DNA of 64,000 nucleotides from Halomarina halobia (GTDB taxonomy: Archaea; Halobacteriota; Halobacteria; Halobacteriales; Haloarculaceae), in contig NZ_CP119992.1 in NCBI RefSeq assembly GCF_029338575.1, positions 310,001-374,000 of the forward strand. The letters run 5' to 3'. The notes beneath the pieces are model-generated. The model was not told the DNA's origin and made no database searches. It was given only the letters and a program-made list of their open reading frames with translations. The position numbers were made by a program, and so were the translations under genes. This document shows, one piece after another, positions 1 through 64,000 of this stretch (positions within the stretch are counted from its first letter, which is position 1; each line of letters starts with the position of its first letter).

Positions 1-626
1 TCGGGGAGCAACCGAACGCCGACCGTCACGAGATAGACTGACCCGACCGCGAAGACGACGACGCCGAGCTTGGTGAACTCGAACATCCCGAACGCGTGCA
101 GCCCGAGACCGGGGGACTCCGCACCGAGCCGGGCCGTGATATCGCTCGCGAGAATGTTCGTCGACGTGCCGATGAGCGTCAGCGTCCCGCCGAGCATCGA
201 GGCGAACGACAGCGGCATGAGCAGCTTCGACGGCGAGGTCCTCCCCTCGTGTGCGAGATCGGCGATGACGGGGACCAGTATCGCCACGACCGGCGTGTTG
301 TTGATGACCCCCGAGACCGGACCGGTGACGCCGATCGTCGCGGCGAGTTGCTTGCGCCGGTCGTTCCCCGCGAACGCGGCCATCTTCCGACCGAGCAGTT
401 GGACGATACCGGTCCGATTGACGCCGGTACTCAGGATGAGCATCGCCAGCACGGTGATGGTCGCAGGGCTGGCGAAGCCGGAGATGCCCTCGCGCGCGGA
501 GATCTGCGTCCACGGTTCGAGCACCATCAACAGGACCATCACCAGGATGGCGGTGACGTCGATCGGGAACCGCTCGGTCGCGAAGAGAACGAGCGCGAGG
601 AGGATGAGCGCGAATACGACGAGCAT
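1..626 (-). CDS. SLC13/DASS-family permease, N-terminal part (cut by window edge)
   Basis: Read on the minus strand, about 208 residues run off the left edge without a stop, so only the N-terminal part is present. The translation starts MLVVFALILLAL, has a run of hydrophobic helices, and contains NNTPVVAILVP and GTSTNI, the conserved loops of the SLC13/ArsB/NhaD-like ion transporter superfamily. These proteins move anions such as sulfate or dicarboxylates, usually with sodium; the haloarchaeal forms often carry TrkA-C domains further on, outside this window. An in-frame GTG four codons upstream (638) is an alternative start. Substrate cannot be told. Confidence 0.8.
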   Translation of the reverse strand, partial: MLVVFALILLALVLFATERFPIDVTAILVMVLLMVLEPWTQISAREGISGFASPATITVLAMLILSTGVNRTGIVQLLGRKMAAFAGNDRRKQLAATIGVTGPVSGVINNTPVVAILVPVIADLAHEGRTSPSKLLMPLSFASMLGGTLTLIGTSTNILASDITARLGAESPGLGLHAFGMFEFTKLGVVVFAVGSVYLVTVGVRLLP

Positions 627-820
627 ATCCCCCGTCACCGTGGACGGAGCGGCACTCTGGGCGAGTAGAGCGGGCAGACAGAAGGACACACAGAACAGAC
701 GTTACAGCGGGGGAAAAAAGGCTCGTATCCGTACCGGTGGACCGTCAGCACTCGACGTGTCCAGGGAGGCGGAGGAGGTAAGCTCCGGAGTAGCTGCGGT
801 TCGCCGCATCGCTGTTCGAC

Positions 821-2161
821 CTACTCGTCGCTCGTCTCCCGCACTGACTGCGCCTGTCGGATCACGAGGCGTTCGATTCGAGCGTCTTCGACGGCCTCGA
901 CTTCGAGGGTGTACCCCTTCTGTTCGATCTGATCGCCGACTTCAGGGACTCTCCCGAGGTGACTGAACACGAACCCTCCGATCGTCTCGACGTCCTCGCT
1001 CTCGAATCCGGCGTCCAGTCGATCGTTCACCTTCTGGATCGGAACGCCACCGTCGACGACGTACGTCCCGTCGTTCCGCTCCTCGATGGAGGGTTCCTGG
1101 GCCGCCGTGTCGAACTCGTCCTGGATGTCGCCGACGATCTCCTCCAGGATGTCCTCGATGGTCACGATCCCCTCGAAGACTCCCCACTCGTCGATCACGA
1201 CGGCCATCTGTCCCCCTCCGTACGTCTGAAACTCGGCGAGGATCTCGTCGATCCGTCGCGTCTCCGGGACGACGAGCACCTCTCGGGCGAGTTCGCCAGC
1301 GGTGAGCGAGTCGTCGCGATCCGCCGCCGTCTCGATCGCTCGCAGGACGTCCTTGGCGTGGACGAACCCGACCGGTCGCTCCCCGTCTTCCTCGAGCACG
1401 AGGTAGCGCGTGTAGGTCCCGTCGGCGGCGACGGACCGCAGCTCCGAGAGCGGCATCGAGGCGGGCACGGTCTCCACGTCCGGGCGCGGGACCATGACCT
1501 CGCGGGCGACCGTATCCCCGAGTTCGAAGACGCTCTCGATCATCTCGACCTCGTCGAGGTCGATGTGTCCCGTCTCCTCCGAGCGGGTGAGGATCATCCG
1601 GATCTCCTCTTCGGTGTGGGTCTCCTCGCTCTCGGACGCCGGCGAGACGCCGACGAGGCGAGTGAAGTAGTTGGCGGTACCGTTGAAGACGATGATGCCG
1701 GGCATGAACGCGTAGTAGAAGAACTTCATGAGCGGGGCCACGAGGAGCGCGATCCGCTCGGCCTCCTGGATGGCGAACGTCTTCGGCGCGAGTTCGCCGA
1801 ACACGACGTGGAGGAACGTGATGAAGCCGAACCCGAGCGCGAACGCGACGAGGTGAATCGCCCCGCCGGGAAGTACCTGACCGAGGACGGGTTCGATGAT
1901 CGCCGCCACGGCCGGTTCGCCGATCCATCCGAGGCCCAGCGAGGAGAGCGTGATCCCCAGTTGGCTGACCGCGAGATAGTCGTCCAGGTTCCGGAGGGCG
2001 TCCTGCACCAGGGTCGCACCGGGCTTGCCCCGCTCGACGAGCGCGTTCACCTGGGTCGGCCGGACCTTGACGAACGCGAACTCCGCAGCCACGAACACCC
2101 CGTTCATGAAGACGAGGAAGAACGCGAGGAGCAGTCCGCCGACGGAGATCAGGTCTACCAT
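821..2161 (-). CDS. CNNM/CorC-family transporter (DUF21 + CBS pair + CorC_HlyC)
   Basis: 446 residues with the classic three-part layout. A DUF21 (CNNM) membrane domain with about four helices occupies residues 1-190 and includes the FGELAPKTFAIQ motif. Two CBS domains follow at about 205-335, with VMVPRPDVETVP and GIVTIEDILEEIVGDI. A CorC_HlyC domain at about 350-435 ends the protein. Bacterial relatives handle Mg2+ or Co2+ efflux or are called hemolysins; membrane metal transport is the likely role, the ion is not known. ATG at 2161 places the start directly before the first hydrophobic helix. It is monocistronic. Confidence 0.9.
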   Translation of the reverse strand: MVDLISVGGLLLAFFLVFMNGVFVAAEFAFVKVRPTQVNALVERGKPGATLVQDALRNLDDYLAVSQLGITLSSLGLGWIGEPAVAAIIEPVLGQVLPGGAIHLVAFALGFGFITFLHVVFGELAPKTFAIQEAERIALLVAPLMKFFYYAFMPGIIVFNGTANYFTRLVGVSPASESEETHTEEEIRMILTRSEETGHIDLDEVEMIESVFELGDTVAREVMVPRPDVETVPASMPLSELRSVAADGTYTRYLVLEEDGERPVGFVHAKDVLRAIETAADRDDSLTAGELAREVLVVPETRRIDEILAEFQTYGGGQMAVVIDEWGVFEGIVTIEDILEEIVGDIQDEFDTAAQEPSIEERNDGTYVVDGGVPIQKVNDRLDAGFESEDVETIGGFVFSHLGRVPEVGDQIEQKGYTLEVEAVEDARIERLVIRQAQSVRETSDE

Positions 2162-2288
2162 GGTAGCTCATTCCCGTGTAGACACTTGTAGGGACGGAAA
2201 CGCGATCGCGTGACGAACTGGCACCGGATCTCTCCCCCGCGTCTCCTCCCCCGCGTTCGCCGGAATCCCCGACGGGCGTTTCGCGACC

Positions 2289-2528
2289 TCAGTCGTCGAA
2301 TTCGTCGTCATGTTGCTCGTAGATGATCGTCAGTCTGCCCGTCGTCGGATGCTTCGCTGCGTCTCGAAGCGTTCTGAACCCCTGAAGCAGTTCGCTCGCG
2401 TCGTCCGAGCCCTCCCGGACGCTTCGTGACTCCTCTCGAATCGTGTCGTAGGCTCGCTCCAGGATGCGCCGAGCGGCGTACGAATCCGTTTTCGAGTCTA
2501 TCTCGAAGGAAGCCTCGTATCGCGACAT
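2289..2528 (-). CDS. Conserved haloarchaeal small acidic protein, function unknown
   Basis: A 79-residue soluble protein starting MSRYEASFEID and ending EQHDDEFDD. An upstream in-frame ATG (2585) would add 19 residues of poor quality (MGATAIRDD...), so the inner ATG is preferred. The protein is mostly helical and charged, with no cysteine, no membrane segment and no motif I can assign. Codon usage is typical for the genome, which supports a real gene. It lies alone between the CorC transporter (same strand) and the DUF433/VapBC block on the other strand. Confidence 0.65.
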   Translation of the reverse strand: MSRYEASFEIDSKTDSYAARRILERAYDTIREESRSVREGSDDASELLQGFRTLRDAAKHPTTGRLTIIYEQHDDEFDD

Positions 2529-2662
2529 GCCCGCGGTTAGTCCTCCACCGGGATAACAGTCATCACGTATCGCGGTGGCTCCCACTTGATCTGCGTTCAG
2601 AAAACACCTAACCTAGGGGGTTTCTCTAGACGCTACGGCTGTCGTGACGGGCAGACTCGTGA

Positions 2663-2863
2663 GTTCGACTGACCTACAGCAGCAGATTCAGGACGCACAG
2701 GTCGAAGTCGGGAACTCATCAGTGGCTATGGAACTCCGGCCTCGCGAACCTGCTCTACTTCGTCTACAAGTACTTCCGCGAGTCGACCGGAAGTTACTCC
2801 CGGACGAACCGTCGAGCGCGGACTGGCCCAACCGTTATCTCCCGTACTGCCCGTATCACACGT
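2663..2863 (+). pseudogene. Possible coding relic upstream of the DUF433 gene
   Basis: This 335-bp gap (2529-2863) has no start codon in the right place, but the DUF433 reading frame stays open for 67 codons upstream, back to a TGA at 2660. The part at 2723-2803 reads WLWNSGLANLLYFVYKYFR, with high-G+C third positions and a hydrophobic, aromatic composition unlike random haloarchaeal DNA. I read it as a fragment of a lost membrane-protein gene. The rest of the gap shows only a small AACC/GGTT inverted repeat near 2610. Confidence 0.3.
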
Positions 2864-3160
2864 ATGAGCACCGTCGAGGTGGGCGGCATCGTGCCGGGCG
2901 AGGAGTCCGACATCCACGACAAACCCCACATCGAGGGGAGTCGCATCACGGTGCAGTACGTCCACAGCCGCGTCGAGGAGCGCGGCCTCCGCCCGGAGAC
3001 GGTCGCCGACCGGCACAATCTCGACCTTGCGGACGTGTACGCGGCGCTGGCGTACTACCACCGGAATCCCGAGGAGATGCGCCGCGTCGCCGAACAACGG
3101 GCGCGCCGTCTCCAGGTCGCCGAGGAGCGGACGACGCTGACACCGCTAGGCCGCGACTGA
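2864..3160 (+). CDS. DUF433-domain protein (antitoxin-like)
   Basis: 98 residues. Residues 15-75 match the DUF433 pattern: PHIEGSRITVQYVHSRVEERG, then AVADRHNL-type helix and LADVYAALAYYHRNPEEM. DUF433 proteins are helix-turn-helix antitoxins, commonly paired with a DUF5615 PIN-like toxin. No such partner lies next to it; instead a VapBC pair begins 55 bp downstream. It may be an orphan antitoxin, or part of a three-gene module with the VapBC pair. The ATG at 2864 is chosen because the domain starts shortly after it. Confidence 0.8.
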   Translation: MSTVEVGGIVPGEESDIHDKPHIEGSRITVQYVHSRVEERGLRPETVADRHNLDLADVYAALAYYHRNPEEMRRVAEQRARRLQVAEERTTLTPLGRD

Positions 3161-3215
3161 CCACTTCTATCACCGCGCCGAAAGCCTGTTACAGGTGTGA
3201 TGCGAAGGGCGAGGT

Positions 3216-3476
3216 ATGAGCAAGACGATCCGCGTCCCGAACCGGGTGTACGAGCGTATCAAGGCTCACCAGCAGGAGCACGAGAGCGTCGGGGAGACCC
3301 TCGACCGCCTCGTCGGGGGGCGCTCGCTTCGAGAGCTGTCGGGCATTCTCACCGAGGCGGAGGGCGAGACGATGCGCGAGGCAATCGCGGCAGCCGAGCA
3401 GCGGGGTAACCGCGATCTCGACGACCTCGTCGAGCGTATCGAGCAGGCGCGAGAGTCGGCCACGGAGACGGAGTGA
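3216..3476 (+). CDS. vapB: VapB-type antitoxin
   Basis: 86 residues. The N-terminal part TIRVPNRVYERIKAHQ resembles the DNA-binding ribbon-helix-helix segment of VapB antitoxins. A C-terminal helical charged tail (from about residue 50) would wrap the toxin. The stop is 10 nt before the start of a PIN-domain toxin, the usual antitoxin-first order of vapBC operons. By family knowledge it neutralises the toxin and represses its own promoter. Confidence 0.8.
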   Translation: MSKTIRVPNRVYERIKAHQQEHESVGETLDRLVGGRSLRELSGILTEAEGETMREAIAAAEQRGNRDLDDLVERIEQARESATETE

Positions 3477-3486
3477 CCGTCGAGGG

Positions 3487-3888
3487 ATGCTCCTCGACAC
3501 GGATTTCATCATCGACGTGATGCTCGATCACGCGGGGGCGACCGCGACACTCGACGCGCTCGAGGCCGACGAGCGGGTACTGTTCGTCCCGACTCCAGCG
3601 CTGTTCGAACTCTATCACAGCATCAGTCGGGTCAACGACCCCGATGGACGACGGGCCGCCATCGAGGCCGTGATCGAGTCCTATCCGACGGTCCCGGCGG
3701 ACGCGACGGTGATGCGGAAAGCCGGGCGCATCCACGGCGATCTCGCGGCCGGCGGAGGAGAGATCGGCCCGATGGACGCGATCATCGGGGCGATGGGCGT
3801 CGTCCGGAGCGAACCCGTGCTCACGGCCAACGTCAAACACTTCGAGCGGATTCCCGGTCTGACCGTCGAAACGTACGAGAAGGCGTGA
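3487..3888 (+). CDS. vapC: VapC toxin, PIN-domain ribonuclease
   Basis: 133 residues, the usual VapC length. The PIN acidic residues are visible: D4/D6 in MLLDTDFIIDV, E43-region ALFELYHS, and D in GPMDAIIGAM near residue 97, followed by LTANVKHFERIPGL, a standard PIN C-terminal motif where the last acidic residue is replaced by N/K. VapC enzymes cleave RNA (tRNA or rRNA) with Mg2+. It is co-transcribed with the antitoxin gene 10 nt upstream. All key residues look intact, so the toxin is probably active. Confidence 0.88.
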   Translation: MLLDTDFIIDVMLDHAGATATLDALEADERVLFVPTPALFELYHSISRVNDPDGRRAAIEAVIESYPTVPADATVMRKAGRIHGDLAAGGGEIGPMDAIIGAMGVVRSEPVLTANVKHFERIPGLTVETYEKA

Positions 3889-3924
3889 GCGCCGCCGGAC
3901 TAGCGACCGAGCCAGCCAGCAGCG

Positions 3925-4154
3925 TCACCACCCGCTGAACATCTCGCCCGGGATGAGCAGAAGGGCCCCCCGTCTCGGCGTGGTGGCCGATCACCAGCTC
4001 GTCACCGGGGGCCAGCCCGAGGCCCTGCGCCGACGCCCTCGACGGCCCGTCGGACCTCCGCGTCAGTCGCGCCGGACGCCGGATGGAGCGTCCGGACGCC
4101 CATCACCGGACCGTAGAGCGCCGAGGCTCTGACGAACGACAGACGACCCGCCAT
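3925..4154 (-). pseudogene. Frameshifted remnant of a small unknown protein
   Basis: On the minus strand an ATG at 4154 opens MAGRLSFVRASALYGPVMG and continues through EVRRAVEGVGA, then hits an early stop. Moving one frame restores GLAPGDELVIGHHAETGG, and a second shift gives ALLLIPGEMFSGW and a stop at 3925. The three pieces read like one protein of about 75 residues broken by one or two small indels. Family not recognised. It sits between the VapBC pair and the tRNA-Pro att-like repeat, a region where decayed DNA is expected. Confidence 0.4.
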
Positions 4155-4233
4155 CAGGCCCACCCTCGACTACCGACCCCGGCGGTTTCAGAGGGCTCTC
4201 CCGCCCGATGTTGCCGGCGCATATAATTTCTCA

Positions 4234-4256
4234 TGGGACCGCTGAGATTCGAACTC
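4234..4256 (-). repeat. 23-bp copy of the tRNA-Pro 3' end (att-like scar)
   Basis: These 23 bases are identical to 4365-4387, the last 23 bases (T-loop half, acceptor strand and discriminator) of the tRNA-Pro gene 131 bp away, in the same orientation. Tyrosine-integrase elements use tRNA 3' ends as attachment sites and leave such a second copy. Only about 108 bp separate the two copies, so no element remains between them. Confidence 0.7.
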
Positions 4257-4331
4257 GTCGAGACGGTCCTGCTCGCTCGCTGCGCGGGCTGCGACTCGTC
4301 TGCTCGAATCCGCGCGCTCGTAACCGCTACA

Positions 4332-4356
4332 CTCGGCGCTGGCAGGCAGCGCCGAG
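4332..4356 (-). terminator. Hairpin directly downstream of tRNA-Pro
   Basis: A perfect 10-bp stem (CTCGGCGCTG / CAGCGCCGAG) with a 5-nt loop lies 8 nt past the 3' end of the minus-strand tRNA-Pro gene. It could end transcription or help 3' processing. No U-run follows, so the terminator label is tentative. Confidence 0.4.
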
Positions 4357-4364
4357 AGAATCAG

Positions 4365-4437
4365 TGGGACCGCTGAGATTCGAACTCAGGTCCGACGCAC
4401 CCCATGCGCCGAGGATACCAGGCTACCCCACGGTCCC
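4365..4437 (-). tRNA. tRNA-Pro (anticodon GGG)
   Basis: Read on the minus strand, the 73-nt gene folds as a standard cloverleaf. Acceptor GGGACCG pairs with CGGTCCC (discriminator A). The D-arm is GGGT...ATCC, the anticodon stem GGCGC/GCGTC encloses loop ATGGGGT, and the T-arm contains GAGTTCGAATCTC. The anticodon GGG reads proline CCC/CCU. No intron and no encoded CCA. A TATA-like CTTAA near 4472-4478 lies about 38 nt upstream. The 3' end is duplicated at 4234-4256. Confidence 0.95.
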
Positions 4438-4635
4438 GCGTCCGCGTTTCGAGAGATGGCAGTCCCCGGGTTAAGCACTTCGTTTCCCTCCCGTCGCGGG
4501 ACGGTCGCACTCGCGGCGCGATCGGCCGAGCGGCGACCGGGGCGAGCGATCCCGAACGCGGCCCGTCGCCGACGATGACGGTCACGAGATCGGTTCGTTC
4601 CGCGGTCTTATCGCCCGCGGCCGAGTGGGGTCGTC

Positions 4636-5538
4636 ATGCGTATGACCTCCGTGCAACTCTCCGGCGAACTCGGTCGGTTGGAGAACCTCGCCGCGGAGTC
4701 GGCCGCGCAGTTGCTCGAATTTCTCGCGCAGCTCGTGGTGTTCACGGTCGTGTTCGTCGCGCTGGCACTCGTCGGCCGATGGCTGGTCGTCCCGCTCGCA
4801 CAGCGAGTGGTCGACGCCCGTCACGCCGAGCCGACGATCGCCCGGCCGACGATGAAGGCGGTCCGGGGTAGCGTCCTCGTCGTCGCCGTCGGGGTGGCGT
4901 TCGCGGTCGCGGGCTTCGGGAACCTCGTGTCCGCGACGGCCACGATGGCGGCGGCGCTCACCCTCGCGGTCGGGTTTGCCTCTCGCGACATCATCTCGAA
5001 CATCGTGGGTGGCCTGTTCATGATCTCGGATCCGAAGTTCAACATCGGCGACTGGATCGCGTGGAACGAGCGCGAGGGCGTCATCGAGGACATCAGCTTC
5101 CGGATGACGCGCATCCGGACGTTCGACAACCAGGTGGTCACGGTCCCCAACTCCACGCTGATCAACGCCGAGGTCACCAACTACGTCACGAAGCCGCGAC
5201 TGCGCATCGACCTCCCGATCACCATCGGGTACGACGACGACATCGACACCGCGCGGCGGATCGTCCTGGAGGAGGCCGAGCGGATGGACGAGATCCTCGA
5301 CGTACCCGAACCGGCAGTCTACGTGGACGAACTCGCCGACCGGTACGTCGGACTGGAGACGTTCGTCTGGATCCGAAGCCCCTCGCGCCGGCGGTACCTC
5401 GACATCCGCTCCGCGTTCGCGCAGGCGGTGAAGGAACGGTGCGACGAGGAGGACGTGGAACTCCCGTACCCCCAGTACGTCGACGGGGAGGTCGCGGTCG
5501 TGGAGCGGTCCGAGCGCGTCCCGTGGCGGGACGGCTAG
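4636..5538 (+). CDS. mscS: MscS-family mechanosensitive channel
   Basis: 300 residues with three predicted membrane helices (about 25-50, 70-90, 95-125). The last is the pore-lining helix followed by GFASRDIISNIVGGLFM. The beta domain is clear: GDWIAWNEREGVIEDI, then TFDNQVVTVPNSTL, and a C-terminal alpha/beta domain to about residue 285. These channels release solutes during hypo-osmotic shock at the cell membrane, important for a salt-in halophile when salinity drops. It converges on cbf5 with a 4-bp overlap of the two stop codons. Confidence 0.93.
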   Translation: MRMTSVQLSGELGRLENLAAESAAQLLEFLAQLVVFTVVFVALALVGRWLVVPLAQRVVDARHAEPTIARPTMKAVRGSVLVVAVGVAFAVAGFGNLVSATATMAAALTLAVGFASRDIISNIVGGLFMISDPKFNIGDWIAWNEREGVIEDISFRMTRIRTFDNQVVTVPNSTLINAEVTNYVTKPRLRIDLPITIGYDDDIDTARRIVLEEAERMDEILDVPEPAVYVDELADRYVGLETFVWIRSPSRRRYLDIRSAFAQAVKERCDEEDVELPYPQYVDGEVAVVERSERVPWRDG

Positions 5539-6404
5539 ACCAGCACGCGCTCCAGTTCGACGACGGTCCCCGCGTCCGACGCGGGGTCGCCGACGAGCCG
5601 TCCCAGACAGACCGCCGCGGCGTCGGGCGTGTAGCAGGCGACGAGGGCATCCTCGTCGGCGTCCTCGGCGTTGAGAACGCCCGGCGCGTACACCGGTGCG
5701 CCGTGGGCGACCTGCTCCGCGGCGCTCTCGGCGACGGTGACGCGGGGGAGGTGGACGAGCGCGCGCTCCGCGGGTCGGACGCACTCGCGCAGGAGCGACT
5801 CGTCGCCGTCGTCGGCGAACGCGAGTGCGTCGGTCACGTCGTGCATCGTCGCGAGGTCGGTGTCGTCGAACGGGCCGGTCCGGACGCGACGCAGGTCGCC
5901 CATGTGCGCGCCCGTCCCGAGCGCGAGGCCGATGTCGTGACAGAGCTTCCTGACGTAGGTCCCGGACGCGCACTCGACGCGCAGGAGCGCGCGGCGGTCC
6001 TCGCGTTCGAGGACCGTAAGCTCGTGGACGGTCCGGGTGCGCAGCCGCCTGCGGACGGCGCTCTTCCGCGGCGGCTTCTGGTAGATCTCCCCCTCGAACT
6101 CGGCGACGACGGCCTCGAAGTCGGCCGGCGCGGTGCGGTGGAGTTCGAGCACCGCGACGTATCCCTTCACGCTGTCGTCGAAGACCTGCGCCATCCGCGT
6201 CGCGTCGCCGAGCATGACGGGGAGACAGCCGGTCACCTTGGGGTCGAGCGTCCCCGCGTGGGCGGCGCGGTCGACGCCGACGAGGTCGCGGAGCCAGCCC
6301 GCGACCTGGTGGGAGGACGGGCCGGGGGGCTTGTCGAGGTTGACCACGCCGAAAGTCAGGAGGTCGTCGAGCGAGCGGTCGTCGGGGGATCCGCGCACGG
6401 TCAC
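5535..6404 (-). CDS. cbf5: Cbf5/TruB pseudouridine synthase of H/ACA complexes
   Basis: 289 residues. The catalytic motif is HAGTLDPKVTGCLPVMLG around residues 49-66, with the nucleophilic Asp in GTLD. KGYVAVLELH and the RRLRTRTVHEL segment belong to the TruB catalytic domain, and residues from about 205 form a PUA domain. In archaea Cbf5 modifies rRNA with H/ACA guides plus Nop10, Gar1 and L7Ae. It follows cmk on the same strand with a 6-nt gap, the conserved archaeal adk-EMC3-cmk-cbf5 order. Its stop overlaps that of the convergent mscS gene. Confidence 0.93.
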   Translation of the reverse strand: MTVRGSPDDRSLDDLLTFGVVNLDKPPGPSSHQVAGWLRDLVGVDRAAHAGTLDPKVTGCLPVMLGDATRMAQVFDDSVKGYVAVLELHRTAPADFEAVVAEFEGEIYQKPPRKSAVRRRLRTRTVHELTVLEREDRRALLRVECASGTYVRKLCHDIGLALGTGAHMGDLRRVRTGPFDDTDLATMHDVTDALAFADDGDESLLRECVRPAERALVHLPRVTVAESAAEQVAHGAPVYAPGVLNAEDADEDALVACYTPDAAAVCLGRLVGDPASDAGTVVELERVLV

Positions 6405-6410
6405 GTCACC

Positions 6411-6989
6411 TCAGAACTGGTAGCGGACGCCCTCGATCGGGGCCTTCCCCTCGTCGTGCTCGGGGTCGTAGACCTCGACGAACGCCGCGATGACCCCCAC
6501 GACGCCGTCGGGGTCGAGTCGGGCGGTGTTGAGCGCGAGGTCGTAGATGGAGCGGTCCCGGATGTCGATGCCGTAGTACTCGCGGTAGCGGAGCGCCTCG
6601 CTCTCGGCGCGGGCCTCCGTCTCCCGCCGAGCGAGGTCGATCGACTTCTCCTCGCGCTCGGCGATTCGGGCGGCGCGCACGGCGGGCGGCGCGTCGAGCC
6701 AGAGGCGGAGGTCGGCGTAGTCCCCCGCCATCCACCCGGCGAGGCGCGATTCGAGCACGAGGCCGTCGCGCTCGCGGGCGATCTCCCGCTGGCGACGGTC
6801 GAGGTCGCGGTCGATGGCGTCGTCCTCCTCCGCGAGCCGGTTCAGTTCGAGGGGGGTGAGGTCGCGCTCTGCAGCCACCGATCGGAAGATGTCGCCGCCG
6901 CTCACGTGCTCGTAACCGAGCACCTCGGCGAGGGCGGCGGCCGCCGTGCTCTTGCCGCTGCCGGCCGGTCCGGAGACGGTGATCAACAT
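6411..6989 (-). CDS. cmk: Archaeal-type cytidylate kinase
   Basis: 192 residues from the ATG at 6989. An upstream ATG (7007) would add six residues before [15 protein letters not shown], but the P-loop normally begins at residue 2-3 of this family. The Walker A motif is GPAGSGKS. The GGDIFR and [24 protein letters not shown] segments are typical of the archaeal CMP kinase family. It phosphorylates (d)CMP to the diphosphate. A TATA-like box 25 nt upstream (7009-7018) suggests a leaderless transcript of its own besides read-through from the upstream gene. Confidence 0.92.
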
Positions 6990-7008
6990 GTCCCCTCTCC
7001 GGGGCACG

Positions 7009-7018
7009 GGGTAAAAGA
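7009..7018 (-). promoter_or_regulatory. TATA-like box for cmk-cbf5
   Basis: On the minus strand CTCTTTTACC is centred about 25 nt before the cmk ATG at 6989, the spacing of leaderless haloarchaeal promoters. It lies between cmk and the stop of the upstream EMC3-like gene (7026). Confidence 0.5.
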
Positions 7019-7025
7019 GGTTGTC

Positions 7026-7913
7026 TTACGACGTCGACGGCGTCGTGCTGATGTTTAACGCCTTGCGGATTACCTGCGTGAACCCGAGCGAGCAGACGAA
7101 GTACCAGACGATCCACGCCGGCATGACGAACGCGGTCCTGTTCCACGCTACCTCGCCGAAGAGGGGCATGGTCACCGTGCCGAGGGTCCCCCCGTTCTCC
7201 AGGATCATCCAGTAGAGCCAGAGGAAGACGGGGATGGTGAGCAGCATGATCCACACCATCGGGCGGAACTGCTCCTTCATCATGCCCATCTGGTCGCCCA
7301 TCGCCTCCATCTGCTCCTTCTGGATACGCTCGACGGCCGCGTCGTCGTCGCGCGCCTTCGCGTCCTTGAGCCGCTTCTGGATGTCCTTCGCCTTGGCCTG
7401 GTACTCGCCCATCTTCTCGGTGTTCATCAGGTTCGCCTGCAGGAGCGTCGAGTACAGCCCCGTCACCATCGCGAGGACGAGCACGACGGCGTAGAACGGG
7501 AGCGCCTCGTTGAGCGGTCCGAGGACGAGGTCGAGCGTCTGGCCGATCGCGTTGCGGACCGACCCGATGGAGTACCCGAGGAACATGCCGAGCGCGCCCA
7601 CGGCGGCGGCCTTGTCGTAGGCGGTCCAGCCGGTCTCCTCGTCGTCGGCCGCGGTCTTCGCCTGCTTCACGTCGTCGTCGTCGAGCGCCACCTCGATCGC
7701 GTCGCGGTCCTGGATGGCGAAGCCGTCGCCGCTCGCGCTCTTCAGGACTCCCTTCTCGATGAGCCGACCCCACTGGCCGCTGGTGAGTTCGTCGTTCACG
7801 TCGGCCCACTCGACTGTGCCGCCCTCGGCGCGGTCGAGCACGACCCGGAGGGCCTCGTCCATCGCGGGGTCCTCGCGGACGAGGTCCTCGACCTTCGTAG
7901 CTACCCGTGCCAT
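7026..7913 (-). CDS. DUF106 membrane protein, EMC3/TMCO1 (Oxa1-YidC superfamily)
   Basis: 295 residues. The N-terminal half (about 1-90) is soluble and acidic. A helix at 95-125 and another at 130-160 follow. Next comes a charged cytoplasmic coiled-coil hairpin rich in K/E and ending MGDQMGMMKEQFRPMVWIM, then two more hydrophobic segments to the C terminus. This is the archaeal DUF106 family, related to EMC3, TMCO1, Get1 and YidC insertases. It likely helps insert membrane proteins at the ribosome or SecYEG. It stands in the conserved adk-DUF106-cmk-cbf5 order. The N-terminal acidic extension is a haloarchaeal addition. Confidence 0.88.
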   Translation of the reverse strand: MARVATKVEDLVREDPAMDEALRVVLDRAEGGTVEWADVNDELTSGQWGRLIEKGVLKSASGDGFAIQDRDAIEVALDDDDVKQAKTAADDEETGWTAYDKAAAVGALGMFLGYSIGSVRNAIGQTLDLVLGPLNEALPFYAVVLVLAMVTGLYSTLLQANLMNTEKMGEYQAKAKDIQKRLKDAKARDDDAAVERIQKEQMEAMGDQMGMMKEQFRPMVWIMLLTIPVFLWLYWMILENGGTLGTVTMPLFGEVAWNRTAFVMPAWIVWYFVCSLGFTQVIRKALNISTTPSTS

Positions 7914-8035
7914 TATCGGGGGGTTAGCGAGGCCGGAATATCAACCCTGTGGACCCGCGGTGCGGGTCGCGGGGAGGGGGCGGCCGTCCGCGGTCCGTCC
8001 GGTCGTCGGTCGATCGCCTCGCCCCCGTTTCCCGG

Positions 8036-8683
8036 CTACTCGTCGCTCGACGTCGCCTCCTCGACGGTCTGCCGGAGGTCCTGCCAGACCTCGTCCGGCG
8101 TCCCCTCGCCGTCGACGCGCGCCAGCAGGCCGCGCTCCTCGTAGAACTCGACGAGCGGCTTCGTGTTCTCCTCGTAGACGGTGAGTCGCTCGCGCACCGT
8201 CTCCTCGGTGTCGTCGTCGCGCTGGACCAAGTCGCTCCCGCACTCGTCGCAGACGCCCTCCGTCTCCGGCGGGTTGAACTCGACGTGGTAGGTCGCGCCG
8301 CACTCCGGGCAGACGCGGCGGCCGGTGAGCCGCCTGATCAGCTCCTCGCGGCCCACGTCGAGCAGCGGGACGACGTCGATCGTCGCGTGCTCGTCGAGGA
8401 ACTCCGCCTGCGACAGGTTGCGCGGGTAGCCGTCGAGGACGAACCCCTCGTCCGCGTCCTCCAGGGCGGTGACGACGATCTCGTTGACGACGGGGTCCGG
8501 CACGAGGTCGCCCCTGTCCATGTACTCACGGGGCTTTCCGTAGTCGGTCTCCATGTCCTTGTTCGCGCGGAGGGCGTCGCCCGTCGTGATGTGTTCGACG
8601 CCGTACTCCTCGACGACGTTCTTGCTCTGCGTTCCCTTGCCTGCGCCCGGCGGACCGAGCAACAGGATGCGCGGGTTGCTCAT
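8036..8683 (-). CDS. adk: Adenylate kinase
   Basis: 215 residues. The Walker A motif [10 protein letters not shown] lies at residues 10-19, [13 protein letters not shown] is the NMP-binding/lid hinge motif, and the LID domain carries four cysteines (CPEC...CDEC) that can hold zinc. It interconverts ATP+AMP and 2 ADP. ATG at 8683 follows a TATA-like box by about 25 nt. It heads the minus-strand adk-EMC3-cmk-cbf5 set; in many archaea secY sits just upstream, but here secY is 17 kb away. Confidence 0.96.
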
Positions 8684-8703
8684 ACCGGCCCCTCACGGCC
8701 CGG

Positions 8704-8713
8704 CATAAAAGGT
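8704..8713 (-). promoter_or_regulatory. TATA-like box for adk
   Basis: On the minus strand CCTTTTATGCC lies about 25 nt before the adk ATG (8683), as expected for a leaderless haloarchaeal mRNA. Confidence 0.5.
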
Positions 8714-8740
8714 TTGTAGGAACCGGCCGCGTTTCCGCCG

Positions 8741-8881
8741 ATGACCGATCCCCGGACGGTCGCCACCTACGACGGCGCGTTCGCGCTCGCGTCGTTCCTC
8801 CACGTCCCGCGGACGCAGACGGGATGCTCGCCGGGTGCCGGCGCGTCCTCCGCGCCGGCGGCGTCCTCGGGGGCCGCTTAA
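8741..8881 (+). pseudogene. Remnant resembling a SAM-dependent methyltransferase
   Basis: An ATG opens MTDPRTVATYDGAFALASF, like the N terminus of many haloarchaeal class I methyltransferases (xxVATYDxxA). The frame runs to a stop at 8881 after 46 codons. In the next frame the same DNA reads MLAGCRRVLRAGGVLGG, which matches the later 'xxRVLRPGGxL' motif of the same family. The middle of the enzyme is missing, so I read this as an internally deleted, frameshifted relic. It could also be chance in GC-rich DNA. Confidence 0.35.
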
Positions 8882-8905
8882 GTCCCCCTCGTCCGTACCT
8901 CCGTC

Positions 8906-9268
8906 ATGACCCGATTCGAGGCGGACGAACCCCGGGAGCGCCTCGGGCTCGTCGTCGACGCCATCGCCGCCCACCGAACCCGCGACAGCGAGGGGGCGGT
9001 CCTCGAGACCGACCGCGCGACCGTCCGGTACGCCGACCGAACCCTCCGCATCGAGTGCGATCCCGACGAGCGCGAGCGCCTGAACGCGCTGCTCGCGGAC
9101 TTCCACGTCTTCAAGGTCGCCCAGCCCGAGACGCGGAAGGCCCCGGAGGGCGTCGTCTACCTCTCGGCGATCGCCGACCCGAAACACGCCGCGGACTTCG
9201 TCGAGGGGCTCTTCCGGCGGGTCTACGGCCACGGCGAGGGGTACGAACTGCGCGTCGTCCGCGTCTGA
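8906..9268 (+). CDS. Conserved haloarchaeal protein, function unknown
   Basis: 120 residues, soluble and charged, beginning MTRFEADEPRERLG and ending YELRVVRV. There is no cysteine, no membrane segment and no catalytic motif that I recognise. Codon use is normal and the gene lies 47 bp before the TrkA-domain gene on the same strand, so it may share a transcript with the potassium genes. Function open. Confidence 0.7.
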   Translation: MTRFEADEPRERLGLVVDAIAAHRTRDSEGAVLETDRATVRYADRTLRIECDPDERERLNALLADFHVFKVAQPETRKAPEGVVYLSAIADPKHAADFVEGLFRRVYGHGEGYELRVVRV

Positions 9269-9315
9269 CGTCGTAACGACAACGTTTCAAGACCGTCGGG
9301 TGAAGTCCGGGGCAG

Positions 9316-10023
9316 ATGTACATCGTCATCGTCGGGGCGGGAGACATCGGCACCCCGCTCATCGAGATCGCCACCAGCGGCGGTAACGAGGTGGTCGTCA
9401 TCGAGATCGACTCGCGCAAGGCAGAGCGCACGGCCGCCGACTTCGACTGCCTCGTCATCAACGACGACGCGACGGTGAAGGAGACGCTCCTCGACGCGGG
9501 CACCGACCGCGCGGACGCGCTCATCTCCACGACCGACCAGGACGCCACCAACATCATGGTCTGCCTGCTCGCCCAGGAACTCGACGTGCCGGACATCGTC
9601 TCCGTGGTCCACAACCCGAATCACATGGGGATCTTCGAGCAGATCGGCGTCAACACGATGGAGAACCCCCAGCGCCTCATCGCGGAGTACCTCTACCGGG
9701 CGGTGAAACGCCCCACCATCGTCGACTACATGCACGTCGGGGAGACGGCCGAGGTGTTCGAGATCCGCGTCGGCGAGAACGCGGACATCGCCGGAAAGAC
9801 GCTCCTGGAGGCCGACGAGGGCGGTCTCCTCCACGAGGACATGCTCGTCGTCGCCGTCGAGCGCAACGGGGAGGAAAACCCCATCACCCCCCGCGGGAAC
9901 ACCGTCATCGAACCCGGCGACCTGCTGACGGTCTACTCCGGCGAGGGGGCGACCCCGGAGGTGACCGACATCTTCGGCCACTACGAGGATCACGCGGACG
10001 CGACGACGCCGGACACGGAGTGA
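9316..10023 (+). CDS. trkA: TrkA-type potassium-channel regulatory protein (RCK domain)
   Basis: 235 residues. A Rossmann NAD-binding TrkA-N/RCK domain spans about 1-130, with the glycine motif IVGAGDIG at residues 5-12 and the acidic end of beta-2 in VVVIEID. A TrkA-C domain covers about 145-225 (FEIRVGENADIAGKTL, NTVIEPGDLLTVY). It would form the cytoplasmic nucleotide-sensing ring on a TrkH pore. The trkH gene starts 3 nt after its stop, so the pair is an operon. Confidence 0.9.
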   Translation: MYIVIVGAGDIGTPLIEIATSGGNEVVVIEIDSRKAERTAADFDCLVINDDATVKETLLDAGTDRADALISTTDQDATNIMVCLLAQELDVPDIVSVVHNPNHMGIFEQIGVNTMENPQRLIAEYLYRAVKRPTIVDYMHVGETAEVFEIRVGENADIAGKTLLEADEGGLLHEDMLVVAVERNGEENPITPRGNTVIEPGDLLTVYSGEGATPEVTDIFGHYEDHADATTPDTE

Positions 10024-10026
10024 CCG

Positions 10027-11697
10027 ATGCCGAGTCGCCAGTCCGTTCGCGGCACGCCCGCGGACCTCGCCGTCATCCTCCGCGACGTCGGCGCGCTGTT
10101 GCTCATGGAGGCGGCGCTCATGACCGTCACCACGCTCGTCGCGCTCGCCTTCCGCGAGTGGTACGTCGCGCTCGCGTTCCTCGCGGCGGGTGGCCTGACC
10201 GCCGGCGTCGGCTACGCCGCCCGCACCCGGTTCGCCGACGCCCCCGCCCCGCGGACGAAACACGGGATGGTCATCGCCGCCGCCGGCTGGTTCTCCGTCG
10301 CCGTCTTCGGCGCGCTCCCGCTCCTGTTCAGCGCGCACCTCGTCCCCCCCGATCTCGCCGCGCGGTACGTTCCCGCGGGGGCGGACTACGGCCGGTCGAG
10401 CCTGTTCGTCTTCCGGAACCCGCTGCACGCGCTCTTCGAGTCGATGAGCGGGTGGACCGGGAGCGGGCTGACGATGGCCGTCCACGAGCCGTCGCTTCCA
10501 CGCGCCGTCCAGTGGTGGCGCTCGCTCATGCAGTGGGTCGGCGGCGTGGGGGTCATCGTCCTCACCGTCTCGATCCTCGCCCGCCCCGGGAGCGGGAGCT
10601 ACACGCTCTACCGGAGCGAGGCGCGAGAGGAGAAGATCCACCCGAGCGTCATCTCGACCGTGCGGACCGTCTGGAAGATCTTCCTGCTCTACACGGTGAT
10701 CGCGGTCGCGCTGCTGTTCGTCGCCATCCTGACGAGCACGAGCCCGTACGCCCGGGAACTCTCGACGTTCGAGGCGTTCTGGCAGGCGCTCAACCACGCC
10801 ATGACGGGGCTCTCGACCGGGGGGTTCTCCGTGACGGACAACTCCATCGAGACGTACAACTCGCCGCTGATCGAGTTCGTCCTCCTGCCGATCATGACGC
10901 TGGGTGCGATCGCGTTTCCGATCCACTACCTCGTGCTGCGCGACCGCGACCCCGGGGAGCTGTTCGCGGACCTCCAGACGCGCTGGCTGTTCATCCTCTA
11001 CGCCCTCGGCGTCGTCGGCCTCTCCGCGCAGTTGCTGCTGGTCGGTCTCCCCGGCGGGGGGTACGGCGCGGTCGCCCCCGCGCTCGGCGTCCTCCCGCTG
11101 CAGGCGGGCGGTCTCTCGACCGCGCAACTCGACGCCGTCCGCGACGCCGCCTTCCAGTTCGTCTCGGCGCTCAGCTGCACGGGGTTTCAGTCCTCGCCCA
11201 TCGGGGACTGGAACGCGGGCGGGAAGCTCATCCTCTCGACGGCGATGGTCCTCGGCGGCGCGGCGGGGTCGACCGTCGGCGGCATCAAGATCATCCGCGG
11301 GTACACCGTCTCGCGGGGCATCGTGTGGCAGTTCTCGCGGGTGTTCCTCCCCGCCAACGCCGTCGTGACGGCGCGGATCGGCGACCGGACGCTCTCCCGC
11401 ACCGAGATGGAGCGGGAGTTCTCCGAGGCGGCCATCGTCAGCCTGCTGTGGGTCATCCTGCTCATCGCCTCGAGCCTCGTGCTCGTCAACGCCGTCGGCC
11501 CGGGGTTCGGCTACGCCGACGCGCTGTTCGAGGTGGCGAGCGCGCAGGGCAACGTCGGCCTCTCGACGGGCATCACCGGCCCGTCGATGAACCCGTTCGC
11601 CGAGGCGATGTTCGTCCTCAACATGTGGATCGGCCGGCTGGAGATCATCCCGGTGCTCGTGTTCCTGCGGTCGGCGATCAAGGGGCTCAACCCCTGA
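10027..11697 (+). CDS. trkH: TrkH-type potassium uptake protein
   Basis: 556 residues, mostly membrane. Four pore-loop repeats can be followed: FESMSGWTGSGLT, MTGLSTGGFSVTDNS, LSCTGFQSSPIG and AQGNVGLSTGITG, each holding a conserved glycine of the K+ filter. GGAAGSTVGGIKIIR is the gating-loop region after repeat three. It imports K+ across the cytoplasmic membrane with the TrkA protein encoded just upstream. The first repeat has WTGSG where the other two TrkH copies in this window have TTTGA, so it belongs to a different subgroup. Confidence 0.92.
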   Translation: MPSRQSVRGTPADLAVILRDVGALLLMEAALMTVTTLVALAFREWYVALAFLAAGGLTAGVGYAARTRFADAPAPRTKHGMVIAAAGWFSVAVFGALPLLFSAHLVPPDLAARYVPAGADYGRSSLFVFRNPLHALFESMSGWTGSGLTMAVHEPSLPRAVQWWRSLMQWVGGVGVIVLTVSILARPGSGSYTLYRSEAREEKIHPSVISTVRTVWKIFLLYTVIAVALLFVAILTSTSPYARELSTFEAFWQALNHAMTGLSTGGFSVTDNSIETYNSPLIEFVLLPIMTLGAIAFPIHYLVLRDRDPGELFADLQTRWLFILYALGVVGLSAQLLLVGLPGGGYGAVAPALGVLPLQAGGLSTAQLDAVRDAAFQFVSALSCTGFQSSPIGDWNAGGKLILSTAMVLGGAAGSTVGGIKIIRGYTVSRGIVWQFSRVFLPANAVVTARIGDRTLSRTEMEREFSEAAIVSLLWVILLIASSLVLVNAVGPGFGYADALFEVASAQGNVGLSTGITGPSMNPFAEAMFVLNMWIGRLEIIPVLVFLRSAIKGLNP

Positions 11698-11777
11698 TAC
11701 GGACCGCTGTAAGTCATGTACGCAGCGACCGCCCGCTTTCGGGCGGCCGAAGCGGTAAACAGTTACAGCAGTCCGTA
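11698..11777. repeat. Inverted repeat with central hairpin between two convergent genes
   Basis: A 15-nt arm at 11698-11712 (TACGGACCGCTGTAA) is repeated inverted at 11763-11777 with one mismatch. Between the arms lies a perfect 7-bp hairpin, CCGCCCG/CGGGCGG, at 11729-11746. The unit fills the whole gap between trkH and the convergent membrane-protein gene. It can act as a bidirectional terminator, or be a copy of a dispersed palindromic element. Confidence 0.6.
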
Positions 11778-11787
11778 TGACGCCCGC

Positions 11788-12378
11788 TCACCGCCACATC
11801 CGCGACCCCGCGGCGAAGAACGCCACGGACAGCGCGCCCGTGAGGACGAGCGCCTCGACGAAGCCGTCCGTCCCGTCGAGGATGACGCTGAGGTAGAGAA
11901 ACACCAGTCCGGAGAACAGGAACGTCTGGGCGATCATCACGAGCCCGTACATCTGTCGGATGGTGATCTCGTTGCGGTCGACCGCCTCGCGGTACGACGA
12001 CAGGAGCGTCCGCTCCACCCGGGCGCTTCTCGGCCGACCGGGCGTCTCGTTCGGCACCGCCCGCACCGTCTTGAGCGTTCGCAGCGCCAGGAACCCGCCG
12101 CTGTTGCTCGTGAAGATGAAGATGAAGAACGAGGAGAACAGAAGCGAGAGGCCCAGTCCGGCGTACAACCGCGAGGTCACGACGATACCGGGGACGCGGG
12201 AGAACGCGACGACGCCGCCGAGCAACACCCCGGTCAGCTGTGCGAGGGTGAGCGCGGTCCGGACGAGACTATCGGAGCGGTCCACCTGGTACTCGATCTG
12301 CCGTCGGTGCTCCTCGAGGGCGATCCCGGCACCTCTCCGGTCCGGCCTCCCCCCCGTCGACCGCTCGTCGTCGCTCAT
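11788..12378 (-). CDS. Putative four-helix membrane protein, unknown function
   Basis: 196 residues. After a charged N terminus (1-40) come two hydrophobic helices (about 42-65 and 70-95), a basic loop with SSYREAVDRNEITIRQMYG, then two more helices (about 145-170, 172-193). This 2+2 arrangement with a cytoplasmic loop recalls SLATT- or PycTM-like small membrane domains, but no diagnostic motif is visible, so this is only a fold-level guess. It lies between two potassium-transport transcription units and is convergent with trkH. Confidence 0.65.
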   Translation of the reverse strand: MSDDERSTGGRPDRRGAGIALEEHRRQIEYQVDRSDSLVRTALTLAQLTGVLLGGVVAFSRVPGIVVTSRLYAGLGLSLLFSSFFIFIFTSNSGGFLALRTLKTVRAVPNETPGRPRSARVERTLLSSYREAVDRNEITIRQMYGLVMIAQTFLFSGLVFLYLSVILDGTDGFVEALVLTGALSVAFFAAGSRMWR

Positions 12379-12468
12379 CTCGCCGTCCTCCCCGCCGTGT
12401 CTCAGGGACGGCGGCCGGCATAATCTCGTTGCCCACCGTTCCGGCGGGCGGTGCGTCGGCGGCGGATC

Positions 12469-14067
12469 TCAGGACCGCCAGTACGCGCGGGTCAGCAGCA
12501 CCAGCACGGGGATGATCTCGAGGCGACCGACCCACATCAGAAAGACCATGTAGAGCTTCGAGAAGCCGGAGAACTCGAGGTAGCTCTGCATGGGACCGAG
12601 GCTACCGAATCCCGGCCCGACGTTGCCGAGCGTCGCGCCGACGGCGCTCATCGCCTCGAACGCCGACAGCGCGTAGCCGATCCGCTGTGCGTCAACGAGC
12701 AGGACGACGACGCTCACGAAGAAGAGCGTGACGTAGAGCAGCGTGAAGGCGAAGATGCCCCGGATGGTGCGCTCGTCGAGGACGTTCCCGCCGAGGCGGA
12801 CGGGCCGGACGGCCTCGGGGTGGACCGTCGTGAACAGTTCGCGTCGGACGGTCTTCAGGATCACCAGCCAGCGGACGACCTTGATCGCGCCGCCGGTCGA
12901 TCCCGCCGAGCCGCCGATGAGCATCGCCACGAGCAGGAGGTACTTCGTCGAGTCGCTCCACGCGTTGAAGTCCATGCTCGCGTAGCCGGTCGTCGTCATG
13001 ATCGAGACGAACTGGAAGGTCGACTCCCGGAGCGACCGCTCGACGTCCCCGGGTATGGTATCGCGCGCGACCGCGAGGTACTCCGCCCCGACGGTGACGC
13101 CGCCGGTCGCGAGCCCGGTGCCGGCGAACAGCAGGACGGCACCGAGGGCGCTCAGTGCGCCGAGGAGCCCGAGGTAGAAGCGGAACTCGCTGTCGCGGAA
13201 CAGCCGTCGCGGCTTGCCGTCGACGACCTGCCAGACGAGCGCGAAGTTCACCCCCGCGGCGATCATGAACGGGATTATCACCCACTGGACGGCCGCCGAG
13301 AACGCCTCGATGGAGCGCGCCTCGGGCGAGAACCCGCCGGTCGGCATCGTCGTCAGTCCGTGGGCGACCGCGTTGTAGAACGTCATGTTCGGCGCGAACC
13401 CGCCGAGGTGGAGCGCGTAGAGCAGGAGGACCTCGAGCGCCGTCAGTCCGAGGTACGCGAGCCAGAGCACGCGCGCCGTCTCCGCGATCCGCGGGGTGAG
13501 CTTCTCGATGCCGGGGCCGGGTGCCTCGGCGTCGATCAACTGCGCGCCGCCGACGGAGAGTTCCGGCAGGATGGCGACCGCGAGGACGACGATGCCCATC
13601 CCGCCGAGCCACTGGGTGAGCTGTCGCCACATCATGAGCGCCCGCGAGTGGGTGTCGAAGGAGATGTCCCCCATCACCGTCGCGCCGGTGGTCGTGAAGC
13701 CGCTCATCGACTCGAAGAGCGCGTTCGTCGGGAAGCGAAGCGTCGACTCGCTTCCCGCGCCCGCGAGCAGGTACGGGAGCGTGCCGACGCCCGCCACCGC
13801 GAGCCACGTCAGCGCCACCATCAGGAACCCCTCGCGGGGACCGAGGTCCGGGGCGGGGTCGAGCCGTTCGAGGAGCGTACCCGCGACGACGGTGATGATG
13901 AGGGTGGCGACGAACACCCAGACGTCCTCCCCGTAGTAGACGGCGACGGCCAGCGGGAAGAGGAGCGCCGCAGAGAGATAGCGGAGGACCGTCCCGACGA
14001 GGCTGACGCTCGCACGCCACTCGACGCGGATCCGGCTCCCGGTCGAGACGCGTCGCGTGAAATTCAC
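12469..14067 (-). CDS. trkH: TrkH-type potassium uptake protein (second copy of the operon pair)
   Basis: 532 residues from a GTG at 14067; a TTG at 14097 would add ten residues before the basic RIRVEW start typical of the family. The pore loops are FESMSGFTTTGATV, MPTGGFSPEARS, TTTGYASMDF and LGNVGPGFGSLG. GSAGSTGGAIKVVR is the regular gating-loop motif. It is a K+ uptake pore. It is the third gene of trkA-trkH-trkH on the minus strand, 39 nt after the first trkH, so both pores could share one TrkA regulator. Confidence 0.92.
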   Translation of the reverse strand: MNFTRRVSTGSRIRVEWRASVSLVGTVLRYLSAALLFPLAVAVYYGEDVWVFVATLIITVVAGTLLERLDPAPDLGPREGFLMVALTWLAVAGVGTLPYLLAGAGSESTLRFPTNALFESMSGFTTTGATVMGDISFDTHSRALMMWRQLTQWLGGMGIVVLAVAILPELSVGGAQLIDAEAPGPGIEKLTPRIAETARVLWLAYLGLTALEVLLLYALHLGGFAPNMTFYNAVAHGLTTMPTGGFSPEARSIEAFSAAVQWVIIPFMIAAGVNFALVWQVVDGKPRRLFRDSEFRFYLGLLGALSALGAVLLFAGTGLATGGVTVGAEYLAVARDTIPGDVERSLRESTFQFVSIMTTTGYASMDFNAWSDSTKYLLLVAMLIGGSAGSTGGAIKVVRWLVILKTVRRELFTTVHPEAVRPVRLGGNVLDERTIRGIFAFTLLYVTLFFVSVVVLLVDAQRIGYALSAFEAMSAVGATLGNVGPGFGSLGPMQSYLEFSGFSKLYMVFLMWVGRLEIIPVLVLLTRAYWRS

Positions 14068-14106
14068 ACGAAAGCCTGTCCGGGGCGCGAGTATCAATCC
14101 ACCGCT

Positions 14107-15594
14107 CTACGAACGCCAGAACGATGGCGTGAGCAGCAGTAACACGGGGATGATCTCGATGCGTCCGATCCACATCATGAGGATCATCGCCACCTTCGTC
14201 GTTCTCGGGAAGACGTTGTAGGTCCCGTAGGGTCCGGCCGGGCCGAACGCCGGACCGATGTTGAGGAACGTCGACGCGGCCGCCCCCATGACCTCGAACT
14301 CCCCGAGGGCGACCGACGCCCGCGAGACGTCGACGACCATGAACACCGTCAGCAGGCCGAAGATCACGAGACTGAGCAGGACGTACGCGATGACGTCGCG
14401 GATCGCCCGCTCGTCGACGATCGCCGATCCGAGGCGGACGGGACGAACCGCGTCGGGGTGGACGGCGAGCAGCAGGTTCCGCCGGAACGCCTTCGCCGCG
14501 ACGAGCCACCGGAACGTCTTGATCGAGCAGGTGGTGCTCCCGGCCATCCCGCCGATGAACATGCCGAGAAAGAGCAGGTGGCGCGCGCCGACCGACCACG
14601 CGTCGAAGTCGCTGGAGGCGTAGCCGGTCGTCGTCACGATGGAGACGACCTGGAACGCGGCGTGTCGCACCGTCTCCCAGTCCCCGTCGTACGTCCCGTC
14701 GAGCGCGAGGAAGGCGGCGACGAGGACGGTACCGACGGCGAGGACGCCGAGGTAGGCCCGGAGCTCCTCGCTCCGGAGGAGCCGGTCGACGTCGCCCCGC
14801 AGCAGGTGATACAGGAGCACGAAGTTCGTCGCGCCGATGAGCATGAACGCGGCGATGACCCACTGCACCGCGGGCGTGAACGCCCCCACGCTGTCGGGTT
14901 CGGGAGAGAACCCGGCGGTCGAGACGGTCGTCAGGGCGTGAGCGACGGCGTTGTACGGCGTCATCGCGGGGGCGATGCCGACGACGTTCATGGCGAACAA
15001 CAGGAGCGTCAACGCGACGGTCAGTACGGCGTACAGCCCGCCGATGAGCCGCGCGGTCTGGGTCATGCGCGGGGCGAGCTTCGCCACGTCCGTCGTCTGC
15101 GTCTCCGTCTCCATCAGCTTCGCGCCGCCGACCGAGAGCTGGGAGAAGAGCGCGACGACGAGGATGAGGATGCCGAGGCCGCCGAGCCACTGGAGGACCT
15201 GCCGCCACATCATGACGCCGCGGTCGTGAACGTCGAAGGACTCGAGGACCGTCGCGCCGGTCGTCGTGATGCCGCTCATCGACTCGAACAGCGCGTTCAC
15301 CGGATCGGCGAAGACGCCCGTCCCGGCGAGGAGGAAGGGGAGCGCGCCGACGGCGGCCACGGCGAACCACGCGGCCGACACCATCAGATACGTCTCCCGC
15401 GGGCCGAGCGACCCGCGCTCGAACCGCCCGAGCGCGAGGCCGAGCGCGAGCGAGAGGCCCGCCGGCGCGAGGAGCGGCACCGGAGACTCGCCGTAGGCGA
15501 GCGAGACGCCGGCGGTGAGGGCGAGCGGGGCGGTCAGCGCCGTCAGGACGGTCCCGAGGTAGCTGGCGCTCGTGCGCCAGCGGACCCGCATCAT
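14107..15594 (-). CDS. trkH: TrkH-type potassium uptake protein (first copy, divergent gating loop)
   Basis: 495 residues. Pore loops [36 protein letters not shown] and [11 protein letters not shown] each keep the filter glycine. The gating-loop motif, usually GSTGGxIK, reads [11 protein letters not shown], so one glycine is lost and a cysteine gained. The gene overlaps trkA by 4 nt (ATGA) and is translated after it. About 10 membrane helices and two linker segments match the TrkH/KtrB fold. K+ uptake is well supported; the unusual loop may alter gating. Confidence 0.92.
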
Positions 15595-16919
15595 ATCACG
15601 TTCGTTACCTCGTCGACCGAGTCGGTCTCGGCGAACATGACGACGTGGTCACCGACCTCGATGACCGTGTCGCCGCGCGGAGTGATGAACACCCCGTCGC
15701 GGGTGATCGCCCCGAAGACGACGTTCGGGAGGCGGGTGACGACCTCGCGGATCGGTCGCCCGGCGAGTTCGCTGTCGGGAGCGACCTCGACCTCGATGAC
15801 CTCCGCCCGGTCGCCCTCGATCATGGAGATGTTCTCCATGCGGCGCGAGCGGGTGAACCGGATGATCTCCTCGGCGGTGACCTCGCGCGGGCTGACCGCG
15901 ACGTCCACCCCGACGGCCTCGAACAGGTCGGCGAAGTCGCCGGTGTCGACCACGGCGACGGCGCGCTCGGTGCCGAGTCGCTTCGCGAGGAGCGTCGCGA
16001 GGAGGTTCTGCTGGTCGTTCTCCAGGGTCGCCACGAGCACGTCGGCGTCGCCGATCCGCTCGCGTTCGAGGAAGTCCTGGTCGGTCGCGTCGCTCCCGAG
16101 GACGAGCGTCTTCGGGAGCCGTTCGGCGAGCCAGCGCGCGCGCTCCTCGTCGCGCTCGATCAGGCGGGGGTTGAACTCGCGCTCCTCGAGGAGCTGTGCG
16201 ACCTGGTAGCCGATCTCGCTCCCGCCGACGATGACGACGTCGTTCGGTCCGTTCTGACTCGGGGCGATCGCCGCGCCGAACGCGCGGGCGCTCTCCGGGT
16301 GGCCGATCACGACGATCTCGTCCTCGCTCTCGATGCGGGTCTGACCGTTCGGGATGAGGATGTCGTCGTCGCGGATGATGGCGGCGAAGGTGAGCTGTTC
16401 GAACTCGTCGGCCTCCGCGACGGTCCGCCCCGCGACCGGGCTGTTCGGTGGCACCTTGAACTCGGTCATCTGGACGGTCCCGCCCGAGAACATGTCCACG
16501 TCCTGTGCCGTCGGGAGGCCGATGATGCCGACGATGGCGTTCGCGGTCAGCAGGTCCGTACAGATCATGAAGTCGATGCCGAAGGCGTACTCGGAGCGCT
16601 GCCACGTCCGGAGGTACTGCGGGCGCTTCACCCGGGCGATGGTGAACGCCTCGCCGACGGCCTTCGCCGTCCCGCAGGTGACGATGTTCGTCTCGTCGTC
16701 GTCCGTGCTGGCGATGATGATGTCCGCCTCCTCGATGCCCGCCTCCTCCAGGACGTCGAGGTCGGTTCCGTCGCCCGCGAGCGAGAGCACGTCCATGTCG
16801 TAGGCGAGGGCGTCCGCCCGCTCCGAATCGATGTCGACGACGACGACCTCGTGGGTGACGCTGAGGCTCTCGGCGATGCTCGAACCGACCTCGCCCGCGC
16901 CGACGACGACTACGCGCAT
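15591..16919 (-). CDS. trkA: TrkA, double RCK-domain regulator of potassium uptake
   Basis: 442 residues made of two tandem TrkA-N/TrkA-C units. NAD-binding motifs are [11 protein letters not shown] (residues 3-13) and [11 protein letters not shown] (about 230-240). TrkA-C parts follow each ([13 protein letters not shown] and [13 protein letters not shown]). It binds nucleotides and opens or closes TrkH pores on the inner face of the membrane. First gene of the minus-strand operon trkA-trkH-trkH, overlapping the first trkH by 4 nt. The usp gene is divergent, 144 bp upstream. Confidence 0.94.
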
Positions 16920-16986
16920 TCGGACCCCTCTCGCATGGTCGAACCAACGCCCGGCCGCTCAAATCGGTTTTCATCGAGGGCGAAGG

Positions 16987-16994
16987 ATTATTCA
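16987..16994 (+). promoter_or_regulatory. TATA-like box for the usp transcript
   Basis: ATTATTCA lies about 25-30 nt before an ATG at 17017, the start of a 16-codon open frame overlapping usp. This spacing predicts a leaderless transcript starting at that upstream frame. Confidence 0.4.
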
Positions 16995-17016
16995 CCGCCT
17001 GGCCGTGCGTTCGTCC

Positions 17017-17067
17017 ATGGACGCACGAACCGGAACCGACGACTCGACGGTGGGGGATCGACGATGA
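17017..17067 (+). CDS. Short upstream frame coupled to usp (16 codons)
   Basis: ATG at 17017 encodes [16 protein letters not shown] and stops with the TGA of an ATGA overlap with the usp start at 17064. A TATA-like box sits 25 nt before this ATG, so ribosomes would start here on a leaderless mRNA and reinitiate on usp. It may be a leader peptide or simply a coupling device. There is no ribosome-binding site for usp other than GGGGGAT a few nt upstream. Confidence 0.35.
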
Positions 17068-17480
17068 CCGACCTCCTCTCGCACGTGCTGGTCCCCGTCG
17101 CGAACGAGGACGACGCCCGGGCGACCGCGCGGGCGCTCGCGCCCTACGCGCCGACGGCCGTGACCGTGCTCCACGTCGTCGAGAAGGGGGAGGGCGTTCC
17201 GGACAAGATACCCGTGGAACAGAGCGAGGAACTCGCCGAAGCGGCCTACGCGGCCTTCGAGGAGGAGTTCCCCGACGCGGCGACCGAGACGCGCTACGCC
17301 CGCGACGTCGTCGCCGCGGTGTTCGAGGCGGCGGCCGACCTCGACGCCAGCGCCGTCGCGTTCCAGCCACGCGAGGGCGGCTTCCTGACGCGCCTGATCA
17401 CCGGCAACCGTACGCTCAAACTGGTCACGGCGGGTGATCTGCCGGTCGTCGTTCTGCCGGGGGGTGACGGGGGTGGGTGA
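17064..17480 (+). CDS. Universal stress protein (UspA family)
   Basis: 138 residues with the UspA alpha/beta fold: start [15 protein letters not shown], central [11 protein letters not shown], and the C-terminal [26 protein letters not shown] part. The ATP-binding G-x2-G-x9-G(S/T) motif is degenerate ([13 protein letters not shown]), so nucleotide binding is uncertain. It lies just before an amino-acid permease that itself carries Usp domains, and divergent from trkA, suggesting a stress-linked transport function. Confidence 0.88.
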
Positions 17481-17507
17481 GCCGCGGTTCGCCGGCGGTG
17501 ACGCGGG

Positions 17508-19754
17508 ATGACCGACGGCGAGCAGGAACTCGCGAAGGACCTCGGTCCGCTCGCCGCGCTGACGATCGGCGTGGGGACGATGATCGGCGCGGGCATCTTC
17601 ATCCTTCCGGGCACGGCCGTCCAGCGGGCCGGACCGCTCGCGGCGGTCGCCTTCCTGCTCGGCGGCGGCATCGCCATACTGACTGCCTTCTCGGCGAGCG
17701 AACTCGGGACGGCCATGCCCCGGTCCGGCGGGGCGTACTACTACATCAACCACGCGCTCGGTCCGCTGTTCGGCTCGATCGCCGGGTGGGGCAACTGGAT
17801 GGGGCTGGCGTTCGCGAGCGCCTTCTACATGTACGGGTTCGGCCAGTACATCGCGACCATGTTCGACGCCTATCTCGGCGTCGCGCTCCCGACGCTCGAC
17901 CTCGTCGTGCTGTCGCTGTCCGGCCCGAAGCTAGTCGCGCTCGCCGGCGCGGGCGTGTTCATCCTCGTGAACTACGTCGGCGCGAAGGAGACCGGTCGCC
18001 TGCAGAACGTGATCGTCGTCACGCTGGTGGGCATCCTCGCCGTGTTCACCGTCTTCGGCGCGATGCAGGCCGACGTGGCGAAGCTGACGCCGATCGCACC
18101 CGACGGGTACGGTCCCCTGCTACCCGTGACGGGTCTCATCTTCGTCTCCTATCTCGGGTTCGTCCAGATCACCTCGGTGGGAGAGGAGATCAAGGACCCT
18201 GGCCGGAACCTCCCCCGCGCGGTGATCGGGAGCGTGGTCATCGTCACGATCGTCTACGCGCTCGTGCTGGTGACGGTCCTCGCGGCCGTGGACAACAGCC
18301 TCGTCGCGGGTAACGACACGGCGGTCGTCGACGTCGCGCGGTTGCTCATCGGTCCCCTGGGCGCGGCGGCGATGCTGTTCGGCGGGTTGCTCGCGACCGC
18401 CTCCAGCGCGAACGCGTCGATCCTCGCCTCCTCGCGCATCAACTTCGCCATGGGTCGCGACGGCATCATCAGCCCGGAGCTGAACGACGTCCACCCGCGG
18501 TACGGGACGCCGTACCGCTCGATCGCGGTGACCGGCGGCTTCATCCTCGCGTTCATCGCGTTCGGCGACCTGACGACCCTCTCGACCGCGGGGAGCGTCC
18601 TCCACCTCGTCATCTACGGGCTGCTGAACGTCGCGCTGGTCGTCATGCGGCAGGTCGCCCCCGAGGACTACGCGCCCGACTACCGGGTGCCGCTGTACCC
18701 GGTCGTCCCGGTCCTGGGTGCGGTCATCTCGTTCGCGCTCATCGCGTTCTTCTCGACTGTCATCGTCGCGCTCTGTCTCGCGTTCGTGCTGTTCGCGGCC
18801 GGTTGGTACGTCCTCTACGCCCGCGGCCGGACGAGCAAGCAGGGCGTCCTCTCGCGGTACGTCCTCTCGCGCCCCGGCGCGTTCCCCGATCCGGCGGTCT
18901 CGGCCGCCGCCAGCGTCAAGCCCGACGGCGGTTCCTACCGCGTGATGGTCCCCCTCGCGAACCCCGAGTCCGAGACCGACCTCATCACGCTCGCGAGCGC
19001 CATCGCCAGGCAGCGCGGCGGAACGGTGCTCGCGACGCACATCGTCACGGTCCCCGATCAGACGGCGCTCGCCGCCGGGGCGGAGCACGTCGAGGAACTC
19101 GACGCCGAGTCGGGGACGCTCCTCGGCAACGCCCGGCGCGACGCGGAGACGTTCGGCGTCCCCGTCGAGACGCACACCATCCTCTCTCACCGGACGTTCG
19201 AGGAGGTGTTCGACGCGGCGCGGACGCACGCCGCCGACCTGGTCGTGATGGGGTGGGGCCCCGACGCTCACGGGTCTCCCGGGCGCGCGGAGAGCGCCGT
19301 GGACGAACTCGTCGAGACCGTCCCCTGTGACTTCCTCGTCCTGAAGGACCGCGGGTTCGATCCCTCGCGCATCCTCGTCCCGACGGCGGGCGGGCCGGAC
19401 TCCGACCTCTCGGCCACCGTCGCAGCGCTCCTCGCTCGGGAGTACGGGAGCGAGGTGACCCTGCTCAACGTCGCCGACGACGAGGCGAAGGGGCGGGCGT
19501 TCCTCGAATCGTGGGGCGCCGAGCACGACCTGGCGGACGCCGCCCTCCGCGTCGAGACGGGCGACGTGGAGGCGTCCATCGAACGGGCCGCCCGGGACGC
19601 GACACTGCTCGTCGTCGGCGCGACCGAGCGCGGCCTCCTGCGCCGACTCGTGGGCGGGTCGCTCGTGATGGACGTGGTCGACGACGTGGAGTGCTCGGTG
19701 ATACTCGCGGAGCGCAGGCGCGAACGGAGCCTCCGCGAGCGCCTGTTCGGCTAG
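17508..19754 (+). CDS. APC-family amino-acid permease fused to two Usp domains
   Basis: 748 residues. Residues 1-440 are an APC transporter: IGVGTMIGAGIFILPG is the unwound first helix motif, followed by about 11 more helices. Residues about 470-615 and 620-745 are two UspA-like domains; the second ends VVGATERGLLRRLVGGSLVMDVV, close to the ATP-binding loop pattern. Such fusions are frequent in Halobacteria and are annotated as cationic or general amino-acid transporters; the substrate is unknown. It begins 27 nt after usp, so the three Usp units are expressed together. Confidence 0.92.
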   Translation: MTDGEQELAKDLGPLAALTIGVGTMIGAGIFILPGTAVQRAGPLAAVAFLLGGGIAILTAFSASELGTAMPRSGGAYYYINHALGPLFGSIAGWGNWMGLAFASAFYMYGFGQYIATMFDAYLGVALPTLDLVVLSLSGPKLVALAGAGVFILVNYVGAKETGRLQNVIVVTLVGILAVFTVFGAMQADVAKLTPIAPDGYGPLLPVTGLIFVSYLGFVQITSVGEEIKDPGRNLPRAVIGSVVIVTIVYALVLVTVLAAVDNSLVAGNDTAVVDVARLLIGPLGAAAMLFGGLLATASSANASILASSRINFAMGRDGIISPELNDVHPRYGTPYRSIAVTGGFILAFIAFGDLTTLSTAGSVLHLVIYGLLNVALVVMRQVAPEDYAPDYRVPLYPVVPVLGAVISFALIAFFSTVIVALCLAFVLFAAGWYVLYARGRTSKQGVLSRYVLSRPGAFPDPAVSAAASVKPDGGSYRVMVPLANPESETDLITLASAIARQRGGTVLATHIVTVPDQTALAAGAEHVEELDAESGTLLGNARRDAETFGVPVETHTILSHRTFEEVFDAARTHAADLVVMGWGPDAHGSPGRAESAVDELVETVPCDFLVLKDRGFDPSRILVPTAGGPDSDLSATVAALLAREYGSEVTLLNVADDEAKGRAFLESWGAEHDLADAALRVETGDVEASIERAARDATLLVVGATERGLLRRLVGGSLVMDVVDDVECSVILAERRRERSLRERLFG

Positions 19755-19880
19755 TCGAGTCGATCGCCGCCGCCCCACCGCGCCCGTTCGCGGTCGCCTC
19801 GTACCGTCGGCTGTACCCGTGTTACGCTACGCGGTACCCCGGAGTGCCGGGTGTCCGTTATCGACGTGCGACCGGCGGTA

Positions 19881-20255
19881 TCACCGCGGATCCCCCCGCT
19901 CGGACGCCGAGACGCCCCGGCGACGCTCGGCGACGTGACTACCGACGTATCCCCCGAGCGCCCCCAGTCCGACGGCGTACGCCGCCACGAGCGCGACGAG
20001 GCCGACGGCGAACGCGCCGACGAACGCGGCGCTGAACCCCGCCGCGGTGATCGGCCAGAGCCGGGAGGCGACGAGGAACAGCGGAACCGCCGCGAGCACC
20101 CCCGAGAGCGCGCCGACGCGCGCGCCGACCTCGCGCGTCTCCCGGTGTAAGTACCCCGCCACCCCGCCGCCGAGCAGCGGGGAGAGGGGAACGAACGCCG
20201 TGAGGAGCGTGAGCGCCGCGCCGATGACCGCGTTCGTTCGAACGTCAGGAGCCAT
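19881..20255 (-). CDS. DUF5518-like small membrane protein
   Basis: 124 residues from the ATG at 20255; an ATG five codons earlier is also possible. The layout is a helix at 10-30, the glycine-rich GGGVAGYLHRETREVGARVGALSG segment, and two long helices (about 55-75 and 80-108). The GGxxAGYL pattern followed by a second membrane pair is the DUF5518 family common in Halobacteria; its function is not known. The C terminus is basic and cytoplasmic. Confidence 0.72.
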   Translation of the reverse strand: MAPDVRTNAVIGAALTLLTAFVPLSPLLGGGVAGYLHRETREVGARVGALSGVLAAVPLFLVASRLWPITAAGFSAAFVGAFAVGLVALVAAYAVGLGALGGYVGSHVAERRRGVSASERGDPR

Positions 20256-20392
20256 GCGGAATCGTGTCAACGTTCGCTCGTATAAGTGTTGGCGATCAAG
20301 TACGAAACCGGACTGATCGACGTCCCGGAAACTCTGAACGGCGGGCGCGTCCGTGGTGAGCCGTTAAGTACGCCGACCGTCTACGACCGGGG

Positions 20393-20674
20393 ATGCTAGC
20401 TCCACGAGGGATCTTCGGCATCCCCCACGGCATCCTCTCCTCGCCGGACGAGCGGATCGCGTTCGCGATCGGCCTCGTCGCGCTCGTGGCGGCGGTTCTG
20501 CACGACGGCGATCGGGATCTGAGGCCCGTCTCGGGTGCCGCGGTCGTCGGTATCCTCGTCGCGCTCGGGGGGTCGTTCGTCGCTCCGCCGCTCGTCACGG
20601 ACGAGTGGCACGTCCCCGTGTTCGTGGTACTCCTCGTCATCGCGGGGGCCGTGGTCGCGCGCCGGCGCGGCTGA
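20393..20674 (+). CDS. Small three-helix membrane protein, unknown function
   Basis: 93 residues with hydrophobic segments at about 22-38, 47-64 and 73-88, and a short basic tail RRRG. A TATA-like CGTTAAGTAC about 28 nt upstream fits a leaderless transcript starting at this ATG. No family recognised. Confidence 0.6.
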   Translation: MLAPRGIFGIPHGILSSPDERIAFAIGLVALVAAVLHDGDRDLRPVSGAAVVGILVALGGSFVAPPLVTDEWHVPVFVVLLVIAGAVVARRRG

Positions 20675-20779
20675 CGACCGCGGGCTGACGGTCGGCGACG
20701 GCGGTCGTCCCCACCGGACCGCTCTCGGAGCGCAGTAGCAGGCAGATCATTCTTGACTCGCGCTCCCGGTAGATCGAGT

Positions 20780-20899
20780 ATGGCATCGAACCTGAAGCGC
20801 GCGCTCAAACTCGTGTACAACGTCACGAGCGTCGTCACGACGCTTCGACTCGTCGGACGACTGGTCCGGAAACTGGGGAAGCGAGTCAGCCGTAGCTGA
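20780..20899 (+). CDS. 39-residue basic amphipathic protein
   Basis: ATG at 20780 opens MASNLKRALKLVYNVTSVV and the frame closes at 20899 with LGKRVSRS. It holds ten lysines and arginines, one or no acidic residue, and a repeated Leu/Val-Arg spacing (LRLVGRLVRKLG) that makes an amphipathic helix. Haloarchaeal proteins are normally acidic, so this is strongly out of line. It may bind membranes or nucleic acid. Too short for standard gene finding. Confidence 0.45.
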   Translation: MASNLKRALKLVYNVTSVVTTLRLVGRLVRKLGKRVSRS

Positions 20900-21042
20900 C
20901 CCGACCGTCGCCGACGCCGAAGGACCGTAATCGGCCGCCCCTCCCGAGTCCGGCGGTCTCCCCCGTCCGCGACACTTCCCCGTCCGTGGAAGTCACGGCG
21001 GGACGAGTCTCCGCCTTCCCTAACCAATCCGAACGTTCAATA

Positions 21043-21393
21043 ATGTCGATAACCGATCGTGAGAGCGTGGCTCGGATCCCCTGCGTCGCCTGCGGTGCTC
21101 CCATCCCCCCGCAGCGGGACAACTGTCCGGAGTGCGGCCAGCGACAGCTCACGTTTGGGACGGCGGTCGTCTACATGACTGTCGGTCTGCCCGCCGTCCT
21201 CCTCTGTGCCGCCGGCGGTGCCCTGCTCGCCGCGCCGGGGCTCGTCACCTCGACGGTCGGCATCGGCGGGCTGATGGGGGGTCTCGTCGCCGTCTACGCG
21301 GCCGTCGGGCTGGTTCTCTGGCGGGCGTACACGCGTCGGCAGGCGCGCGTCCGGCGCTCGACGCGGGGTGAGGGGCCCCGGCCGGACGAGTAG
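21043..21393 (+). CDS. Zinc-ribbon membrane protein
   Basis: 116 residues from the ATG at 21043; an earlier ATG (20986) adds a non-conserved stretch. Residues 13-35 form a zinc ribbon, PCVACGAP...NCPECGQRQ (CxxC-x13-CxxC). Two membrane helices follow (about 42-65 and 70-92), then a basic tail. Zinc-ribbon plus two-helix proteins are common in Halobacteria; their role is unknown. Confidence 0.7.
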   Translation: MSITDRESVARIPCVACGAPIPPQRDNCPECGQRQLTFGTAVVYMTVGLPAVLLCAAGGALLAAPGLVTSTVGIGGLMGGLVAVYAAVGLVLWRAYTRRQARVRRSTRGEGPRPDE

Positions 21394-21459
21394 GTCACCG
21401 TCGCGCGTTCGAGAACCGGACCAACAGGGGTATTGGTCGCCGCCGACTACGCTCCCTCA

Positions 21460-22527
21460 ATGCGTCGTCGTGAGGTTCTACGCGCGCTCTCCGGCGGGAT
21501 CGCCGTCGCGCTCGCTGGCTGTCTCGACGGGTTCGGAACGCAGTCGGCGTGGCGCGACCCGCCGCTCGTCGAGGACCGCCCGAAGGCAGTCTACGTCCCC
21601 GCCGTCACCGAGGCGATGGGGGTGTACGGGCGCGAGACGACGGGACCGTACGGTCTCGCACTCCTCTACTCCTACCCCCACCGCTTCTGGAACGTGACCA
21701 ACCGCGAGCGGGAGAAGGTCGTCGTGACCGACGACGACGCCGTCCACCTGATGGTCGCCCTCTGGGATCGCGAGACGCGCCAGGTGGTACCCGCGGGGTC
21801 GGACGTCTCGCTTCGGATCGAACGCGACGGCGACGTCGTCACCCAGGAGGTCGCCTACCCCATGCTCTCCCAGCAGATGGGCTTTCACTACGGCGCGAAC
21901 TACCCGCTCGACGGCGAGGGCGACTACGAGGCGACCGTGACCGTCGGCCGGCCCACCGTCAGGGCCACCGGGGCGTTCGCGGGACGGTTCGAGGACGCTC
22001 GCTCCGCGACGTTCGCCTTCACGTTCGACACGGACGACGTGTACGGCCTCGAACTGCGACGCCTCGGCGAGCGCTCGGGCGAGCGCGGGGCCGTCCCGAC
22101 GATGGACATGGACGTGCCGATGGGGATCGTCCCGCCCGTCGACTCGCTCCCGGGAACGCCCGTCGGCCGGACGAGGACCGGCGACGCGGTCCTCGAGGTG
22201 CTCGCGGTCGACGACCCCGCGCGCTTCGACGCGGACGGGGGGGCCTACCTCGCCGTCGTGGCCCGGACGCCGTACAACCGCATCGTGATCCCGATGATGG
22301 CCCTCTCGGCGACGCTCGCGCGCGGCGGGGAGACGATCTACGAGGGTGCGCTGACCGAGACGCTCGACCCCGAACTCGGGGCGCACTACGGCGCGGGCGT
22401 CGAGTCGCTCGAACCGGGCGACGAACTCCGCGTCAGCGTCGACGTCCCCCCGCAGGTCGCCCGACACGACGGCTACGAGACCGCCTTCTTCGAGATGCCC
22501 GACCGGACGATCACCGTCGAGCGGTAG
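21460..22527 (+). CDS. P19/Tp34-like iron-transport lipoprotein
   Basis: 355 residues from the ATG at 21460. The start MRRREVLRALSGG...LAGC is a twin-arginine-type signal ending in a lipobox, so the protein is exported and lipid-anchored. Residues about 45-170 hold the pattern of the P19/Tp34 high-affinity iron-transport fold (HLMVALWDRETRQVVP, then MLSQQMGFHYGANYPLDGEGDY). A Met-rich MDMDVPMG segment and a second similar domain (RIVIPMMALSATL ... GAHYGAGVESLEPGDEL) follow, so the domain appears duplicated. It probably binds a metal ion outside the cell. The neighbouring membrane gene is convergent. Confidence 0.75.
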   Translation: MRRREVLRALSGGIAVALAGCLDGFGTQSAWRDPPLVEDRPKAVYVPAVTEAMGVYGRETTGPYGLALLYSYPHRFWNVTNREREKVVVTDDDAVHLMVALWDRETRQVVPAGSDVSLRIERDGDVVTQEVAYPMLSQQMGFHYGANYPLDGEGDYEATVTVGRPTVRATGAFAGRFEDARSATFAFTFDTDDVYGLELRRLGERSGERGAVPTMDMDVPMGIVPPVDSLPGTPVGRTRTGDAVLEVLAVDDPARFDADGGAYLAVVARTPYNRIVIPMMALSATLARGGETIYEGALTETLDPELGAHYGAGVESLEPGDELRVSVDVPPQVARHDGYETAFFEMPDRTITVER

Positions 22528-22654
22528 GACCCTCGCCCTTATCCGGTGGTTCACGGGCGTCGACGCTAGCGAACCGTCCGTTCGGTTGCCCGCCGTTCGG
22601 ACGCTCTCCGACCCAGAGGGACGGTGGGATCAGAGGGTGTCGCGCTACGACGCG

Positions 22655-24079
22655 TCATCCCCCGCCGAGGAACGGCGGGGCCGTCGTCGGCAGCGACAGC
22701 AGCCAGAGGCTCACGACCGTGTACCCGATCATGACCGCCACGAACGGGAACTGGCTGCGGATGGCCTGCATGCGGGCCGGAAACGTCCCGTAGGCGGTGG
22801 TGTGGGCGAGCCAGATCGAAAGGAGGTGGCCGATGAGGACGAACGTCATCGGGAGCGCGCCGAACCACCACGGCACCGTGAGGACGACGGGGTTCGCCGC
22901 GGGGGAGAGCGGACTCGCGAGTACGTCCGCCAGCCGCGGGGTCAGCGTGACGAAGAAGGTGAAGTAGTGCGCGAGGTGGTAGCCCGCGGCGATGGCGAGC
23001 AGCGGCGGCGCGAAGCGCACGAGCAGCGTCCGCGTCGGGAGGTACGTCTCCGAGACGCGCCGCGAGCGCCTCGCGGCGTACCGGTACGCCGCGAGGAAGG
23101 CGGCGTACCCCCCGACGAACAGCAGCGCGTACACCGCGAGCGGCGGGACGCCGCCGCCGACGATCGACCGGACGACGACCGCGCCGGCGGACGTCGTGAC
23201 GAATCCGGTGAACGTCAGCTCCCAGACCAGCGCGACGACGAACGCCACGTCGTCCCGTCCGTCGACGAGATCGGAGTCCGGGAGCCGAAAGCCCGGCGGC
23301 CGCAGCGACAGCCCACCGTCGGTCCACCGGAGCGGTGCGACCGCGCCGTAGAACCGGAAGGCGACGGCGACGGGGTCCCCATACCGGAACCACGTCGCCG
23401 GCGAGAAGACGACCGTCCCGGCGAGCGTCACGGCCGTGTAGCCCACGAGCGCCCACGAGAGCATCGCGGGGACGGCGTTGACGGCCGTCGTCGTCTCGAT
23501 CCAGATGAGTGCCAGGAACCCGACGACGGCGGGCCACCGTCCGAGGCGCTCGGGGTACGGCCGGTCGAGCGACGGGAGGCGCTGCGCGAGGGTCCGCCAC
23601 GGGTTGAGCGCGGGCCAGGGGTCGGCGACGAGGTAGGCGAACATCGTCAGCCCCGCCCGCACTCCGGCGAACACCAGGATGACCGCGGCGTTGACCGTCG
23701 GCACCTGCGGCCCGGCGAACCCCTGCCAGACGACGTAGGCGAGGGCGACTAGCCCGAATCCGCGCGCCGCCCGTACCGCCCACCGACGGACCACCCCCCG
23801 TGACGGGAGGACCACGCGGCTCTCGTGGGCGCGCTCGATGAACCTCCTGTCGGTGACGAAGCTCGCGAGGACCGCCGACGCGCCGATGGTCGCCCCGCCG
23901 GTCATGACGTAGAGCCACCGCGGGACGTCGAGGTCGTTCCCCGAGGCGGCGTTCGAGAGGCTCACCGCGGCGTTGCTCGCCGCGGCGGTGTCGATCACCG
24001 CGAGGAGGAGCGTCCCGGCGAGTGAGGCGAGCAGAAATCGCCCGAGGAGCCGAGCGCGCGTCCGTCCGGCTGCGTCCAT
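22655..24079 (-). CDS. Polytopic membrane protein (actinobacterial/haloarchaeal 'fenitrothion hydrolase-like' family)
   Basis: 474 residues from the ATG at 24079; the frame is open for 114 codons upstream but that part is low-quality and overlaps the zinc-finger gene on the other strand. About 11 hydrophobic helices are visible. Conserved-looking motifs are DPWPALNPWRTL, YPERLGRWPAV and AGYHLAHYFTFF, the last with two histidines in a membrane helix. I recall similar proteins labelled fenitrothion hydrolase; a hydrolytic activity is not evident here. It converges on the iron lipoprotein, so a metal link is possible but unproven. Confidence 0.7.
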   Translation of the reverse strand: MDAAGRTRARLLGRFLLASLAGTLLLAVIDTAAASNAAVSLSNAASGNDLDVPRWLYVMTGGATIGASAVLASFVTDRRFIERAHESRVVLPSRGVVRRWAVRAARGFGLVALAYVVWQGFAGPQVPTVNAAVILVFAGVRAGLTMFAYLVADPWPALNPWRTLAQRLPSLDRPYPERLGRWPAVVGFLALIWIETTTAVNAVPAMLSWALVGYTAVTLAGTVVFSPATWFRYGDPVAVAFRFYGAVAPLRWTDGGLSLRPPGFRLPDSDLVDGRDDVAFVVALVWELTFTGFVTTSAGAVVVRSIVGGGVPPLAVYALLFVGGYAAFLAAYRYAARRSRRVSETYLPTRTLLVRFAPPLLAIAAGYHLAHYFTFFVTLTPRLADVLASPLSPAANPVVLTVPWWFGALPMTFVLIGHLLSIWLAHTTAYGTFPARMQAIRSQFPFVAVMIGYTVVSLWLLSLPTTAPPFLGGG

Positions 24080-24229
24080 CGCCGGGGGTTCGCTCGCGGG
24101 GTCATTGAGGGTGTCGAAAACGTCACGCGTTCCCACCGAAGGCCGGGGACGCCCCGACCCCTCGCCCCCTGACTGACTCGATCCCCGACGGAACGAAGCT
24201 ATTTGCTCTCGACTGTCATTTGATGTGGC

Positions 24230-24403
24230 ATGGCTCACGTACCCCAGCGGCCGCAGTTGTACGTCTGTGGCGAGTGTCATGTCGTCCACGCCGGGATCCA
24301 CACCGAGGAGCACACGTTCAGACCGCCGGAGGAGTGCGCGGTCTGCGGCAACCGCGAGTTCTACACCCTGGAGAACTACCCGAGGCATCCGGACTACGAG
24401 TGA
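24230..24403 (+). CDS. 57-residue zinc-finger protein
   Basis: ATG at 24230 gives MAHVPQRPQLYVCGECHVV and ends RHPDYE at 24403. Two CxxC knuckles (C13/C16 and C36/C39) plus several histidines make a single zinc finger. Such small zinc-finger proteins are numerous in Halobacteria and mostly of unknown role. It starts 150 bp from the divergent membrane-protein gene. Confidence 0.7.
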   Translation: MAHVPQRPQLYVCGECHVVHAGIHTEEHTFRPPEECAVCGNREFYTLENYPRHPDYE

Positions 24404-24756
24404 ACGGTCGCCCCCGCCCATCCCGCCCGAGACGCCGGTCGCATCGCTCCTCTCGCAACCGGTCTTTATTAAGCCTCGAAGATATGTGCGAAAACCGGAA
24501 AGTATTCGATGCTTCGGGCGTAGGATTCCTCGAGGGCGGCGGTCGAGCGTGCGGCCCGATCGCGGCTCGAACTCACGAGCGCTCCTGCTTCGGTTCGGAC
24601 CGCGGCGATCGCAGGTGGGGTTGGATACGCGTCTACGCGGCTCGCCGCCCTCCTTCTACGGCTCTTCGAGCGTCCGCGACCGCGCGTCGAGGGGGGAACG
24701 GACCGTGGAATGCTCGGCCGTAACCGTCAGTCGCTCGACTGACTGAACATCTGTGG
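24404..24756. other. 353-bp stretch without a supported gene
   Basis: A TATA-like CTTTATTAA lies near 24467. A 79-codon frame from the ATG at 24484 (MCENRKVFDASGVG...) begins shortly after it, but its later part has unusual composition for a haloarchaeal protein and no family signal. The stretch borders the decayed integrase and may belong to the same lost element. No tRNA or rRNA pattern was seen. Confidence 0.4.
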
Positions 24757-25369
24757 GTGCGAATCACTTACGTGGGAGACGTGGCCGATACCGGAGACCT
24801 CTCCGAAAAACACGCGTGGCGGCTTAAGCAGGTTCTCGAAGCCGAGAGTACCGAAGGCGACCGCGAGGCTATCGTCGAATTCCACGACTCCCGACGGTCG
24901 GAAGGAAAAGAGACGACGACTCTCACCACGGATTTGAGCACGCTCCGATGCACAAGCGAGCGTGCTTCCGTTCCGCTGTTGGAGATGCGAAAGAGCGACG
25001 TGTTCGATCTCTTCACGCTGCTTACCACCGCGAGGAGTGACGGTGGGTACGGACTCACTGCTGACGGAGGTGGGGTGTACAACTACAAGCGCGTCCTGGG
25101 GCTGTTCTTCGAAATAGTGGTGGCTGGACGACCGCGACGACTACGACGAGTATCCGTTCTGGGAAGACATTGAAACACCGCGTCGGAAAGTCAGGCCGAG
25201 GGCCCCCGACGACCTGCTCACGAAGGGCGAGATTGAGGCGTTGAAAGAAGCCGCGGGTCGTGGACGAAACACGCAGCGTGACCGAGCACTCGTCGCCTTC
25301 CTCGCGTACGGTCCCCGTATCACTACAGCGACCAAGAGCGTAAACGTAGGCCAGGGACGGATAGGTTAG
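24757..25369 (+). pseudogene. Decayed tyrosine recombinase/integrase
   Basis: The first frame (GTG at 24757) contains a core-binding SAM-like domain: LSEKHAWRLKQVLE, then DVFDLFTLLTT and VYNYKRVLGLFFE. At about 25110-25120 the frame shifts; the other frame continues W-LDDRDDYDEYPFWEDIE, then LLTKGEIEALKEAAG and NTQRDRALVAFLAYGPRIT, the start of the catalytic domain with its first arginine region. It stops at 25369 before the HxxR and Tyr motifs. One frameshift plus loss of the C-terminal half makes it inactive. This is typical of haloarchaeal XerC/D-like integrases. Confidence 0.75.
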
Positions 25370-25469
25370 TTTCGTGGTGGTGACGTAGCGAATTTGAGGG
25401 GGAACACGGACATTCTATAGCGACTACACGCCTTGAAAACGAGAGGACATCTCAGCGCGCCCCGAGCGG

Positions 25470-25649
25470 CTACGGATTCGACTCGTCTCGTTCCGTGTAC
25501 CCATCCGAGTTGAACCTCAATTCGATGAATGCGGCTCCACCACACACCGGGCATTCGGTGACCCCTATCGGTCGGATCTCCCCTCCACCGTCAACTGTCG
25601 CGACGAGCACTTTCTCACACTCATCACATTGAGCAAGCACTTTGGCCAT
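25470..25649 (-). CDS. 59-residue zinc-ribbon protein
   Basis: From the ATG at 25649 (MAKVLAQCDECEKVL) to 25470. Two CxxC motifs (CDEC at 8-11 and CPVCGG near 33-37) form a zinc ribbon. The tail FIELRFNSDGY is a beta strand. An upstream ATG (25685) would add 12 residues without family character. It lies downstream of the secY terminator hairpins on the same strand, close to the integrase relic, so it may be part of transferred DNA. Function unknown. Confidence 0.6.
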   Translation of the reverse strand: MAKVLAQCDECEKVLVATVDGGGEIRPIGVTECPVCGGAAFIELRFNSDGYTERDESNP

Positions 25650-25700
25650 AGCGACCCCCGGTGAGGATTGTTTGAGGATAATCATAACACTATTGTACCA

Positions 25701-25744
25701 CAGGAGAATTTTCCTCCTGGGGTGAGTGTGGGCCAGTTCTGGCC
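25701..25744 (-). terminator. Two hairpins downstream of secY
   Basis: GGCCAG-TT-CTGGCC (25731-25744) and CAGGAG/CTCCTG with a 7-nt AT-rich loop (25701-25719) lie 43-86 nt past the secY stop on the minus strand. They probably mark the end of the S10-spc transcript. Confidence 0.45.
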
Positions 25745-25786
25745 GGATTCACGACGCCGATGGGAAGACTGCACTGGTCAACCTGT

Positions 25787-27265
25787 TCAGTCGCCCGAGG
25801 AGAACATCTGGCGCATCATTGGGTGCATCTCCATGAGCTGCTCCTCGGCGATCTCCTCGTACAGCTTGTACGTGATGGAGACCGTGAGCAGCAGGCCCGT
25901 CCCGGAGACGGTCCCGATGGTGCCGAGCATGTTCGCCGCGACGGCGAGCAGTCCGACGAGGGCACCGCCGATGACGGTGACCTGCGGGATGTAGCGTTCG
26001 AGCACCTTCTCCATGACGCCGGGGCTCTTGCGGAAGCCCGGGATCTGCATCCCCGAGCGCTGTATCTGCTGGGCGGTCGCCTCCGGCCCCATGCCGGTGG
26101 TTTCGACCCAGAAGATCGCGAAGATGGCCCCGCCGACCACCATGAACGTGAGGTCCACGGCGATGCGGGCGAGGATGTCCAGCGGCTGGGTACTGAGCGC
26201 CGGGATCCACTGCTGGGGCGAGTAGATCGGCGCGAAGTAGTAGAACAGCCCGGCGGTGGGCTGTAGCCCCGTCTCCGTCGTCTGGTAGACGCCCAGCCAG
26301 GCGGGCATACCGTCGCCGAGTTGCGAGGCGAGGATGCGCCCGAGGAACTGGATGTTCGCCTGCAGCGCGCGGACGAGGATCATCGGCAGGACGCTCGCGT
26401 AGATGAGCTTCACCGGGAAGCGCCCGCGGGCCCCGCGCACCTGCGAGTGGCTGAGGGGAATCTCGACGCGGACGGACTCGGCGTACACGACGATGCCGAA
26501 GATGAGCAGCGTCGTGAGCAGCGCCAGCAGCTGTCCCTGCCCGAACACCAGGAACTCGAGGCCGCTCGCCTGCGTGAGCGGCCCGGTGTTGACCTGTCCG
26601 GTGATGATGCCGAACCAGGTGGCGAAGAAACCGGGGTTCGAGCCCGCGAGCCCCTCCCACGCCAGGAACCCGCCGATGAGCGCCTGGCTCACGCCGGCGA
26701 CGATGAACAGTCCGATGCCGCTCCCGACGCCCCACTTGCTGATGACCTCGTCCATGAACAGGATGAGGATCCCGCCGACGGCGATCTGCGCGAAGATGAT
26801 CCACGACATCCCCCAGACGGGGATGCCGAGCGACGCGGCGAGCTGCGAGTTCGCCGGCAGGAAATTGCCGAGGAACACGAGCGGGATGCCCGTCAGGAAG
26901 ACCATCACCACGACGAGCACCTTCTGCAGGCCCTGATAGATCGCCTGGTCGCGGGGATCGTTGGTGTCGAGACCGAGCAGGTCCGCGCCGCCGAGGAGTT
27001 GCAGCACGATGCTCGCTGTCACGATGGGCCCGATGCCCAACTGCAAGATACTCCCCTGTCCTCCGGCGAGGATGGTTCTGAACTGACCGAACGCGTCCTC
27101 TCCGGTGCCCTGCAGGCCCCAGATGAGCACGTTAGTCAGGAAGAAGTACAACACGAGAACGCCCGCCGTCCAGCCGAGCTTCCGGCGGAACGGCACGTGT
27201 CCCTCGGGTCGGGACACCGTGGGCATTCGCGTGAGTACTGGCGCGGCGGTCTCCTTCCAACTCAT
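25787..27265 (-). CDS. secY: Preprotein translocase subunit SecY
   Basis: 492 residues with about ten membrane helices. Conserved SecY signatures are visible: the plug region QGTGEDAFGQFRTILAGGQG, and GGSEIGL-like GVGSGIGLFIVAGV, and SGMQIPGFRKSPG before the last helices. It forms the protein-conducting channel with SecE and Sec61-beta. It is the last gene of the S10-spc cluster, starting 2 nt after the uL15 stop region. In many archaea adk follows directly; here the next genes are a zinc ribbon and mobile-element debris. Confidence 0.96.
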   Translation of the reverse strand: MSWKETAAPVLTRMPTVSRPEGHVPFRRKLGWTAGVLVLYFFLTNVLIWGLQGTGEDAFGQFRTILAGGQGSILQLGIGPIVTASIVLQLLGGADLLGLDTNDPRDQAIYQGLQKVLVVVMVFLTGIPLVFLGNFLPANSQLAASLGIPVWGMSWIIFAQIAVGGILILFMDEVISKWGVGSGIGLFIVAGVSQALIGGFLAWEGLAGSNPGFFATWFGIITGQVNTGPLTQASGLEFLVFGQGQLLALLTTLLIFGIVVYAESVRVEIPLSHSQVRGARGRFPVKLIYASVLPMILVRALQANIQFLGRILASQLGDGMPAWLGVYQTTETGLQPTAGLFYYFAPIYSPQQWIPALSTQPLDILARIAVDLTFMVVGGAIFAIFWVETTGMGPEATAQQIQRSGMQIPGFRKSPGVMEKVLERYIPQVTVIGGALVGLLAVAANMLGTIGTVSGTGLLLTVSITYKLYEEIAEEQLMEMHPMMRQMFSSGD

Positions 27266-27267
27266 TA

Positions 27268-27759
27268 CTACTCGTTTCCGCCGTCTTCAGGTGAATCTTT
27301 TTCGGACGACCGCTCCTCGCCGCGCTCGGTGAGCGCGGCGCTTCCCCCCTCGCTCTCGAGGAGGTCGACGGCGCTCTCGGAGAAGTCGTCGGCGGTCACG
27401 GTGAGCGCGTTGAACACCTGGCCGCCGCCGAGCACCTTCACGACGTCGACGTCGTGACCGGCGTCGACGACGTCGCGCGCGTCGATCGCGTAGCCGTCGT
27501 CGGTCTCCTCGACGAGCCCCTCCGCGACGTACAGCGCGATGTCCTCGTCGAGCTTCTGGACGTCGACGGTGGCGACCGTCTCCTGGGCCTTCTGCGGTCG
27601 GGTGAAGCCGTGTTTACCGAGCGGTTCGTAGTTGTGGAACTCGTGCTTGTCGCGCCCGGCGCGGCCGCGACCGCCGCGGTTACCGGCCCCGCGGCGGTTC
27701 TTGTGCGTCCCGCCGCCGTGCGTGCGCGAGCCCCGCTGTCTGCGTTTCTTGCTGGTCAT
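27268..27759 (-). CDS. rpl15: Ribosomal protein uL15
   Basis: 163 residues from the ATG at 27759, which overlaps the uL30 stop (TAATG). The basic, glycine-rich N terminus (RGSRTHGGGTHKNRRGAGNRGG) is the diagnostic uL15 region contacting 23S rRNA; the globular domain ends near residue 135. The tail SAALTERGEERSSEKD is extra, and its DNA contains a perfect 10-bp palindrome (27318-27340). Part of the large ribosomal subunit. Confidence 0.96.
   Translation of the reverse strand: MTSKKRRQRGSRTHGGGTHKNRRGAGNRGGRGRAGRDKHEFHNYEPLGKHGFTRPQKAQETVATVDVQKLDEDIALYVAEGLVEETDDGYAIDARDVVDAGHDVDVVKVLGGGQVFNALTVTADDFSESAVDLLESEGGSAALTERGEERSSEKDSPEDGGNE
27318..27340. repeat. Palindrome translated inside the uL15 tail
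   Basis: CGCCGCGCTC-GGT-GAGCGCGGCG is a perfect 10-bp stem with a 3-nt loop, read in frame as AALTERGE near the C terminus of uL15. Similar short palindromes occur in Rpp29, uL29 and uL22 of the same operon. Confidence 0.6.
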
Positions 27760-28223
27760 TATCGCATCGAGGTGAGGAGTTCGTCGATCCCCTCGGTCGT
27801 GTGCTTGCCCAGCTGGCCGCCCTCCTTCGTGGGGTGCTTGATGCCGTCGTGACCGCCGCGCGGCGGGTGAAGCCGCAGCGTCGGCGAGAGCCCCTGCTCG
27901 CGCAGGGTGGTCTCCTCGTTCACGATGGCAGCGGCCAGCGCGTCGATACCGTCGTAGTCGGTGTGCTCCGCGACCCACTCGTCGTCGACGGGGCCCTCGC
28001 CCTCGGCGGGCTCGCCGCGACGGCGGATGAGCGTCGCGACGGTCCCCTCGGAGGGCTCGCCGTGGGCGACCCAGTCGTTCACCTTCGTGACCATGCCGCG
28101 GTAGGCGTCGGTGTCGGGTACGAACGTGCAGTGGTTGACGCGCCCGAGGTTGAGCATCGACATGGTGTCACGGACGCCCGCGCTCGTGTCGACCGCGCCG
28201 CGGAGCTGGACGAGTGCCCGCAT
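27759..28223 (-). CDS. rpl30: Ribosomal protein uL30
   Basis: 154 residues, the archaeal/eukaryotic long form (bacterial uL30 is about 60). It starts [21 protein letters not shown]; the core TLSMLNLGRVNH-type segment is present as MSMLNLGRVNHCTFVP, and the end LRLHPPRGGHDGIKHPTKEGG is the archaeal C-terminal motif. Large-subunit protein. It overlaps uS5 by one base at the start and uL15 at the stop. Confidence 0.96.
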   Translation of the reverse strand: MRALVQLRGAVDTSAGVRDTMSMLNLGRVNHCTFVPDTDAYRGMVTKVNDWVAHGEPSEGTVATLIRRRGEPAEGEGPVDDEWVAEHTDYDGIDALAAAIVNEETTLREQGLSPTLRLHPPRGGHDGIKHPTKEGGQLGKHTTEGIDELLTSMR

Positions 28224-28861
28224 CACTCGATCACCTCGCGCGCCTCGGCCGCGTGCTGGGGCACGCGGGCCTCGGTCGTGTTGCGGAGCGCGTTGAACGT
28301 CGCCTTCGCGAAGTTGACCGTCGTGCGGGTGTTGCCCGACGAGCGCGTCCAGATGTCCTCGATGCCCGCGAGTTCGAGCACCGAGCGGACGGTCTCCCCG
28401 CCCGCGAGCCCCAGGCCGCGGGGCGCGGGCTGGAGTTCGACCTCGACGCTGCCGGCCTTCCCCGTCGTGCGCAGCGCGACCGTGTGGGGCTGGCCGCAGC
28501 CGCACTCCCAGGACCCGCAGCCGCGGGACACCTTGATGATGTTCAGCTTCGCGACGCCGATGGCCTTCTGGATCGCGCCGCCGACCTGGTCGTCGCGCGC
28601 CTCGGCGTAGCCGACGAAGCCGTTCCGGTTACCGACGACGACCGCGCAGCGGAACTTCACGCGGCGGCCGGAGTCGGTCATGCGCTGGACCATGTTGATG
28701 TCGAGCACGTTGTCCTCCAGGTCCGGGAGGAGGCGGTCTACGACCTCCGGCTCCTTGAGCGGGAGGCCGGATTCGAGCGCCTGCCCCATCTCCGTGATGT
28801 CGCCGTCGAGGACCTTCCGACCCAGTCGGGTCTTGGGTTCCCAGCCGTTTCCGTTACTCAT
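28223..28861 (-). CDS. rps5: Ribosomal protein uS5
   Basis: 212 residues. The double-stranded RNA-binding-like N domain includes [28 protein letters not shown], and the C domain [27 protein letters not shown] matches uS5. Cysteines in [13 protein letters not shown] are an archaeal feature that may bind metal. It sits in the small subunit at the mRNA entry site and helps decoding accuracy. Overlaps uL18 by 4 nt. Confidence 0.97.
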
Positions 28862-29412
28862 CGTTCCTCCTGAAGTCGTTCGCGTACGTCATCGAAGTGC
28901 TCGGGTAGCGCGGTCGCGTCGAAGTCGCCGCTGTAGAGCGGCTCGTCGCGCTGTTCCGCGTAGTCGGCGATGTGCTCGCCGCGGGTGCGCTCCCACTCCG
29001 CGAACACCGAATCGTTGTGCGGGATGTCGAGGCCGGCGTCGATGGCCCCCTCCTGCACCGCGAACACCTTGCTGCCGGGCGTCGCGGTGTTGAGGCCGAT
29101 GTCGAGCACCGCCTCCTCGATCCCCGCGTCGACGGCGCGCAGGCCGGCGAGATAGCCGGTCAGGTACGCCGCCGGGAGGTTCCCCGTCGGAGCCTCCCAG
29201 CCGAAGTCGGCGAGTTCGCTCGAGTGAGCGCTAGCCAGCGTGCGGTCCCCCTGATCACCAGTCGTCACCAGCTGCGTCCTGGCGTGTTTGTTGCTCGTGC
29301 GAGCAACCAGGCGTGACTTGCCGGATTTCAACAGGCGCAACCGCTGATGGTAATCCGTTCGTACCTCGCGGCGACGCCGCATCGGTACCTTGTATCGTGG
29401 TCCGGTTGCCAT
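28858..29412 (-). CDS. rpl18: Ribosomal protein uL18
   Basis: 184 residues, archaeal length. Starts [25 protein letters not shown] with the basic patch for 5S r[19 protein letters not shown] and [20 protein letters not shown] are standard. Binds 5S rRNA with uL5 in the central protuberance. The acidic tail ([11 protein letters not shown]) is halophilic. It begins 2 nt after the eL19 stop. Confidence 0.97.
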
Positions 29413-29414
29413 TG

Positions 29415-29858
29415 TTAGTAGTTGTTCTCGATGTATCGTTCCAGGTCGCTCACGCTGTCGAACTCCCCGCCGCTGGCCTTACCGTACAGGTCGCGGTACT
29501 CCGAGCGAGTCAGTTCGCCCGAATCGCGGAGGTCGCGCAGCGTCGCGCGCTGGGCGCGGATGCGACTCATCCAACTGTCCTTCTCCTTCTGTCGGGCTCC
29601 GGCCTTCCCCTTGCGGGAACCGGGGCCCTTGCGGTGGCCGTAGGCGCGCTTGCGGTTGCGCTCGCGGGCGCGACCGCGCGAGTTCGAACGCCGCTCGTCC
29701 TTCACGGCGATCGTGCCGTCGTCGACGAGCCCGCGAATGTCCTCGCGGGTGATCGCGTCCGCGATCTCGCTCTGCGCGTCGGGGTCGAACCAGACGCGGT
29801 TCTTGCCGACGTCGAGCACGTCAGCGGCCAGCCGCTTCTGTGCGCTGAGGTCGCTCAT
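29415..29858 (-). CDS. rpl19e: Ribosomal protein eL19
   Basis: 147 residues from the ATG at 29858, which overlaps the eL32 stop. The start [23 protein letters not shown] and the very basic RGRARERNRKRAYGHRKGPGSRKG segment are characteristic of eL19, absent from bacteria. The C-terminal helix forms a bridge to the small subunit. Confidence 0.97.
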   Translation of the reverse strand: MSDLSAQKRLAADVLDVGKNRVWFDPDAQSEIADAITREDIRGLVDDGTIAVKDERRSNSRGRARERNRKRAYGHRKGPGSRKGKAGARQKEKDSWMSRIRAQRATLRDLRDSGELTRSEYRDLYGKASGGEFDSVSDLERYIENNY

Positions 29859-30595
29859 TACTCGTTCACCTCGACTTCCACGTAGGTCGGGTTGAGGACG
29901 CGAACCCCCGCGTCCTCGGCCTCTTCCTCGATGCGTTCGCGCTTGCGCGCGCCGACCGAGGAGGCGATGCGGACGGCCTGCGTGTCGCCGTCGACGCCCT
30001 CGAGGTCCGCGACGTTGTGGACGCGGACCTCCTCGAAGCCGCTCGGGTGCAGGCCTCGAACGTCCGTCGGCGTGCGGTAGCCGGAGTGGACCTTCGGGCC
30101 CTTGCCCTTGAATCCGCGGCGCTGCTTGGACAGACCGCCGCGGGGGCGACGCCACGACTCGGGCGTGCGCTTCTTCTTGTGGTAGTCCTGCCGGCGGAAG
30201 GCGGGCTTGCCCTCGCGCTTGCGCTGAGCTAGCAGGCGGTCGGTCTCGTCGTCGAGCTCGGGCGTCTTGTCGTCGAGCCCGCGGGGGCGGAGTTCGGTCT
30301 CGACCTCCTCGGCCTCGACCGCCGCCTCCTCCTCGGGCGTCTCGTCCTCGACCTCCGCCTCGGTCTCCTCCTCCTCGCGGATCTCGAGCCCGCCGACGTC
30401 GGCCTTGATGCGCGCGGCGAGCGCGTTACCGACGCCATCGGCCCGCGCGAGGTCCTCCTGGCTCGCCCGTCGAACGTCGTCGACGGTCTCGAACCCCGCC
30501 TCGCGGAGCGCCTCGGCCTTCGCCTCGCCGACGCCGGAGATGTCGGTGAGTTCCGTGATCTCCTCGCCGTTTCCGTTGTTATCGTCGTCTGCCAT
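29858..30595 (-). CDS. rpl32e: Ribosomal protein eL32 with N-terminal helix-hairpin-helix extension
   Basis: 245 residues; typical archaeal eL32 is about 130. Residues 13-70 are an added helix-hairpin-helix domain ([20 protein letters not shown], then [18 protein letters not shown]), followed by a very acidic linker ([12 protein letters not shown]...). The conserved eL32 part runs from about 130 to the end ([26 protein letters not shown]). The HhH-plus-acidic extension is known from haloarchaeal eL32. Confidence 0.96.
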
Positions 30596-31131
30596 CAGGC
30601 GTCACCTCGGGTGGGTTTCGACGTGATGTAGACCCCGTCCTGAAAGACGCGGGTGTCCTTGTCGTTGATGCGCGTCAGCTGTTCGATGTCGGCCGCGGTC
30701 TGTCCCACGGACTCCTTGTCCGAGCCGGTGAGGGTGATCTCCTCGCCGTCGACCCGAACCTCGGTGTCGCCGTGGATCGTCGTCCGCCGCGGGGCCTTCT
30801 CCCCGAGGAAGTTGTTGATCACGACGTCGTTCCCCTCGACGCTGACCTGCATCGGGAAGTGAGAGTAGAGCACTTTCATCTCGTACTCCCAGCCCTCGGT
30901 CACGCCGTGGACCATGTTGCGAACGTGGCTCTCGAAGGTGCCGACGGTCGCGTTCGTCTTTCGGTTCTCCGTCTCGGTCTCGATGACCACCGAGCCGTCG
31001 TCGACCGTGACCGCCACGTCGGGGTACCACAGCCTCCGGGTGACCGAGCCGTTGGGCCCCTCGACGGTGAGGTCGAGGTGGTCCATCGACGCGCTGACTT
31101 CGTCCGGTAGTTCGATCTCTGTTCGGCTCAT
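30595..31131 (-). CDS. rpl6: Ribosomal protein uL6
   Basis: 178 residues from the ATG at 31131. Two repeated alpha/beta units: [17 protein letters not shown] and [31 protein letters not shown]. The end SKPTRGDA is usual. It lies near the GTPase-associated centre of the large subunit. Start and stop both overlap neighbours by one base. Confidence 0.97.
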
Positions 31132-31523
31132 TAGTACACGTACGCGATGACTTGGCCACCGACGCCCTGCTCGCGGGCCTCGTAGTGGCTCATGATGCCC
31201 TTGCTCGTGCTCACGATGAGGGCCCCGTAGTCGCGCGCGGGGAGGTATCGCTTCTCCCACCGCTCGAACTCGTCCGCCTTCGCGGAGTAGCGCGGTTTGA
31301 CGGGGCCACACTCGTTGATGGCACCCTTCAGTTCGACCTCGAAGCGACCGGCCTTGCCGTCGTCGACGAACTGGAAGCCGTCGATGTACCCGCGGTCGTA
31401 GAAGACCTCGAGGACGGAGCCGATGATGTTCGAGGCGGGCTGTATCGTCTGTTTCAGATGCCCGACGCTCTCGGCGTTGTCGAGGCCGGAGAGCGCGCTG
31501 GACAGTGGATCGTTGTCCGCCAT
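31131..31523 (-). CDS. rps8: Ribosomal protein uS8
   Basis: 130 residues, the archaeal norm. Starts MADNDPLSSALSGLDNAESVG; ends with YGALIVSTSKGIMSHYEARE and GGQVIAYVY, the rRNA-binding signature of uS8. It binds 16S rRNA helix 21 early in assembly. An earlier ATG (31637) lies inside the S14 gene in another reading and is rejected. Confidence 0.97.
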   Translation of the reverse strand: MADNDPLSSALSGLDNAESVGHLKQTIQPASNIIGSVLEVFYDRGYIDGFQFVDDGKAGRFEVELKGAINECGPVKPRYSAKADEFERWEKRYLPARDYGALIVSTSKGIMSHYEAREQGVGGQVIAYVY

Positions 31524-31525
31524 GG

Positions 31526-31705
31526 TTAGCTGTACTTCTTGAATCCCATACCGCGGGCGATCTCGCGGAAGCACTGTCGGCACAGCCAGATGTCGTACTT
31601 GCCGACGAGGCCCTGCTTGCGCCCGCAGCGCTGGCACGCCTCGAGCTGGCCGGTGCGCTTCGCGGCGTGCTCGCCCGTCTCCTGTTCGGTTTCGCTCTCG
31701 CTCAT
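31526..31705 (-). CDS. rps14: Ribosomal protein uS14 (zinc-binding)
   Basis: 59 residues, ATG at 31705, stop at 31526. The zinc ribbon is C24-x2-C27 (ACQRCGRK) and C42-x2-C45 (LCRQC), followed by [14 protein letters not shown], the conserved uS14 end. It sits in the head of the small subunit. Short, but its position between uL5 and uS8 is exactly conserved. The N-terminal [13 protein letters not shown] is an acidic halophilic extension. Confidence 0.96.
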
Positions 31706-31706
31706 C

Positions 31707-32228
31707 TCAGTTGACCTCCACGTCGAACTCGGCTTCGAGGAACTCGATGGCGTCCCCGACGGTCAGCCGGTGTCTCGACGGGATCTGTCGGGTGGCCGCG
31801 TCGCGCTTGCGGACGCGGTAGCCCGGGCGGACGAGGTTGACCGTCACGTCGAGCCCGTAGATCCCGATGTTCGGGTTGTACTCCTGGCCGGGGAAGTCGG
31901 TGTGGTCGTCCACGCCGAAGCTGAAGTTCCCGGTCTCGTCGAACTGCCGGCGTCGGATCTCGACCAGCGGCAGCGCCGTCTCGAGGAACTCCCGCGCGGG
32001 TTCGCCGCGGAGCGTGACCTTCGCACCGATGGGGTCGCCCTCGCGGACGTTGAACTCCTGAACGGTGCGCTTCGCGAGCGTCCGAACGGACTCCTGTCCG
32101 GTGATCTCCTCGAGGATGTCCTGCGCGTTCGCGAGCGTCTGCCCGCCCTCGCCCACGCCCATGTGGACGACGACCTTCTCGACCGTCGGGTGGCGCATCT
32201 CGTGGAACCCGGCGTCGGTCTCGCTCAT
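31707..32228 (-). CDS. rpl5: Ribosomal protein uL5
   Basis: 173 residues. [40 protein letters not shown] and [20 protein letters not shown] are standard archaeal uL5 segments. It binds 5S rRNA in the central protuberance. Overlaps the eS4 stop by 4 nt and precedes uS14 by one base. Confidence 0.97.
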
Positions 32229-32932
32229 TCGTCACTCACCCCACCGGTGAACTTCTCGTCGATTACGACGACGTACTCCTCGACGGTCTCGAAGCCCTCG
32301 CCGTCCTCCTGGGTGACGGTGACGGTATTCGCGCCGCTGCCGGCCGTGACGGTGATCTCGTCGATTTCGCCGATCTCGCCGGCGTGCGTCCCGTCGACCG
32401 CGGTGACGAGCGCGCCCTCCTCGTAGGGGAAGTGCGCGACGATCTCCGTCGACTCGTTGTCGACGACGACCGAGTCCTTGCACGCGACGGACTCGTCGTC
32501 GGTCAGCAGCGTCGATCCGTCGTGCAGCGACAGTTGGACGTCGCCGCCGCCGACGTGCTGCTTGCCGATGACCTTGCCGAGCTTGGAGTCGGCCGCGTCC
32601 GCCGCGATGGCCGTCAGCGCGAGCCGACCGCCCTCGCCGGGGAAGACGCGGTAGTACTCGTCGCGCTCGGGGAACGCCAGGATGTCGAACATCCCGATGG
32701 GCCGGCGTTCGTCGCCCGGCCGCTGCCCGTTGACGAGCACGCTGCCCTGTTCGAGCGCGTAGCGCGCTTCCTTCTTCGAATCGACGTAGCCGAGTACGTC
32801 GCGCAGCAGCACGAGCAGGGGAACCCCCGCCTCACCGTGCGGGCCCGCGCCCGCCTTCACGGTGAACGTCGCCGTCTTGCGCTCGACCGGCCACGACTTC
32901 GGTACCGAGAGTCGTTTCTGGTGTTTGCTCAT
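32225..32932 (-). CDS. rps4e: Ribosomal protein eS4
   Basis: 235 residues. The start [20 protein letters not shown], an S4-like RNA-binding domain ([24 protein letters not shown]) and a KOW domain near 170-200 ([15 protein letters not shown]) give the archaeal/eukaryotic eS4 layout. Part of the small-subunit body. It sits 1 nt after uL24. Confidence 0.97.
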
Positions 32933-32933
32933 G

Positions 32934-33287
32934 TTATTCGTCCTCCGTCAGACGCCCCTCGCGCACCTCGTCGTCGAGGTCGAGGTCGGTCACGCGAACG
33001 TTGCTCGCGTCGAGCGGCCGCGGCACGTCCTCGCCGTCGGCCTTCTCGAGGGTGACGCCCTCGACGTGGATCTCCGCGCGCCGGAGGTCCACCTTCGTGA
33101 CCTCGCCCTCCTCGCCCGCGAAGTCGCCGCGGAGCACCTCGACGGTGTCCCCGGCGTTGACGCGGACGCTGCGCCGGCCGTACTCGTCGCGGAGGTCGGG
33201 CGAGAGCGTCGCCCTGACCTGCTTGTGCCGCTCGTGGAGCGGTGCGTTGGCGCGTCGGTTGCGTTGTTTGCGTGGTTGTCGGGTCAT
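32934..33287 (-). CDS. rpl24: Ribosomal protein uL24
   Basis: 117 residues. The KOW motif [25 protein letters not shown] is at about 43-67. The N terminus [20 protein letters not shown] is basic, for rRNA assembly at the large-subunit exit side; the C-terminal acidic tail is halophilic. Overlaps uL14 by 4 nt. Confidence 0.97.
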
Positions 33288-33682
33288 ACGATCATCGTCG
33301 CCGTGCTGGCGATGCTGCCGAATCGTTCGGCCACTTCCTGCGCGATGGGGCCCTTGATCTCGGTCCCGCGGGGGTCCTCGTTCTCGTCGACGATGACGCC
33401 CGCGTTGTCCTCGAACTTCACCCGCGTGCCGTCCGGTCGGCGGATCGGCTTGCGCTGGCGGATGACGACGGCCTCGAGGACCTGCCGGCGCATCTCCGGG
33501 GTCCCCTTCGTGACCGAGACGGTGACCTTGTCACCGAGGCCCGCCTTCGGGTGGCGGTTCTTCGTGCCGTGGTAGCCCGAGACGGAGATGACCCGCAGCT
33601 CGCGCGCGCCGGTGTTGTCGGCGCACGTGATGAGCGAGCCCTTCTCCAGGCCGGGCGTCACGTCGGCGGTCAGCGCCTGCAT
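33284..33682 (-). CDS. rpl14: Ribosomal protein uL14
   Basis: 132 residues from the inner ATG at 33682 ([16 protein letters not shown]); an ATG two codons earlier is equally in frame but non-standard. Motifs [30 protein letters not shown] and [19 protein letters not shown] are near-invariant. It lies at the subunit interface of the large subunit. Confidence 0.97.
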
Positions 33683-33684
33683 GG

Positions 33685-34062
33685 TCACTCACCCTCCCCC
33701 GACTCTCCGGCCGGGGCGCTGATGGTGTCCGCGGCGGTCTCGAACCGCTCTACGATCTCCACGACGACGTGGGATTTCGTCTTCGAGAGCGGTCGCGTCT
33801 CTGCGATGCGGACCGTGTCGCCCTCCGACAGCCCGAGGCACGCCGGCGCGTGGGCCGGGATGCGCGAGCGTCGCTTCATGTAGCGGTCGTACTTCGGTAC
33901 GAACACGTCGTACTCCCGCTCGACGACGACGGTCTTGTCCATGTCCGTGGAGGCGACGCGCCCCTCGACGGTCTGTCCGTGCACCGAAAGGGTGCCGTGA
34001 AACGGACAGTTCGCGTCGGAGCAGGTCTCCTCCGGTTCCGGAACGTTCAGTCCTATTGCCAT
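33685..34062 (-). CDS. rps17: Ribosomal protein uS17
   Basis: 125 residues. The OB-fold core [30 protein letters not shown] and [23 protein letters not shown] are diagnostic. Cysteines CSDANC near the N terminus are archaeal. The C-terminal extension [11 protein letters not shown] is added and acidic. Small-subunit body; binds 16S helix 11. Confidence 0.96.
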
Positions 34063-34385
34063 TGTGATCCTCGTGTGCGCTCGGTGCGCCGGGCGGGTCG
34101 CGCGACGAGTCGCTCGCCCTCGACGACGACGTACTCGGTGTCGTCTCGTGACGTCCCGTCGCTCGACTGGTCCGCGGAGCGTCGCTCCGCGCTATCGAGT
34201 TCGAACTCGAACGTCGCGACCGCCTTCGGCACCTGCACGGTCCGAGCCCCGGCCACGGTGAGCGTGTTGGTCGTCTCCATGACGACCTCGCCCTCGACGC
34301 CCACGAGCGTGGGATCCGTCGACTCGACGACCCGCACTCGCAGGCCGATGAGTTCGTGTCGCGGCAGGGTCTCGGCGGTCAACAT
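34053..34385 (-). CDS. rnp1: RNase P protein component 1 (Rpp29/Pop4)
   Basis: 110 residues. [37 protein letters not shown] is the Rpp29 Sm-like barrel, found in archaea between uL29 and uS17. It activates the RNase P RNA in tRNA 5' maturation. The middle ([18 protein letters not shown]) is a low-complexity insertion; its DNA has a perfect 8-bp palindrome (34173-34191). The C terminus overlaps the uS17 start by 10 nt. Confidence 0.92.
34173..34191. repeat. Palindrome translated inside Rpp29
   Basis: CGCGGAGC-GTC-GCTCCGCG is a perfect 8-bp stem with a 3-nt loop. It encodes part of the low-complexity insertion AERRSAD, which interrupts the Rpp29 barrel. The flanking GCTATCGAG resembles the sequence beside the palindrome in uL22 (GCTATCCTC). 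Confidence 0.55.
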
Positions 34386-34646
34386 CTATTCGTCCTCGTC
34401 TCGCGGCTCGTCGCCGCTCGATCGTTCCGAGGCGCTCTGCGCCCCGTCGTCGCCTTCCTCGCGCTGGATCGTCTTGATCCGGGCGATGGTGCGGCGAAGC
34501 TCCCTGATGCGCCCCGGATCGTCCGGCGCGCCGCCCGCCGCCTCGACGGCGCGGGCGTTGAGCAGTTCCGTCTCGAGTTCCTCGAGTTCGACCCGGCGCT
34601 CGGCCGGCGTCATGTCGCGGATCTCGTCGGTGTAGAGGATCGCCAT
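34386..34646 (-). CDS. rpl29: Ribosomal protein uL29 with repeat-derived tail
   Basis: 86 residues; the conserved two-helix part ([32 protein letters not shown]... [18 protein letters not shown]) ends near 66. The last 20 residues, [20 protein letters not shown], are an extension coded by repeat DNA shared with uS3 and uL22. Large-subunit protein at the tunnel exit, where SRP and the translocon dock. Confidence 0.95.
34394..34443. repeat. Repeat module in the uL29 3' end
   Basis: 34394-34419 is a 26-bp sequence identical to 34661-34686 in the uS3 gene. 34431-34443 is the small palindrome GGCGC-TCT-GCGCC shared with uL22 (35739-35755). Both are translated in frame in the tail of uL29. Confidence 0.65.
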
Positions 34647-35699
34647 CTACTCCTCCACCTCCTCGTCTCGCGGCTCGTCGCCGCTCTGCGCCTCGCCGTC
34701 CTCGTCGAGCTCGACGTCGTCTTCCGTCGTCGGGGCGTCCGCGGACTCGTCCGCGCCGCCCGCGGACTCGTCTGCACCCTCGACGGTCTCCTCGACGTCG
34801 GCCTCGGCGGTCTCCTGCTCCTCCATCTCCTGGAGGAGGTCCTCGGCCTCCGCCTCGACGTCCTCGTCGAGTTCGTCGAGTTCGTCCTCGACGTCACCCT
34901 CCTCGGGCGGCGCGATCTCCTGGTCCTCGTCGAGGACCTCCTCCTCGAGGACCTCCTCCTCGGCGGTCGGCGGGGCCTCGCTGTCGACCTCGTCCTCGCC
35001 CTCCTCGAACTCGGGTTCGTTGGTCTCCGCGGGGTCGGCCTCGAGCAGTTCCTCGACGTCGCCCTCGACCTCCTCGGGCTCGATGACGTACTCGGAGACG
35101 TCCACGTCCTCGCGGATCCGGAAGTCGTCGGGGAGCTCGGCGTTCGGCGGGATGATCTTCACCGTCACGCCGATCGTGCCGAGCTTCATGACGGCGACGC
35201 CGTCGCCGCGGTCCACGATGGACTCGGCGGGCTCGCCGTTGTGCTTGATGTAGCCCCGGTTGAACTTCTCCACGCGCGAGCGCGCGCCGGTAACCTTCCC
35301 GGAGAGGACGATCTCCGCGCCGAGCGCGCCCGCGTCCATGATGCGGTCGATCGTGGTGTGGCCCGCCTTGCGGAAGTACCACCCGCGTTCGAGCGCGTTG
35401 GCCAGGCGATCGGCGACGATCTGGGCGTTCAGGTCCGGTTCGTCCACCTCCTGGACGTCGATCTGCGGGTCGTCGAGGTCGAAGCGACGCTCGAGTTCCG
35501 CGGTGATCTTCCGGATGTTCTTCCCGCCCTTGCCGATGACCATTCCGGGCTTCTCGGCGCGCAGGATGATCTGCGTGCCCATCGGCGTCTTCGCGACCTC
35601 CATGCCGCCGTAGCCGGCGCGGGCGAGTTCGGAACCGAAGAACTCGTCGATCTGCGTGCGCTGAAGGCCGTTCTCGATGAACTCGTGTTCGTCTGCCAT
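34647..35699 (-). CDS. rps3: Ribosomal protein uS3 with long acidic tail
   Basis: 350 residues; the folded part (KH domain MVIGKGGKNIRKITAELE and C domain GVTVKIIPPNAELPDDF) ends near 205. The remaining 145 residues are almost all Glu and Asp, with repeats such as LEEEVLDEDQE and ESADAPTTEDD, ending [12 protein letters not shown]. Haloarchaeal uS3 often has an acidic tail, but the last residues are coded by repeat DNA shared with uL29. It lies at the mRNA entry tunnel. Confidence 0.95.
   Translation of the reverse strand: MADEHEFIENGLQRTQIDEFFGSELARAGYGGMEVAKTPMGTQIILRAEKPGMVIGKGGKNIRKITAELERRFDLDDPQIDVQEVDEPDLNAQIVADRLANALERGWYFRKAGHTTIDRIMDAGALGAEIVLSGKVTGARSRVEKFNRGYIKHNGEPAESIVDRGDGVAVMKLGTIGVTVKIIPPNAELPDDFRIREDVDVSEYVIEPEEVEGDVEELLEADPAETNEPEFEEGEDEVDSEAPPTAEEEVLEEEVLDEDQEIAPPEEGDVEDELDELDEDVEAEAEDLLQEMEEQETAEADVEETVEGADESAGGADESADAPTTEDDVELDEDGEAQSGDEPRDEEVEE
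34661..34686. repeat. 26-bp direct repeat in the uS3 3' end
   Basis: These 26 bases are identical to 34394-34419 in uL29, 267 bp apart and in the same orientation. Both copies encode the peptide SGDEPRDE just before the stop codon. The uS3 copy runs into CTCTGCGCCTCG, the half-palindrome found in uL22. Confidence 0.7.
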
Positions 35700-36211
35700 T
35701 ATTCGTCTACCTCGCGGTTACCACCGCTCGTGTTCCCCGAGGCGCTCTGCGCCTCGCTATCCTCCTCGAGGACGAGTTCGACGTCGACCTGCGGCGTGTT
35801 CCACGAGGTCGCGCGGCCGAACGCCCGCGGCTTGCGCCCGGGCGACTCGCCGACCTTGTGGGCCGCGACGTGCATGATCGTCATGCGCTCGCCGTCGAAG
35901 CCCTGGTGGTCGGCGTTGCCGACGGCGTTCTCGAGGAGGTCGAGGAACGCCTTCGTTGCCTTCTCGGGGTACCGCCCCGCGTCCCAGCCGGAGACGTCCT
36001 TTCGGTGGCCGACGCCGGTGTTGTGGGACTTGAACGGGACCGATCGCTCGCCGTCGAGCACGTCCTGCAGGTACGCCTGCGCGTCGCCGGCGGTCATACC
36101 CTTGATCGCGCGGGCGATCTCCTTGCTGTGCTTGTGGCTCATGTGACGCTCCCGAAGCATCGCTTTCGCGGTGGTTTCCGGGTCCGCGTCGACACTGTAG
36201 CTGATTCCCAT
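35699..36211 (-). CDS. rpl22: Ribosomal protein uL22
   Basis: 170 residues. SVDADPETTAKAMLRERHMSHKHSKEIARAIKGM, then RRKDVSGWDAGRYP-type GHRKDVSGWDAGRYPEKATKAFLDLLENA and KPRAFGRATSWNTPQVDVELVLEE are archaeal uL22. The last 20 residues (EDSEAQSASGNTSGGNREVDE) are repeat-coded. Its loop lines the exit tunnel. Overlaps uS3 by one base. Confidence 0.96.
   Translation of the reverse strand: MGISYSVDADPETTAKAMLRERHMSHKHSKEIARAIKGMTAGDAQAYLQDVLDGERSVPFKSHNTGVGHRKDVSGWDAGRYPEKATKAFLDLLENAVGNADHQGFDGERMTIMHVAAHKVGESPGRKPRAFGRATSWNTPQVDVELVLEEDSEAQSASGNTSGGNREVDE
35739..35755. repeat. Palindrome in the uL22 3' end
   Basis: GAGGCGC-TCT-GCGCCTC is a perfect 7-bp stem with a 3-nt loop, in frame within EAQSAS of the uL22 tail. 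The same core with GTTCC before it occurs in uL29 (34423-34443). Confidence 0.65.
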
Positions 36212-36218
36212 AGTTCGA

Positions 36219-36647
36219 TCACTTCAGGGGGACGAACTTCGACGAGCGCGTCGCCCCGATGCCGGCCTGGCCGTGTTCGACCGACGTGCGCGTGAGGACG
36301 AACTCGCCGAGGTAGTGCCCGAGCATCTCGGGCTTGACCTCGACGCGCTCGAACTCCTGGCCGCTGTAGACGGCGAACGTCTTGCCGACGAACGCGGGCA
36401 CGATCGGCATGTCGCGCAGGTGCGTCCGAAGCGGGTTGTTCGCCGACTCCTCGGCGGAGCGCTTGTCGGCCTTCGCGAGCAGCTTCTCCTGCTCCGCGGT
36501 CAGGCCGCGTTCGATACTTCGCCGCATTCGCGCGGGGAGCAGTTCCGCGAACTCCTCGAGGTCCATCTCGCGGAGTTCGTCGACCGTGTAGCCGCGGTAC
36601 GTGAACTCCTCGTCCTTGTCGCGGCCGATCTGGTAGTCCGTGCTCAT
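36219..36647 (-). CDS. rps19: Ribosomal protein uS19
   Basis: 142 residues. The N-terminal extension is archaeal ([28 protein letters not shown]). The core [29 protein letters not shown] and [20 protein letters not shown] is uS19. It is in the small-subunit head contacting uS13. Overlaps uL2 by 4 nt. Confidence 0.97.
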
Positions 36648-37375
36648 TTGTTCCCTCGGTTACCGCCGCGGCCGGTCTTCCGGCTGGCGATGTCGCCCAC
36701 CTTGCGCCCCGGGGGCGCGTGGCGGGAGACGCTCTTCGGTCGGCCGGGGTGCTGTCGGCCGCCGCCCCCGAACGGGTGGTCGACGGCGTTCATCGCCACG
36801 CCGCGCACGCGCGGCCACTTCGTGCCGCGCGCGCGCATCTTGTGGTACTTCTTCCCGGCCTTCACGAACGGCTTCTCCGTCCGGCCGCCGCCGGCGACCA
36901 CGCCGATGGTGGCGCGGCAGTCCGGCGAGAGCCGGCGGATCTCGCCGCTCGGGAGCTGTACGACGGCCGCCTTCCGGTCGTGGGTGAGCAGCGTCGCGCT
37001 CACGCCCGACGAGCGGGCGAACTTGCCACCGTCGCCGGGCTGGCGCTCGACGTTGCACACCGGGACTCCCTCCGGGATCTCCCGCAGCGGGAGGGTGTTG
37101 CCGGGGGCGATCTCGGCGCTGACGCCGACCTGGATCTCGTCGCCGACGGCGATCCCCTCGGGCGCGAGCACGAGGCGCTGGTCGCCGTCCTCGAACTCGA
37201 CGGCCGCGACGGGGGCCGAGCGGGCCGGGTCGTGTTCGATGTCCACGACCGTGCCGCGGACGACGTCGCCGTCCTCCACCTTTCGGTGATCGAGCTGCGC
37301 CTTGTAGCGGTGCGACGGCGCGCGGAACGTCGGCGTGCCGCGCCCGCGTCGCTGACCCTGGATTCGTCGTCCCAC
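36644..37375 (-). CDS. rpl2: Ribosomal protein uL2
   Basis: 243 residues. Starts [67 protein letters not shown] holds the conserved His of the peptidyl-transferase-proximal loop. It binds 23S rRNA near the peptidyl transferase centre. Starts 2 nt after uL23 stops. Confidence 0.98.
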
Positions 37376-37377
37376 GG

Positions 37378-37629
37378 TCAGAACACCCCGATTCGGGAGG
37401 CGACCTCCTGTGCGTCGTCGTCCTCCGACAGGCGCACGGTGGCCTTCTTCGTTCCCTCGGGCGTTACCTGCGTGTTGACGCTCACGATGGCGATGTCGAA
37501 CTGCTCCTCGAGGGCCTCCTTGATCTCGGGCTTCGAGGCGTTCGCGTCGACGACGAACTCGAGTTTGTTCTCGAAGTCCATCTCGTTCATCGCCTTCTCC
37601 GTGACGTTGGGGTACCTGATCACGCTCAT
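37378..37629 (-). CDS. rpl23: Ribosomal protein uL23
   Basis: 83 residues, archaeal length. MSVIRYPNVTEKAMNEMDFENKLEFVVDANASKPEIKEALE and VNTQVTPEGTKKATVRLSEDDDA match uL23. It lies at the exit tunnel next to uL29 and docks SRP. Overlaps uL4 by 4 nt. Confidence 0.97.
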   Translation of the reverse strand: MSVIRYPNVTEKAMNEMDFENKLEFVVDANASKPEIKEALEEQFDIAIVSVNTQVTPEGTKKATVRLSEDDDAQEVASRIGVF

Positions 37630-38372
37630 CTGTCTGCCACCTCCTGGATGGCGCTCTCCGTGAAGAGCGTCAGCCGACCGGCGTGCGCGCCGGGCGCGAG
37701 GTCCTCGGCGTTGACCTCCCGGGCGGTCGCCACGTCGGCTCCCGCGAGGTTCCGGGCGGCCTTCGAGGGCTCGCCGGCGGTCACGAAGAGGATCGACTTC
37801 GGGCGCTTGTACTTGCGCCCGCGGGTCGTCCCGCGGCCCGCGCGGACCCTCTTGCCCGCGTCGGCGCGCTCGATGTCGGCCGCGACGCCGAGCGCGTCGA
37901 GCGCCTCGACGACCTCCCTCGTCTTCACGAGGTCCTCGAAGTCGTCCGAGACTACGAGGGGGAGTTCGACGTCGTCGTCGAAGCGGTGACCGCGCTCGCG
38001 CACCAGCTCCGCGTCCGCCGTGGCCGCGATGGCCGAGCGGACGGCGAGCCGGCGCTCCTTTTTGTTGATCTTCTCGCCTCGATCCTTCTCGGTCTTCGGC
38101 GGGTGCGCGCGTCGCCCACCGACCGTCTGGGGGACGCGGCGACCGACGCCGTTCTGTCGCGGCACGTGCGCCATGCCGCGACCGGAGCCGAACGACTCGG
38201 CCGGGGTTCGCATCCCGGCGTACTCGTCGGCACCGTAGTCCTGTTTGCGGTTGGCCTGGGCGGCGCGAACGGCCCGACCGATGAGGTCGGGGCGGTAGGG
38301 GGTCTCGAAGACCTCCGGAAGGTCGAGTTCCTCCCCTTCCCCGCCGTCCAGGTCGCGTACTGTCGCATTCAT
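37626..38372 (-). CDS. rpl4: Ribosomal protein uL4
   Basis: 248 residues. The loop GSGRGMAHVPRQNGVGRRVPQTVGGRRAHPPKTEKD is the extended rRNA-binding loop; KSILFVTAGEPSKAARNLAGADVATAREVNAEDLAPGAHAGRLTLFTESA is the archaeal C-terminal domain. The loop reaches into the exit tunnel. Overlaps uL3 by 4 nt. Confidence 0.97.
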   Translation of the reverse strand: MNATVRDLDGGEGEELDLPEVFETPYRPDLIGRAVRAAQANRKQDYGADEYAGMRTPAESFGSGRGMAHVPRQNGVGRRVPQTVGGRRAHPPKTEKDRGEKINKKERRLAVRSAIAATADAELVRERGHRFDDDVELPLVVSDDFEDLVKTREVVEALDALGVAADIERADAGKRVRAGRGTTRGRKYKRPKSILFVTAGEPSKAARNLAGADVATAREVNAEDLAPGAHAGRLTLFTESAIQEVADR

Positions 38373-39376
38373 CCTTGGTTAGACTCCGTAGAGACGTACC
38401 GCACCTCGGGGTCGAGGCGGGGCGTTTCGCTCGGCCGAACGGCGGGTCGGAAGCGCAGCAGACGCTTCTTCGGACCGGGGAGCGACCCCTTCACGAGCAT
38501 GTAGTCGCCGTCGACCTCGCCGTAGTTGACGAAGCCGCCGTCGGGGGTCACCGCCTCGTCGCCGATGGCGAGGACGCGCTTGTTCAGTTCGGTGCGCTGG
38601 TGGTAGCCGGTCTGTCCCTGCTGGGGGACCGTAGAGCGCACGCGCGAGGGGTTCCACGGGCCGAGGTTGCCGATGCGGCGCCGCCATCCCTGCCGGGCGT
38701 GCTTGCCCTTGCGCTTCTGGACGCCCCAGCGCTTTACGGGACCCTGCGTCCCCTTGCCCTGGGTGATGCCGGCGACGTCGACGAACTCGCCCGCCCGGAA
38801 CACGTCCGAGGCGGCGTGTTCGCCGCCCTCGTCGACGAGGTCGAGCGCGTACTCGACGCGGTCCTCCAGGCTGCCGCCGCCGACGCGCGTCTCCATCACG
38901 TCGGGTTTCTTCTTCGGGACGCCGGGGAGGGCGCTCGGCAGCGTGTGCGTGATGAGGCGCACGTCGCCGAGGTCGCCGGACTCAAGCGCGTCCCGGATCA
39001 GCTGTTCCTGGCCGCCGCTCCCCTCGGGGAGGTCGATGGCCCGTTCGAGGTCCTCGTGGAACTCGTCGGTCCAGACCTCGGTGAGCGGACGGAGGCCGTA
39101 CGCGGTGTCCTCGTAGGCTCGCAGGGCGACCGCCCGCATGGACGGCGTCTCGACGACCGTGACGGGGACGGTCTCCTCCATCCCCTCGCGCGGCGAGTTG
39201 GGCTCGTCGTTGACCATCACGACGTGCGACATGCCGGCCTTGTAGCCGGCGAAGCCCTGGAGCCGCGGCTGGCCGTCGTCGTCGGGCCAGGTGCTGATAC
39301 GGGGCACCTCGCTCGACGCGCGGACGCGCGGGCTGAAGCCCATCGAGCCTTTTCGTGGTCTGCTTGGTTGTGGCAT
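38369..39376 (-). CDS. rpl3: Ribosomal protein uL3
   Basis: 335 residues from the ATG at 39376. PQPSRPRKGSMGFSPRVRAS and GFAGYKAGMSHVVMVND open the protein; the central FVDVAGITQGKGTQGPVKRWGVQKRKGKHARQGWRRRIGNLGPWNPSRVRSTVPQQGQTGYHQRTELNK reaches the peptidyl transferase centre. Longer in-frame starts upstream are not conserved and overlap the methyltransferase gene. First ribosomal protein gene of the cluster. Confidence 0.97.
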   Translation of the reverse strand: MPQPSRPRKGSMGFSPRVRASSEVPRISTWPDDDGQPRLQGFAGYKAGMSHVVMVNDEPNSPREGMEETVPVTVVETPSMRAVALRAYEDTAYGLRPLTEVWTDEFHEDLERAIDLPEGSGGQEQLIRDALESGDLGDVRLITHTLPSALPGVPKKKPDVMETRVGGGSLEDRVEYALDLVDEGGEHAASDVFRAGEFVDVAGITQGKGTQGPVKRWGVQKRKGKHARQGWRRRIGNLGPWNPSRVRSTVPQQGQTGYHQRTELNKRVLAIGDEAVTPDGGFVNYGEVDGDYMLVKGSLPGPKKRLLRFRPAVRPSETPRLDPEVRYVSTESNQG

Positions 39377-39378
39377 TG

Positions 39379-40257
39379 TTATTCGAGGTTGAGGCAGGCG
39401 AGCGTCGCGAACATCGCTTCCTCCGTTCTGACGACGTCGCTGCCCTGGTTCGGAACCGTATTCAGCCAGAGGTCGAACCGGGTTTGGGCGTCCGGTTCGG
39501 TGTGAGACCGCGAGTCGCCGTCGGTGACGGCGTCGGTGTCGTCGCGGGGGTCGATCCTCGGGGGGTCGACCCCCAGTATCTCCGGGAGGCCACGTTCCGG
39601 TGCCCCGAACGCCACGGTGAACCCATCGCGCACGCGCGGGGCGAGTTCGCCCAGGCGCGCGACTGTGAGTTCCTCGCCGTGGCGCGACGCGGCGATGCGG
39701 ACGCCGGCGTCGGGACGCGAGAGCGTCGTATCGAGCTCCGACTCCTCGACCGCTAGTCCCGGTGGTGGGACGTCGACGATTCGAGCGCGGAGTGGCCGTC
39801 GCGAAGAGACCCTGATGGTAACGCGCTCCCCCTCCTCGACCGCCATCTCCGGCGGAACGGGGAGGGAGACCGGGTGTTGCAGGCCGCAATTGACCCGAAC
39901 GCGCCCGTCAGATCCGACCTCGGTCACGATTCCCTGTCTTAACGACCCCGAATCGTCCGATCCGGAGCCGGTCTGTGCCACAGCGCGGAGCGGCGGCAGG
40001 ACGCCGACGTACTCCAGTTCGTCGCGCCGTTCCCAGGCCTCCTTTCGGAGGTAGGGGGGCGTGGCCGCGTAGGCCAGCACGGTGCGAACGAACCCGCCGC
40101 CCCATCGCCGTTCCCCCGATCGGTCGGGGTAGACGACGAGGCGATCGGCGCGGAATATCGTCGCCGCGCGGGCGACGTATCCCAGCTTGCGTGTCGCTTC
40201 CCGCTTGTCGCGGGACTCGCGCGCGAGGGACGACGGCACGAGTACGGTACGTGTCAT
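39379..40257 (-). CDS. SPOUT-superfamily RNA methyltransferase (DUF171/C9orf114-like)
   Basis: 292 residues. Starts RTVLVPSSLARESRDKREATRKLGYVARAATIF; IFRADRLVVYPDRSG and TPPYLRKEAWERRDELEYVGVLPPLRAV are DUF171 hallmarks. An OB-like insert spans about 110-180. FTVAFGAPERGLPEILG followed by LWLNTVPNQGSDVVRTEEAMFATLACLNL is the SPOUT knotted SAM-binding end. It probably methylates rRNA. In haloarchaea this gene commonly precedes rpl3. It starts 2 nt before uL3 is read and has its own TATA-like box. Confidence 0.88.
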   Translation of the reverse strand: MTRTVLVPSSLARESRDKREATRKLGYVARAATIFRADRLVVYPDRSGERRWGGGFVRTVLAYAATPPYLRKEAWERRDELEYVGVLPPLRAVAQTGSGSDDSGSLRQGIVTEVGSDGRVRVNCGLQHPVSLPVPPEMAVEEGERVTIRVSSRRPLRARIVDVPPPGLAVEESELDTTLSRPDAGVRIAASRHGEELTVARLGELAPRVRDGFTVAFGAPERGLPEILGVDPPRIDPRDDTDAVTDGDSRSHTEPDAQTRFDLWLNTVPNQGSDVVRTEEAMFATLACLNLE

Positions 40258-40311
40258 GCCGGTACGCTTCCCCGCTGTGCACTAGACTGTGACGGTCGTA
40301 CCCGGTCGAGT

Positions 40312-40320
40312 CCTAAAAGG
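40312..40320 (-). promoter_or_regulatory. TATA-like box of the S10-spc cluster
   Basis: On the minus strand CCTTTTAGG lies 55-63 nt before the ATG of the SPOUT methyltransferase (40257). A transcript would start around 40285 with a short leader. This is the only strong TATA-like box upstream of the 14-kb cluster. Confidence 0.45.
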
Positions 40321-40472
40321 GTAGCGTTTCCCCCACGGCACTGAGACGGCTTCGCATGACGGTTTTCGATGGTTGAGTGTCCCGCGGACGTGAGTCCCAC
40401 GGACCGACCGACTCCGGTACGTTTTTATGGTCGCACGGCGGAACAGAATACGCACGCAAACCGGTGCACCAC

Positions 40473-40543
40473 GCGCTGATAGTGTAGTGGTATCACGTGA
40501 CCTTGCCATGGTCACAACCTGGGTTCAAATCCCAGTCAGCGCA
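40473..40543 (+). tRNA. tRNA-Gly (anticodon GCC)
   Basis: 71-nt cloverleaf. Acceptor GCGCTGA/TCAGCGC with discriminator A, D-arm with AGTGGTA, anticodon stem TGACC/GGTCA around loop TTGCCAT, T-arm CTGGGTTCAAATCCCAG. Anticodon GCC reads GGC/GGU. A TATA-like TTTTTATGG near 40424-40432 lies about 45 nt upstream. Confidence 0.96.
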
Positions 40544-40560
40544 CTTCCGTGATTTCCACC

Positions 40561-40584
40561 AGCGCGGAGTTCCATCTCCGCGCT
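40561..40584 (+). terminator. Hairpin downstream of tRNA-Gly
   Basis: AGCGCGGAG-TTCCAT-CTCCGCGCT, a perfect 9-bp stem, begins 17 nt after the tRNA 3' end. A likely transcript end or processing structure. Confidence 0.45.
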
Positions 40585-40866
40585 ACGCTTGGGAATCACT
40601 GTGAGCGAAACGATGGGATTTGAATCAGGGAGCACCAACCCGCGCAGGCGAACGGGGTGACTGACCGTCCTACCAGAACGGAGACGCACCACCCGAACGG
40701 CTGAGAGAGCGCGGAACCCCTCGGACGAATCGACACGACCGCCGCTGACGGCGGTATCGATCCACGTTTCGAACGCTCCGTCTCTGCGGCGGCACGGGAT
40801 AAATACCGGTTACGTAGCGTCGAAATAGTAACCGTTACTGATCTCTTATGCCGCTCCCCGAGCGAA
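40585..40866. other. Intergenic stretch between tRNA-Gly and DUF2061 gene
   Basis: Around 40614-40628 the sequence TGGGATTTGAA repeats the T-arm of tRNA-Gly in inverted orientation. Near 40800-40845 GGATAAATACC and an inverted CGGTTAC...GTAACCG pair look like a promoter/operator for the gene downstream. No protein is supported here. Confidence 0.4.
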
Positions 40867-40930
40867 GTGATCGCATGGTTCGAGTCGGCGGTCCGCTCTC
40901 GCGGCGCGCTCCTGGCCCGGGAGCGCGCTG

Positions 40931-41113
40931 GTGAAGACGGCGCTCTACCGCGTCGTGATGGTCGTGGTCTCGATCGCCGTCGCGTGGCTGGTCGTGGGCG
41001 ACGTGAGCGACGCGCTCAGCATTGGCGTCGCGACGAACCTCGTGAAGACGGTGACGTACTACTGCTACGAGCGGGCGTGGGACCACGTCTCGTGGGGCGT
41101 GTTCGTCGATTGA
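40931..41113 (+). CDS. DUF2061 small membrane protein (N terminus possibly frameshifted)
   Basis: 60 residues from a GTG: LKTALYRVVMVVVS is followed by WLVVGDVSDALSIGVATNLVKTVTYYCYERAWDHVSWG, which is the DUF2061 pattern with two membrane helices. Function unknown. The preceding DNA in a different frame (from a GTG at 40867) reads WFESAVRSRGALLARER, which looks like the missing N-terminal part of such proteins, so one frameshift may separate them. Confidence 0.65.
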   Translation: MKTALYRVVMVVVSIAVAWLVVGDVSDALSIGVATNLVKTVTYYCYERAWDHVSWGVFVD

Positions 41114-41122
41114 ACGCGGGGG

Positions 41123-42355
41123 TCAGACCGGCAGTTCCTCGGCCACCTCGGTCGCGGCGGCGGTGATGCGCCCCCGCTCCTCGTCGCCGGCGGCCCACTG
41201 GTCCGTGACGGCGCGACAGAGCGCCAGGAGTTCCTCGTTCTCGATGGGGGTGCGGTCCTCGTCGAGGCGGACGAGGCGCTCCTCGACCGGACTGGTGGCG
41301 TACTTCCAGTCGCGCGCCCGGAGGATGCGCTGGGGGTGGCCCGTCCGGCCGCGGGCGAACGGGGCGTCGAAGGCGCGTTCCGGGTCGAACTCGGGGTCGG
41401 TGGCGAGGCCGAGGACGAGCTCCGGGAGATCGAACAGCGAGAACGGCGTCTCGACGCGACCGGTAGGGCCGTTGGCGACGACGAGCGGTACGTGGGCGAT
41501 CGGCTCCTCGAGTTCGTAGCCGTGGCCGTAGCGCCCGCGCTCGCCGAAGGCCTCCCCGTGGTCGGCGTGGACCATCACGAGCGGATCGTCGCCGACGTCG
41601 CGCGTGAGGCGGTCGAGGAAGGCGTCCGTGTAGCGGACCGTGTCGTCGTAGGCGGTGACGAGGGCGTCGTGGACCCACGAGCCGGGCGTGATGTCGCGCC
41701 CGGAGTAGAGCCAGGCGTTGGCGGCGTAGGTGCGCGCGAGCGACTGGCTGCGGTAGCCCTTCGGCGGCAGGTACGGCATGTGGGAATCGACGAGGAACAC
41801 CCACAGGAAGTACGGTTCAGGTGCGTCCGTCAGCCAGTCGAGGATGTCGTCGTAGAACGCCTCCCAGGACATGAACATGTCCTGTCCCTGCCACCAGTTG
41901 AGCGCCTGGACGAGCAGGAACGTCGCCTTGCTGTCGGGCGTCCCCTCGCTGATGAACGACTCCGTCGCGTCCTCGTCCATGAAGTCCTCGAAGTAGTCGA
42001 ACCCCACGTCGAAGTCGAAGTAACGCGACGTCCAGGGGTTCGCCGTGAACGCCGCCGTGGTGTACCCACGGCGGGAGAGGCGGTCCGCGAGCGTGTCCCG
42101 GGAGAGCATGTGCTCGCGCAGGGCCGCCTTCGTCGAGTCGGTCGCCGGCCGCTCGATGGGGTACTCGCCGGTCAGAAAGGAGTACGCGGAACCGTTCGTC
42201 GCCGCCGCGGGGGCGATGGCGTTCTCGAACGTCAGTCCCTCCTCGGCGAGGGCGGCGAGCGCCGGCGTTCGTCGACCGTCGTCCCCGTCGAGCCCGCACC
42301 GGTCGGCGCGGAGGCTGTCGACGGTCACCAGGATCACGTTACGCGGATCGCTCAT
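41123..42355 (-). CDS. Sulfatase / alkaline-phosphatase-superfamily hydrolase lacking the formylglycine motif
   Basis: 410 residues from the ATG at 42355; a longer frame to 42496 lacks conservation. NVILVTVDSLRADRCG holds the first metal Asp, and VMVHADHGEAFGERGRYGHGYE supplies the later metal Asp-His pair and a His. The position of the usual C/S-x-P-S-R formylglycine motif reads ATNGSAYSFLTG, so a serine or threonine would have to act as nucleophile. Haloarchaeal relatives are labelled sulfatases, but a phosphoester or glycan-related substrate is equally possible. No signal peptide. Confidence 0.8.
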   Translation of the reverse strand: MSDPRNVILVTVDSLRADRCGLDGDDGRRTPALAALAEEGLTFENAIAPAAATNGSAYSFLTGEYPIERPATDSTKAALREHMLSRDTLADRLSRRGYTTAAFTANPWTSRYFDFDVGFDYFEDFMDEDATESFISEGTPDSKATFLLVQALNWWQGQDMFMSWEAFYDDILDWLTDAPEPYFLWVFLVDSHMPYLPPKGYRSQSLARTYAANAWLYSGRDITPGSWVHDALVTAYDDTVRYTDAFLDRLTRDVGDDPLVMVHADHGEAFGERGRYGHGYELEEPIAHVPLVVANGPTGRVETPFSLFDLPELVLGLATDPEFDPERAFDAPFARGRTGHPQRILRARDWKYATSPVEERLVRLDEDRTPIENEELLALCRAVTDQWAAGDEERGRITAAATEVAEELPV

Positions 42356-42562
42356 ACCGGGTCGTCGCCGCTCGTCCGTATCGTTATGCGCGTCGTAAAC
42401 CGAGACGCCCCCCGACGGGTGCCGAGCGAACCGCGGCGGACCGAGCGCGCGCCGCGCGTGCGTTCGGTCCGATAACCGCCCTCTACGACGTGACACTCAC
42501 GGAATCCCTAACGATAACTGACACATAACAATGCCCGTCACGTCGGAACCGTCGGGTGAACG

Positions 42563-42826
42563 ATGAGCCCCTCGCACGATACCACAGAACGGACGACCGT
42601 GAAGTCGGACGAAGCCGTCACCGTCTCGCTCCCGCCGGACCTCTACTCGCGGGTCGACGATCGGACGCGACGGACCGACTTCTCGACGCCGGACGCGTAC
42701 GTCAAGTACGTTCTGGAGGAGGTACTCAGCCGCGTCGAACGGGACGGCGCGGAGTTGGGGAGCGCCGAGGTCGACGAGGCGGAGGTACAGAGCCGCCTGC
42801 GCTCGCTCGGCTACCTCGACGAGTGA
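42563..42826 (+). CDS. Ribbon-helix-helix/CopG-like protein
   Basis: 87 residues. The middle VTVSLPPDLYSRVDDRTRRTDFSTPDAYVKYVLEEVL has the beta strand plus two helices of a CopG/Arc DNA-binding or antitoxin domain. The C terminus EVQSRLRSLGYLDE equals the motif often seen at the end of sulfatase-like proteins. It is divergent from the sulfatase-like gene, 207 bp away, and may regulate or accompany it. Confidence 0.7.
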   Translation: MSPSHDTTERTTVKSDEAVTVSLPPDLYSRVDDRTRRTDFSTPDAYVKYVLEEVLSRVERDGAELGSAEVDEAEVQSRLRSLGYLDE

Positions 42827-42911
42827 GGCGTTCCCCCGTCGGTTACTACTCGTCCCGCTCGCTCGGCATCGTTCATGGGTGTTCGAGCGTGACCGTCTCG
42901 CCCCCACCGGA

Positions 42912-43787
42912 TTATACCCGCGCCTCGCACCAGTCGAGCACCGCGCTCGCGACCACGTCCGGCCGTTCCCGGTGGATGAAGTGCCCCGCGTCGCGGACCC
43001 GGAGGACGCGACAGTCGCCCGCGAACGCCGCGGCCGCGTCGTCGAACAGTTCGACCCCGACGCAGCCGTCGTCCGTCCCGGCGAGCACGAGCGCGTCGAC
43101 GTCGAGCGGCGGCCCGGAGCGCGTGTCGCGCCGAAGCGCCCCCCGCTCGAGCACGTCGCGGGCGAACTGGCGGTAGTACTCGAGCGCCGCCGCCGTCGTC
43201 CCCGGGGCGTTGAGCGTGTTCTTCACCGACTCGATGCGCGCCTCGGAGTAGTCCCATCCCGGACTCCAGGTCGACCAGAGGAACTCCACGAGCGCGAAGT
43301 CACCCGCCCGGAGGAGGCGCTCCGCGCCGGGGAGCTGAAACGCCGCCATGTACCAGCTCCTGAGCCACTGTCGCGGCCGCTCGCGGGCCGCCGCCACGAA
43401 CCGGGGTGGGAGGGCCATCCCGACGACGGTCTCGAACGCGGCGGGGTCGATGCGCGCGGCGACGTAACTCGCCGCCGCCCCCCAGTCGTGGCCGACGAGC
43501 ACCGCCGGGTCGCCGTCGAGTGCGTCGACGAGCGCGAGCGCGTCGCGGCCGAGCGCGCCCGCCGAGTAGTCCCCGTCCGGCGCGAGCCCGGTGGGGGCGT
43601 AGCCGCGCATGTACGGCGCGACGGCGTGGTACCCCGTCGCGGCGAACTGCTCCAGAAGCGGCGTCATCGATCCGGCGTCGTCGGGAAAGCCGTGGAGACA
43701 GAGCGCGAGCGGGCCGGAGCGATCGCCCGCGCGGAGGTACTCGAACGCGACGCCGTTGGCGGTGGTTCGTCCGCGATCTACGTCCAT
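42912..43787 (-). CDS. Alpha/beta hydrolase, epoxide-hydrolase/dehalogenase-like
   Basis: 291 residues from the ATG at 43787; an ATG ten codons earlier is less likely. LCLHGFPDDAGSM is the HGxP oxyanion loop; VLVGHDWGAAAS has Asp as nucleophile, as in epoxide hydrolases and haloalkane dehalogenases; an acid residue near VLAGTDDGCV and the His in VRDAGHFIHRERPD complete the triad. Cytoplasmic. Physiological substrate unknown. Confidence 0.85.
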   Translation of the reverse strand: MDVDRGRTTANGVAFEYLRAGDRSGPLALCLHGFPDDAGSMTPLLEQFAATGYHAVAPYMRGYAPTGLAPDGDYSAGALGRDALALVDALDGDPAVLVGHDWGAAASYVAARIDPAAFETVVGMALPPRFVAAARERPRQWLRSWYMAAFQLPGAERLLRAGDFALVEFLWSTWSPGWDYSEARIESVKNTLNAPGTTAAALEYYRQFARDVLERGALRRDTRSGPPLDVDALVLAGTDDGCVGVELFDDAAAAFAGDCRVLRVRDAGHFIHRERPDVVASAVLDWCEARV

Positions 43788-43941
43788 GATCCCGTGGACG
43801 TCGCCCGGGCATATCATAGCGAGTATCGTTCGTCGCGACGAATTCCAGCCGACGATCGGCCGCGGATCCGGCTGCGGGTACGATGCTCGCTATCAGTCAC
43901 CGGCACGCTTTACCCGCTCACGGGTGTAGTAGGAGGGGACC

Positions 43942-44253
43942 ATGACCGTCATCGCACTACTCAGCGTCGCGCCCGTCCGCGAGGGGAGCATGAGCGAGGA
44001 GGTCGCGAAGGCCGTCGCCGCCCTCGACGACTTCGACGTGAGCTACGAGACGAACCCGATGGGGACCGTGATCGAGGCCGACTCGATCGACGACCTGCTC
44101 GACGCGGTGCGCGCGGCCCACACCGCCGTCGAGGCCGACCGCGTGAGCACGTTCCTGAAGATCGACGACAAGCGCGCGAGCGACGAATCCGCCCGCGAGA
44201 AGGTCGAGGCCGTGGAGGAGCACCTCGGCCGGCCGGCGAGGAGCGAGGAGTAG
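43942..44253 (+). CDS. MTH1187-family thiamine-binding protein
   Basis: 103 residues. MTVIALLSVAPVREGSMSEEVAKAVAALDDFDVSYETNPMGTVIEAD is the MTH1187/YkoF-like ferredoxin fold; members bind thiamine or its derivatives. A GGAGGGG ribosome-binding site lies 7 nt before the ATG and a TATA-like GCTTTACCC about 36 nt before it. Single gene. Confidence 0.85.
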   Translation: MTVIALLSVAPVREGSMSEEVAKAVAALDDFDVSYETNPMGTVIEADSIDDLLDAVRAAHTAVEADRVSTFLKIDDKRASDESAREKVEAVEEHLGRPARSEE

Positions 44254-44315
44254 CCGGTCTGCCACGTCGGCTCGTCTGCTGGACGGGGTGATCGCCCGTC
44301 CGCGCCCCTCGCGGG

Positions 44316-44618
44316 TCAGTCCCACGTGACCCAGGTGAGGAAGAACAGCCCGCCGAACTCACAGAGGCGGAGTGCCGTCATGGCACCCTGCGCGATAGGA
44401 GGGACGGAGGTCACCCACACCCGCAGCGTGGGTTCGAACATGTAGAAGTAGAGCGCCAGAAGGTTCTCCAGGAGCAGGAAGCCCGTGAAGAGGACGAGTC
44501 CGAGGGTCTGTTTCGACCGGAACTGGAGGTAATTCCGACCCCAGACGTACCCCAGTACGAGCGTGAGCAGGACGTTCGCGAGGATCGCGATCCGGGCGAC
44601 GTCGACCCACAGCGTCAT
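44316..44618 (-). CDS. Three-helix membrane protein
   Basis: 100 residues, helices at about 5-25, 36-58 and 65-95. No known motif. It follows a winged-helix regulator (44674-44949) on the same strand with a 55-nt gap; such regulator plus small membrane protein pairs recur in Halobacteria, so co-transcription is plausible. Confidence 0.65.
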   Translation of the reverse strand: MTLWVDVARIAILANVLLTLVLGYVWGRNYLQFRSKQTLGLVLFTGFLLLENLLALYFYMFEPTLRVWVTSVPPIAQGAMTALRLCEFGGLFFLTWVTWD

Positions 44619-44673
44619 CTCCGTTCCCCCTCGCGAGCGGCGCGTTCGTCGGTAGTTGTCGGTCCTTCCATCG

Positions 44674-44949
44674 TCATTCGACGCTCTCGATGATCCCCTC
44701 TATGAGTTCCCAGCAGTGTCGCGCCTCGCCGGTCGGGAGGTAGGTCGCCCCGCGTTCCTCGCCGCTGTTCTCGAAGATGCTGTCGTCGACGAGGACGTCG
44801 AGGTGGTGTCGAACCGTCTCGTAGTGGCGGTCGAGTTCCTCGGCGAGTCGATCGGCGTTCCGCGGCCGCTCGACGAGCGCCCGGAGGATGCGCGCGCGGT
44901 TCTCGCCGCCGTGCGTTCGCGTGAGCACGTACCTCCGAACGGGCTCCAT
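44674..44949 (-). CDS. Winged-helix transcriptional regulator (ArsR-like)
   Basis: 91 residues. GENRARILRALVERPRNADRLAEELDRHYETVRHHLDVLVDDSI is a winged helix with its recognition helix at about 39-52. Acts as a DNA-binding repressor or activator, probably of its own operon with the three-helix membrane protein. No ligand domain beyond the wing. Confidence 0.85.
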   Translation of the reverse strand: MEPVRRYVLTRTHGGENRARILRALVERPRNADRLAEELDRHYETVRHHLDVLVDDSIFENSGEERGATYLPTGEARHCWELIEGIIESVE

Positions 44950-45527
44950 CGTATACGTCTATCTAACATGTCTTCGTGAATCCACCGACCCCCGTCGCGT
45001 CGCTCGATCGGTCGACGAAAGATCGGTCGACGAAAGATCGGTCGACGAAACGGCGTGCCGACGAGAGCTAGTCGAGGTGGACGTCCACACCGATCGACGG
45101 TTCGTGCGAAACATGGGTTCAGGTGGGGTGGAGGGCAAGCTGTCAGCCGGGGACGGACGGTCGTCGTCGTCGGTTCGCCGGCGCGCTTCGGCCGGCCGTC
45201 GGACGCGAATCGCGACGCGGACCCCGAGAACGGCTTCCGTCCTCGCGGAGGCGCCTGCCGAGAGTGGATGCGCCCCTTCGTGACATCCACCGGCGGCGTG
45301 CGTCCGCGCCGGGGGTCCGGAGCGGTCGTCCGTCGCGAGCCGACCTGTGCGAGCTATCGCACGGATAGACCGTCGATCGGTTCGTATAAGGCCGTTTCCA
45401 GAATTGCGATCGAACTCGGACCGAAATTCGTCCAGAGTCTCCGCCACGTACCGCCCGCTCGCAACTGTTAGAACACGAGGGCGCATAGCGGGACGCCCTC
45501 GGAACGCGGCCGGTGACGTCCCTGCCG
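44950..45527. other. 578-bp region without a supported gene
   Basis: Several frames are open but none shows conserved protein character. The clearest structure is a triple 15-bp tandem repeat (45006-45050). A TATA-like GGTTCGTATAAGG lies near 45378. The stretch may be a long regulatory region or relic DNA. Confidence 0.5.
45006..45050. repeat. Three perfect tandem copies of a 15-bp unit
   Basis: GATCGGTCGACGAAA is repeated three times without mismatch at 45006-45020, 45021-45035 and 45036-45050. Because 15 is a multiple of three, each strand gives a peptide repeat if translated (RSVDE on +). It lies about 57 nt upstream of the winged-helix gene, so it could be a regulator-binding array. Confidence 0.8.
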
Positions 45528-46217
45528 TTACTCGTCGCTGACGATGAACTGGCCGGCGGCGGCGAGGACCTCGTCCATCGTCTTCGCCGGATCGAAGGCG
45601 TTCGGATAGGGCAGGCGGAACTCGTGGAGGTTGAGGTAGCCGGCGTGGCGCGCCTCGACGCTGTGGATGCTGAGCGCCGCCGAGAGGATGTCTTCGTCGT
45701 CGATCAGGGGGGCGGCACCGGCGTACGCCGCCACCCCGAGGTTCTCGAAGGTCGCCGCGAGCCCGATGAACTCGTCGAGGGTCTCGTAGGGGAAGCGGAA
45801 TTTCAGCCCGCTGACCGGCGTACCGCCGAGGTCCTCGATCGTCGCCGTGATGGCGTCGACGTGCGCCTTCTCGTGGTCACGGATCCTCTCGAAGCGCTGG
45901 TAGGTCCCGTACCGGGGCCGCGGGCTGTTGAACACCATGTCCCCCGGACTCCCCGGCCCCTCGAAGTCCTCCTCGGTGAACGTCTGGAGGCCGTCGCGGT
46001 AGAACGTGAACTCGAGTTTCTCGAGCGTCAGCGCGAAGTTCAGGATCTCCACGTCGCTCGGCCCGCCGTTCGCGTCGCCGTCGCCGTCTGTCGCGGCGGC
46101 CAGGCCGGTCCCGCCGAGCGAGAGCAGCGTCGCCCCGCCGCCGATCTTCGCCGCCGTCGAGAGGAACCCTCGCCGATCTGTGCTTCCATCGCTTCCGTCG
46201 GTAATGTCGTTCGACAT
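45528..46217 (-). CDS. Tat-exported ferritin-like domain protein
   Basis: 229 residues from the ATG at 46217. The start has TDRRGFLSTAAKIGGGATLL, a twin-arginine signal. From about 55 on it is the Ferritin_2 family: ALTLEKLEFTFYRDGL, DHEKAHVDAITATIEDLGG, TFENLGVAAYAGAAPLI and SVEARHAGYLNLH, where E, ExxH and ExxxH could bind two metal ions. It would act outside the membrane. It is divergent from a second protein of the same family. Confidence 0.85.
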   Translation of the reverse strand: MSNDITDGSDGSTDRRGFLSTAAKIGGGATLLSLGGTGLAAATDGDGDANGGPSDVEILNFALTLEKLEFTFYRDGLQTFTEEDFEGPGSPGDMVFNSPRPRYGTYQRFERIRDHEKAHVDAITATIEDLGGTPVSGLKFRFPYETLDEFIGLAATFENLGVAAYAGAAPLIDDEDILSAALSIHSVEARHAGYLNLHEFRLPYPNAFDPAKTMDEVLAAAGQFIVSDE

Positions 46218-46269
46218 GATACATTCAATCGCCAACGTGACGCGACAAAAGTGTTTATTGAATGTCATG
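46215..46269. promoter_or_regulatory. Inverted repeat over the start/promoter of the ferritin-like gene
   Basis: CATGATACATTCAAT (46215-46229) and ATTGAATGTCATG (46257-46269) are inverted copies that differ by a two-base insertion. They flank the predicted TATA-like region (CAATAAACAC on the minus strand) and the ATG. This looks like an operator for a dimeric regulator. Confidence 0.45.
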
Positions 46270-46519
46270 ATTCTGGGTATTGTTTTTTATACGTTCAGTG
46301 GAGACAGCGGTACGGTCTCCCTCCGGAGGATTGCCGGCGGGACTGTTCGGCCCCGCGTACCCGCATCGAGATCGGGACGACAGTCAGACGGCACCGTCGC
46401 GACGTTTCGAGCTACTTAGGCCGGAATTCGGTGTAATCTCGAAAAACGTTCATGACGAGGGTCGTACCTCGGTTAGAACGGTACCACACCACGGCGTGTG
46501 CTGCCGGAACGTGTTCGAA
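46270..46519. other. Divergent control region between the two ferritin-like genes
   Basis: With the inverted repeat at 46215-46269 it forms a 302-bp gap. It is AT-rich near 46283-46300 (TTGTTTTTTATACG) and otherwise featureless. A 200-nt leader for the plus-strand gene would be unusual for a haloarchaeon and may contain control elements. Confidence 0.4.
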
Positions 46520-47302
46520 ATGAACGAAAAAACCAACGGTTCAGACAGCGAGCGTTCGAGTGCGGACGTCAGGCGAGTGATCGACGAGGTCCGGGGGCGG
46601 GGTCCGTCGCGCCGGACCTTCCTCGCCGGCACGGCGGTGGTCGGTGCCGGCGCGCTGGGACTCAGCCCGCTCACGCAGGCGAGCGGCGACGGTAACGCGA
46701 GCGGGAACGGGACGGCAAACGGTACCGGAACCGCCGGGAAGCGGAACGGAACGCCGACCGTCCACGAGATGGGAACGGACGTGGACGTGCTCAACTACGC
46801 CCTCACGCTGGAGCACCTGGAGGACGTGTTCTACCGGGAGTTCCTGAACGACGTCAGCAAGGAGGAGTTCGTCAACTCCGAGGCGCTGCAGAACTTCAAC
46901 GCCTGGGAGAAGCGCGCGTCATACGACTTCGTGAGGAAGGTCGGAGAGCACGAGTCGACGCACGTCGAGGCGCTGACGAAGATAATCCGGGCGCTTGGCG
47001 GCGAGCCGGTGCCCGAGTGCACCTACGACTTCGGCGTCGAGAGCGTCGGCGAGTACCTGACGGTCGCCCAGGCGCTCGAGAACACCGGCGTCGCGGCGTA
47101 CGACGGGGCGCTCGCGCTGATCGAGAGCCCCGACCTCACGACGGCCAGCGCGACCATCGCGACCGTCGAGGCGCGCCACGCGTCGTTCCTCAACTTCCTC
47201 AACGGCGACGTCCCCTTCCCGGCGGCGTTCGACGACGCGAAGTCCGCCGAGGAGATCCTCGCCGTCGCCGGGCAGTTCGTCGAGAGCTGTCCGGAGGAGT
47301 GA
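46520..47302 (+). CDS. Tat-exported ferritin-like domain protein, second copy
   Basis: 260 residues from the ATG at 46520; an ATG at 46280 is unlikely because the extra part is basic and unconserved. SRRTFLAGTAVVGAGALGL is a twin-arginine signal; then a Gly/Asn/Thr-rich linker. Ferritin_2 motifs are present: ALTLEHLEDVFYREFL, VGEHESTHVEALTKIIRALGG, ALENTGVAAYDGALALI and TVEARHASFLNFLNG. A TATA-like TTTTTATAC at 46286-46294 would give a leader of about 200 nt. It is paralogous to the divergent gene. Confidence 0.85.
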   Translation: MNEKTNGSDSERSSADVRRVIDEVRGRGPSRRTFLAGTAVVGAGALGLSPLTQASGDGNASGNGTANGTGTAGKRNGTPTVHEMGTDVDVLNYALTLEHLEDVFYREFLNDVSKEEFVNSEALQNFNAWEKRASYDFVRKVGEHESTHVEALTKIIRALGGEPVPECTYDFGVESVGEYLTVAQALENTGVAAYDGALALIESPDLTTASATIATVEARHASFLNFLNGDVPFPAAFDDAKSAEEILAVAGQFVESCPEE

Positions 47303-47402
47303 GTTCGGGGAGCGGTAGCCGCACGGAGGGCGGCCGACGTCGCGGAGCAGCCCCCCGAACTCGTCCCATCTTCGGACGCGTAGGCTCCGTTCGCGGGGTC
47401 GC

Positions 47403-47416
47403 TATCAAAAGCTAAA
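47403..47416 (+). promoter_or_regulatory. TATA-like box for aroC
   Basis: TCAAAAGCTAAATG lies 25-37 nt before the ATG at 47440. The spacing supports that ATG as the leaderless start instead of the upstream in-frame ATG at 47416, which falls inside the box. Confidence 0.5.
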
Positions 47417-47439
47417 TGCGAGCGTCCCAACCCGGGGAC

Positions 47440-48603
47440 ATGAACGGGAACCAGTTCGGGCGGCTCTTCCGGGTCACGACCTACGGGGAGAGCCACGGCC
47501 CCGCCATGGGCGTCACCGTCTCCGGCTGTCCGGCGGGCCTCGAGCTCTCGGCGGAGGACGTCCAGCGCGAACTCGACCGACGCAAGCCCGGCCAGTCGAT
47601 GATCACCACCTCGCGGGACGAACCCGACGCCGTCGAGATCCAGTCGGGTATCCAGGACGGGTACACCACCGGCACGCCGATCGGGATGGTCATCCAGAAC
47701 AAGGACGCCCGCTCGGGCAAGTACGAGCCCTTCGTCACCGCGCCGCGACCCAGCCACGGCGACTTCACCTACTCGGCGAAGTTCGGCACGCGCAACTGGG
47801 GCGGCGGCGGTCGCTCCAGCGCGCGGGAGACCGTCAACTGGGTCGCCGCCGGCGCGATCGCGGGGAAGGTGCTCGATCGCTTCGGCGTGCGGGTGAAGGC
47901 CCACGTCAACCAGATCGGCGACGTGCGCGCCCCCGAGGTATCCTTCGAGGGGATGCTCGAACACACCGAGGAGAACCCCGTGCGCTGTGCCGACCCCGAG
48001 ACGGCCGAGGAGATGCTCGAGGTCATCGAGCGCTACCAGGGGGAGGGCGACTCCATCGGCGGGTCGATCTACTTCGAGGCCCGCGGCGTCCCCCGGGGGC
48101 TGGGCGCGCCGCGGTTCGACTCCGTCCCCGCCCGCCTCGGGGCGGCGATGATGGCCGTCCCGGCCGCCACGGCCTTCGAGTTCGGCCTCGGGCGCGGGGC
48201 GCGCTCGGTCTCCGGTCACGAGCGCAACGAGGACTGGACACTGGATACCGACGGCGACCCCGTCCCCGTCGGCAACGACCACGGCGGCATCCAGGGCGGC
48301 ATCACCACCGGCGAGCCGATCTACGGCGAGGTGACGCTCCACGCGCCCACCTCCATCCCGAAGGAGCAGACCACGGTCGACTGGGAGACCGGCGAGGAGA
48401 AGCGGGTGCAGGTCATCGGCCGCCACGACCCCGTCCTCCCGCCGCGCGGGGTCCCGGTCGTGGAGGCGATGCTCAACCTCACGATCCTCGACTTCATGCT
48501 GCTCGGCGGGCGGATCAACCCCGACCGACTCGACGACCGCCCCGGAGAGTACGACACCGACTACCACCCGAGCAGCCCCCTGAACGAGGAGCGCGAGGAG
48601 TAG
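47440..48603 (+). CDS. aroC: Chorismate synthase
   Basis: 387 residues from the ATG at 47440 (MNGNQFGRLFRVTTYGESHGP). All three family signatures are present: GESHGPAMGVTVSGCPAG, WGGGGRSSARETVNWVAAGA and NDHGGIQGGITTGEP. It converts 5-enolpyruvylshikimate-3-phosphate into chorismate with reduced FMN, the last step before the aromatic amino-acid branches. Soluble. It stands alone here. Confidence 0.97.
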   Translation: MNGNQFGRLFRVTTYGESHGPAMGVTVSGCPAGLELSAEDVQRELDRRKPGQSMITTSRDEPDAVEIQSGIQDGYTTGTPIGMVIQNKDARSGKYEPFVTAPRPSHGDFTYSAKFGTRNWGGGGRSSARETVNWVAAGAIAGKVLDRFGVRVKAHVNQIGDVRAPEVSFEGMLEHTEENPVRCADPETAEEMLEVIERYQGEGDSIGGSIYFEARGVPRGLGAPRFDSVPARLGAAMMAVPAATAFEFGLGRGARSVSGHERNEDWTLDTDGDPVPVGNDHGGIQGGITTGEPIYGEVTLHAPTSIPKEQTTVDWETGEEKRVQVIGRHDPVLPPRGVPVVEAMLNLTILDFMLLGGRINPDRLDDRPGEYDTDYHPSSPLNEEREE

Positions 48604-48691
48604 TCGGGTCGTCGAACCGTCCGCTCCGGGACGATCGATCGGTCGTCGACCGCCGGTCGTTCGGGCGACGCTCCCCGCGCCGTCCACTCGT

Positions 48692-50194
48692 TCACTGCCC
48701 CCGCGAGACGGTCACCCGGTACGTGTCCCCCTCGAACTCGACGGTCCGCGAATCCGCGTCGTAGTCGACGGCTCGCTCCGCCGTCCGCTCGTCGGTCCGC
48801 AGGACGACCGTCTCGACGCCCGCCTCGACGCCCGCCAGCGCGTTCCGCAGACCGCGCAGCCGACGGCGCATCACCTGCTCGGGGACGAGGCGCTCGTCGG
48901 CGTCGGCGTCCGTTCGCGTCAGTGTCAGCGTCGCGGGGCGCCGGTGCTCGCCCTCCGCGCGATGCCGCGGTGACGTGACGACGACGCGCTCGCCGTCGCG
49001 CGCCGCGCGCACGTCGTCGGTCGGCGTCACCTCGATCGCGGGCGCGTCGAGGTCGAACAGCGCGGCGTGGACGCCCTCGCCATCGTCATCGCTCTCGCCG
49101 TCGCTCTCCCGAGAGAGGGCGACCCGGAAGGCGTAGCGACCGCCGCCGAGGTAGCCGACGTCGATACCGTCGTCACAGGGTGCGGCGCGCCCCGAGAACG
49201 CGCGGATCGTCCACTCCTCGGTGCCGCCAGGGGGAAGCGTCGTGTACGGTACCGGGATCGCCCAGGGGACCACGTGGAACCACTCCCCGTCCACGAGTTT
49301 GAATAACCGCCAGTCGTGGCGGTTACCGCCCATCTCGTCGCCGCTGTGATTGTACAGCGTGAAGCCGACGCGAGCGGGCGCTTCGACGCGCTCGGCGCTC
49401 GGTTCGAGGAACGCCGGCGTCGTCCCGCCGGCCTCGTGGAACCACGCGACGGACGACGCGTCGGGGAGGGATGGGACGGACTCGCCCGCGAACCGCGAGG
49501 TCTCGTCCGGACCGGGCGCGCCGGTGTCCCACGCGGCGACGGTGAAGCGCGTCTCGCCGGACCGCCACTCGTAGCAGCCCGTCGGGTACCCCCTCGCCTC
49601 CGGGTGACGGACGAGGACGAACTCGCCGGCGACGGTCTCCCCGGAACCCAGTTCGAGCGTCTCCGGGAGCCACGTGCCCGTCTCCGGGAGCCGCCAGTAG
49701 CCCTCGGCGGTACGTTCAACCCCCGGGATCGCCTCGGCGAGGTCGGTACGCTCGGTCGGGGCGAACGCCAGCGCGTCCCGGTATGGACGATCGATGCCGG
49801 CGTCGGGCGGCGCGCTGTAGGGGTCGCCGAAGGGCGGGAGGTCGCGCAGGGCGATCGTGTTCGGTCCCTGCATCCGGTTCGTCAGCGTCGCGCGGATCGT
49901 CGCGGGGTGGTCCGCGGTCGCCGTCCCTGCGAACCAGACGCGAACCTCGGCGTCGTCGGCCGCGTACCACGGCGTCGGGAGCGCGAGCGTCCGTCGAACC
50001 GTCCGGAGGTCGACGACGGTCCAGTCGCCGGGGGGAGGCGTCACCTCGCCGTTCGGGCCGTCGCCGTCGTTCGTCCCGTTCCCGCCCGGCACGTCGGCCG
50101 GGGTCACCGGCGGCGTCTCCGATTCGTCCCCCGAACACCCGGACAACGCCGCGACGCTACCGCCGAGGAGCGCGAGGACCCGTCTCCGCTTCAT
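48692..50194 (-). CDS. Large secreted lipoprotein, unknown function
   Basis: 500 residues. The start MKRRRVLALLGGSVAALSGC is an RR-type signal with a lipobox, so the mature protein is anchored outside by its Cys. A low-complexity linker (about 21-55) follows, then beta-rich sequence. A YNHSGDEMGGNRHDWRLFKLVDGEWFHV segment recalls bacterial immunoglobulin-like extracellular modules. No enzymatic motif. Confidence 0.75.
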   Translation of the reverse strand: MKRRRVLALLGGSVAALSGCSGDESETPPVTPADVPGGNGTNDGDGPNGEVTPPPGDWTVVDLRTVRRTLALPTPWYAADDAEVRVWFAGTATADHPATIRATLTNRMQGPNTIALRDLPPFGDPYSAPPDAGIDRPYRDALAFAPTERTDLAEAIPGVERTAEGYWRLPETGTWLPETLELGSGETVAGEFVLVRHPEARGYPTGCYEWRSGETRFTVAAWDTGAPGPDETSRFAGESVPSLPDASSVAWFHEAGGTTPAFLEPSAERVEAPARVGFTLYNHSGDEMGGNRHDWRLFKLVDGEWFHVVPWAIPVPYTTLPPGGTEEWTIRAFSGRAAPCDDGIDVGYLGGGRYAFRVALSRESDGESDDDGEGVHAALFDLDAPAIEVTPTDDVRAARDGERVVVTSPRHRAEGEHRRPATLTLTRTDADADERLVPEQVMRRRLRGLRNALAGVEAGVETVVLRTDERTAERAVDYDADSRTVEFEGDTYRVTVSRGQ

Positions 50195-50285
50195 ACCGCC
50201 ACGTCATACTTGTCGGATAAGTGCTTTGTCTGCGGTCAAATCGTCGTTTGATGCTTTTACCTGTCTCCGCGCCCACCACCCGCCA

Positions 50286-50894
50286 ATGGACGCGGAGCAG
50301 GACACCCTCGTGAACCCCTTCGGGATGGACGAGACGTGCACGAACTGTCCGGAACTGTGCGGGACGCGCGAGCGAGTGGTCCACGGCTACGGCCCGGTGG
50401 ACGCGGAGTTCCTGGTCGTCGGCGAGATGCCCGGTCCCGAGGCGGACGCGTCGGGGGTCCCGTTCGACGGCACGCCCGTCCTCGACGTGCTCGAACGGGT
50501 CGGGTTCGTGGAGCGATCCGACGGCGACGTGCGCGTCGAGAACGCCTATCTCACCTACCTCACTCGTTGTCGTCACCCCGAGCGCGGCCCGACCGACGCC
50601 GAGGTGCTCGCCTGCGACGGCTACCTCACCGCCGAGATCCGGATGATCAACCCGGAGATCATCGTCCCCGTCGGCCAGCGCGTCTGCGAGGCGCTGGCGA
50701 CGGAGTACACGACGCGCGATCCCGGCGACTTCGACGTCGAGGCCGAGCACGCGACTACGGTTCGAGGGCGGGGGTTCGAACTCGTCCCCCTCCACCCCGA
50801 CCCGGACGACGACCGGCGCGACGAGTTCGTCGCACACCTCGGCGAACTACTGGGACGCGACTACCGACAGACGAAGGGGCGGCGCGGGCGGTAA
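50286..50894 (+). CDS. Uracil-DNA glycosylase superfamily protein (Fe-S type)
   Basis: 202 residues from the ATG at 50286. ETCTNCPELCGTRERVVHG carries the first cysteine pair; FLVVGEMPGPEADASGVPFDG is motif 1 of UDG family 4/5; TRCRHPERGPTDAEVLAC supplies the other Fe-S cysteines; and the C-terminal PLHPDPDD is the HP motif region. It removes uracil from DNA. Relevant for deamination-prone GC-rich genomes. Confidence 0.88.
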   Translation: MDAEQDTLVNPFGMDETCTNCPELCGTRERVVHGYGPVDAEFLVVGEMPGPEADASGVPFDGTPVLDVLERVGFVERSDGDVRVENAYLTYLTRCRHPERGPTDAEVLACDGYLTAEIRMINPEIIVPVGQRVCEALATEYTTRDPGDFDVEAEHATTVRGRGFELVPLHPDPDDDRRDEFVAHLGELLGRDYRQTKGRRGR

Positions 50895-50966
50895 CCGGGT
50901 ACGCGGCCGGGGTCGGTTCACATGTTAACCTCGCCCATTATTGCGCTCCGTACAGGCTGTTAGGGT

Positions 50967-51479
50967 ATGCCACGGAACGCGTACATGATCGGCCTGTGCC
51001 TCGTCGCGCTCGGCCTGCTCGGCACGGCCGTGATCGGGGAGTACCGGCTCTTCTCGTATCTCGCCGCGCTGCTCATCGTCGGCGTCGTCGGCGCGTCGTC
51101 GATAGAGCGCGCGGGTCGGGAGTTCGACCTCGGTCCCTACACGCTCCTGCTCGGCTGGGTGCTCGGGACGTTCGTCGTCGGGTTAAGCGCCATCTGGTTG
51201 CTCTGGACGCCCGGACAGACGGAGTACGCGTACGCGCTCGGCCTGCCGCAGTCGACGCTCGCGTACGTCGTCTTCATCTGGCTCCTCCCGCTCGTCGGCG
51301 CGGTGTACTACTCCGTGCTGTTCCCGCGGATCGGGGGCGACGACGTGGTCGACGAGATCATGGCCGAGGCGCGGACGGCTCAGTCGCGCGAGGCGTTCCC
51401 GCTCTCCCCCGAACAGCCCGCGGTGGGGAGCGGCGCGCGTCACACCGACGGGGGCGAGAGCGGGGGTGAGGAGGAGTGA
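50967..51479 (+). CDS. Small membrane partner of a sodium:solute symporter
   Basis: 170 residues with four helices (about 6-25, 30-48, 57-80, 95-120) and an acidic, flexible tail. It overlaps the next gene by 4 nt (GTGA), like the small subunits that precede SSS symporters in several archaea and bacteria. The exact domain family is uncertain. Confidence 0.72.
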   Translation: MPRNAYMIGLCLVALGLLGTAVIGEYRLFSYLAALLIVGVVGASSIERAGREFDLGPYTLLLGWVLGTFVVGLSAIWLLWTPGQTEYAYALGLPQSTLAYVVFIWLLPLVGAVYYSVLFPRIGGDDVVDEIMAEARTAQSREAFPLSPEQPAVGSGARHTDGGESGGEEE

Positions 51480-53071
51480 CGCCGACGCCCGGCGCGTCCT
51501 CGCTGCCACTGCAGGAGATCCCGATCGCGGACAGCCCCTACGTCCTCATCTTCGGGACGGCGTACATGCTGATCGTGCTCGCCATCGGCGTCTGGGGGTA
51601 CCTGCAGACCGACAGCACGAGCGACTTCCTCATCACCGGCAAGTCCATCGGGACGTGGGTGCTCGCGCTCACCGCCTTCTCCGTCATCCAGTCGGGGTTC
51701 GGGTTCGTCGGCGGACCGGAGCTGATCTACGCGGGCGGCTCGACCGCGCTGTGGATCTTCTTCACCGCCCCCATCGGGTTCCTGCTGACGTGGGTCGTCC
51801 TCGCGAAGCGCATGCGCATCCTCGCCGACCTCCGTAACGTGCTGACGCTCGCGGACGGGATGTACGTCCGCTACGAGAGCGACGCGGTTCGCGGGCTGAC
51901 CGGGCTCGCGGTGATCGTGGGCGTCATCGCCTACCTCGCGACCAACCTCGCGGCGCTCCAGTACGTCATGCGCGCCATCTTCGGCATCGACGTGACCGTC
52001 GGGCTGTTCGTCGGCGCGCTCATCCTCCTGCTCTACAGCATGCTCGGCGGGATGATCGCCGGCGTCTGGACGGACTTCGTGCAGGCGATCACGATGATCG
52101 TCGGCGCGGTGCTCGTGTTCTTCTTCGCCGTCTCCTTCGGCGGCGGGATGGAGAACATCTCCCGCAACCTCGCCAGCGCCGACCCGGCGCTCATCTCCCC
52201 GTTCGGGGCGCTCGGCGCGCCCGAGGCGTCGAGCGCGGCCGTCATCTTCACCGCACTCGGCTGGTGGATCCTCTTCTCGGTCGGGTCGGCCGGCCAGCCC
52301 CACCTCATCACGAAGTTCTACATGAGCCGCAACCTGAAGATCCTCCGGTGGGGCGCGCCGATCGCGGCCGTCTCCTACGCCGTCTCGAGCCTGCTCGCGT
52401 TCTCGACGGGCCTGTCGATGCGCTCGATGGTCGAGGCGGGAACCGTCGCCGAACCCGCGAGCGCGTCGATAGTCGGCCCGCTGTTCGTGCTGGAGTACAC
52501 CCCCGGCGTCGTCGCGGGGCTCATCCTCGCGGCGCTGCTCGCGGCCATCATGTCGACGAGTGACTCGTTTCTCAACATCGGCGCGGCGGCCATCTCGCGG
52601 GACCTCCCGCGCGCGTTCGGATCGGCCATCGAGGACGACCGCGTCGAACTGCGCGTCACGCAGGCGGCGCTCGTCTTCCTCACCGTCACCTCCACGCTGG
52701 TGGTGTTCTACTCGAGCGAACTCGTCGGCATCCTCGGGACGATCGGCTGGGGCTTCTTCGCCGCCGCCATCTTCCCCGTCGCGGCGCTCGGCATGAACTG
52801 GAAGGGCGCGACGAAGTGGGGCGCGATCCTCGCCGCCGTCGGCGGCATGGCCGTGAACCTGCTGTTCAGCGCCGTCCCGCGGATCGCCGACGAGATCGGT
52901 CTGAGCTGGCTGTCGGAGGCGATCCGCGGCCTCTACGGCTCGCTGTTCGTCGGCCTCCCGGTCGGGGTGGTGGCGCTGCTCGTCGCGATCGTCCTGTTCG
53001 TCGTCGGATCGCTCGCGACGCAGAGCGGGAGCCGCGTGCCGGCGGACATCGCCGCGCTCATGGAGCGGTGA
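51476..53071 (+). CDS. Sodium:solute symporter (SSS family)
   Basis: 531 residues, about 13 helices. GKSIGTWVLALTAFSVIQSGFGFVGGPELIYAGG and QALQYVMRAIFG-type AALQYVMRAIFGIDV, SAGQPHLITKFYMSRN, AALLAAIMSTSDSFLNIGAAAISRDL are SSS signatures; the SDS in the last is part of the sodium site. It takes up a solute (for example an amino acid, pantothenate or proline-like compound) with Na+. The start is a GTG overlapping the preceding small-subunit gene. Confidence 0.92.
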   Translation: MTPTPGASSLPLQEIPIADSPYVLIFGTAYMLIVLAIGVWGYLQTDSTSDFLITGKSIGTWVLALTAFSVIQSGFGFVGGPELIYAGGSTALWIFFTAPIGFLLTWVVLAKRMRILADLRNVLTLADGMYVRYESDAVRGLTGLAVIVGVIAYLATNLAALQYVMRAIFGIDVTVGLFVGALILLLYSMLGGMIAGVWTDFVQAITMIVGAVLVFFFAVSFGGGMENISRNLASADPALISPFGALGAPEASSAAVIFTALGWWILFSVGSAGQPHLITKFYMSRNLKILRWGAPIAAVSYAVSSLLAFSTGLSMRSMVEAGTVAEPASASIVGPLFVLEYTPGVVAGLILAALLAAIMSTSDSFLNIGAAAISRDLPRAFGSAIEDDRVELRVTQAALVFLTVTSTLVVFYSSELVGILGTIGWGFFAAAIFPVAALGMNWKGATKWGAILAAVGGMAVNLLFSAVPRIADEIGLSWLSEAIRGLYGSLFVGLPVGVVALLVAIVLFVVGSLATQSGSRVPADIAALMER

Positions 53072-53073
53072 CG

Positions 53074-53538
53074 ATGACGACCGGTTCTACCGGAGAACGA
53101 CGCCTCGGTCGCTTCACCCGCTGGCTCCGCCAGCGGCCGAACTCCCTCGAGTTCTGGGAGGTGCTGGTGACCGACGAACGACTCGTCCTGTGCTTCGCCG
53201 GCGAGTCGTTCCGGTCGATGCTCCTCCGCGCGGACGTGGGCGAGCGAACCCGCCGCCTCCTCGACGACTGCACGCCCGCGGAGGCGCTCGAACTCGCGGA
53301 CCGGAACGTCGCCGTCCCGCTCGCCGACCTCCGAACGATCCGCCTCCGGGCCGGCACGCCGACCCGTCGCGCCCGGCTCACCCTGGAGTGGGAAGGAGAG
53401 GGCGGGCGGGAGTCGTGGACGCTCTCGAACACCGCGGACGGCGACGGACAGACCGACCTCCTCGAACGCCTCGACGCGTGCGAAGGGTTATCACACGTCG
53501 AGTGCGAGGTCGAAACGCCACGGTTCGCCTTCATCTGA
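53074..53538 (+). CDS. Conserved protein of unknown function, downstream of the symporter
   Basis: 154 residues from the ATG at 53074; a GTG at 53068 that overlaps the symporter stop is an alternative. It is soluble, with a beta-rich second half (LADLRTIRLRAGTPTRRARLTLEWEGEG) resembling a PH-like barrel. Its end FAFI and the 2-nt distance to the symporter suggest co-expression. Confidence 0.65.
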   Translation: MTTGSTGERRLGRFTRWLRQRPNSLEFWEVLVTDERLVLCFAGESFRSMLLRADVGERTRRLLDDCTPAEALELADRNVAVPLADLRTIRLRAGTPTRRARLTLEWEGEGGRESWTLSNTADGDGQTDLLERLDACEGLSHVECEVETPRFAFI

Positions 53539-53586
53539 GGCGGGCCTCGACTCGACCGCGAACCGACACTGACCGCGAATCCACAC

Positions 53587-55320
53587 ATGGCCTGGCACGT
53601 ATCACTCGACTACGACACGTACGAAGCGGCGCGGGAGGCGTTCGCCTGGGACCTCCCGGACGACTACAACCTCGCGCACGACCTGCTCAGAAAGCACGAC
53701 GACGCGGACGCGCCGGCGCTCTACCAGGGGTACCCCGACGGCCGCCGCGAGACGTACACCTTCGACGACCTCGATCGGCTGTCGAACCGGTTGGCCCACG
53801 GGCTCTCCGACCTCGGCGTCGAGCGGGACGACCGCGTCGCGGTCGTCCTCTCCCAGCGCCCGGAGAACGTCCTCACGCACCTCGCCTGCTGGAAGATCGG
53901 GGCGGTGTCGCTGCCGCTCTCCGTCCTGTTCGGCGAGGACGCCCTGCGCTACCGCCTCGACGACAGCGGCGCGAAGGCGGTCGTGGCCGATCCCGACCGG
54001 ACCGGGACGGTGCTCGCCGCGGCGGCCGACTGCGACGCGCTCGAACACGTCGTCGAGGCCGTCGACGGCGGGAAGGGCGGGGGCGGGACGGACGCGACGG
54101 AGGGAGCGCTCGCGTTCGACGCCGTCCGCGACGGCCAGCCGGACGACTTCGCCCTGGCGGAGACCGACATCGACACGCCGGCCATCGTGATGTACACGAG
54201 CGGATCGACCGGCCCGCCGAAGGGCGTCCTCCACGGCCACGGCGTCTGGGTCGGCCACTGCCCCGCGTTCGCGATGTACTTCGAGCGCGACCTCGCGGGG
54301 ACGTACTGGACGCCCGCCGACTGGGCGTGGATCGGCGCGCTCGGGGACCTCGTCTTTCCGGCCTGGCACTACGGCCAGGCCGTCGTCGGCTCTCCGATGG
54401 GGAAGTTCGACCCCGAGGAGGCGTTCTCGATCCTGGAGGAGTTCGACGTGACCGGGGCGTTCGTCCCGCCGACCGCCATCCGGATGATGATGGACGTGGA
54501 CGACCCGGCCGACCGCTATGACCTCTCGCTGCGCGCGATCTGCTCCGGCGGCGAGCCGCTCACCCCGGAGATCCTCGACTGGGCCGACGCGGCACTCGGC
54601 GGGGGCGGGGGAGCGGGCGGTTCGCCCCCCTCGTCGGGCGAGTCGGACGGCGTGGTGGTGAACGAACTCTACGGGCAGACCGAGGCGAACCTGCTCGTCT
54701 GCAACTGCCGCGGCTGGTTCGAGGCCCGTCCGGGGAGCATGGGGAAGCCCGTCCCCGGCCACGACGTGGCGATCGTCGATCCCGAGACGGGCGAGGAGGT
54801 CCCGACCGGGGAGGTCGGCGAGATCGCCGTGCGGCGGGAGGGCGACCCGGTGGTGTTCCGGGAGTACTGGAACCTGCCGGAACGGACCGCCGCCGCGCGG
54901 GCGGGCGAGTGGCACCTGACGGGCGACCTCGGCTCCCGCGACGAGGACGGCTACGTCTGGTTCAAGGCGCGCGACGACGACGTCATCATCACCGCCGGGT
55001 ACCGCGTCGGCCCGGGGGAGGTCGAGAGCGCGTTGCTCGACCACGAGGCGGTCGGACAGGTCGGCGTCGTCGGCGTCCCCGACGAGACGCGCGGCGAGGT
55101 GATCAAGGCGTTCGTCCAGCCGGCGGCCGGCGCGACGCCCGACGACGACCTCCGGGCGGAGCTGCAGGCCCTTGTGCGCGACCGCCTGGCGAAGTACGAG
55201 TACCCCCGCGAGATCGAGTTCGTGAGCGAACTCCCACAGACGACGACCGGGAAGATCCAGCGACGGAAGCTCCGCGAGCGCGAACGAGGGGAACGCGGGG
55301 AGGGGACCGACGCGACCTAG
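53587..55320 (+). CDS. Acyl-CoA synthetase (AMP-forming)
   Basis: 577 residues. Core motifs: A3 loop IVMYTSGSTGPPKGVLHGHG (about 198-215), LYGQTEANL (about 357), TGDLGSRDEDGYVWFKARDDDVI (about 442) and the C-terminal GKIQRRKLRERE with the catalytic Lys. It activates a carboxylic acid to acyl-CoA; the medium-chain acyl-CoA synthetase subgroup is the closest. It stands alone, and shares its stop (4-bp overlap) with the convergent Usp. Confidence 0.95.
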   Translation: MAWHVSLDYDTYEAAREAFAWDLPDDYNLAHDLLRKHDDADAPALYQGYPDGRRETYTFDDLDRLSNRLAHGLSDLGVERDDRVAVVLSQRPENVLTHLACWKIGAVSLPLSVLFGEDALRYRLDDSGAKAVVADPDRTGTVLAAAADCDALEHVVEAVDGGKGGGGTDATEGALAFDAVRDGQPDDFALAETDIDTPAIVMYTSGSTGPPKGVLHGHGVWVGHCPAFAMYFERDLAGTYWTPADWAWIGALGDLVFPAWHYGQAVVGSPMGKFDPEEAFSILEEFDVTGAFVPPTAIRMMMDVDDPADRYDLSLRAICSGGEPLTPEILDWADAALGGGGGAGGSPPSSGESDGVVVNELYGQTEANLLVCNCRGWFEARPGSMGKPVPGHDVAIVDPETGEEVPTGEVGEIAVRREGDPVVFREYWNLPERTAAARAGEWHLTGDLGSRDEDGYVWFKARDDDVIITAGYRVGPGEVESALLDHEAVGQVGVVGVPDETRGEVIKAFVQPAAGATPDDDLRAELQALVRDRLAKYEYPREIEFVSELPQTTTGKIQRRKLRERERGERGEGTDAT

Positions 55321-55772
55321 GCGGCGTCCACCGCCGCCTCGTCGTCCGCCCGCCGCGTCACGAGCACGGAGACGTCCGCCGTCCGGAGCACGCGCTCCGT
55401 GACGCTTCCGAGCAGCGCCCGCCGGACGCCCCGGCGGCCGTGGGTGCCCATCACGACGAGGTCGACGCCGTGCTCGTCGGCGTAGTTCACGATGACCTCG
55501 TGGGGCGTCCCCCGCTCGACGGCCGTGACGACGTCGAGGCCGCGCTCCTCGCCCGCGTCGGCGATCTCCCGCGTCGAGCGTTCCCCCTGGGCCCGGAGTT
55601 GCTCGAGCAGGCGGCCGGGGTCGAAGTCGTAGGTGTAGACGAGTTCGACCACGTAGAGGACGTGGACCGTCGCGTCGTGGATCTCGGCGAGGTCGAACGC
55701 CTCCTCGACGGCGACCCGCGCCCCATTGCTCCCGTCGGTCGGGACGAGTATCGTGTCGTACACTGGTATCAC
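55317..55772 (-). CDS. Universal stress protein with intact ATP-binding loop
   Basis: 151 residues. ILVPTDGSNGARVAVEEAFDLA opens the fold; VDLVVMGTHGRRGVRRALLGSVTERVLRTADVSVLV contains the G-x2-G-x9-G(S/T) ATP-binding pattern. Probably binds ATP and works in stress signalling. A TATTATGCC box 25 nt upstream indicates a leaderless transcript. Confidence 0.93.
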   Translation of the reverse strand: MIPVYDTILVPTDGSNGARVAVEEAFDLAEIHDATVHVLYVVELVYTYDFDPGRLLEQLRAQGERSTREIADAGEERGLDVVTAVERGTPHEVIVNYADEHGVDLVVMGTHGRRGVRRALLGSVTERVLRTADVSVLVTRRADDEAAVDAA

Positions 55773-55897
55773 CGACCGTGAGATGGACTGGTAGCGGCAT
55801 AATACCGAGACCCGGTTATCGGATTTCGGGAACGGTGCGACCCACGATGGCGATGACGCCGGTGACTACCGGGCTGTCGGGTCCTTCGGTGACCGGG

Positions 55898-56104
55898 TTA
55901 CCAGTAGGGGTTCCGGAGCAGGCGCGAGGACCGCGCGCCGAGCGCGCTCATCAGGACGACGGCGACCGCGACGAGGACGAGGACGGCGACCGCCGAAGTG
56001 ACGTACTCGCCGGCGAAGAGCGCTCCGAGCGACAGGAGCGAGCCGACGGCCGCGCCGATGACGACGACGACGGCGAGCGCACCGACCGGACGTGACCAGT
56101 TCAT
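55898..56104 (-). CDS. Small two-helix membrane protein
   Basis: 68 residues with helices at about 8-30 and 35-55, a basic end RSSRLLRNPYW. It is divergent from the next gene and both seem to use one TATA-like box at 56126-56137. Function unknown. Confidence 0.6.
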   Translation of the reverse strand: MNWSRPVGALAVVVVIGAAVGSLLSLGALFAGEYVTSAVAVLVLVAVAVVLMSALGARSSRLLRNPYW

Positions 56105-56125
56105 ACCGGTCGGTTCGGATCCGCG

Positions 56126-56137
56126 GGCATAAAGCCA
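56126..56137. promoter_or_regulatory. Shared, near-symmetrical TATA box for two divergent leaderless genes
   Basis: GGGCATAAAGCC reads as CATAAAGCC on + and TTTATGCCC on -, each 22-25 nt from an ATG (56159 on +, 56104 on -). Confidence 0.5.
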
Positions 56138-56158
56138 TCCGATTCCGCACCCCTAGGT

Positions 56159-56911
56159 ATGACCACCGTCGCCGTCCTCTGTGACCCGCCGCGCCCCGGT
56201 CTCGTGCTGTCGTCGCTCGTCGAGACGTCGCCGCTGACCGCCGAGGAGGTCAGCGACCTCTACGCCGCGATGCTGGGCGACGTCGTCCGGGCGGTCGAGT
56301 CGAGCGGCGGGGAGTTGCTCGTCAACTACCGTCCCGACGAGTCGCTGCCCGGGTCGTTCGCCGACGGTGAGGCGAGCGCCGAGGCGGAGGTGCGGGCCGT
56401 CGTCCGCGGCGCGTTGAAGCGCCCCGACGAGGCGCGCTTCGAAGTGCAGGTCGGGCAGACGTTCGCGGGGCGAGCGGGGAACACGGCGACGCACCTGCTC
56501 GACCGGGAGGGCGTCACCACCGTCGCCGTGGTCGAACCGAGCGCCGCCTTCCTCGCGCGATCGCACGTCGACAACGCGGCGATGAAACTCCGGCGGAGCG
56601 AGGTCGTCCTCGGCCCTACGACGCGCGGCCGGGTGTACTACGCCGGGTTCGCCGGGACCATCGACTACGCCGACGCGTACGCCAGCCCGGCGATAGAGAC
56701 GCTCACCGACCGCGCGCTCGACGTCGGCCACGAGGTGGACTACCTCCCGATGCTGCCCGTGATCGAGACCGGCGAGGACCTCGCGGACGCCCTGACGCTG
56801 CTCCGCGCCCGCCAGCGCGCCGGCCGGATCGTCCCCGAGCGGACGACCGCCGCCCTGGACGAGACCGGGCTGACCGTGGTCGCGGACGACGAACCCCGAC
56901 TGGAGAGATGA
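56159..56911 (+). CDS. DUF2064-like glycosyltransferase-fold protein
   Basis: 250 residues. The start VAVLCDPPRPGLVLSSL, LYAAMLGDVVRAVESSGGELLVNYRPD and VLGPTTRGRVYYAGFAG follow the GT-A-like DUF2064 (cofC-type) pattern, with ETGEDLADALTLLRARQRAGRIVPERT at the end. No DxD is clear, so catalytic activity is uncertain. Ends just before tRNA-Ser. Confidence 0.7.
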   Translation: MTTVAVLCDPPRPGLVLSSLVETSPLTAEEVSDLYAAMLGDVVRAVESSGGELLVNYRPDESLPGSFADGEASAEAEVRAVVRGALKRPDEARFEVQVGQTFAGRAGNTATHLLDREGVTTVAVVEPSAAFLARSHVDNAAMKLRRSEVVLGPTTRGRVYYAGFAGTIDYADAYASPAIETLTDRALDVGHEVDYLPMLPVIETGEDLADALTLLRARQRAGRIVPERTTAALDETGLTVVADDEPRLER

Positions 56912-56951
56912 TCGATAGGTCTTAGGACGGAGCGATCGAACTTCCCATCGA

Positions 56952-57034
56952 GGTGGGGTGGCGGAGTGGACTAACGCGCCTGTCTTGAAAACAGGTGGCC
57001 TACGGCCTCATGGGTTCGAATCCCATCCCCACCG
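56952..57034 (+). tRNA. tRNA-Ser (anticodon TGA)
   Basis: 83-nt gene with a long variable arm (GGCC-TAC-GGCC). Acceptor GGTGGGG/CCCCACC with discriminator G (identity element for serine), D-arm with AGTGGACTA, anticodon loop CTTGAAA in stem CCTGT/ACAGG, T-arm ATGGG-TTCGAAT-CCCAT. Anticodon UGA reads UCA and related Ser codons. A TATA-like GTCTTAGG lies about 30 nt upstream. Its 3' end is copied several times downstream. Confidence 0.96.
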
Positions 57035-57056
57035 TCCTACGGAACGTCGGCCATGG

Positions 57057-57078
57057 CACGCACGAGGCTTCGTGCGTG
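57057..57078 (+). terminator. Hairpin downstream of tRNA-Ser
   Basis: CACGCACGA-GGCT-TCGTGCGTG, a perfect 9-bp stem 22 nt past the tRNA end. Likely transcript end or 3'-processing structure. Confidence 0.4.
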
Positions 57079-57108
57079 GCGCTGGGCGAACGGCGGTAGA
57101 CTGTACAC

Positions 57109-57360
57109 GATGGGTTCGAATCGGACGAGGCGCGCGCACCGAAGAGAGCACGTCTCGGCGCGGTTCGAACCCCATCCCCACGGTGATAGGGTCGACACCC
57201 GCGGTTCGGCTCGTCCGAACCGGGATCGTATCGCGAGGTTTTCGTGGAACGATCGGATTCGAACGTTCGAGCGAGCGCAGCGGGCGAGAGGAGTTCGAAT
57301 CCCGTCTCCACCGTGAACAGGAGAATACCCGCTGTTCGGATCGTCCGGGCTGCGGGATCG
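57109..57360 (+). repeat. Degenerate copies of the tRNA-Ser 3' end
   Basis: Four relics follow the tRNA in the same orientation. 57109-57122 repeats 13 bases of the T-arm (ATGGGTTCGAATC). 57162-57181 repeats the T-arm and acceptor strand (GGTTCGAACCCCATCCCCAC, one change). 57251-57263 has a weak half-copy. 57292-57314 repeats T-arm, acceptor and flank with two changes. The 65 bp after the second and fourth copies are also alike (ACCCGC.GTTCGG.TCGTCCG...GGGATCG), so 57161-57227 and 57291-57360 are two diverged units 130 bp apart. These look like stacked attachment-site scars. Confidence 0.65.
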
Positions 57361-57436
57361 CGCGAGATCGCCGCGAATCGGGGGGCGCGAACGCGAATGG
57401 GAACAACCCTTTAGGTCGGGTGCCGAAGGGTCGGAC

Positions 57437-57778
57437 ATGCGACAACCCGAGGCCGTCCGTCGGGGCAAGACCATCGCGATCCTGCTCCTGGTGATCTTCG
57501 CCCCGGTCGTCATCCTCTCGATCACGCTCGGCTTCCTGCTGGTCGCCGAGGGACTCGTGCTCAGCGAACTCTCGCTGCTCGAGATACTCGAACTCTACCT
57601 CCTCGATCTGGCGCTGTTCGTCGGCGCGGCCTACCTCCTCTACCGGCTGACGCTGCTGTCGGTCGAGCGGCGTCTCCCGGAGGCGGCGGACGACCCGGAT
57701 CGGACGGACGATCGGGGGATAGCCTCCGACGGGGAACGCGAGGCGCGGGAGTCGCCGCCGAACGGCCGCGATCGCTAG
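57437..57778 (+). CDS. Small membrane protein with acidic tail
   Basis: 113 residues; two hydrophobic helices at about 12-38 and 45-75, then a charged tail rich in Asp/Arg/Pro (ADDPDRTDDRG). Seen beside tRNA-linked scars, so it may belong to a former insertion. No family recognised. Function unknown. Confidence 0.6.
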   Translation: MRQPEAVRRGKTIAILLLVIFAPVVILSITLGFLLVAEGLVLSELSLLEILELYLLDLALFVGAAYLLYRLTLLSVERRLPEAADDPDRTDDRGIASDGEREARESPPNGRDR

Positions 57779-57928
57779 GGACGGTGTGAAGCGGTAGACC
57801 GAACGGGGGCGAGCCGACGGTTCTCGGACCGGCGATAGCGACCGTTCGTATTTTACATCTAGGCGTCCAAGTAATTATTAACGGCGTCACCGCCGGTCAC
57901 CCGATTCGGCGGTCGCGCGGAGAGACCC

Positions 57929-59176
57929 ATGGCGAAAGTGCTCGTATACCTCTCGAACCGGCCGGAGTTCCTCTACCGGCAGGACTGCACCGTGCTCGAA
58001 ACGTACTGCTTCGGCGACGGGGTGGAGGCGGCGGCGTACGTCGACGTCCCCGACGACGCCGACCTGCTCGACGACGCGCGGGTCGTCGGCGTCGAGGAGC
58101 CGATGACCGTCGAACCGCTCTACGAGCCGGCGTTCGTGAGCGAGGAGCCCGACGACGTGGCGACGATCGAGGACGTGCGCCGGTTGCACCGCGTCCCGGC
58201 GGGCGAGGGGACCGGCGCGGGCGTCACCGTCGTCGTGATGGACTCCGGGATCGACGCGAGCCACCCGGTCTTCGACGACGTCACGATCCGCGAGGTGGAC
58301 GTGACGGGCGACGGGTCGGGCGACGCCGTGGGACACGGGACGGCCGTCGCGGGGCAGGTCGCCCTCCTCGCGCCCGAGGCCGACATCGTCTCGCTCCGAA
58401 TCTTCGGCGGGGAGGGGCAGACGGCGACGAACGTCGTCCTCCGGGCCTACGAGTGGCTCCACGCGAACGTGGGGCGCTACGACGTGGTGAACATGTCGTG
58501 GGGGGGCCGGAGGCGCTCGCCGAACCTCGACCGCGTCCACGACGCGCTCGTCGAGAAGGGCGTGCGCGACGTCGTCGCCGCGGGGAACACGGGCGAGCGG
58601 TCCGGGAGCCCGGCGACCGCCGATCGCGCGTTCAGCGTGGGGGCCTGCACCGTCGACGGCCGCATGGCCGAGTTCTCCTCGTACAACCCGGAGGGCGACA
58701 ATCCGGACGTCACGGCCATCGGGAAGGACAACCGCCTCGCGCAGGCGACGGGCACGGCCCTCGGGACCGACCTCCCCGGACGGTGGGTGAAGGCCTCCGG
58801 CACGTCGTTCGCGTCGCCGGAGGTGGCCGGGATGGTGGCGAAGCTCCTCTCGCTGTGCGGCGAGACGCCGCCCGTCACCGTGATGCGCGCCTTCGAGGCG
58901 AGCGCGCGCGACATCCCGGATCAGCCGCGAGACGGCGCGGGGCTCGCGGACTACCGGGGCGCGCTGGAGGCGGTCCGCTCCGGATCGCTGGAGGTCGGAG
59001 AGGGATCTGAGGAGGGCGAGGAGGGCGACCGCGCCGTCGTGGCCCGACTCGGCGGCCGGACGCTGGCCGTCTTCGACGGCGAGGCGATCCCGGAGGGCGA
59101 GTACGCGGTGGAGTACGACGACGCCGATAGGGGGTGGTCGGTGCGGTTCCTCCCGGTCGAGCGCGCCGACCGGTGA
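57929..59176 (+). CDS. S8 subtilisin-like serine protease without signal peptide
   Basis: 415 residues. The catalytic triad is complete: Asp in VVVMDSGIDASHP (about 107), His in VGHGTAVAGQVA (about 136) and Ser in KASGTSFASPEVAGMV (about 290); the oxyanion Asn is in VVAAGNTG. The first 85 residues (KVLVYLSNRPEFLYRQ, DVPDDADLL) form an extra domain or prodomain. Unlike secreted halolysins it has no Tat signal, so it probably works inside the cell. A C-terminal 60-residue beta-rich piece follows. Confidence 0.9.
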   Translation: MAKVLVYLSNRPEFLYRQDCTVLETYCFGDGVEAAAYVDVPDDADLLDDARVVGVEEPMTVEPLYEPAFVSEEPDDVATIEDVRRLHRVPAGEGTGAGVTVVVMDSGIDASHPVFDDVTIREVDVTGDGSGDAVGHGTAVAGQVALLAPEADIVSLRIFGGEGQTATNVVLRAYEWLHANVGRYDVVNMSWGGRRRSPNLDRVHDALVEKGVRDVVAAGNTGERSGSPATADRAFSVGACTVDGRMAEFSSYNPEGDNPDVTAIGKDNRLAQATGTALGTDLPGRWVKASGTSFASPEVAGMVAKLLSLCGETPPVTVMRAFEASARDIPDQPRDGAGLADYRGALEAVRSGSLEVGEGSEEGEEGDRAVVARLGGRTLAVFDGEAIPEGEYAVEYDDADRGWSVRFLPVERADR

Positions 59177-60673
59177 TCAGTCGTCCGCGCCGGCGGCCTC
59201 GTCCCCGACGACCGGACGGTTCACGTCGCGGTCGGTCGCCTCGCCGTCGATGTCGTAGGGGTACTCGCCGGTGACGCAGCCGAGACAGAGGTCGGCGCGC
59301 GAGCGGGAGAGCGCCTCCGCGACGGCGTCGATCGAGAGGTAGGCGAGGCTGTCGGCGTCGATGCGCTCGCGGATCTCCTCGACGGTCCGTTCCGAGGCGA
59401 TGAGTTCCTCCCGCGTGGCCATGTTGATGCCCATGTAGCAGGGCGCGACGATGGGCGGCGCGCCGATACGCATGTGGACCTCCTCCGCGCCCGCCTCGTA
59501 GAGGAGTTCGACCAGCTGATCGGAGGTGGTCCCGCGGACGATGCTGTCGTCGACGAGCGTCACCGTCCGCCCCTCGACGGTCGAGCGGATGGGGTTCAGC
59601 TTGAGCTTGACGGCGCGCTCCCGGGCGTCCTGCGTCGGCATGATGAACGTCCGGCCGACGTAGCGGTTCTTCATCAGCCCTTCCGCGAACTCGATGTCCG
59701 CTCCGTCCCCGTCGGCGTCGTCCGCGTCGCCTCGCGCCTCGCTCGCGGCCTCCGCGTATCCCGAGGCGAACGCCCGCCCGGAGTCGGGGACGGGCATCAC
59801 CACGTCCGTCTCGATGCCGGACTCCTCCCAGAGCAGGCGGCCGAGTTCGCGGCGCACCTCGTAGACGAGCTCGCCGTCGATGACCGAGTCCGGCCTGGCG
59901 AAGTAGACGTGCTCGAAGAAGCAGTGGGCCGTGCGCTCGCGCTCGACGAGCCGGTAGGTCTCATAGCCCGAGCCGTCGGGTTCGAGGACGACGAGCTCGC
60001 CGGGGCGCACGTCGCGGATCAGTTCGCCGTCGAGCACGTCGATGGCGGCCGACTCGGAGGCCAGCACGTAGCCGTCGTCCAGCCTCCCGAGACAGAGCGG
60101 GCGGTTCCCCTCCGGGTCGCGCAGGCCGACGACGGTGTCGTCGTGCATGATGGTCAGCGCGTACGAGCCGTGGACGCGGTCCATGGTGCGCCTGACGGCG
60201 CGGATGAGGTCGCCGTCGAGCAGGTTCCGCGCGAGGTCGTGGGCGATCACCTCGGTGTCGCCGTCGGAGGTGAACGCGTGGCCCAGCCCCTCGAGGTCGT
60301 CGCGGACCTCCTCGGCGTTGACGAGGTTGCCGTTGTGCGAGAGGCCGAGCGATCCGCTCTTGAACGAGACGGAGAACGGCTGGGCGCAGGAGCTGTCGAC
60401 GCTCCCCGCCGTCGGGTAGCGCACGTGGCCGATGCCCACCCGACCGCGGAGGCCGTCGAGGTCGGCCTCCGCGAAGGCGTCGCCGACGAGCCCCATGCCG
60501 ACGTGGTCGTACTGCTGGAAGCCGTCGTGGGTGACGATCCCCGCCGACTCCTGGCCGCGGTGCTGGAGCGCGTAGAGCGCGTAGTAGAGCGGTCGGGCGG
60601 CGTCGCGGTCGGCGAGGGAGACGCCGACGACCCCGCACTTCTCCGTCGGCCCCTCCGTCCACCCTGCGGTCAT
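59177..60673 (-). CDS. purF: Amidophosphoribosyltransferase
   Basis: 498 residues from the ATG at 60673. The N-terminal Ntn-type glutaminase has Cys13 in EKCGVVGV, so 12 residues would be removed; HRGQESAGIV is the typical loop. The phosphoribosyltransferase part holds VTLVDDSIVRGTTS (PRPP-binding). Cysteines in CFFEHVYFARPDS, PCYMGIN and CLGCVTGEYP match the Fe-S ligands of the Bacillus type. It makes phosphoribosylamine, the first step of purine synthesis. A TATA-like TTTTTATCC box (60695-60706) 25 nt upstream predicts a leaderless mRNA. Confidence 0.96.
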   Translation of the reverse strand: MTAGWTEGPTEKCGVVGVSLADRDAARPLYYALYALQHRGQESAGIVTHDGFQQYDHVGMGLVGDAFAEADLDGLRGRVGIGHVRYPTAGSVDSSCAQPFSVSFKSGSLGLSHNGNLVNAEEVRDDLEGLGHAFTSDGDTEVIAHDLARNLLDGDLIRAVRRTMDRVHGSYALTIMHDDTVVGLRDPEGNRPLCLGRLDDGYVLASESAAIDVLDGELIRDVRPGELVVLEPDGSGYETYRLVERERTAHCFFEHVYFARPDSVIDGELVYEVRRELGRLLWEESGIETDVVMPVPDSGRAFASGYAEAASEARGDADDADGDGADIEFAEGLMKNRYVGRTFIMPTQDARERAVKLKLNPIRSTVEGRTVTLVDDSIVRGTTSDQLVELLYEAGAEEVHMRIGAPPIVAPCYMGINMATREELIASERTVEEIRERIDADSLAYLSIDAVAEALSRSRADLCLGCVTGEYPYDIDGEATDRDVNRPVVGDEAAGADD

Positions 60674-60694
60674 GGTCGTTGCTCGGACGGCGGA

Positions 60695-60706
60695 GGATAA
60701 AAACTC
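60695..60706 (-). promoter_or_regulatory. TATA-like box for purF
   Basis: GAGTTTTTATCC on the minus strand, about 25-30 nt before the purF ATG. A second AT-rich stretch (AAAATATACACAAATGTGCA, 60741-60760) further upstream contains an imperfect palindrome and may be an operator. Confidence 0.5.
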
Positions 60707-60953
60707 CACCGTCTTGGTGTTCGGACGGGTCCCTCGCGCGGAAAATATACACAAATGTGCATCAATTGGGGTGACGATCGCGCGTCGTCCGGGGCGACGG
60801 TCCCGTCTCCCCCGAGTCGACGCTCGCGGGGCGTGACGTGTCCATCGGCGTCGGGGCGGACGGAGCGGACTCGGCGAACGCGTGCCGGTGCGACCGCTAC
60901 GCGAGGGACCTCGAGTCGCAGAACGGATCGATTACACGAAATCGAGGAGAAAG
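60707..60953. other. Part of the 305-bp gap between purF and rpl37e
   Basis: Only the AT-rich palindromic stretch near 60740-60765 and GC-rich filler are visible. No frame looks coding. The right end is bounded by a mobile-element-like hairpin. Confidence 0.4.
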
Positions 60954-60973
60954 CCTACGACTTCAGTCGTGGG
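60954..60973 (-). mobile_element. IS200/IS605-like terminal hairpin remnant
   Basis: CCTACGACTTCAGTCGTGGG folds into a 9-bp stem with a two-base loop, flanked by AAAG/GAGA (minus strand: TCTCCCACGACTGAAGTCGTAGGCTTTCTCC in pieces). This matches the subterminal palindrome at the ends of haloarchaeal IS200/IS605 elements. No tnpA or tnpB is present, so it is a relic or MITE. Lying 6 nt after the eL37 stop, it may now work as its terminator. Confidence 0.55.
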
Positions 60974-60978
60974 AGAAG

Positions 60979-61152
60979 TCACTCGCCGGCCTTCGACTGC
61001 CATGCGTACTCGCGGCGCTTGGCGGACTTGCCGAAGCCGCACGACGAGCAGACCTTCTTCTTCACGTGGTAGGACTTCTTCCCGCAGCGCCGGCACTTCA
61101 CGTGCGTCGTCTTGTTCTTCTTCCCTTGCGAGGGGGTTCCTGCGCCAGTCAT
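60979..61152 (-). CDS. rpl37e: Ribosomal protein eL37
   Basis: 57 residues, ATG at 61152. [20 protein letters not shown] begins the protein and the zinc site is C20-x2-C23 and C35-x2-C38 (CRRCGKK, CSSCGFG). It overlaps lsm by 4 nt, the arrangement conserved in archaea. Large-subunit protein binding 23S rRNA. Confidence 0.96.
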
Positions 61153-61334
61153 GGAGTGATCGAGACGACGTTATCGCCGCGTATAATCGTTATGTCTTCC
61201 TCCTCCTCGATGACGAGGTTCATGTGCTGGTCATAGCCCGTGAGCTCGCCGCTGAAGACCTCACCGCCCTTCAGGTGGACGGTGACGTCGTTCCCCAGGG
61301 ACTCTTCGAGCACGTCGAGGGGTCGTCCGGTCAT
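61149..61334 (-). CDS. lsm: Lsm/Sm-like archaeal RNA-binding protein (SmAP1-type)
   Basis: 61 residues from the ATG at 61334; very short Sm proteins of this size are known in Halobacteria. Sm1 and Sm2 motifs: [32 protein letters not shown] and [12 protein letters not shown]. Forms a ring that binds U-rich RNA, and has been linked to small RNAs and motility in haloarchaea. Overlaps rpl37e by 4 nt. Confidence 0.95.
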
Positions 61335-61487
61335 GACGTGAACCGCACACGCCGAGGTATTAATACCACCGGCACGCCGTCGGCGTCGCGCGGGCGACTT
61401 AAACGGCCTACCAGCGACGGAGCAAGCTACTTTCAACCCCTCCGTCCTGTTACCGTATCCCGTCCGGGTCGGGCGGGGTGATTCACA

Positions 61488-62705
61488 ATGGTCGAGGCGC
61501 GCACACGAGCGGGTCCGCTCGACGGGCTCCGAATCGTCGACTGTTCCGGGATGATAAGCGGCGGGTTCGCGACGACGCAGCTGGCGGACTTCGGTGCGGA
61601 CGTGGTGTTCGTCGAACACCCCGAGTATCGCGACCCGCTGCGCGAGTGGCCGCCGTTCGAGGGCGAGACCTCCCTCTGGTGGAAGTCGATCGGCCGCAAC
61701 AAGCGCTGCGTCACGCTCGACCTGAACACCGGGGAGGGCCGCGAGCTCCTGCTCGACATGATCGCCGACGCCGACGTGTTCTTCGAGAACTTCAGGCCGG
61801 GCACCATCGAGCGGTGGGATCTCGGCCCCGAGACGCTTCACGAGCACAACCCCGAGCTGGTGATCGTCCGGCTGTCGGGGTACGGTCAGACCGGCCCGCG
61901 CTCGGAGAAACCGGGGTTCGGGACGGTCGCGGAGGGCATCTCCGGGTTCGCCCACGCCAACGGCTTTCCCGACCGCGAGCCGCTACTCCCGCCGATCTCG
62001 CTCGCCGACCTCACGGCGGCCACCTTCGCCGTGCAGGCGACGATGTTCGCGCTGTTCGAGCGCGAGATCGGCCGGGGCGGCAGCGGCGAGGGGCAGGTGG
62101 TGGACGTGAGCCTCTACGAACCGCTCTTCCGGCTGTTCGTCGGCGACGTCGAGGCGTACGACAGGCAGGGGCTCGTCGCCGAGCGCACCGGCAACCGCCA
62201 CCCGAACGCCGCCCCGCGGAACGTCTACGAGACGGAGGACGGCTACATGACGCTCTCGGCCTCGAACCAGCGGACCTTCGAGCGCGTCGCCGAGGCCATC
62301 GACCGCCCGGACATCGTCGAGGACGAGCGCTTCGCCACCAACGACCGGCGCGTCGAGAACGCCGAAGCGCTCGACGCGATCATCGAGTCGTGGACGCGCG
62401 AGCGCACCACGGCGGCGGCCATAGAGCGCATGGAGGCCGCGGACGCCATCGTCGGCCCCGTCTACGACATCGCCGACATCTTCGAGGACGAGCAGTACGC
62501 CGCCCGCGGGGACATCGTGGAGGTGGACGACCCGGACGTCGGCCCCCTGAAGACCGCCGCGACGGTCCCGAAGTTCTCGCGCACGCCGGGCGCGGTCGAA
62601 CACGCCGGGGCGGGCCACGGCGAACACAACGAGGAGGTGTTCCTGGGGGAGCTTGGACTCGACGAGGCGACGTACGCGGACCTCCGCGACCGGGGGATCG
62701 TCTGA
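61488..62705 (+). CDS. CaiB/BaiF (class III) CoA-transferase
   Basis: 405 residues. LDGLRIVDCSGMISGGFATTQLADFGADVVFVE, LDLNTGEGRELLLDMI, ADVFFENFRPGTIERWDLG and VRLSGYGQTGPRSEKPGFGTV are standard; catalytic Asp is in PISLADLTAATFA (about 170). It moves CoA between carboxylic acids. Its stop overlaps the ATG of a DRE-TIM lyase gene (TGATG), a clear operon. Which acid is used is not visible; it resembles transferases of mesaconate, succinyl or oxalyl type. Confidence 0.93.
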   Translation: MVEARTRAGPLDGLRIVDCSGMISGGFATTQLADFGADVVFVEHPEYRDPLREWPPFEGETSLWWKSIGRNKRCVTLDLNTGEGRELLLDMIADADVFFENFRPGTIERWDLGPETLHEHNPELVIVRLSGYGQTGPRSEKPGFGTVAEGISGFAHANGFPDREPLLPPISLADLTAATFAVQATMFALFEREIGRGGSGEGQVVDVSLYEPLFRLFVGDVEAYDRQGLVAERTGNRHPNAAPRNVYETEDGYMTLSASNQRTFERVAEAIDRPDIVEDERFATNDRRVENAEALDAIIESWTRERTTAAAIERMEAADAIVGPVYDIADIFEDEQYAARGDIVEVDDPDVGPLKTAATVPKFSRTPGAVEHAGAGHGEHNEEVFLGELGLDEATYADLRDRGIV

Positions 62706-63793
62706 TGTACCTCGCCGACGTCACGCTGCGCGAGGGCGACCAGATGCCCGGCCGCGAGTACGCCGCCGAGGCGAAGGTGCGGGCCGGACGCGCGCTCGAC
62801 CGCCTCGGCGTGGACGCGATCCAGGCCGGCTTCCCGGTCACCGGCGAGAAGGACGTGCAGGTGATCGGGGAACTCGCCGCCGAGTGCGAGGCGGACGTCG
62901 TCGCCCTGGCGCGGGCCGTGTCGGGCGACGTGGACGCCGCGCTCGACGCCGAGGCCGACGTGATCGAGGTGTTCGGTCCCGTCTCCGACCTCCAACTGGA
63001 GTACGCCCTCGGGACCTCCCGCGGGTCGATGTTCGAGCAGTTCGACGCCGCCATAGACCGGGTGCGTGACGGCGGCGCGACGCCCCACCTCACGCTCGTC
63101 GACGCCTTCCGCACGGAGCGCGAGCACCTGCTCGAGGCGTTCGACCGCTACGCCGACGTGCCGATGATCACCCTCGCGGACACGGTCGGCGCGCGGACGC
63201 CCGCCTCGCTCCGCGGCGACCTCGACGCGCTCGCGGCCGACGTCGACCTCTCGCGTGCGGGCGTCCACCTCCACGACGACCTCGGCTGCGCGACGGCGAA
63301 CGCGCTCGCGGCCCACGAGGCCGGCGTCGGCAAGGCCGACGTGTCGGTCGCCTCGCTGGGCGAGCGCGCGGGCAACCCCGCGCTGGAGGAGGTCGTCGTC
63401 GCGGGCGTCGTCGAGCACGGGGAGTCGTTCGGCGTCACCGCCTCGGAACTCGTCCCCGCCTGCCGCGAGGTGCTCGACGCGCTTGGCGAGTCGATCCCGC
63501 CGCGGAAGGCGATCCTCGGCTCCGAGGTGACGGAGCACGAGTCCGGCATCCACACCGCCGCGATGCTGCGCGAGCCGCGCGCGTTCGAACCGTTCGACCC
63601 CGGCGACTTCGGCGGCGAGCGCCGGCTCGTCTTCGGAGCCGGGACGGGGCGGTCGGGCGCGCGCCAGCTACTCGGTCGGGCCGGCGCGCCGACGGACGAC
63701 GAGACGGTCGCCGTCTACCTCGACCGCCTCGCCGCCGAGGGACCGCTCGACACGGAGGAGGCGGTCGAACTGGCGCGCCGCGAGTTCGCCTGA
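62705..63793 (+). CDS. DRE-TIM metallolyase (homocitrate/isopropylmalate/citramalate-synthase-like)
   Basis: 362 residues. ADVTLREGDQMPGREY gives the metal Asp and catalytic Arg-Glu; ITLADTVGARTP and GVHLHDDLGCATANALAA hold the HxH metal pair; VASLGERAGNPALEEVV is the GERAGN motif of the HMGL-like family; the C-terminal communication domain HESGIHTAAMLREPRAFEP is present but the LeuA regulatory domain is absent. It likely condenses or cleaves an acetyl-CoA-derived acid. Translationally coupled to the CoA transferase. Confidence 0.9.
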   Translation: MYLADVTLREGDQMPGREYAAEAKVRAGRALDRLGVDAIQAGFPVTGEKDVQVIGELAAECEADVVALARAVSGDVDAALDAEADVIEVFGPVSDLQLEYALGTSRGSMFEQFDAAIDRVRDGGATPHLTLVDAFRTEREHLLEAFDRYADVPMITLADTVGARTPASLRGDLDALAADVDLSRAGVHLHDDLGCATANALAAHEAGVGKADVSVASLGERAGNPALEEVVVAGVVEHGESFGVTASELVPACREVLDALGESIPPRKAILGSEVTEHESGIHTAAMLREPRAFEPFDPGDFGGERRLVFGAGTGRSGARQLLGRAGAPTDDETVAVYLDRLAAEGPLDTEEAVELARREFA

Positions 63794-63812
63794 CGGCCGG
63801 CCCCTCGGACGA

Positions 63813-63906
63813 CAGTGTATACTGCCGGCTGTACGTCCCTGCCGAACCTCGATACGCCGTGCGCCGAGCTTCGGAAGCGGGCACGGCCGACAGTATACTT
63901 ATACTG
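63813..63906 (+). promoter_or_regulatory. Two operator-like palindromes before the final gene
   Basis: CAGTATA-CT-TATACTG at 63891-63906 is a perfect palindrome with 7-bp arms. A related CAGTGTATACTG sits at 63813-63824. The pair, about 70 bp apart, lies before the start of a predicted regulator and after the metallolyase stop, suggesting autoregulation. Confidence 0.5.
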
Positions 63907-63943
63907 ACGGACTCCCCTATGCCCTCCAACGAGGGGGCCGGCC

Positions 63944-64000
63944 GTGTATCAAGCCGAACTACACTTACAGCAGGAGAAGGAGTGCGTGCTCACCGACCTC
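63944..64000 (+). CDS. Start of a haloarchaeal HTH regulator (Bat/HTH_10-like), cut by window edge
   Basis: A GTG opens VYQAELHLQQEKECVLTDL, 19 codons to the right edge. This resembles the N terminus of haloarchaeal proteins of the bacterio-opsin-activator HTH_10 family, which begin with a beta-strand containing a short acidic signature and have the DNA-binding domain at the C terminus. The call rests on the short start only. Confidence 0.45.
   Translation, partial: MYQAELHLQQEKECVLTDL

Follow-up and report, generated by a model that had tools for sequence, protein, structure and literature searches.

What produced the repeated copies of a tRNA 3′ end behind the tRNA-Ser(UGA) gene of Halomarina halobia, and are they the remains of integrated elements or something else? 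In the window, which is the whole 64-kb stretch of DNA that was analyzed, the last 22 nt of this tRNA recur twice downstream on the same strand, 130 bp apart (Table 1). The 55-nt blocks from copies 1 and 2 are 76% identical to each other, which agrees with the sequence-only reading of this DNA, where 65-bp units had been described as alike and 130 bp apart. When the 400 nt downstream were shuffled 2000 times with dinucleotide composition kept, the best match to the 22-nt end was 16/22 or less in every shuffle, and elsewhere in the window the end was matched at most 16/22. The same reading had counted two good and two partial copies. The good ones stood; the partial ones, at about 57110 and 57252, turned out to be the inverted left arms of two hairpins, which the self-complementary T-loop TTCGAA makes look like direct copies. 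Behind tRNAs with TTCAAAT the left arm reads ATTTGAA, and it is therefore a reverse complement and not a direct copy.

Table 1. Positions of the repeat units and their parts in the window. Copy scores refer to the last 22 nt of tRNA-Ser(UGA); R1 is the covariance model described in the text.
Feature	Position	Strand	Evidence
tRNA-Ser(UGA)	56952..57034	+	ARAGORN; RF00005, 61.3 bits
Copied segment of tRNA-Ser(UGA), nt ~54-73	57015-57034	+	
Unit 1, trailer stretch with hairpin (GCACGCACGAGGCTTCGTGCGTGGC)	57035..57108	+	Fold and segmentation
Unit 1, left arm (inverted T-arm)	57109..57120	+	9/12 to reverse complement of copy
Unit 1, core stem-loop, type GACGAGGCGC...GCACGTCTCGGCG	57121..57161	+	ssDNA fold z -2.16
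Unit 1, copy of tRNA-Ser 3′ end	57162..57183	+	20/22
Unit 1, R1 match	57103-57183	+	56.4 bits; unit belongs to R1 training set
Unit 2, trailer stretch with hairpin	57184..57251	+	Fold and segmentation
Unit 2, left arm (inverted T-arm)	57252..57263	+	10/12 to reverse complement of copy
Unit 2, core	57264..57291	+	Segmentation; ssDNA fold z -0.54, not significant
Unit 2, copy of tRNA-Ser 3′ end	57292..57313	+	19/22
Unit 2, R1 match	57246-57313	+	54.5 bits; unit belongs to R1 training set
Terminal trailer, resembles the trailer after copy 1	57314..57347	+	Direct repeat D2, 76%/55 nt from 57163/57293
Weaker unit behind tRNA-Pro(GGG)	4234..4320	-	R1, 24.9 bits, E 9.8e-5 in window; outside training set
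tRNA-Pro(GGG)	4364-4437	-	ARAGORN

Read away from the tRNA, a unit consists of a trailer hairpin, a left arm, a core stem-loop, and a copy of the end of the cognate tRNA. The tip of the trailer hairpin is often a sequence such as GCGAACGAACGTGAGC. The left arm usually reads GGATTYGAA; this is the tRNA sequence from T54 into the T-stem in reverse complement. Several types of core stem-loop were found, for example TCAGGGAGCGAACGNAGTGAGCGACCGT, GACGAGACGCGCGCAGCGAAGCGAGCACGTCTCGGCGT, or AGACCGAGGTTCTGCGC...GGTTCTCGGGCGT. The copy spans the host tRNA from about T54 to N73 and ends at the discriminator base. Its positions 54-73 agree with the host tRNA at 0.85-0.99, values favored by the selection of copies at 17/22 or better, and other tRNAs agree far less at the variable positions. 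The left arm is partly cognate too (0.94 vs. 0.52 at position 57 and 0.67 vs. 0.34 at position 63), and of the 28 units aligned in A1, 16 have a C-G and 8 a U-A arm pair at tRNA position 57. MITEs carry terminal inverted repeats related to an autonomous transposon; in the haloarchaeal units inverted arms are present, but they consist of T-arm sequence at an internal position and change from one host tRNA to another.

The units extend far beyond tRNA-Ser(UGA). In the 4.3-Mb genome of H. halobia itself (G000), 18 of the 43 tRNA hits are followed by at least one copy, scored as at least 17/24 within 600 nt downstream; upstream of tRNAs, the best match to the tRNA end reached 16/24. A DNA search with the region in eight genomes of the genus, including this one, returned 11 matches besides tRNA-Ser, all of them downstream of other tRNAs (Arg, Gly, Pro, Val, Met, Tyr) and all followed by a copy of that same tRNA's 3′ end. 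Across four genomes of four families, cognate copies (at least 17/22 within 500 nt downstream) were present behind 93 of 187 tRNAs, compared with 8/187 upstream, where the copies probably mark places at which tRNAs cluster. Examined tRNA by tRNA, six genomes had at least one cognate copy behind 140 of 274 tRNAs, with the first copy starting at a median of 104 nt and later copies following at a median spacing of 116 nt; unit spacing is about 90-140 bp. When the motif was searched for without reference to the host tRNA, also in six genomes, 199 downstream matches were obtained, of which 121 had at least 16/20 to the host end and 73 were exact, against 18 upstream matches, the upstream stretch being only 200 nt in three of the six genomes.

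A covariance model built from 28 units (R1) matched 142 of the 145 sampled genomes of the class, covering 58 of 59 genera and 10 families; G021, G025, and G136 are genomes that lack units. In a sample of the phylum, 22 of 24 genomes of the same order matched, and 4 of 124 others did so weakly (E 1e-4 to 9e-4). ARAGORN called a same-strand tRNA immediately upstream of 29 of the 30 best R1 loci and none at the remaining one (L072). The three named matches of an exact-pattern scan all lay behind a tRNA: tRNA-Trp in Halopiger goleimassiliensis, tRNA-Arg in a Halovenus MAG, and tRNA-Val in Natrinema hispanicum. One R1 match that looked like an orphan unit (G000:C1:972237-972305) was rejected as such, as it adjoins an intron-containing tRNA-Trp-like gene, read by eye; the pattern of this gene is as in the Halopiger tRNA-Trp. 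Within the window, the tRNA-Pro(GGG) gene was called by ARAGORN and is absent from the RF00005 list of the genome.

Which tRNAs carry units differs freely between families, and the state of a given tRNA changes even between congeners. Copy number differed in 22 of 41 ortholog pairs between our genome and G004 and in 19 of 41 between G014 and G008. In 15 and 11 of these pairs, respectively, or 26 of 82 ortholog pairs, the tRNAs were near-identical and the difference had exact junctions, meaning that the first base of one flank aligned, within 2-3 nt, to the base after the copy in the other genome. At tRNA-Cys, our genome is without a unit and G004 has 103 bp composed of a trailer, an arm, a core, and a second CCGGTTCAAATCCGGCCCTTGGCT; beyond these 103 bp, its flank is the flank of our genome (93% over 190 nt). 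The sequence-only proposal that units at a tRNA were gained and/or lost repeatedly is thus borne out by the exact-junction differences. The duplication measures about 20-24 bp, and gain and loss would look alike: exact junctions indicate one or the other and not the direction, because recombination between direct repeats would also yield them, and every such case could be a loss. For tRNA-Cys there is no outgroup state, because the other congeners matched the tRNA alone and not the flank. G276 was considered as an empty-site outgroup for tRNA-Glu(CTC) and rejected, its gene being the paralogous tRNA-Glu(TTC). The tRNA and trailer at this tRNA-Glu(TTC) (L328) are 87% identical over 140 nt to those at tRNA-Glu(CTC) of G014 (L143); judged from this match, trailers appear to be common to paralogous tRNAs.

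Copies within an array differ in age, as had been supposed. Among 63 arrays with at least two copies, the first copy resembled the tRNA sequence more than the last copy did in 31, the last more than the first in 10, and 22 were ties (sign test 0.0015, with arrays common to congeners not independent). Trailer and core differ by 8.8% between congeners and copies differ by 3.9% from their tRNA, as measured in 37 best-matching unit pairs that are partly non-independent and in which the threshold of at least 17/22 trims the tail of copy divergence. The 3.9% is close to half of 8.8%, as one would expect of a copy that is under no special preservation. The earlier reading had held that a ladder found in many genera would be functional and not a scar. 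The presence in many genera was confirmed; function cannot be concluded from it, given that orthologous tRNAs do not keep their units and the copies decay about as fast as the rest of the unit. The ladder behind tRNA-Ser(UGA) is one case of a hairpin repeat that is anchored at tRNAs, occurs across the class, and is rapidly gained and/or lost.

Identical cores were found behind different tRNAs of one genome, each with the arms and the end of its own tRNA. A 40-nt core is common to Glu-CTC and Leu-CAA in our genome, a 56-nt core to Asn and Arg-GCG in G004, a 47-nt core to two Ala tRNAs and Asp in G142, and a 26-nt core to Lys and Arg-CCG in G014, where the trailers are 89% identical too. In unit 2 of Leu-TAG in G014, the left arm is identical to that of Leu-GAG unit 1 and the trailer is 96% identical, and the 3′ copy matches its own tRNA at 21/22. 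These comparisons suggest that trailer, arm, and core may travel together and that the target supplies the end.

For the anatomy, the cognate copy, the class-wide presence, the fast turnover at exact junctions, and the identical cores at different tRNAs, the explanation that we favor, with about even confidence, is a non-autonomous, tRNA-addressed insertion repeat of haloarchaea that duplicates the tRNA tail and spares the tRNA. We infer movement of the unit itself, a duplication that arises as the unit inserts, and DNA folded as a single strand as the substrate. A unit made of trailer hairpin, left arm, and core hairpin would integrate at a tRNA 3′ end or at a copy already in place, and the tRNA segment running from T-loop through discriminator base (about 20 bp, nt 54-73) would then flank it on both sides. 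The tRNA would be left whole, the new copy would be a possible next target so that units stack, and recombination between the direct repeats of about 20 bp could remove a unit cleanly. A candidate enzyme would be a tyrosine recombinase with its crossover in the T-loop or, alternatively, a Cas1/casposase-like integrase with a long staggered cut. Findings that count against the insertion repeat include the extra units behind Leu-TAA, which are distal and not proximal, and the partly cognate left arm, which simple target duplication does not explain. An extension would be that the unit, folded as DNA (or RNA), uses its left arm to pair with the T-arm of the tRNA gene that it targets and guides an insertion that duplicates nt 54-73; both arms would therefore be cognate although cores are identical between loci. 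We regard this arm guidance as quite unlikely; if true, it would mean a form of guided mobility not described before, occurring throughout haloarchaea and matched in bacteria by the rttR repeat of Escherichia coli.

The alternative that survives best dispenses with transposition. Here the tRNA 3′ end and its trailer would be duplicated in tandem by slippage or unequal exchange, cores would spread by ectopic conversion, and template switching in the hairpin would make the arms complementary. Several arrays look as this predicts: the first trailer resembles the last in the Leu-TAA and Glu-TTC arrays, Val-TAC is followed by a tandem pair of identical 119-nt units, and the partly cognate left arm fits a hairpin-templated correction. 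The Val-CAC and Val-GAC units of our genome (L039, L042), and also L248, have the core inverted between its arms, which likewise fits. We nevertheless consider this alternative unlikely, since it leaves unexplained how units arose at so many different tRNAs and why different tRNAs have identical cores in spite of unlike trailers, with the identity stopping at the arms. The Val-CAC stretch of our genome that carries the inverted core was found to align to G004 with 79% identity over 151 nt, which suggests that inversion of the core between the arms can occur and persist.

A second alternative, rather unlikely in our judgement, is that the units are processed from the read-through transcript of the tRNA and act as a regulatory or protein-binding RNA. 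The rtT RNA of E. coli is processed from such a transcript, and the rttR unit, an annotated ncRNA, has the same plan as the units described here. Folding is better for the sense than for the antisense strand in 97 of 110 cases for arm plus core and in 80 of 105 for the trailer (tRNA control, 139/174), and tandem G.A mismatches lie mostly on the sense strand (GA 237 vs. TC 51 in trailers and 303 vs. 19 in cores). The better folding of the sense strand is due, at least in part, to these G.A mismatches, and G.A pairs are stable in RNA and in single-stranded DNA. In whole arm-core hairpins, G.U outnumbers A.C by 164 to 97; together with the better sense-strand folding, this excess is what an RNA role would predict, against the insertion repeat. 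Against an RNA role, G.U was not preferred in trailer or core helices, with G.U:A.C ratios of 77:96 in trailer hairpins and 45:59 in core hairpins compared with 92:20 in tRNA stems, nor was it preferred between orthologous trailers (compensatory 9, G.U 5, A.C 14; pairs not independent). Orthologous arm-core hairpins gave compensatory 6, G.U 11, and A.C 5, again from pairs that are not independent. Whether a given tRNA carries units is not a conserved trait, and the T-rich start right after the tRNA (T fraction 0.31 in the first 12 nt vs. 0.17) may mean that transcription terminates before the arms. In addition, cmscan of 56800-57800 against all of Rfam (E <= 1) returned, apart from the tRNA, only two weak, sub-threshold, and unrelated matches. 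On balance, we lean toward units that act as folded DNA rather than RNA.

The remaining alternative, a scar ladder of conventional integrated viruses or plasmids with one attR per lost element, is what the sequence-only reading had preferred, and it was rejected as very improbable: tRNA-integrating elements can leave copies of just this range, from T-loop to 3′ end, and tRNA integration is common in archaea (PMC8371274), but one uniform unit with its own hairpins stands behind about half of the tRNAs examined, at many different 3′ ends and in nearly all genomes, spacing is only about 90-140 bp, the 8 ORFs neighboring the locus contain no integrase domain, and units were found neither in phage records with one query nor in viral contigs with two exact patterns.

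Among known systems, the closest analogue, by its common plan, appears to be the rttR repeat of E. coli. The rttR/rtT repeats lie at tyrT and correspond to the RtT family of Rfam. In E. coli NC_000913 (L317, 1285800-1287800), copies of the tRNA-Tyr 3′ end (19/25) were located at +154, +332, and +510. Each repeat also has an inverted arm, GGGGAAGGAT, complementary to its copy of the tRNA-Tyr 3′ end and, in reverse complement, matching the T-arm region of tRNA-Tyr at 10/12 (+62, +240, and +418); the portions of the literature covered by our search hold no mention of this arm. Like the haloarchaeal units, the rttR units are in tandem behind a tRNA (178 bp in E. coli), and each closes with a copy of the tRNA 3′ end in combination with an inverted arm. 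Unlike them, rttR is a single locus of three near-identical tandem units, whereas the haloarchaeal units, found class-wide, follow about half of the examined tRNAs, have many core types, and are cognate to each tRNA. The E. coli copy lacks the T-loop TTCGA and continues through CCA, whereas the haloarchaeal copy stops at the discriminator base, and the segment 56800-57800 of the window had no match to the RtT model.

CRISPR arrays and casposons insert beside a fixed leader-like sequence and duplicate the adjacent repeat, and proximal units are younger on average. The haloarchaeal units resemble CRISPR arrays in that proximal units are younger on average and the adjoining repeat would be duplicated in the proposed insertion. 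However, their repeat is a tRNA tail, and their inserts are related hairpin cores common to several loci instead of diverse spacers, so that a constant repeat with non-repetitive spacers was not found; nor was a cas gene present among the 8 ORFs neighboring the tRNA-Ser(UGA) locus.

The SMRs and MITEs of Haloquadratum walsbyi are short (SMR-A about 110 bp), non-coding sequences with inverted repeats, mobile through an unknown or borrowed mechanism; insertion of SMRs leaves no target duplication, and the targets of SMR-A are PATE and IS605-type elements (PMC3119063). The tRNA-tail units are of similar size and also haloarchaeal, but they differ in standing behind tRNAs with a cognate duplication of about 20 bp. 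For tRNA-integrating archaeal elements with tyrosine recombinases, a copy of the 3′ part keeps the tRNA intact, att cores are usually 40-50 bp in the groups covered, and the elements have their own integrase and a fixed att (PMC8371274). The haloarchaeal units also leave a direct copy of the tRNA 3′ part downstream, but they are about 100 bp long, gene-free, and located at many different tRNAs.

No description of units behind haloarchaeal tRNAs was found in the literature searched, which covered few subscription journals. If the reading as a tRNA-addressed insertion repeat is right, about half of the haloarchaeal tRNA genes examined carry a fast-changing hairpin repeat, a natural replicated test is at hand of a short repeat that spreads to many tRNAs and always leaves the tRNA whole, and the rttR repeat of E. 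coli gains a wider setting. 'tRNA fragments' behind haloarchaeal tRNAs are, on their own, no evidence of integrated viruses.

Units were also encountered on plasmids, where one of four queries matched, in three records: one match lies behind a tRNA-Val, one lies within a tRNA cluster, and for the third, on a Haladaptatus plasmid (L069), no tRNA was detected. In the Haloarcula halophila plasmid NZ_CP119561 (L068:1415-1560), a unit-like insertion was seen apparently inside the T-arm of a tRNA-Cys-like gene, which belongs to the plasmid tRNA cluster and is without an ARAGORN call. A large tRNA cluster is present on two haloarchaeal plasmid-like contigs, L068 and L162 (G142:C3), and the stretch L068:2506-3053, with a gene for a TROVE-domain protein, is 79% identical to L162 over 549 nt.
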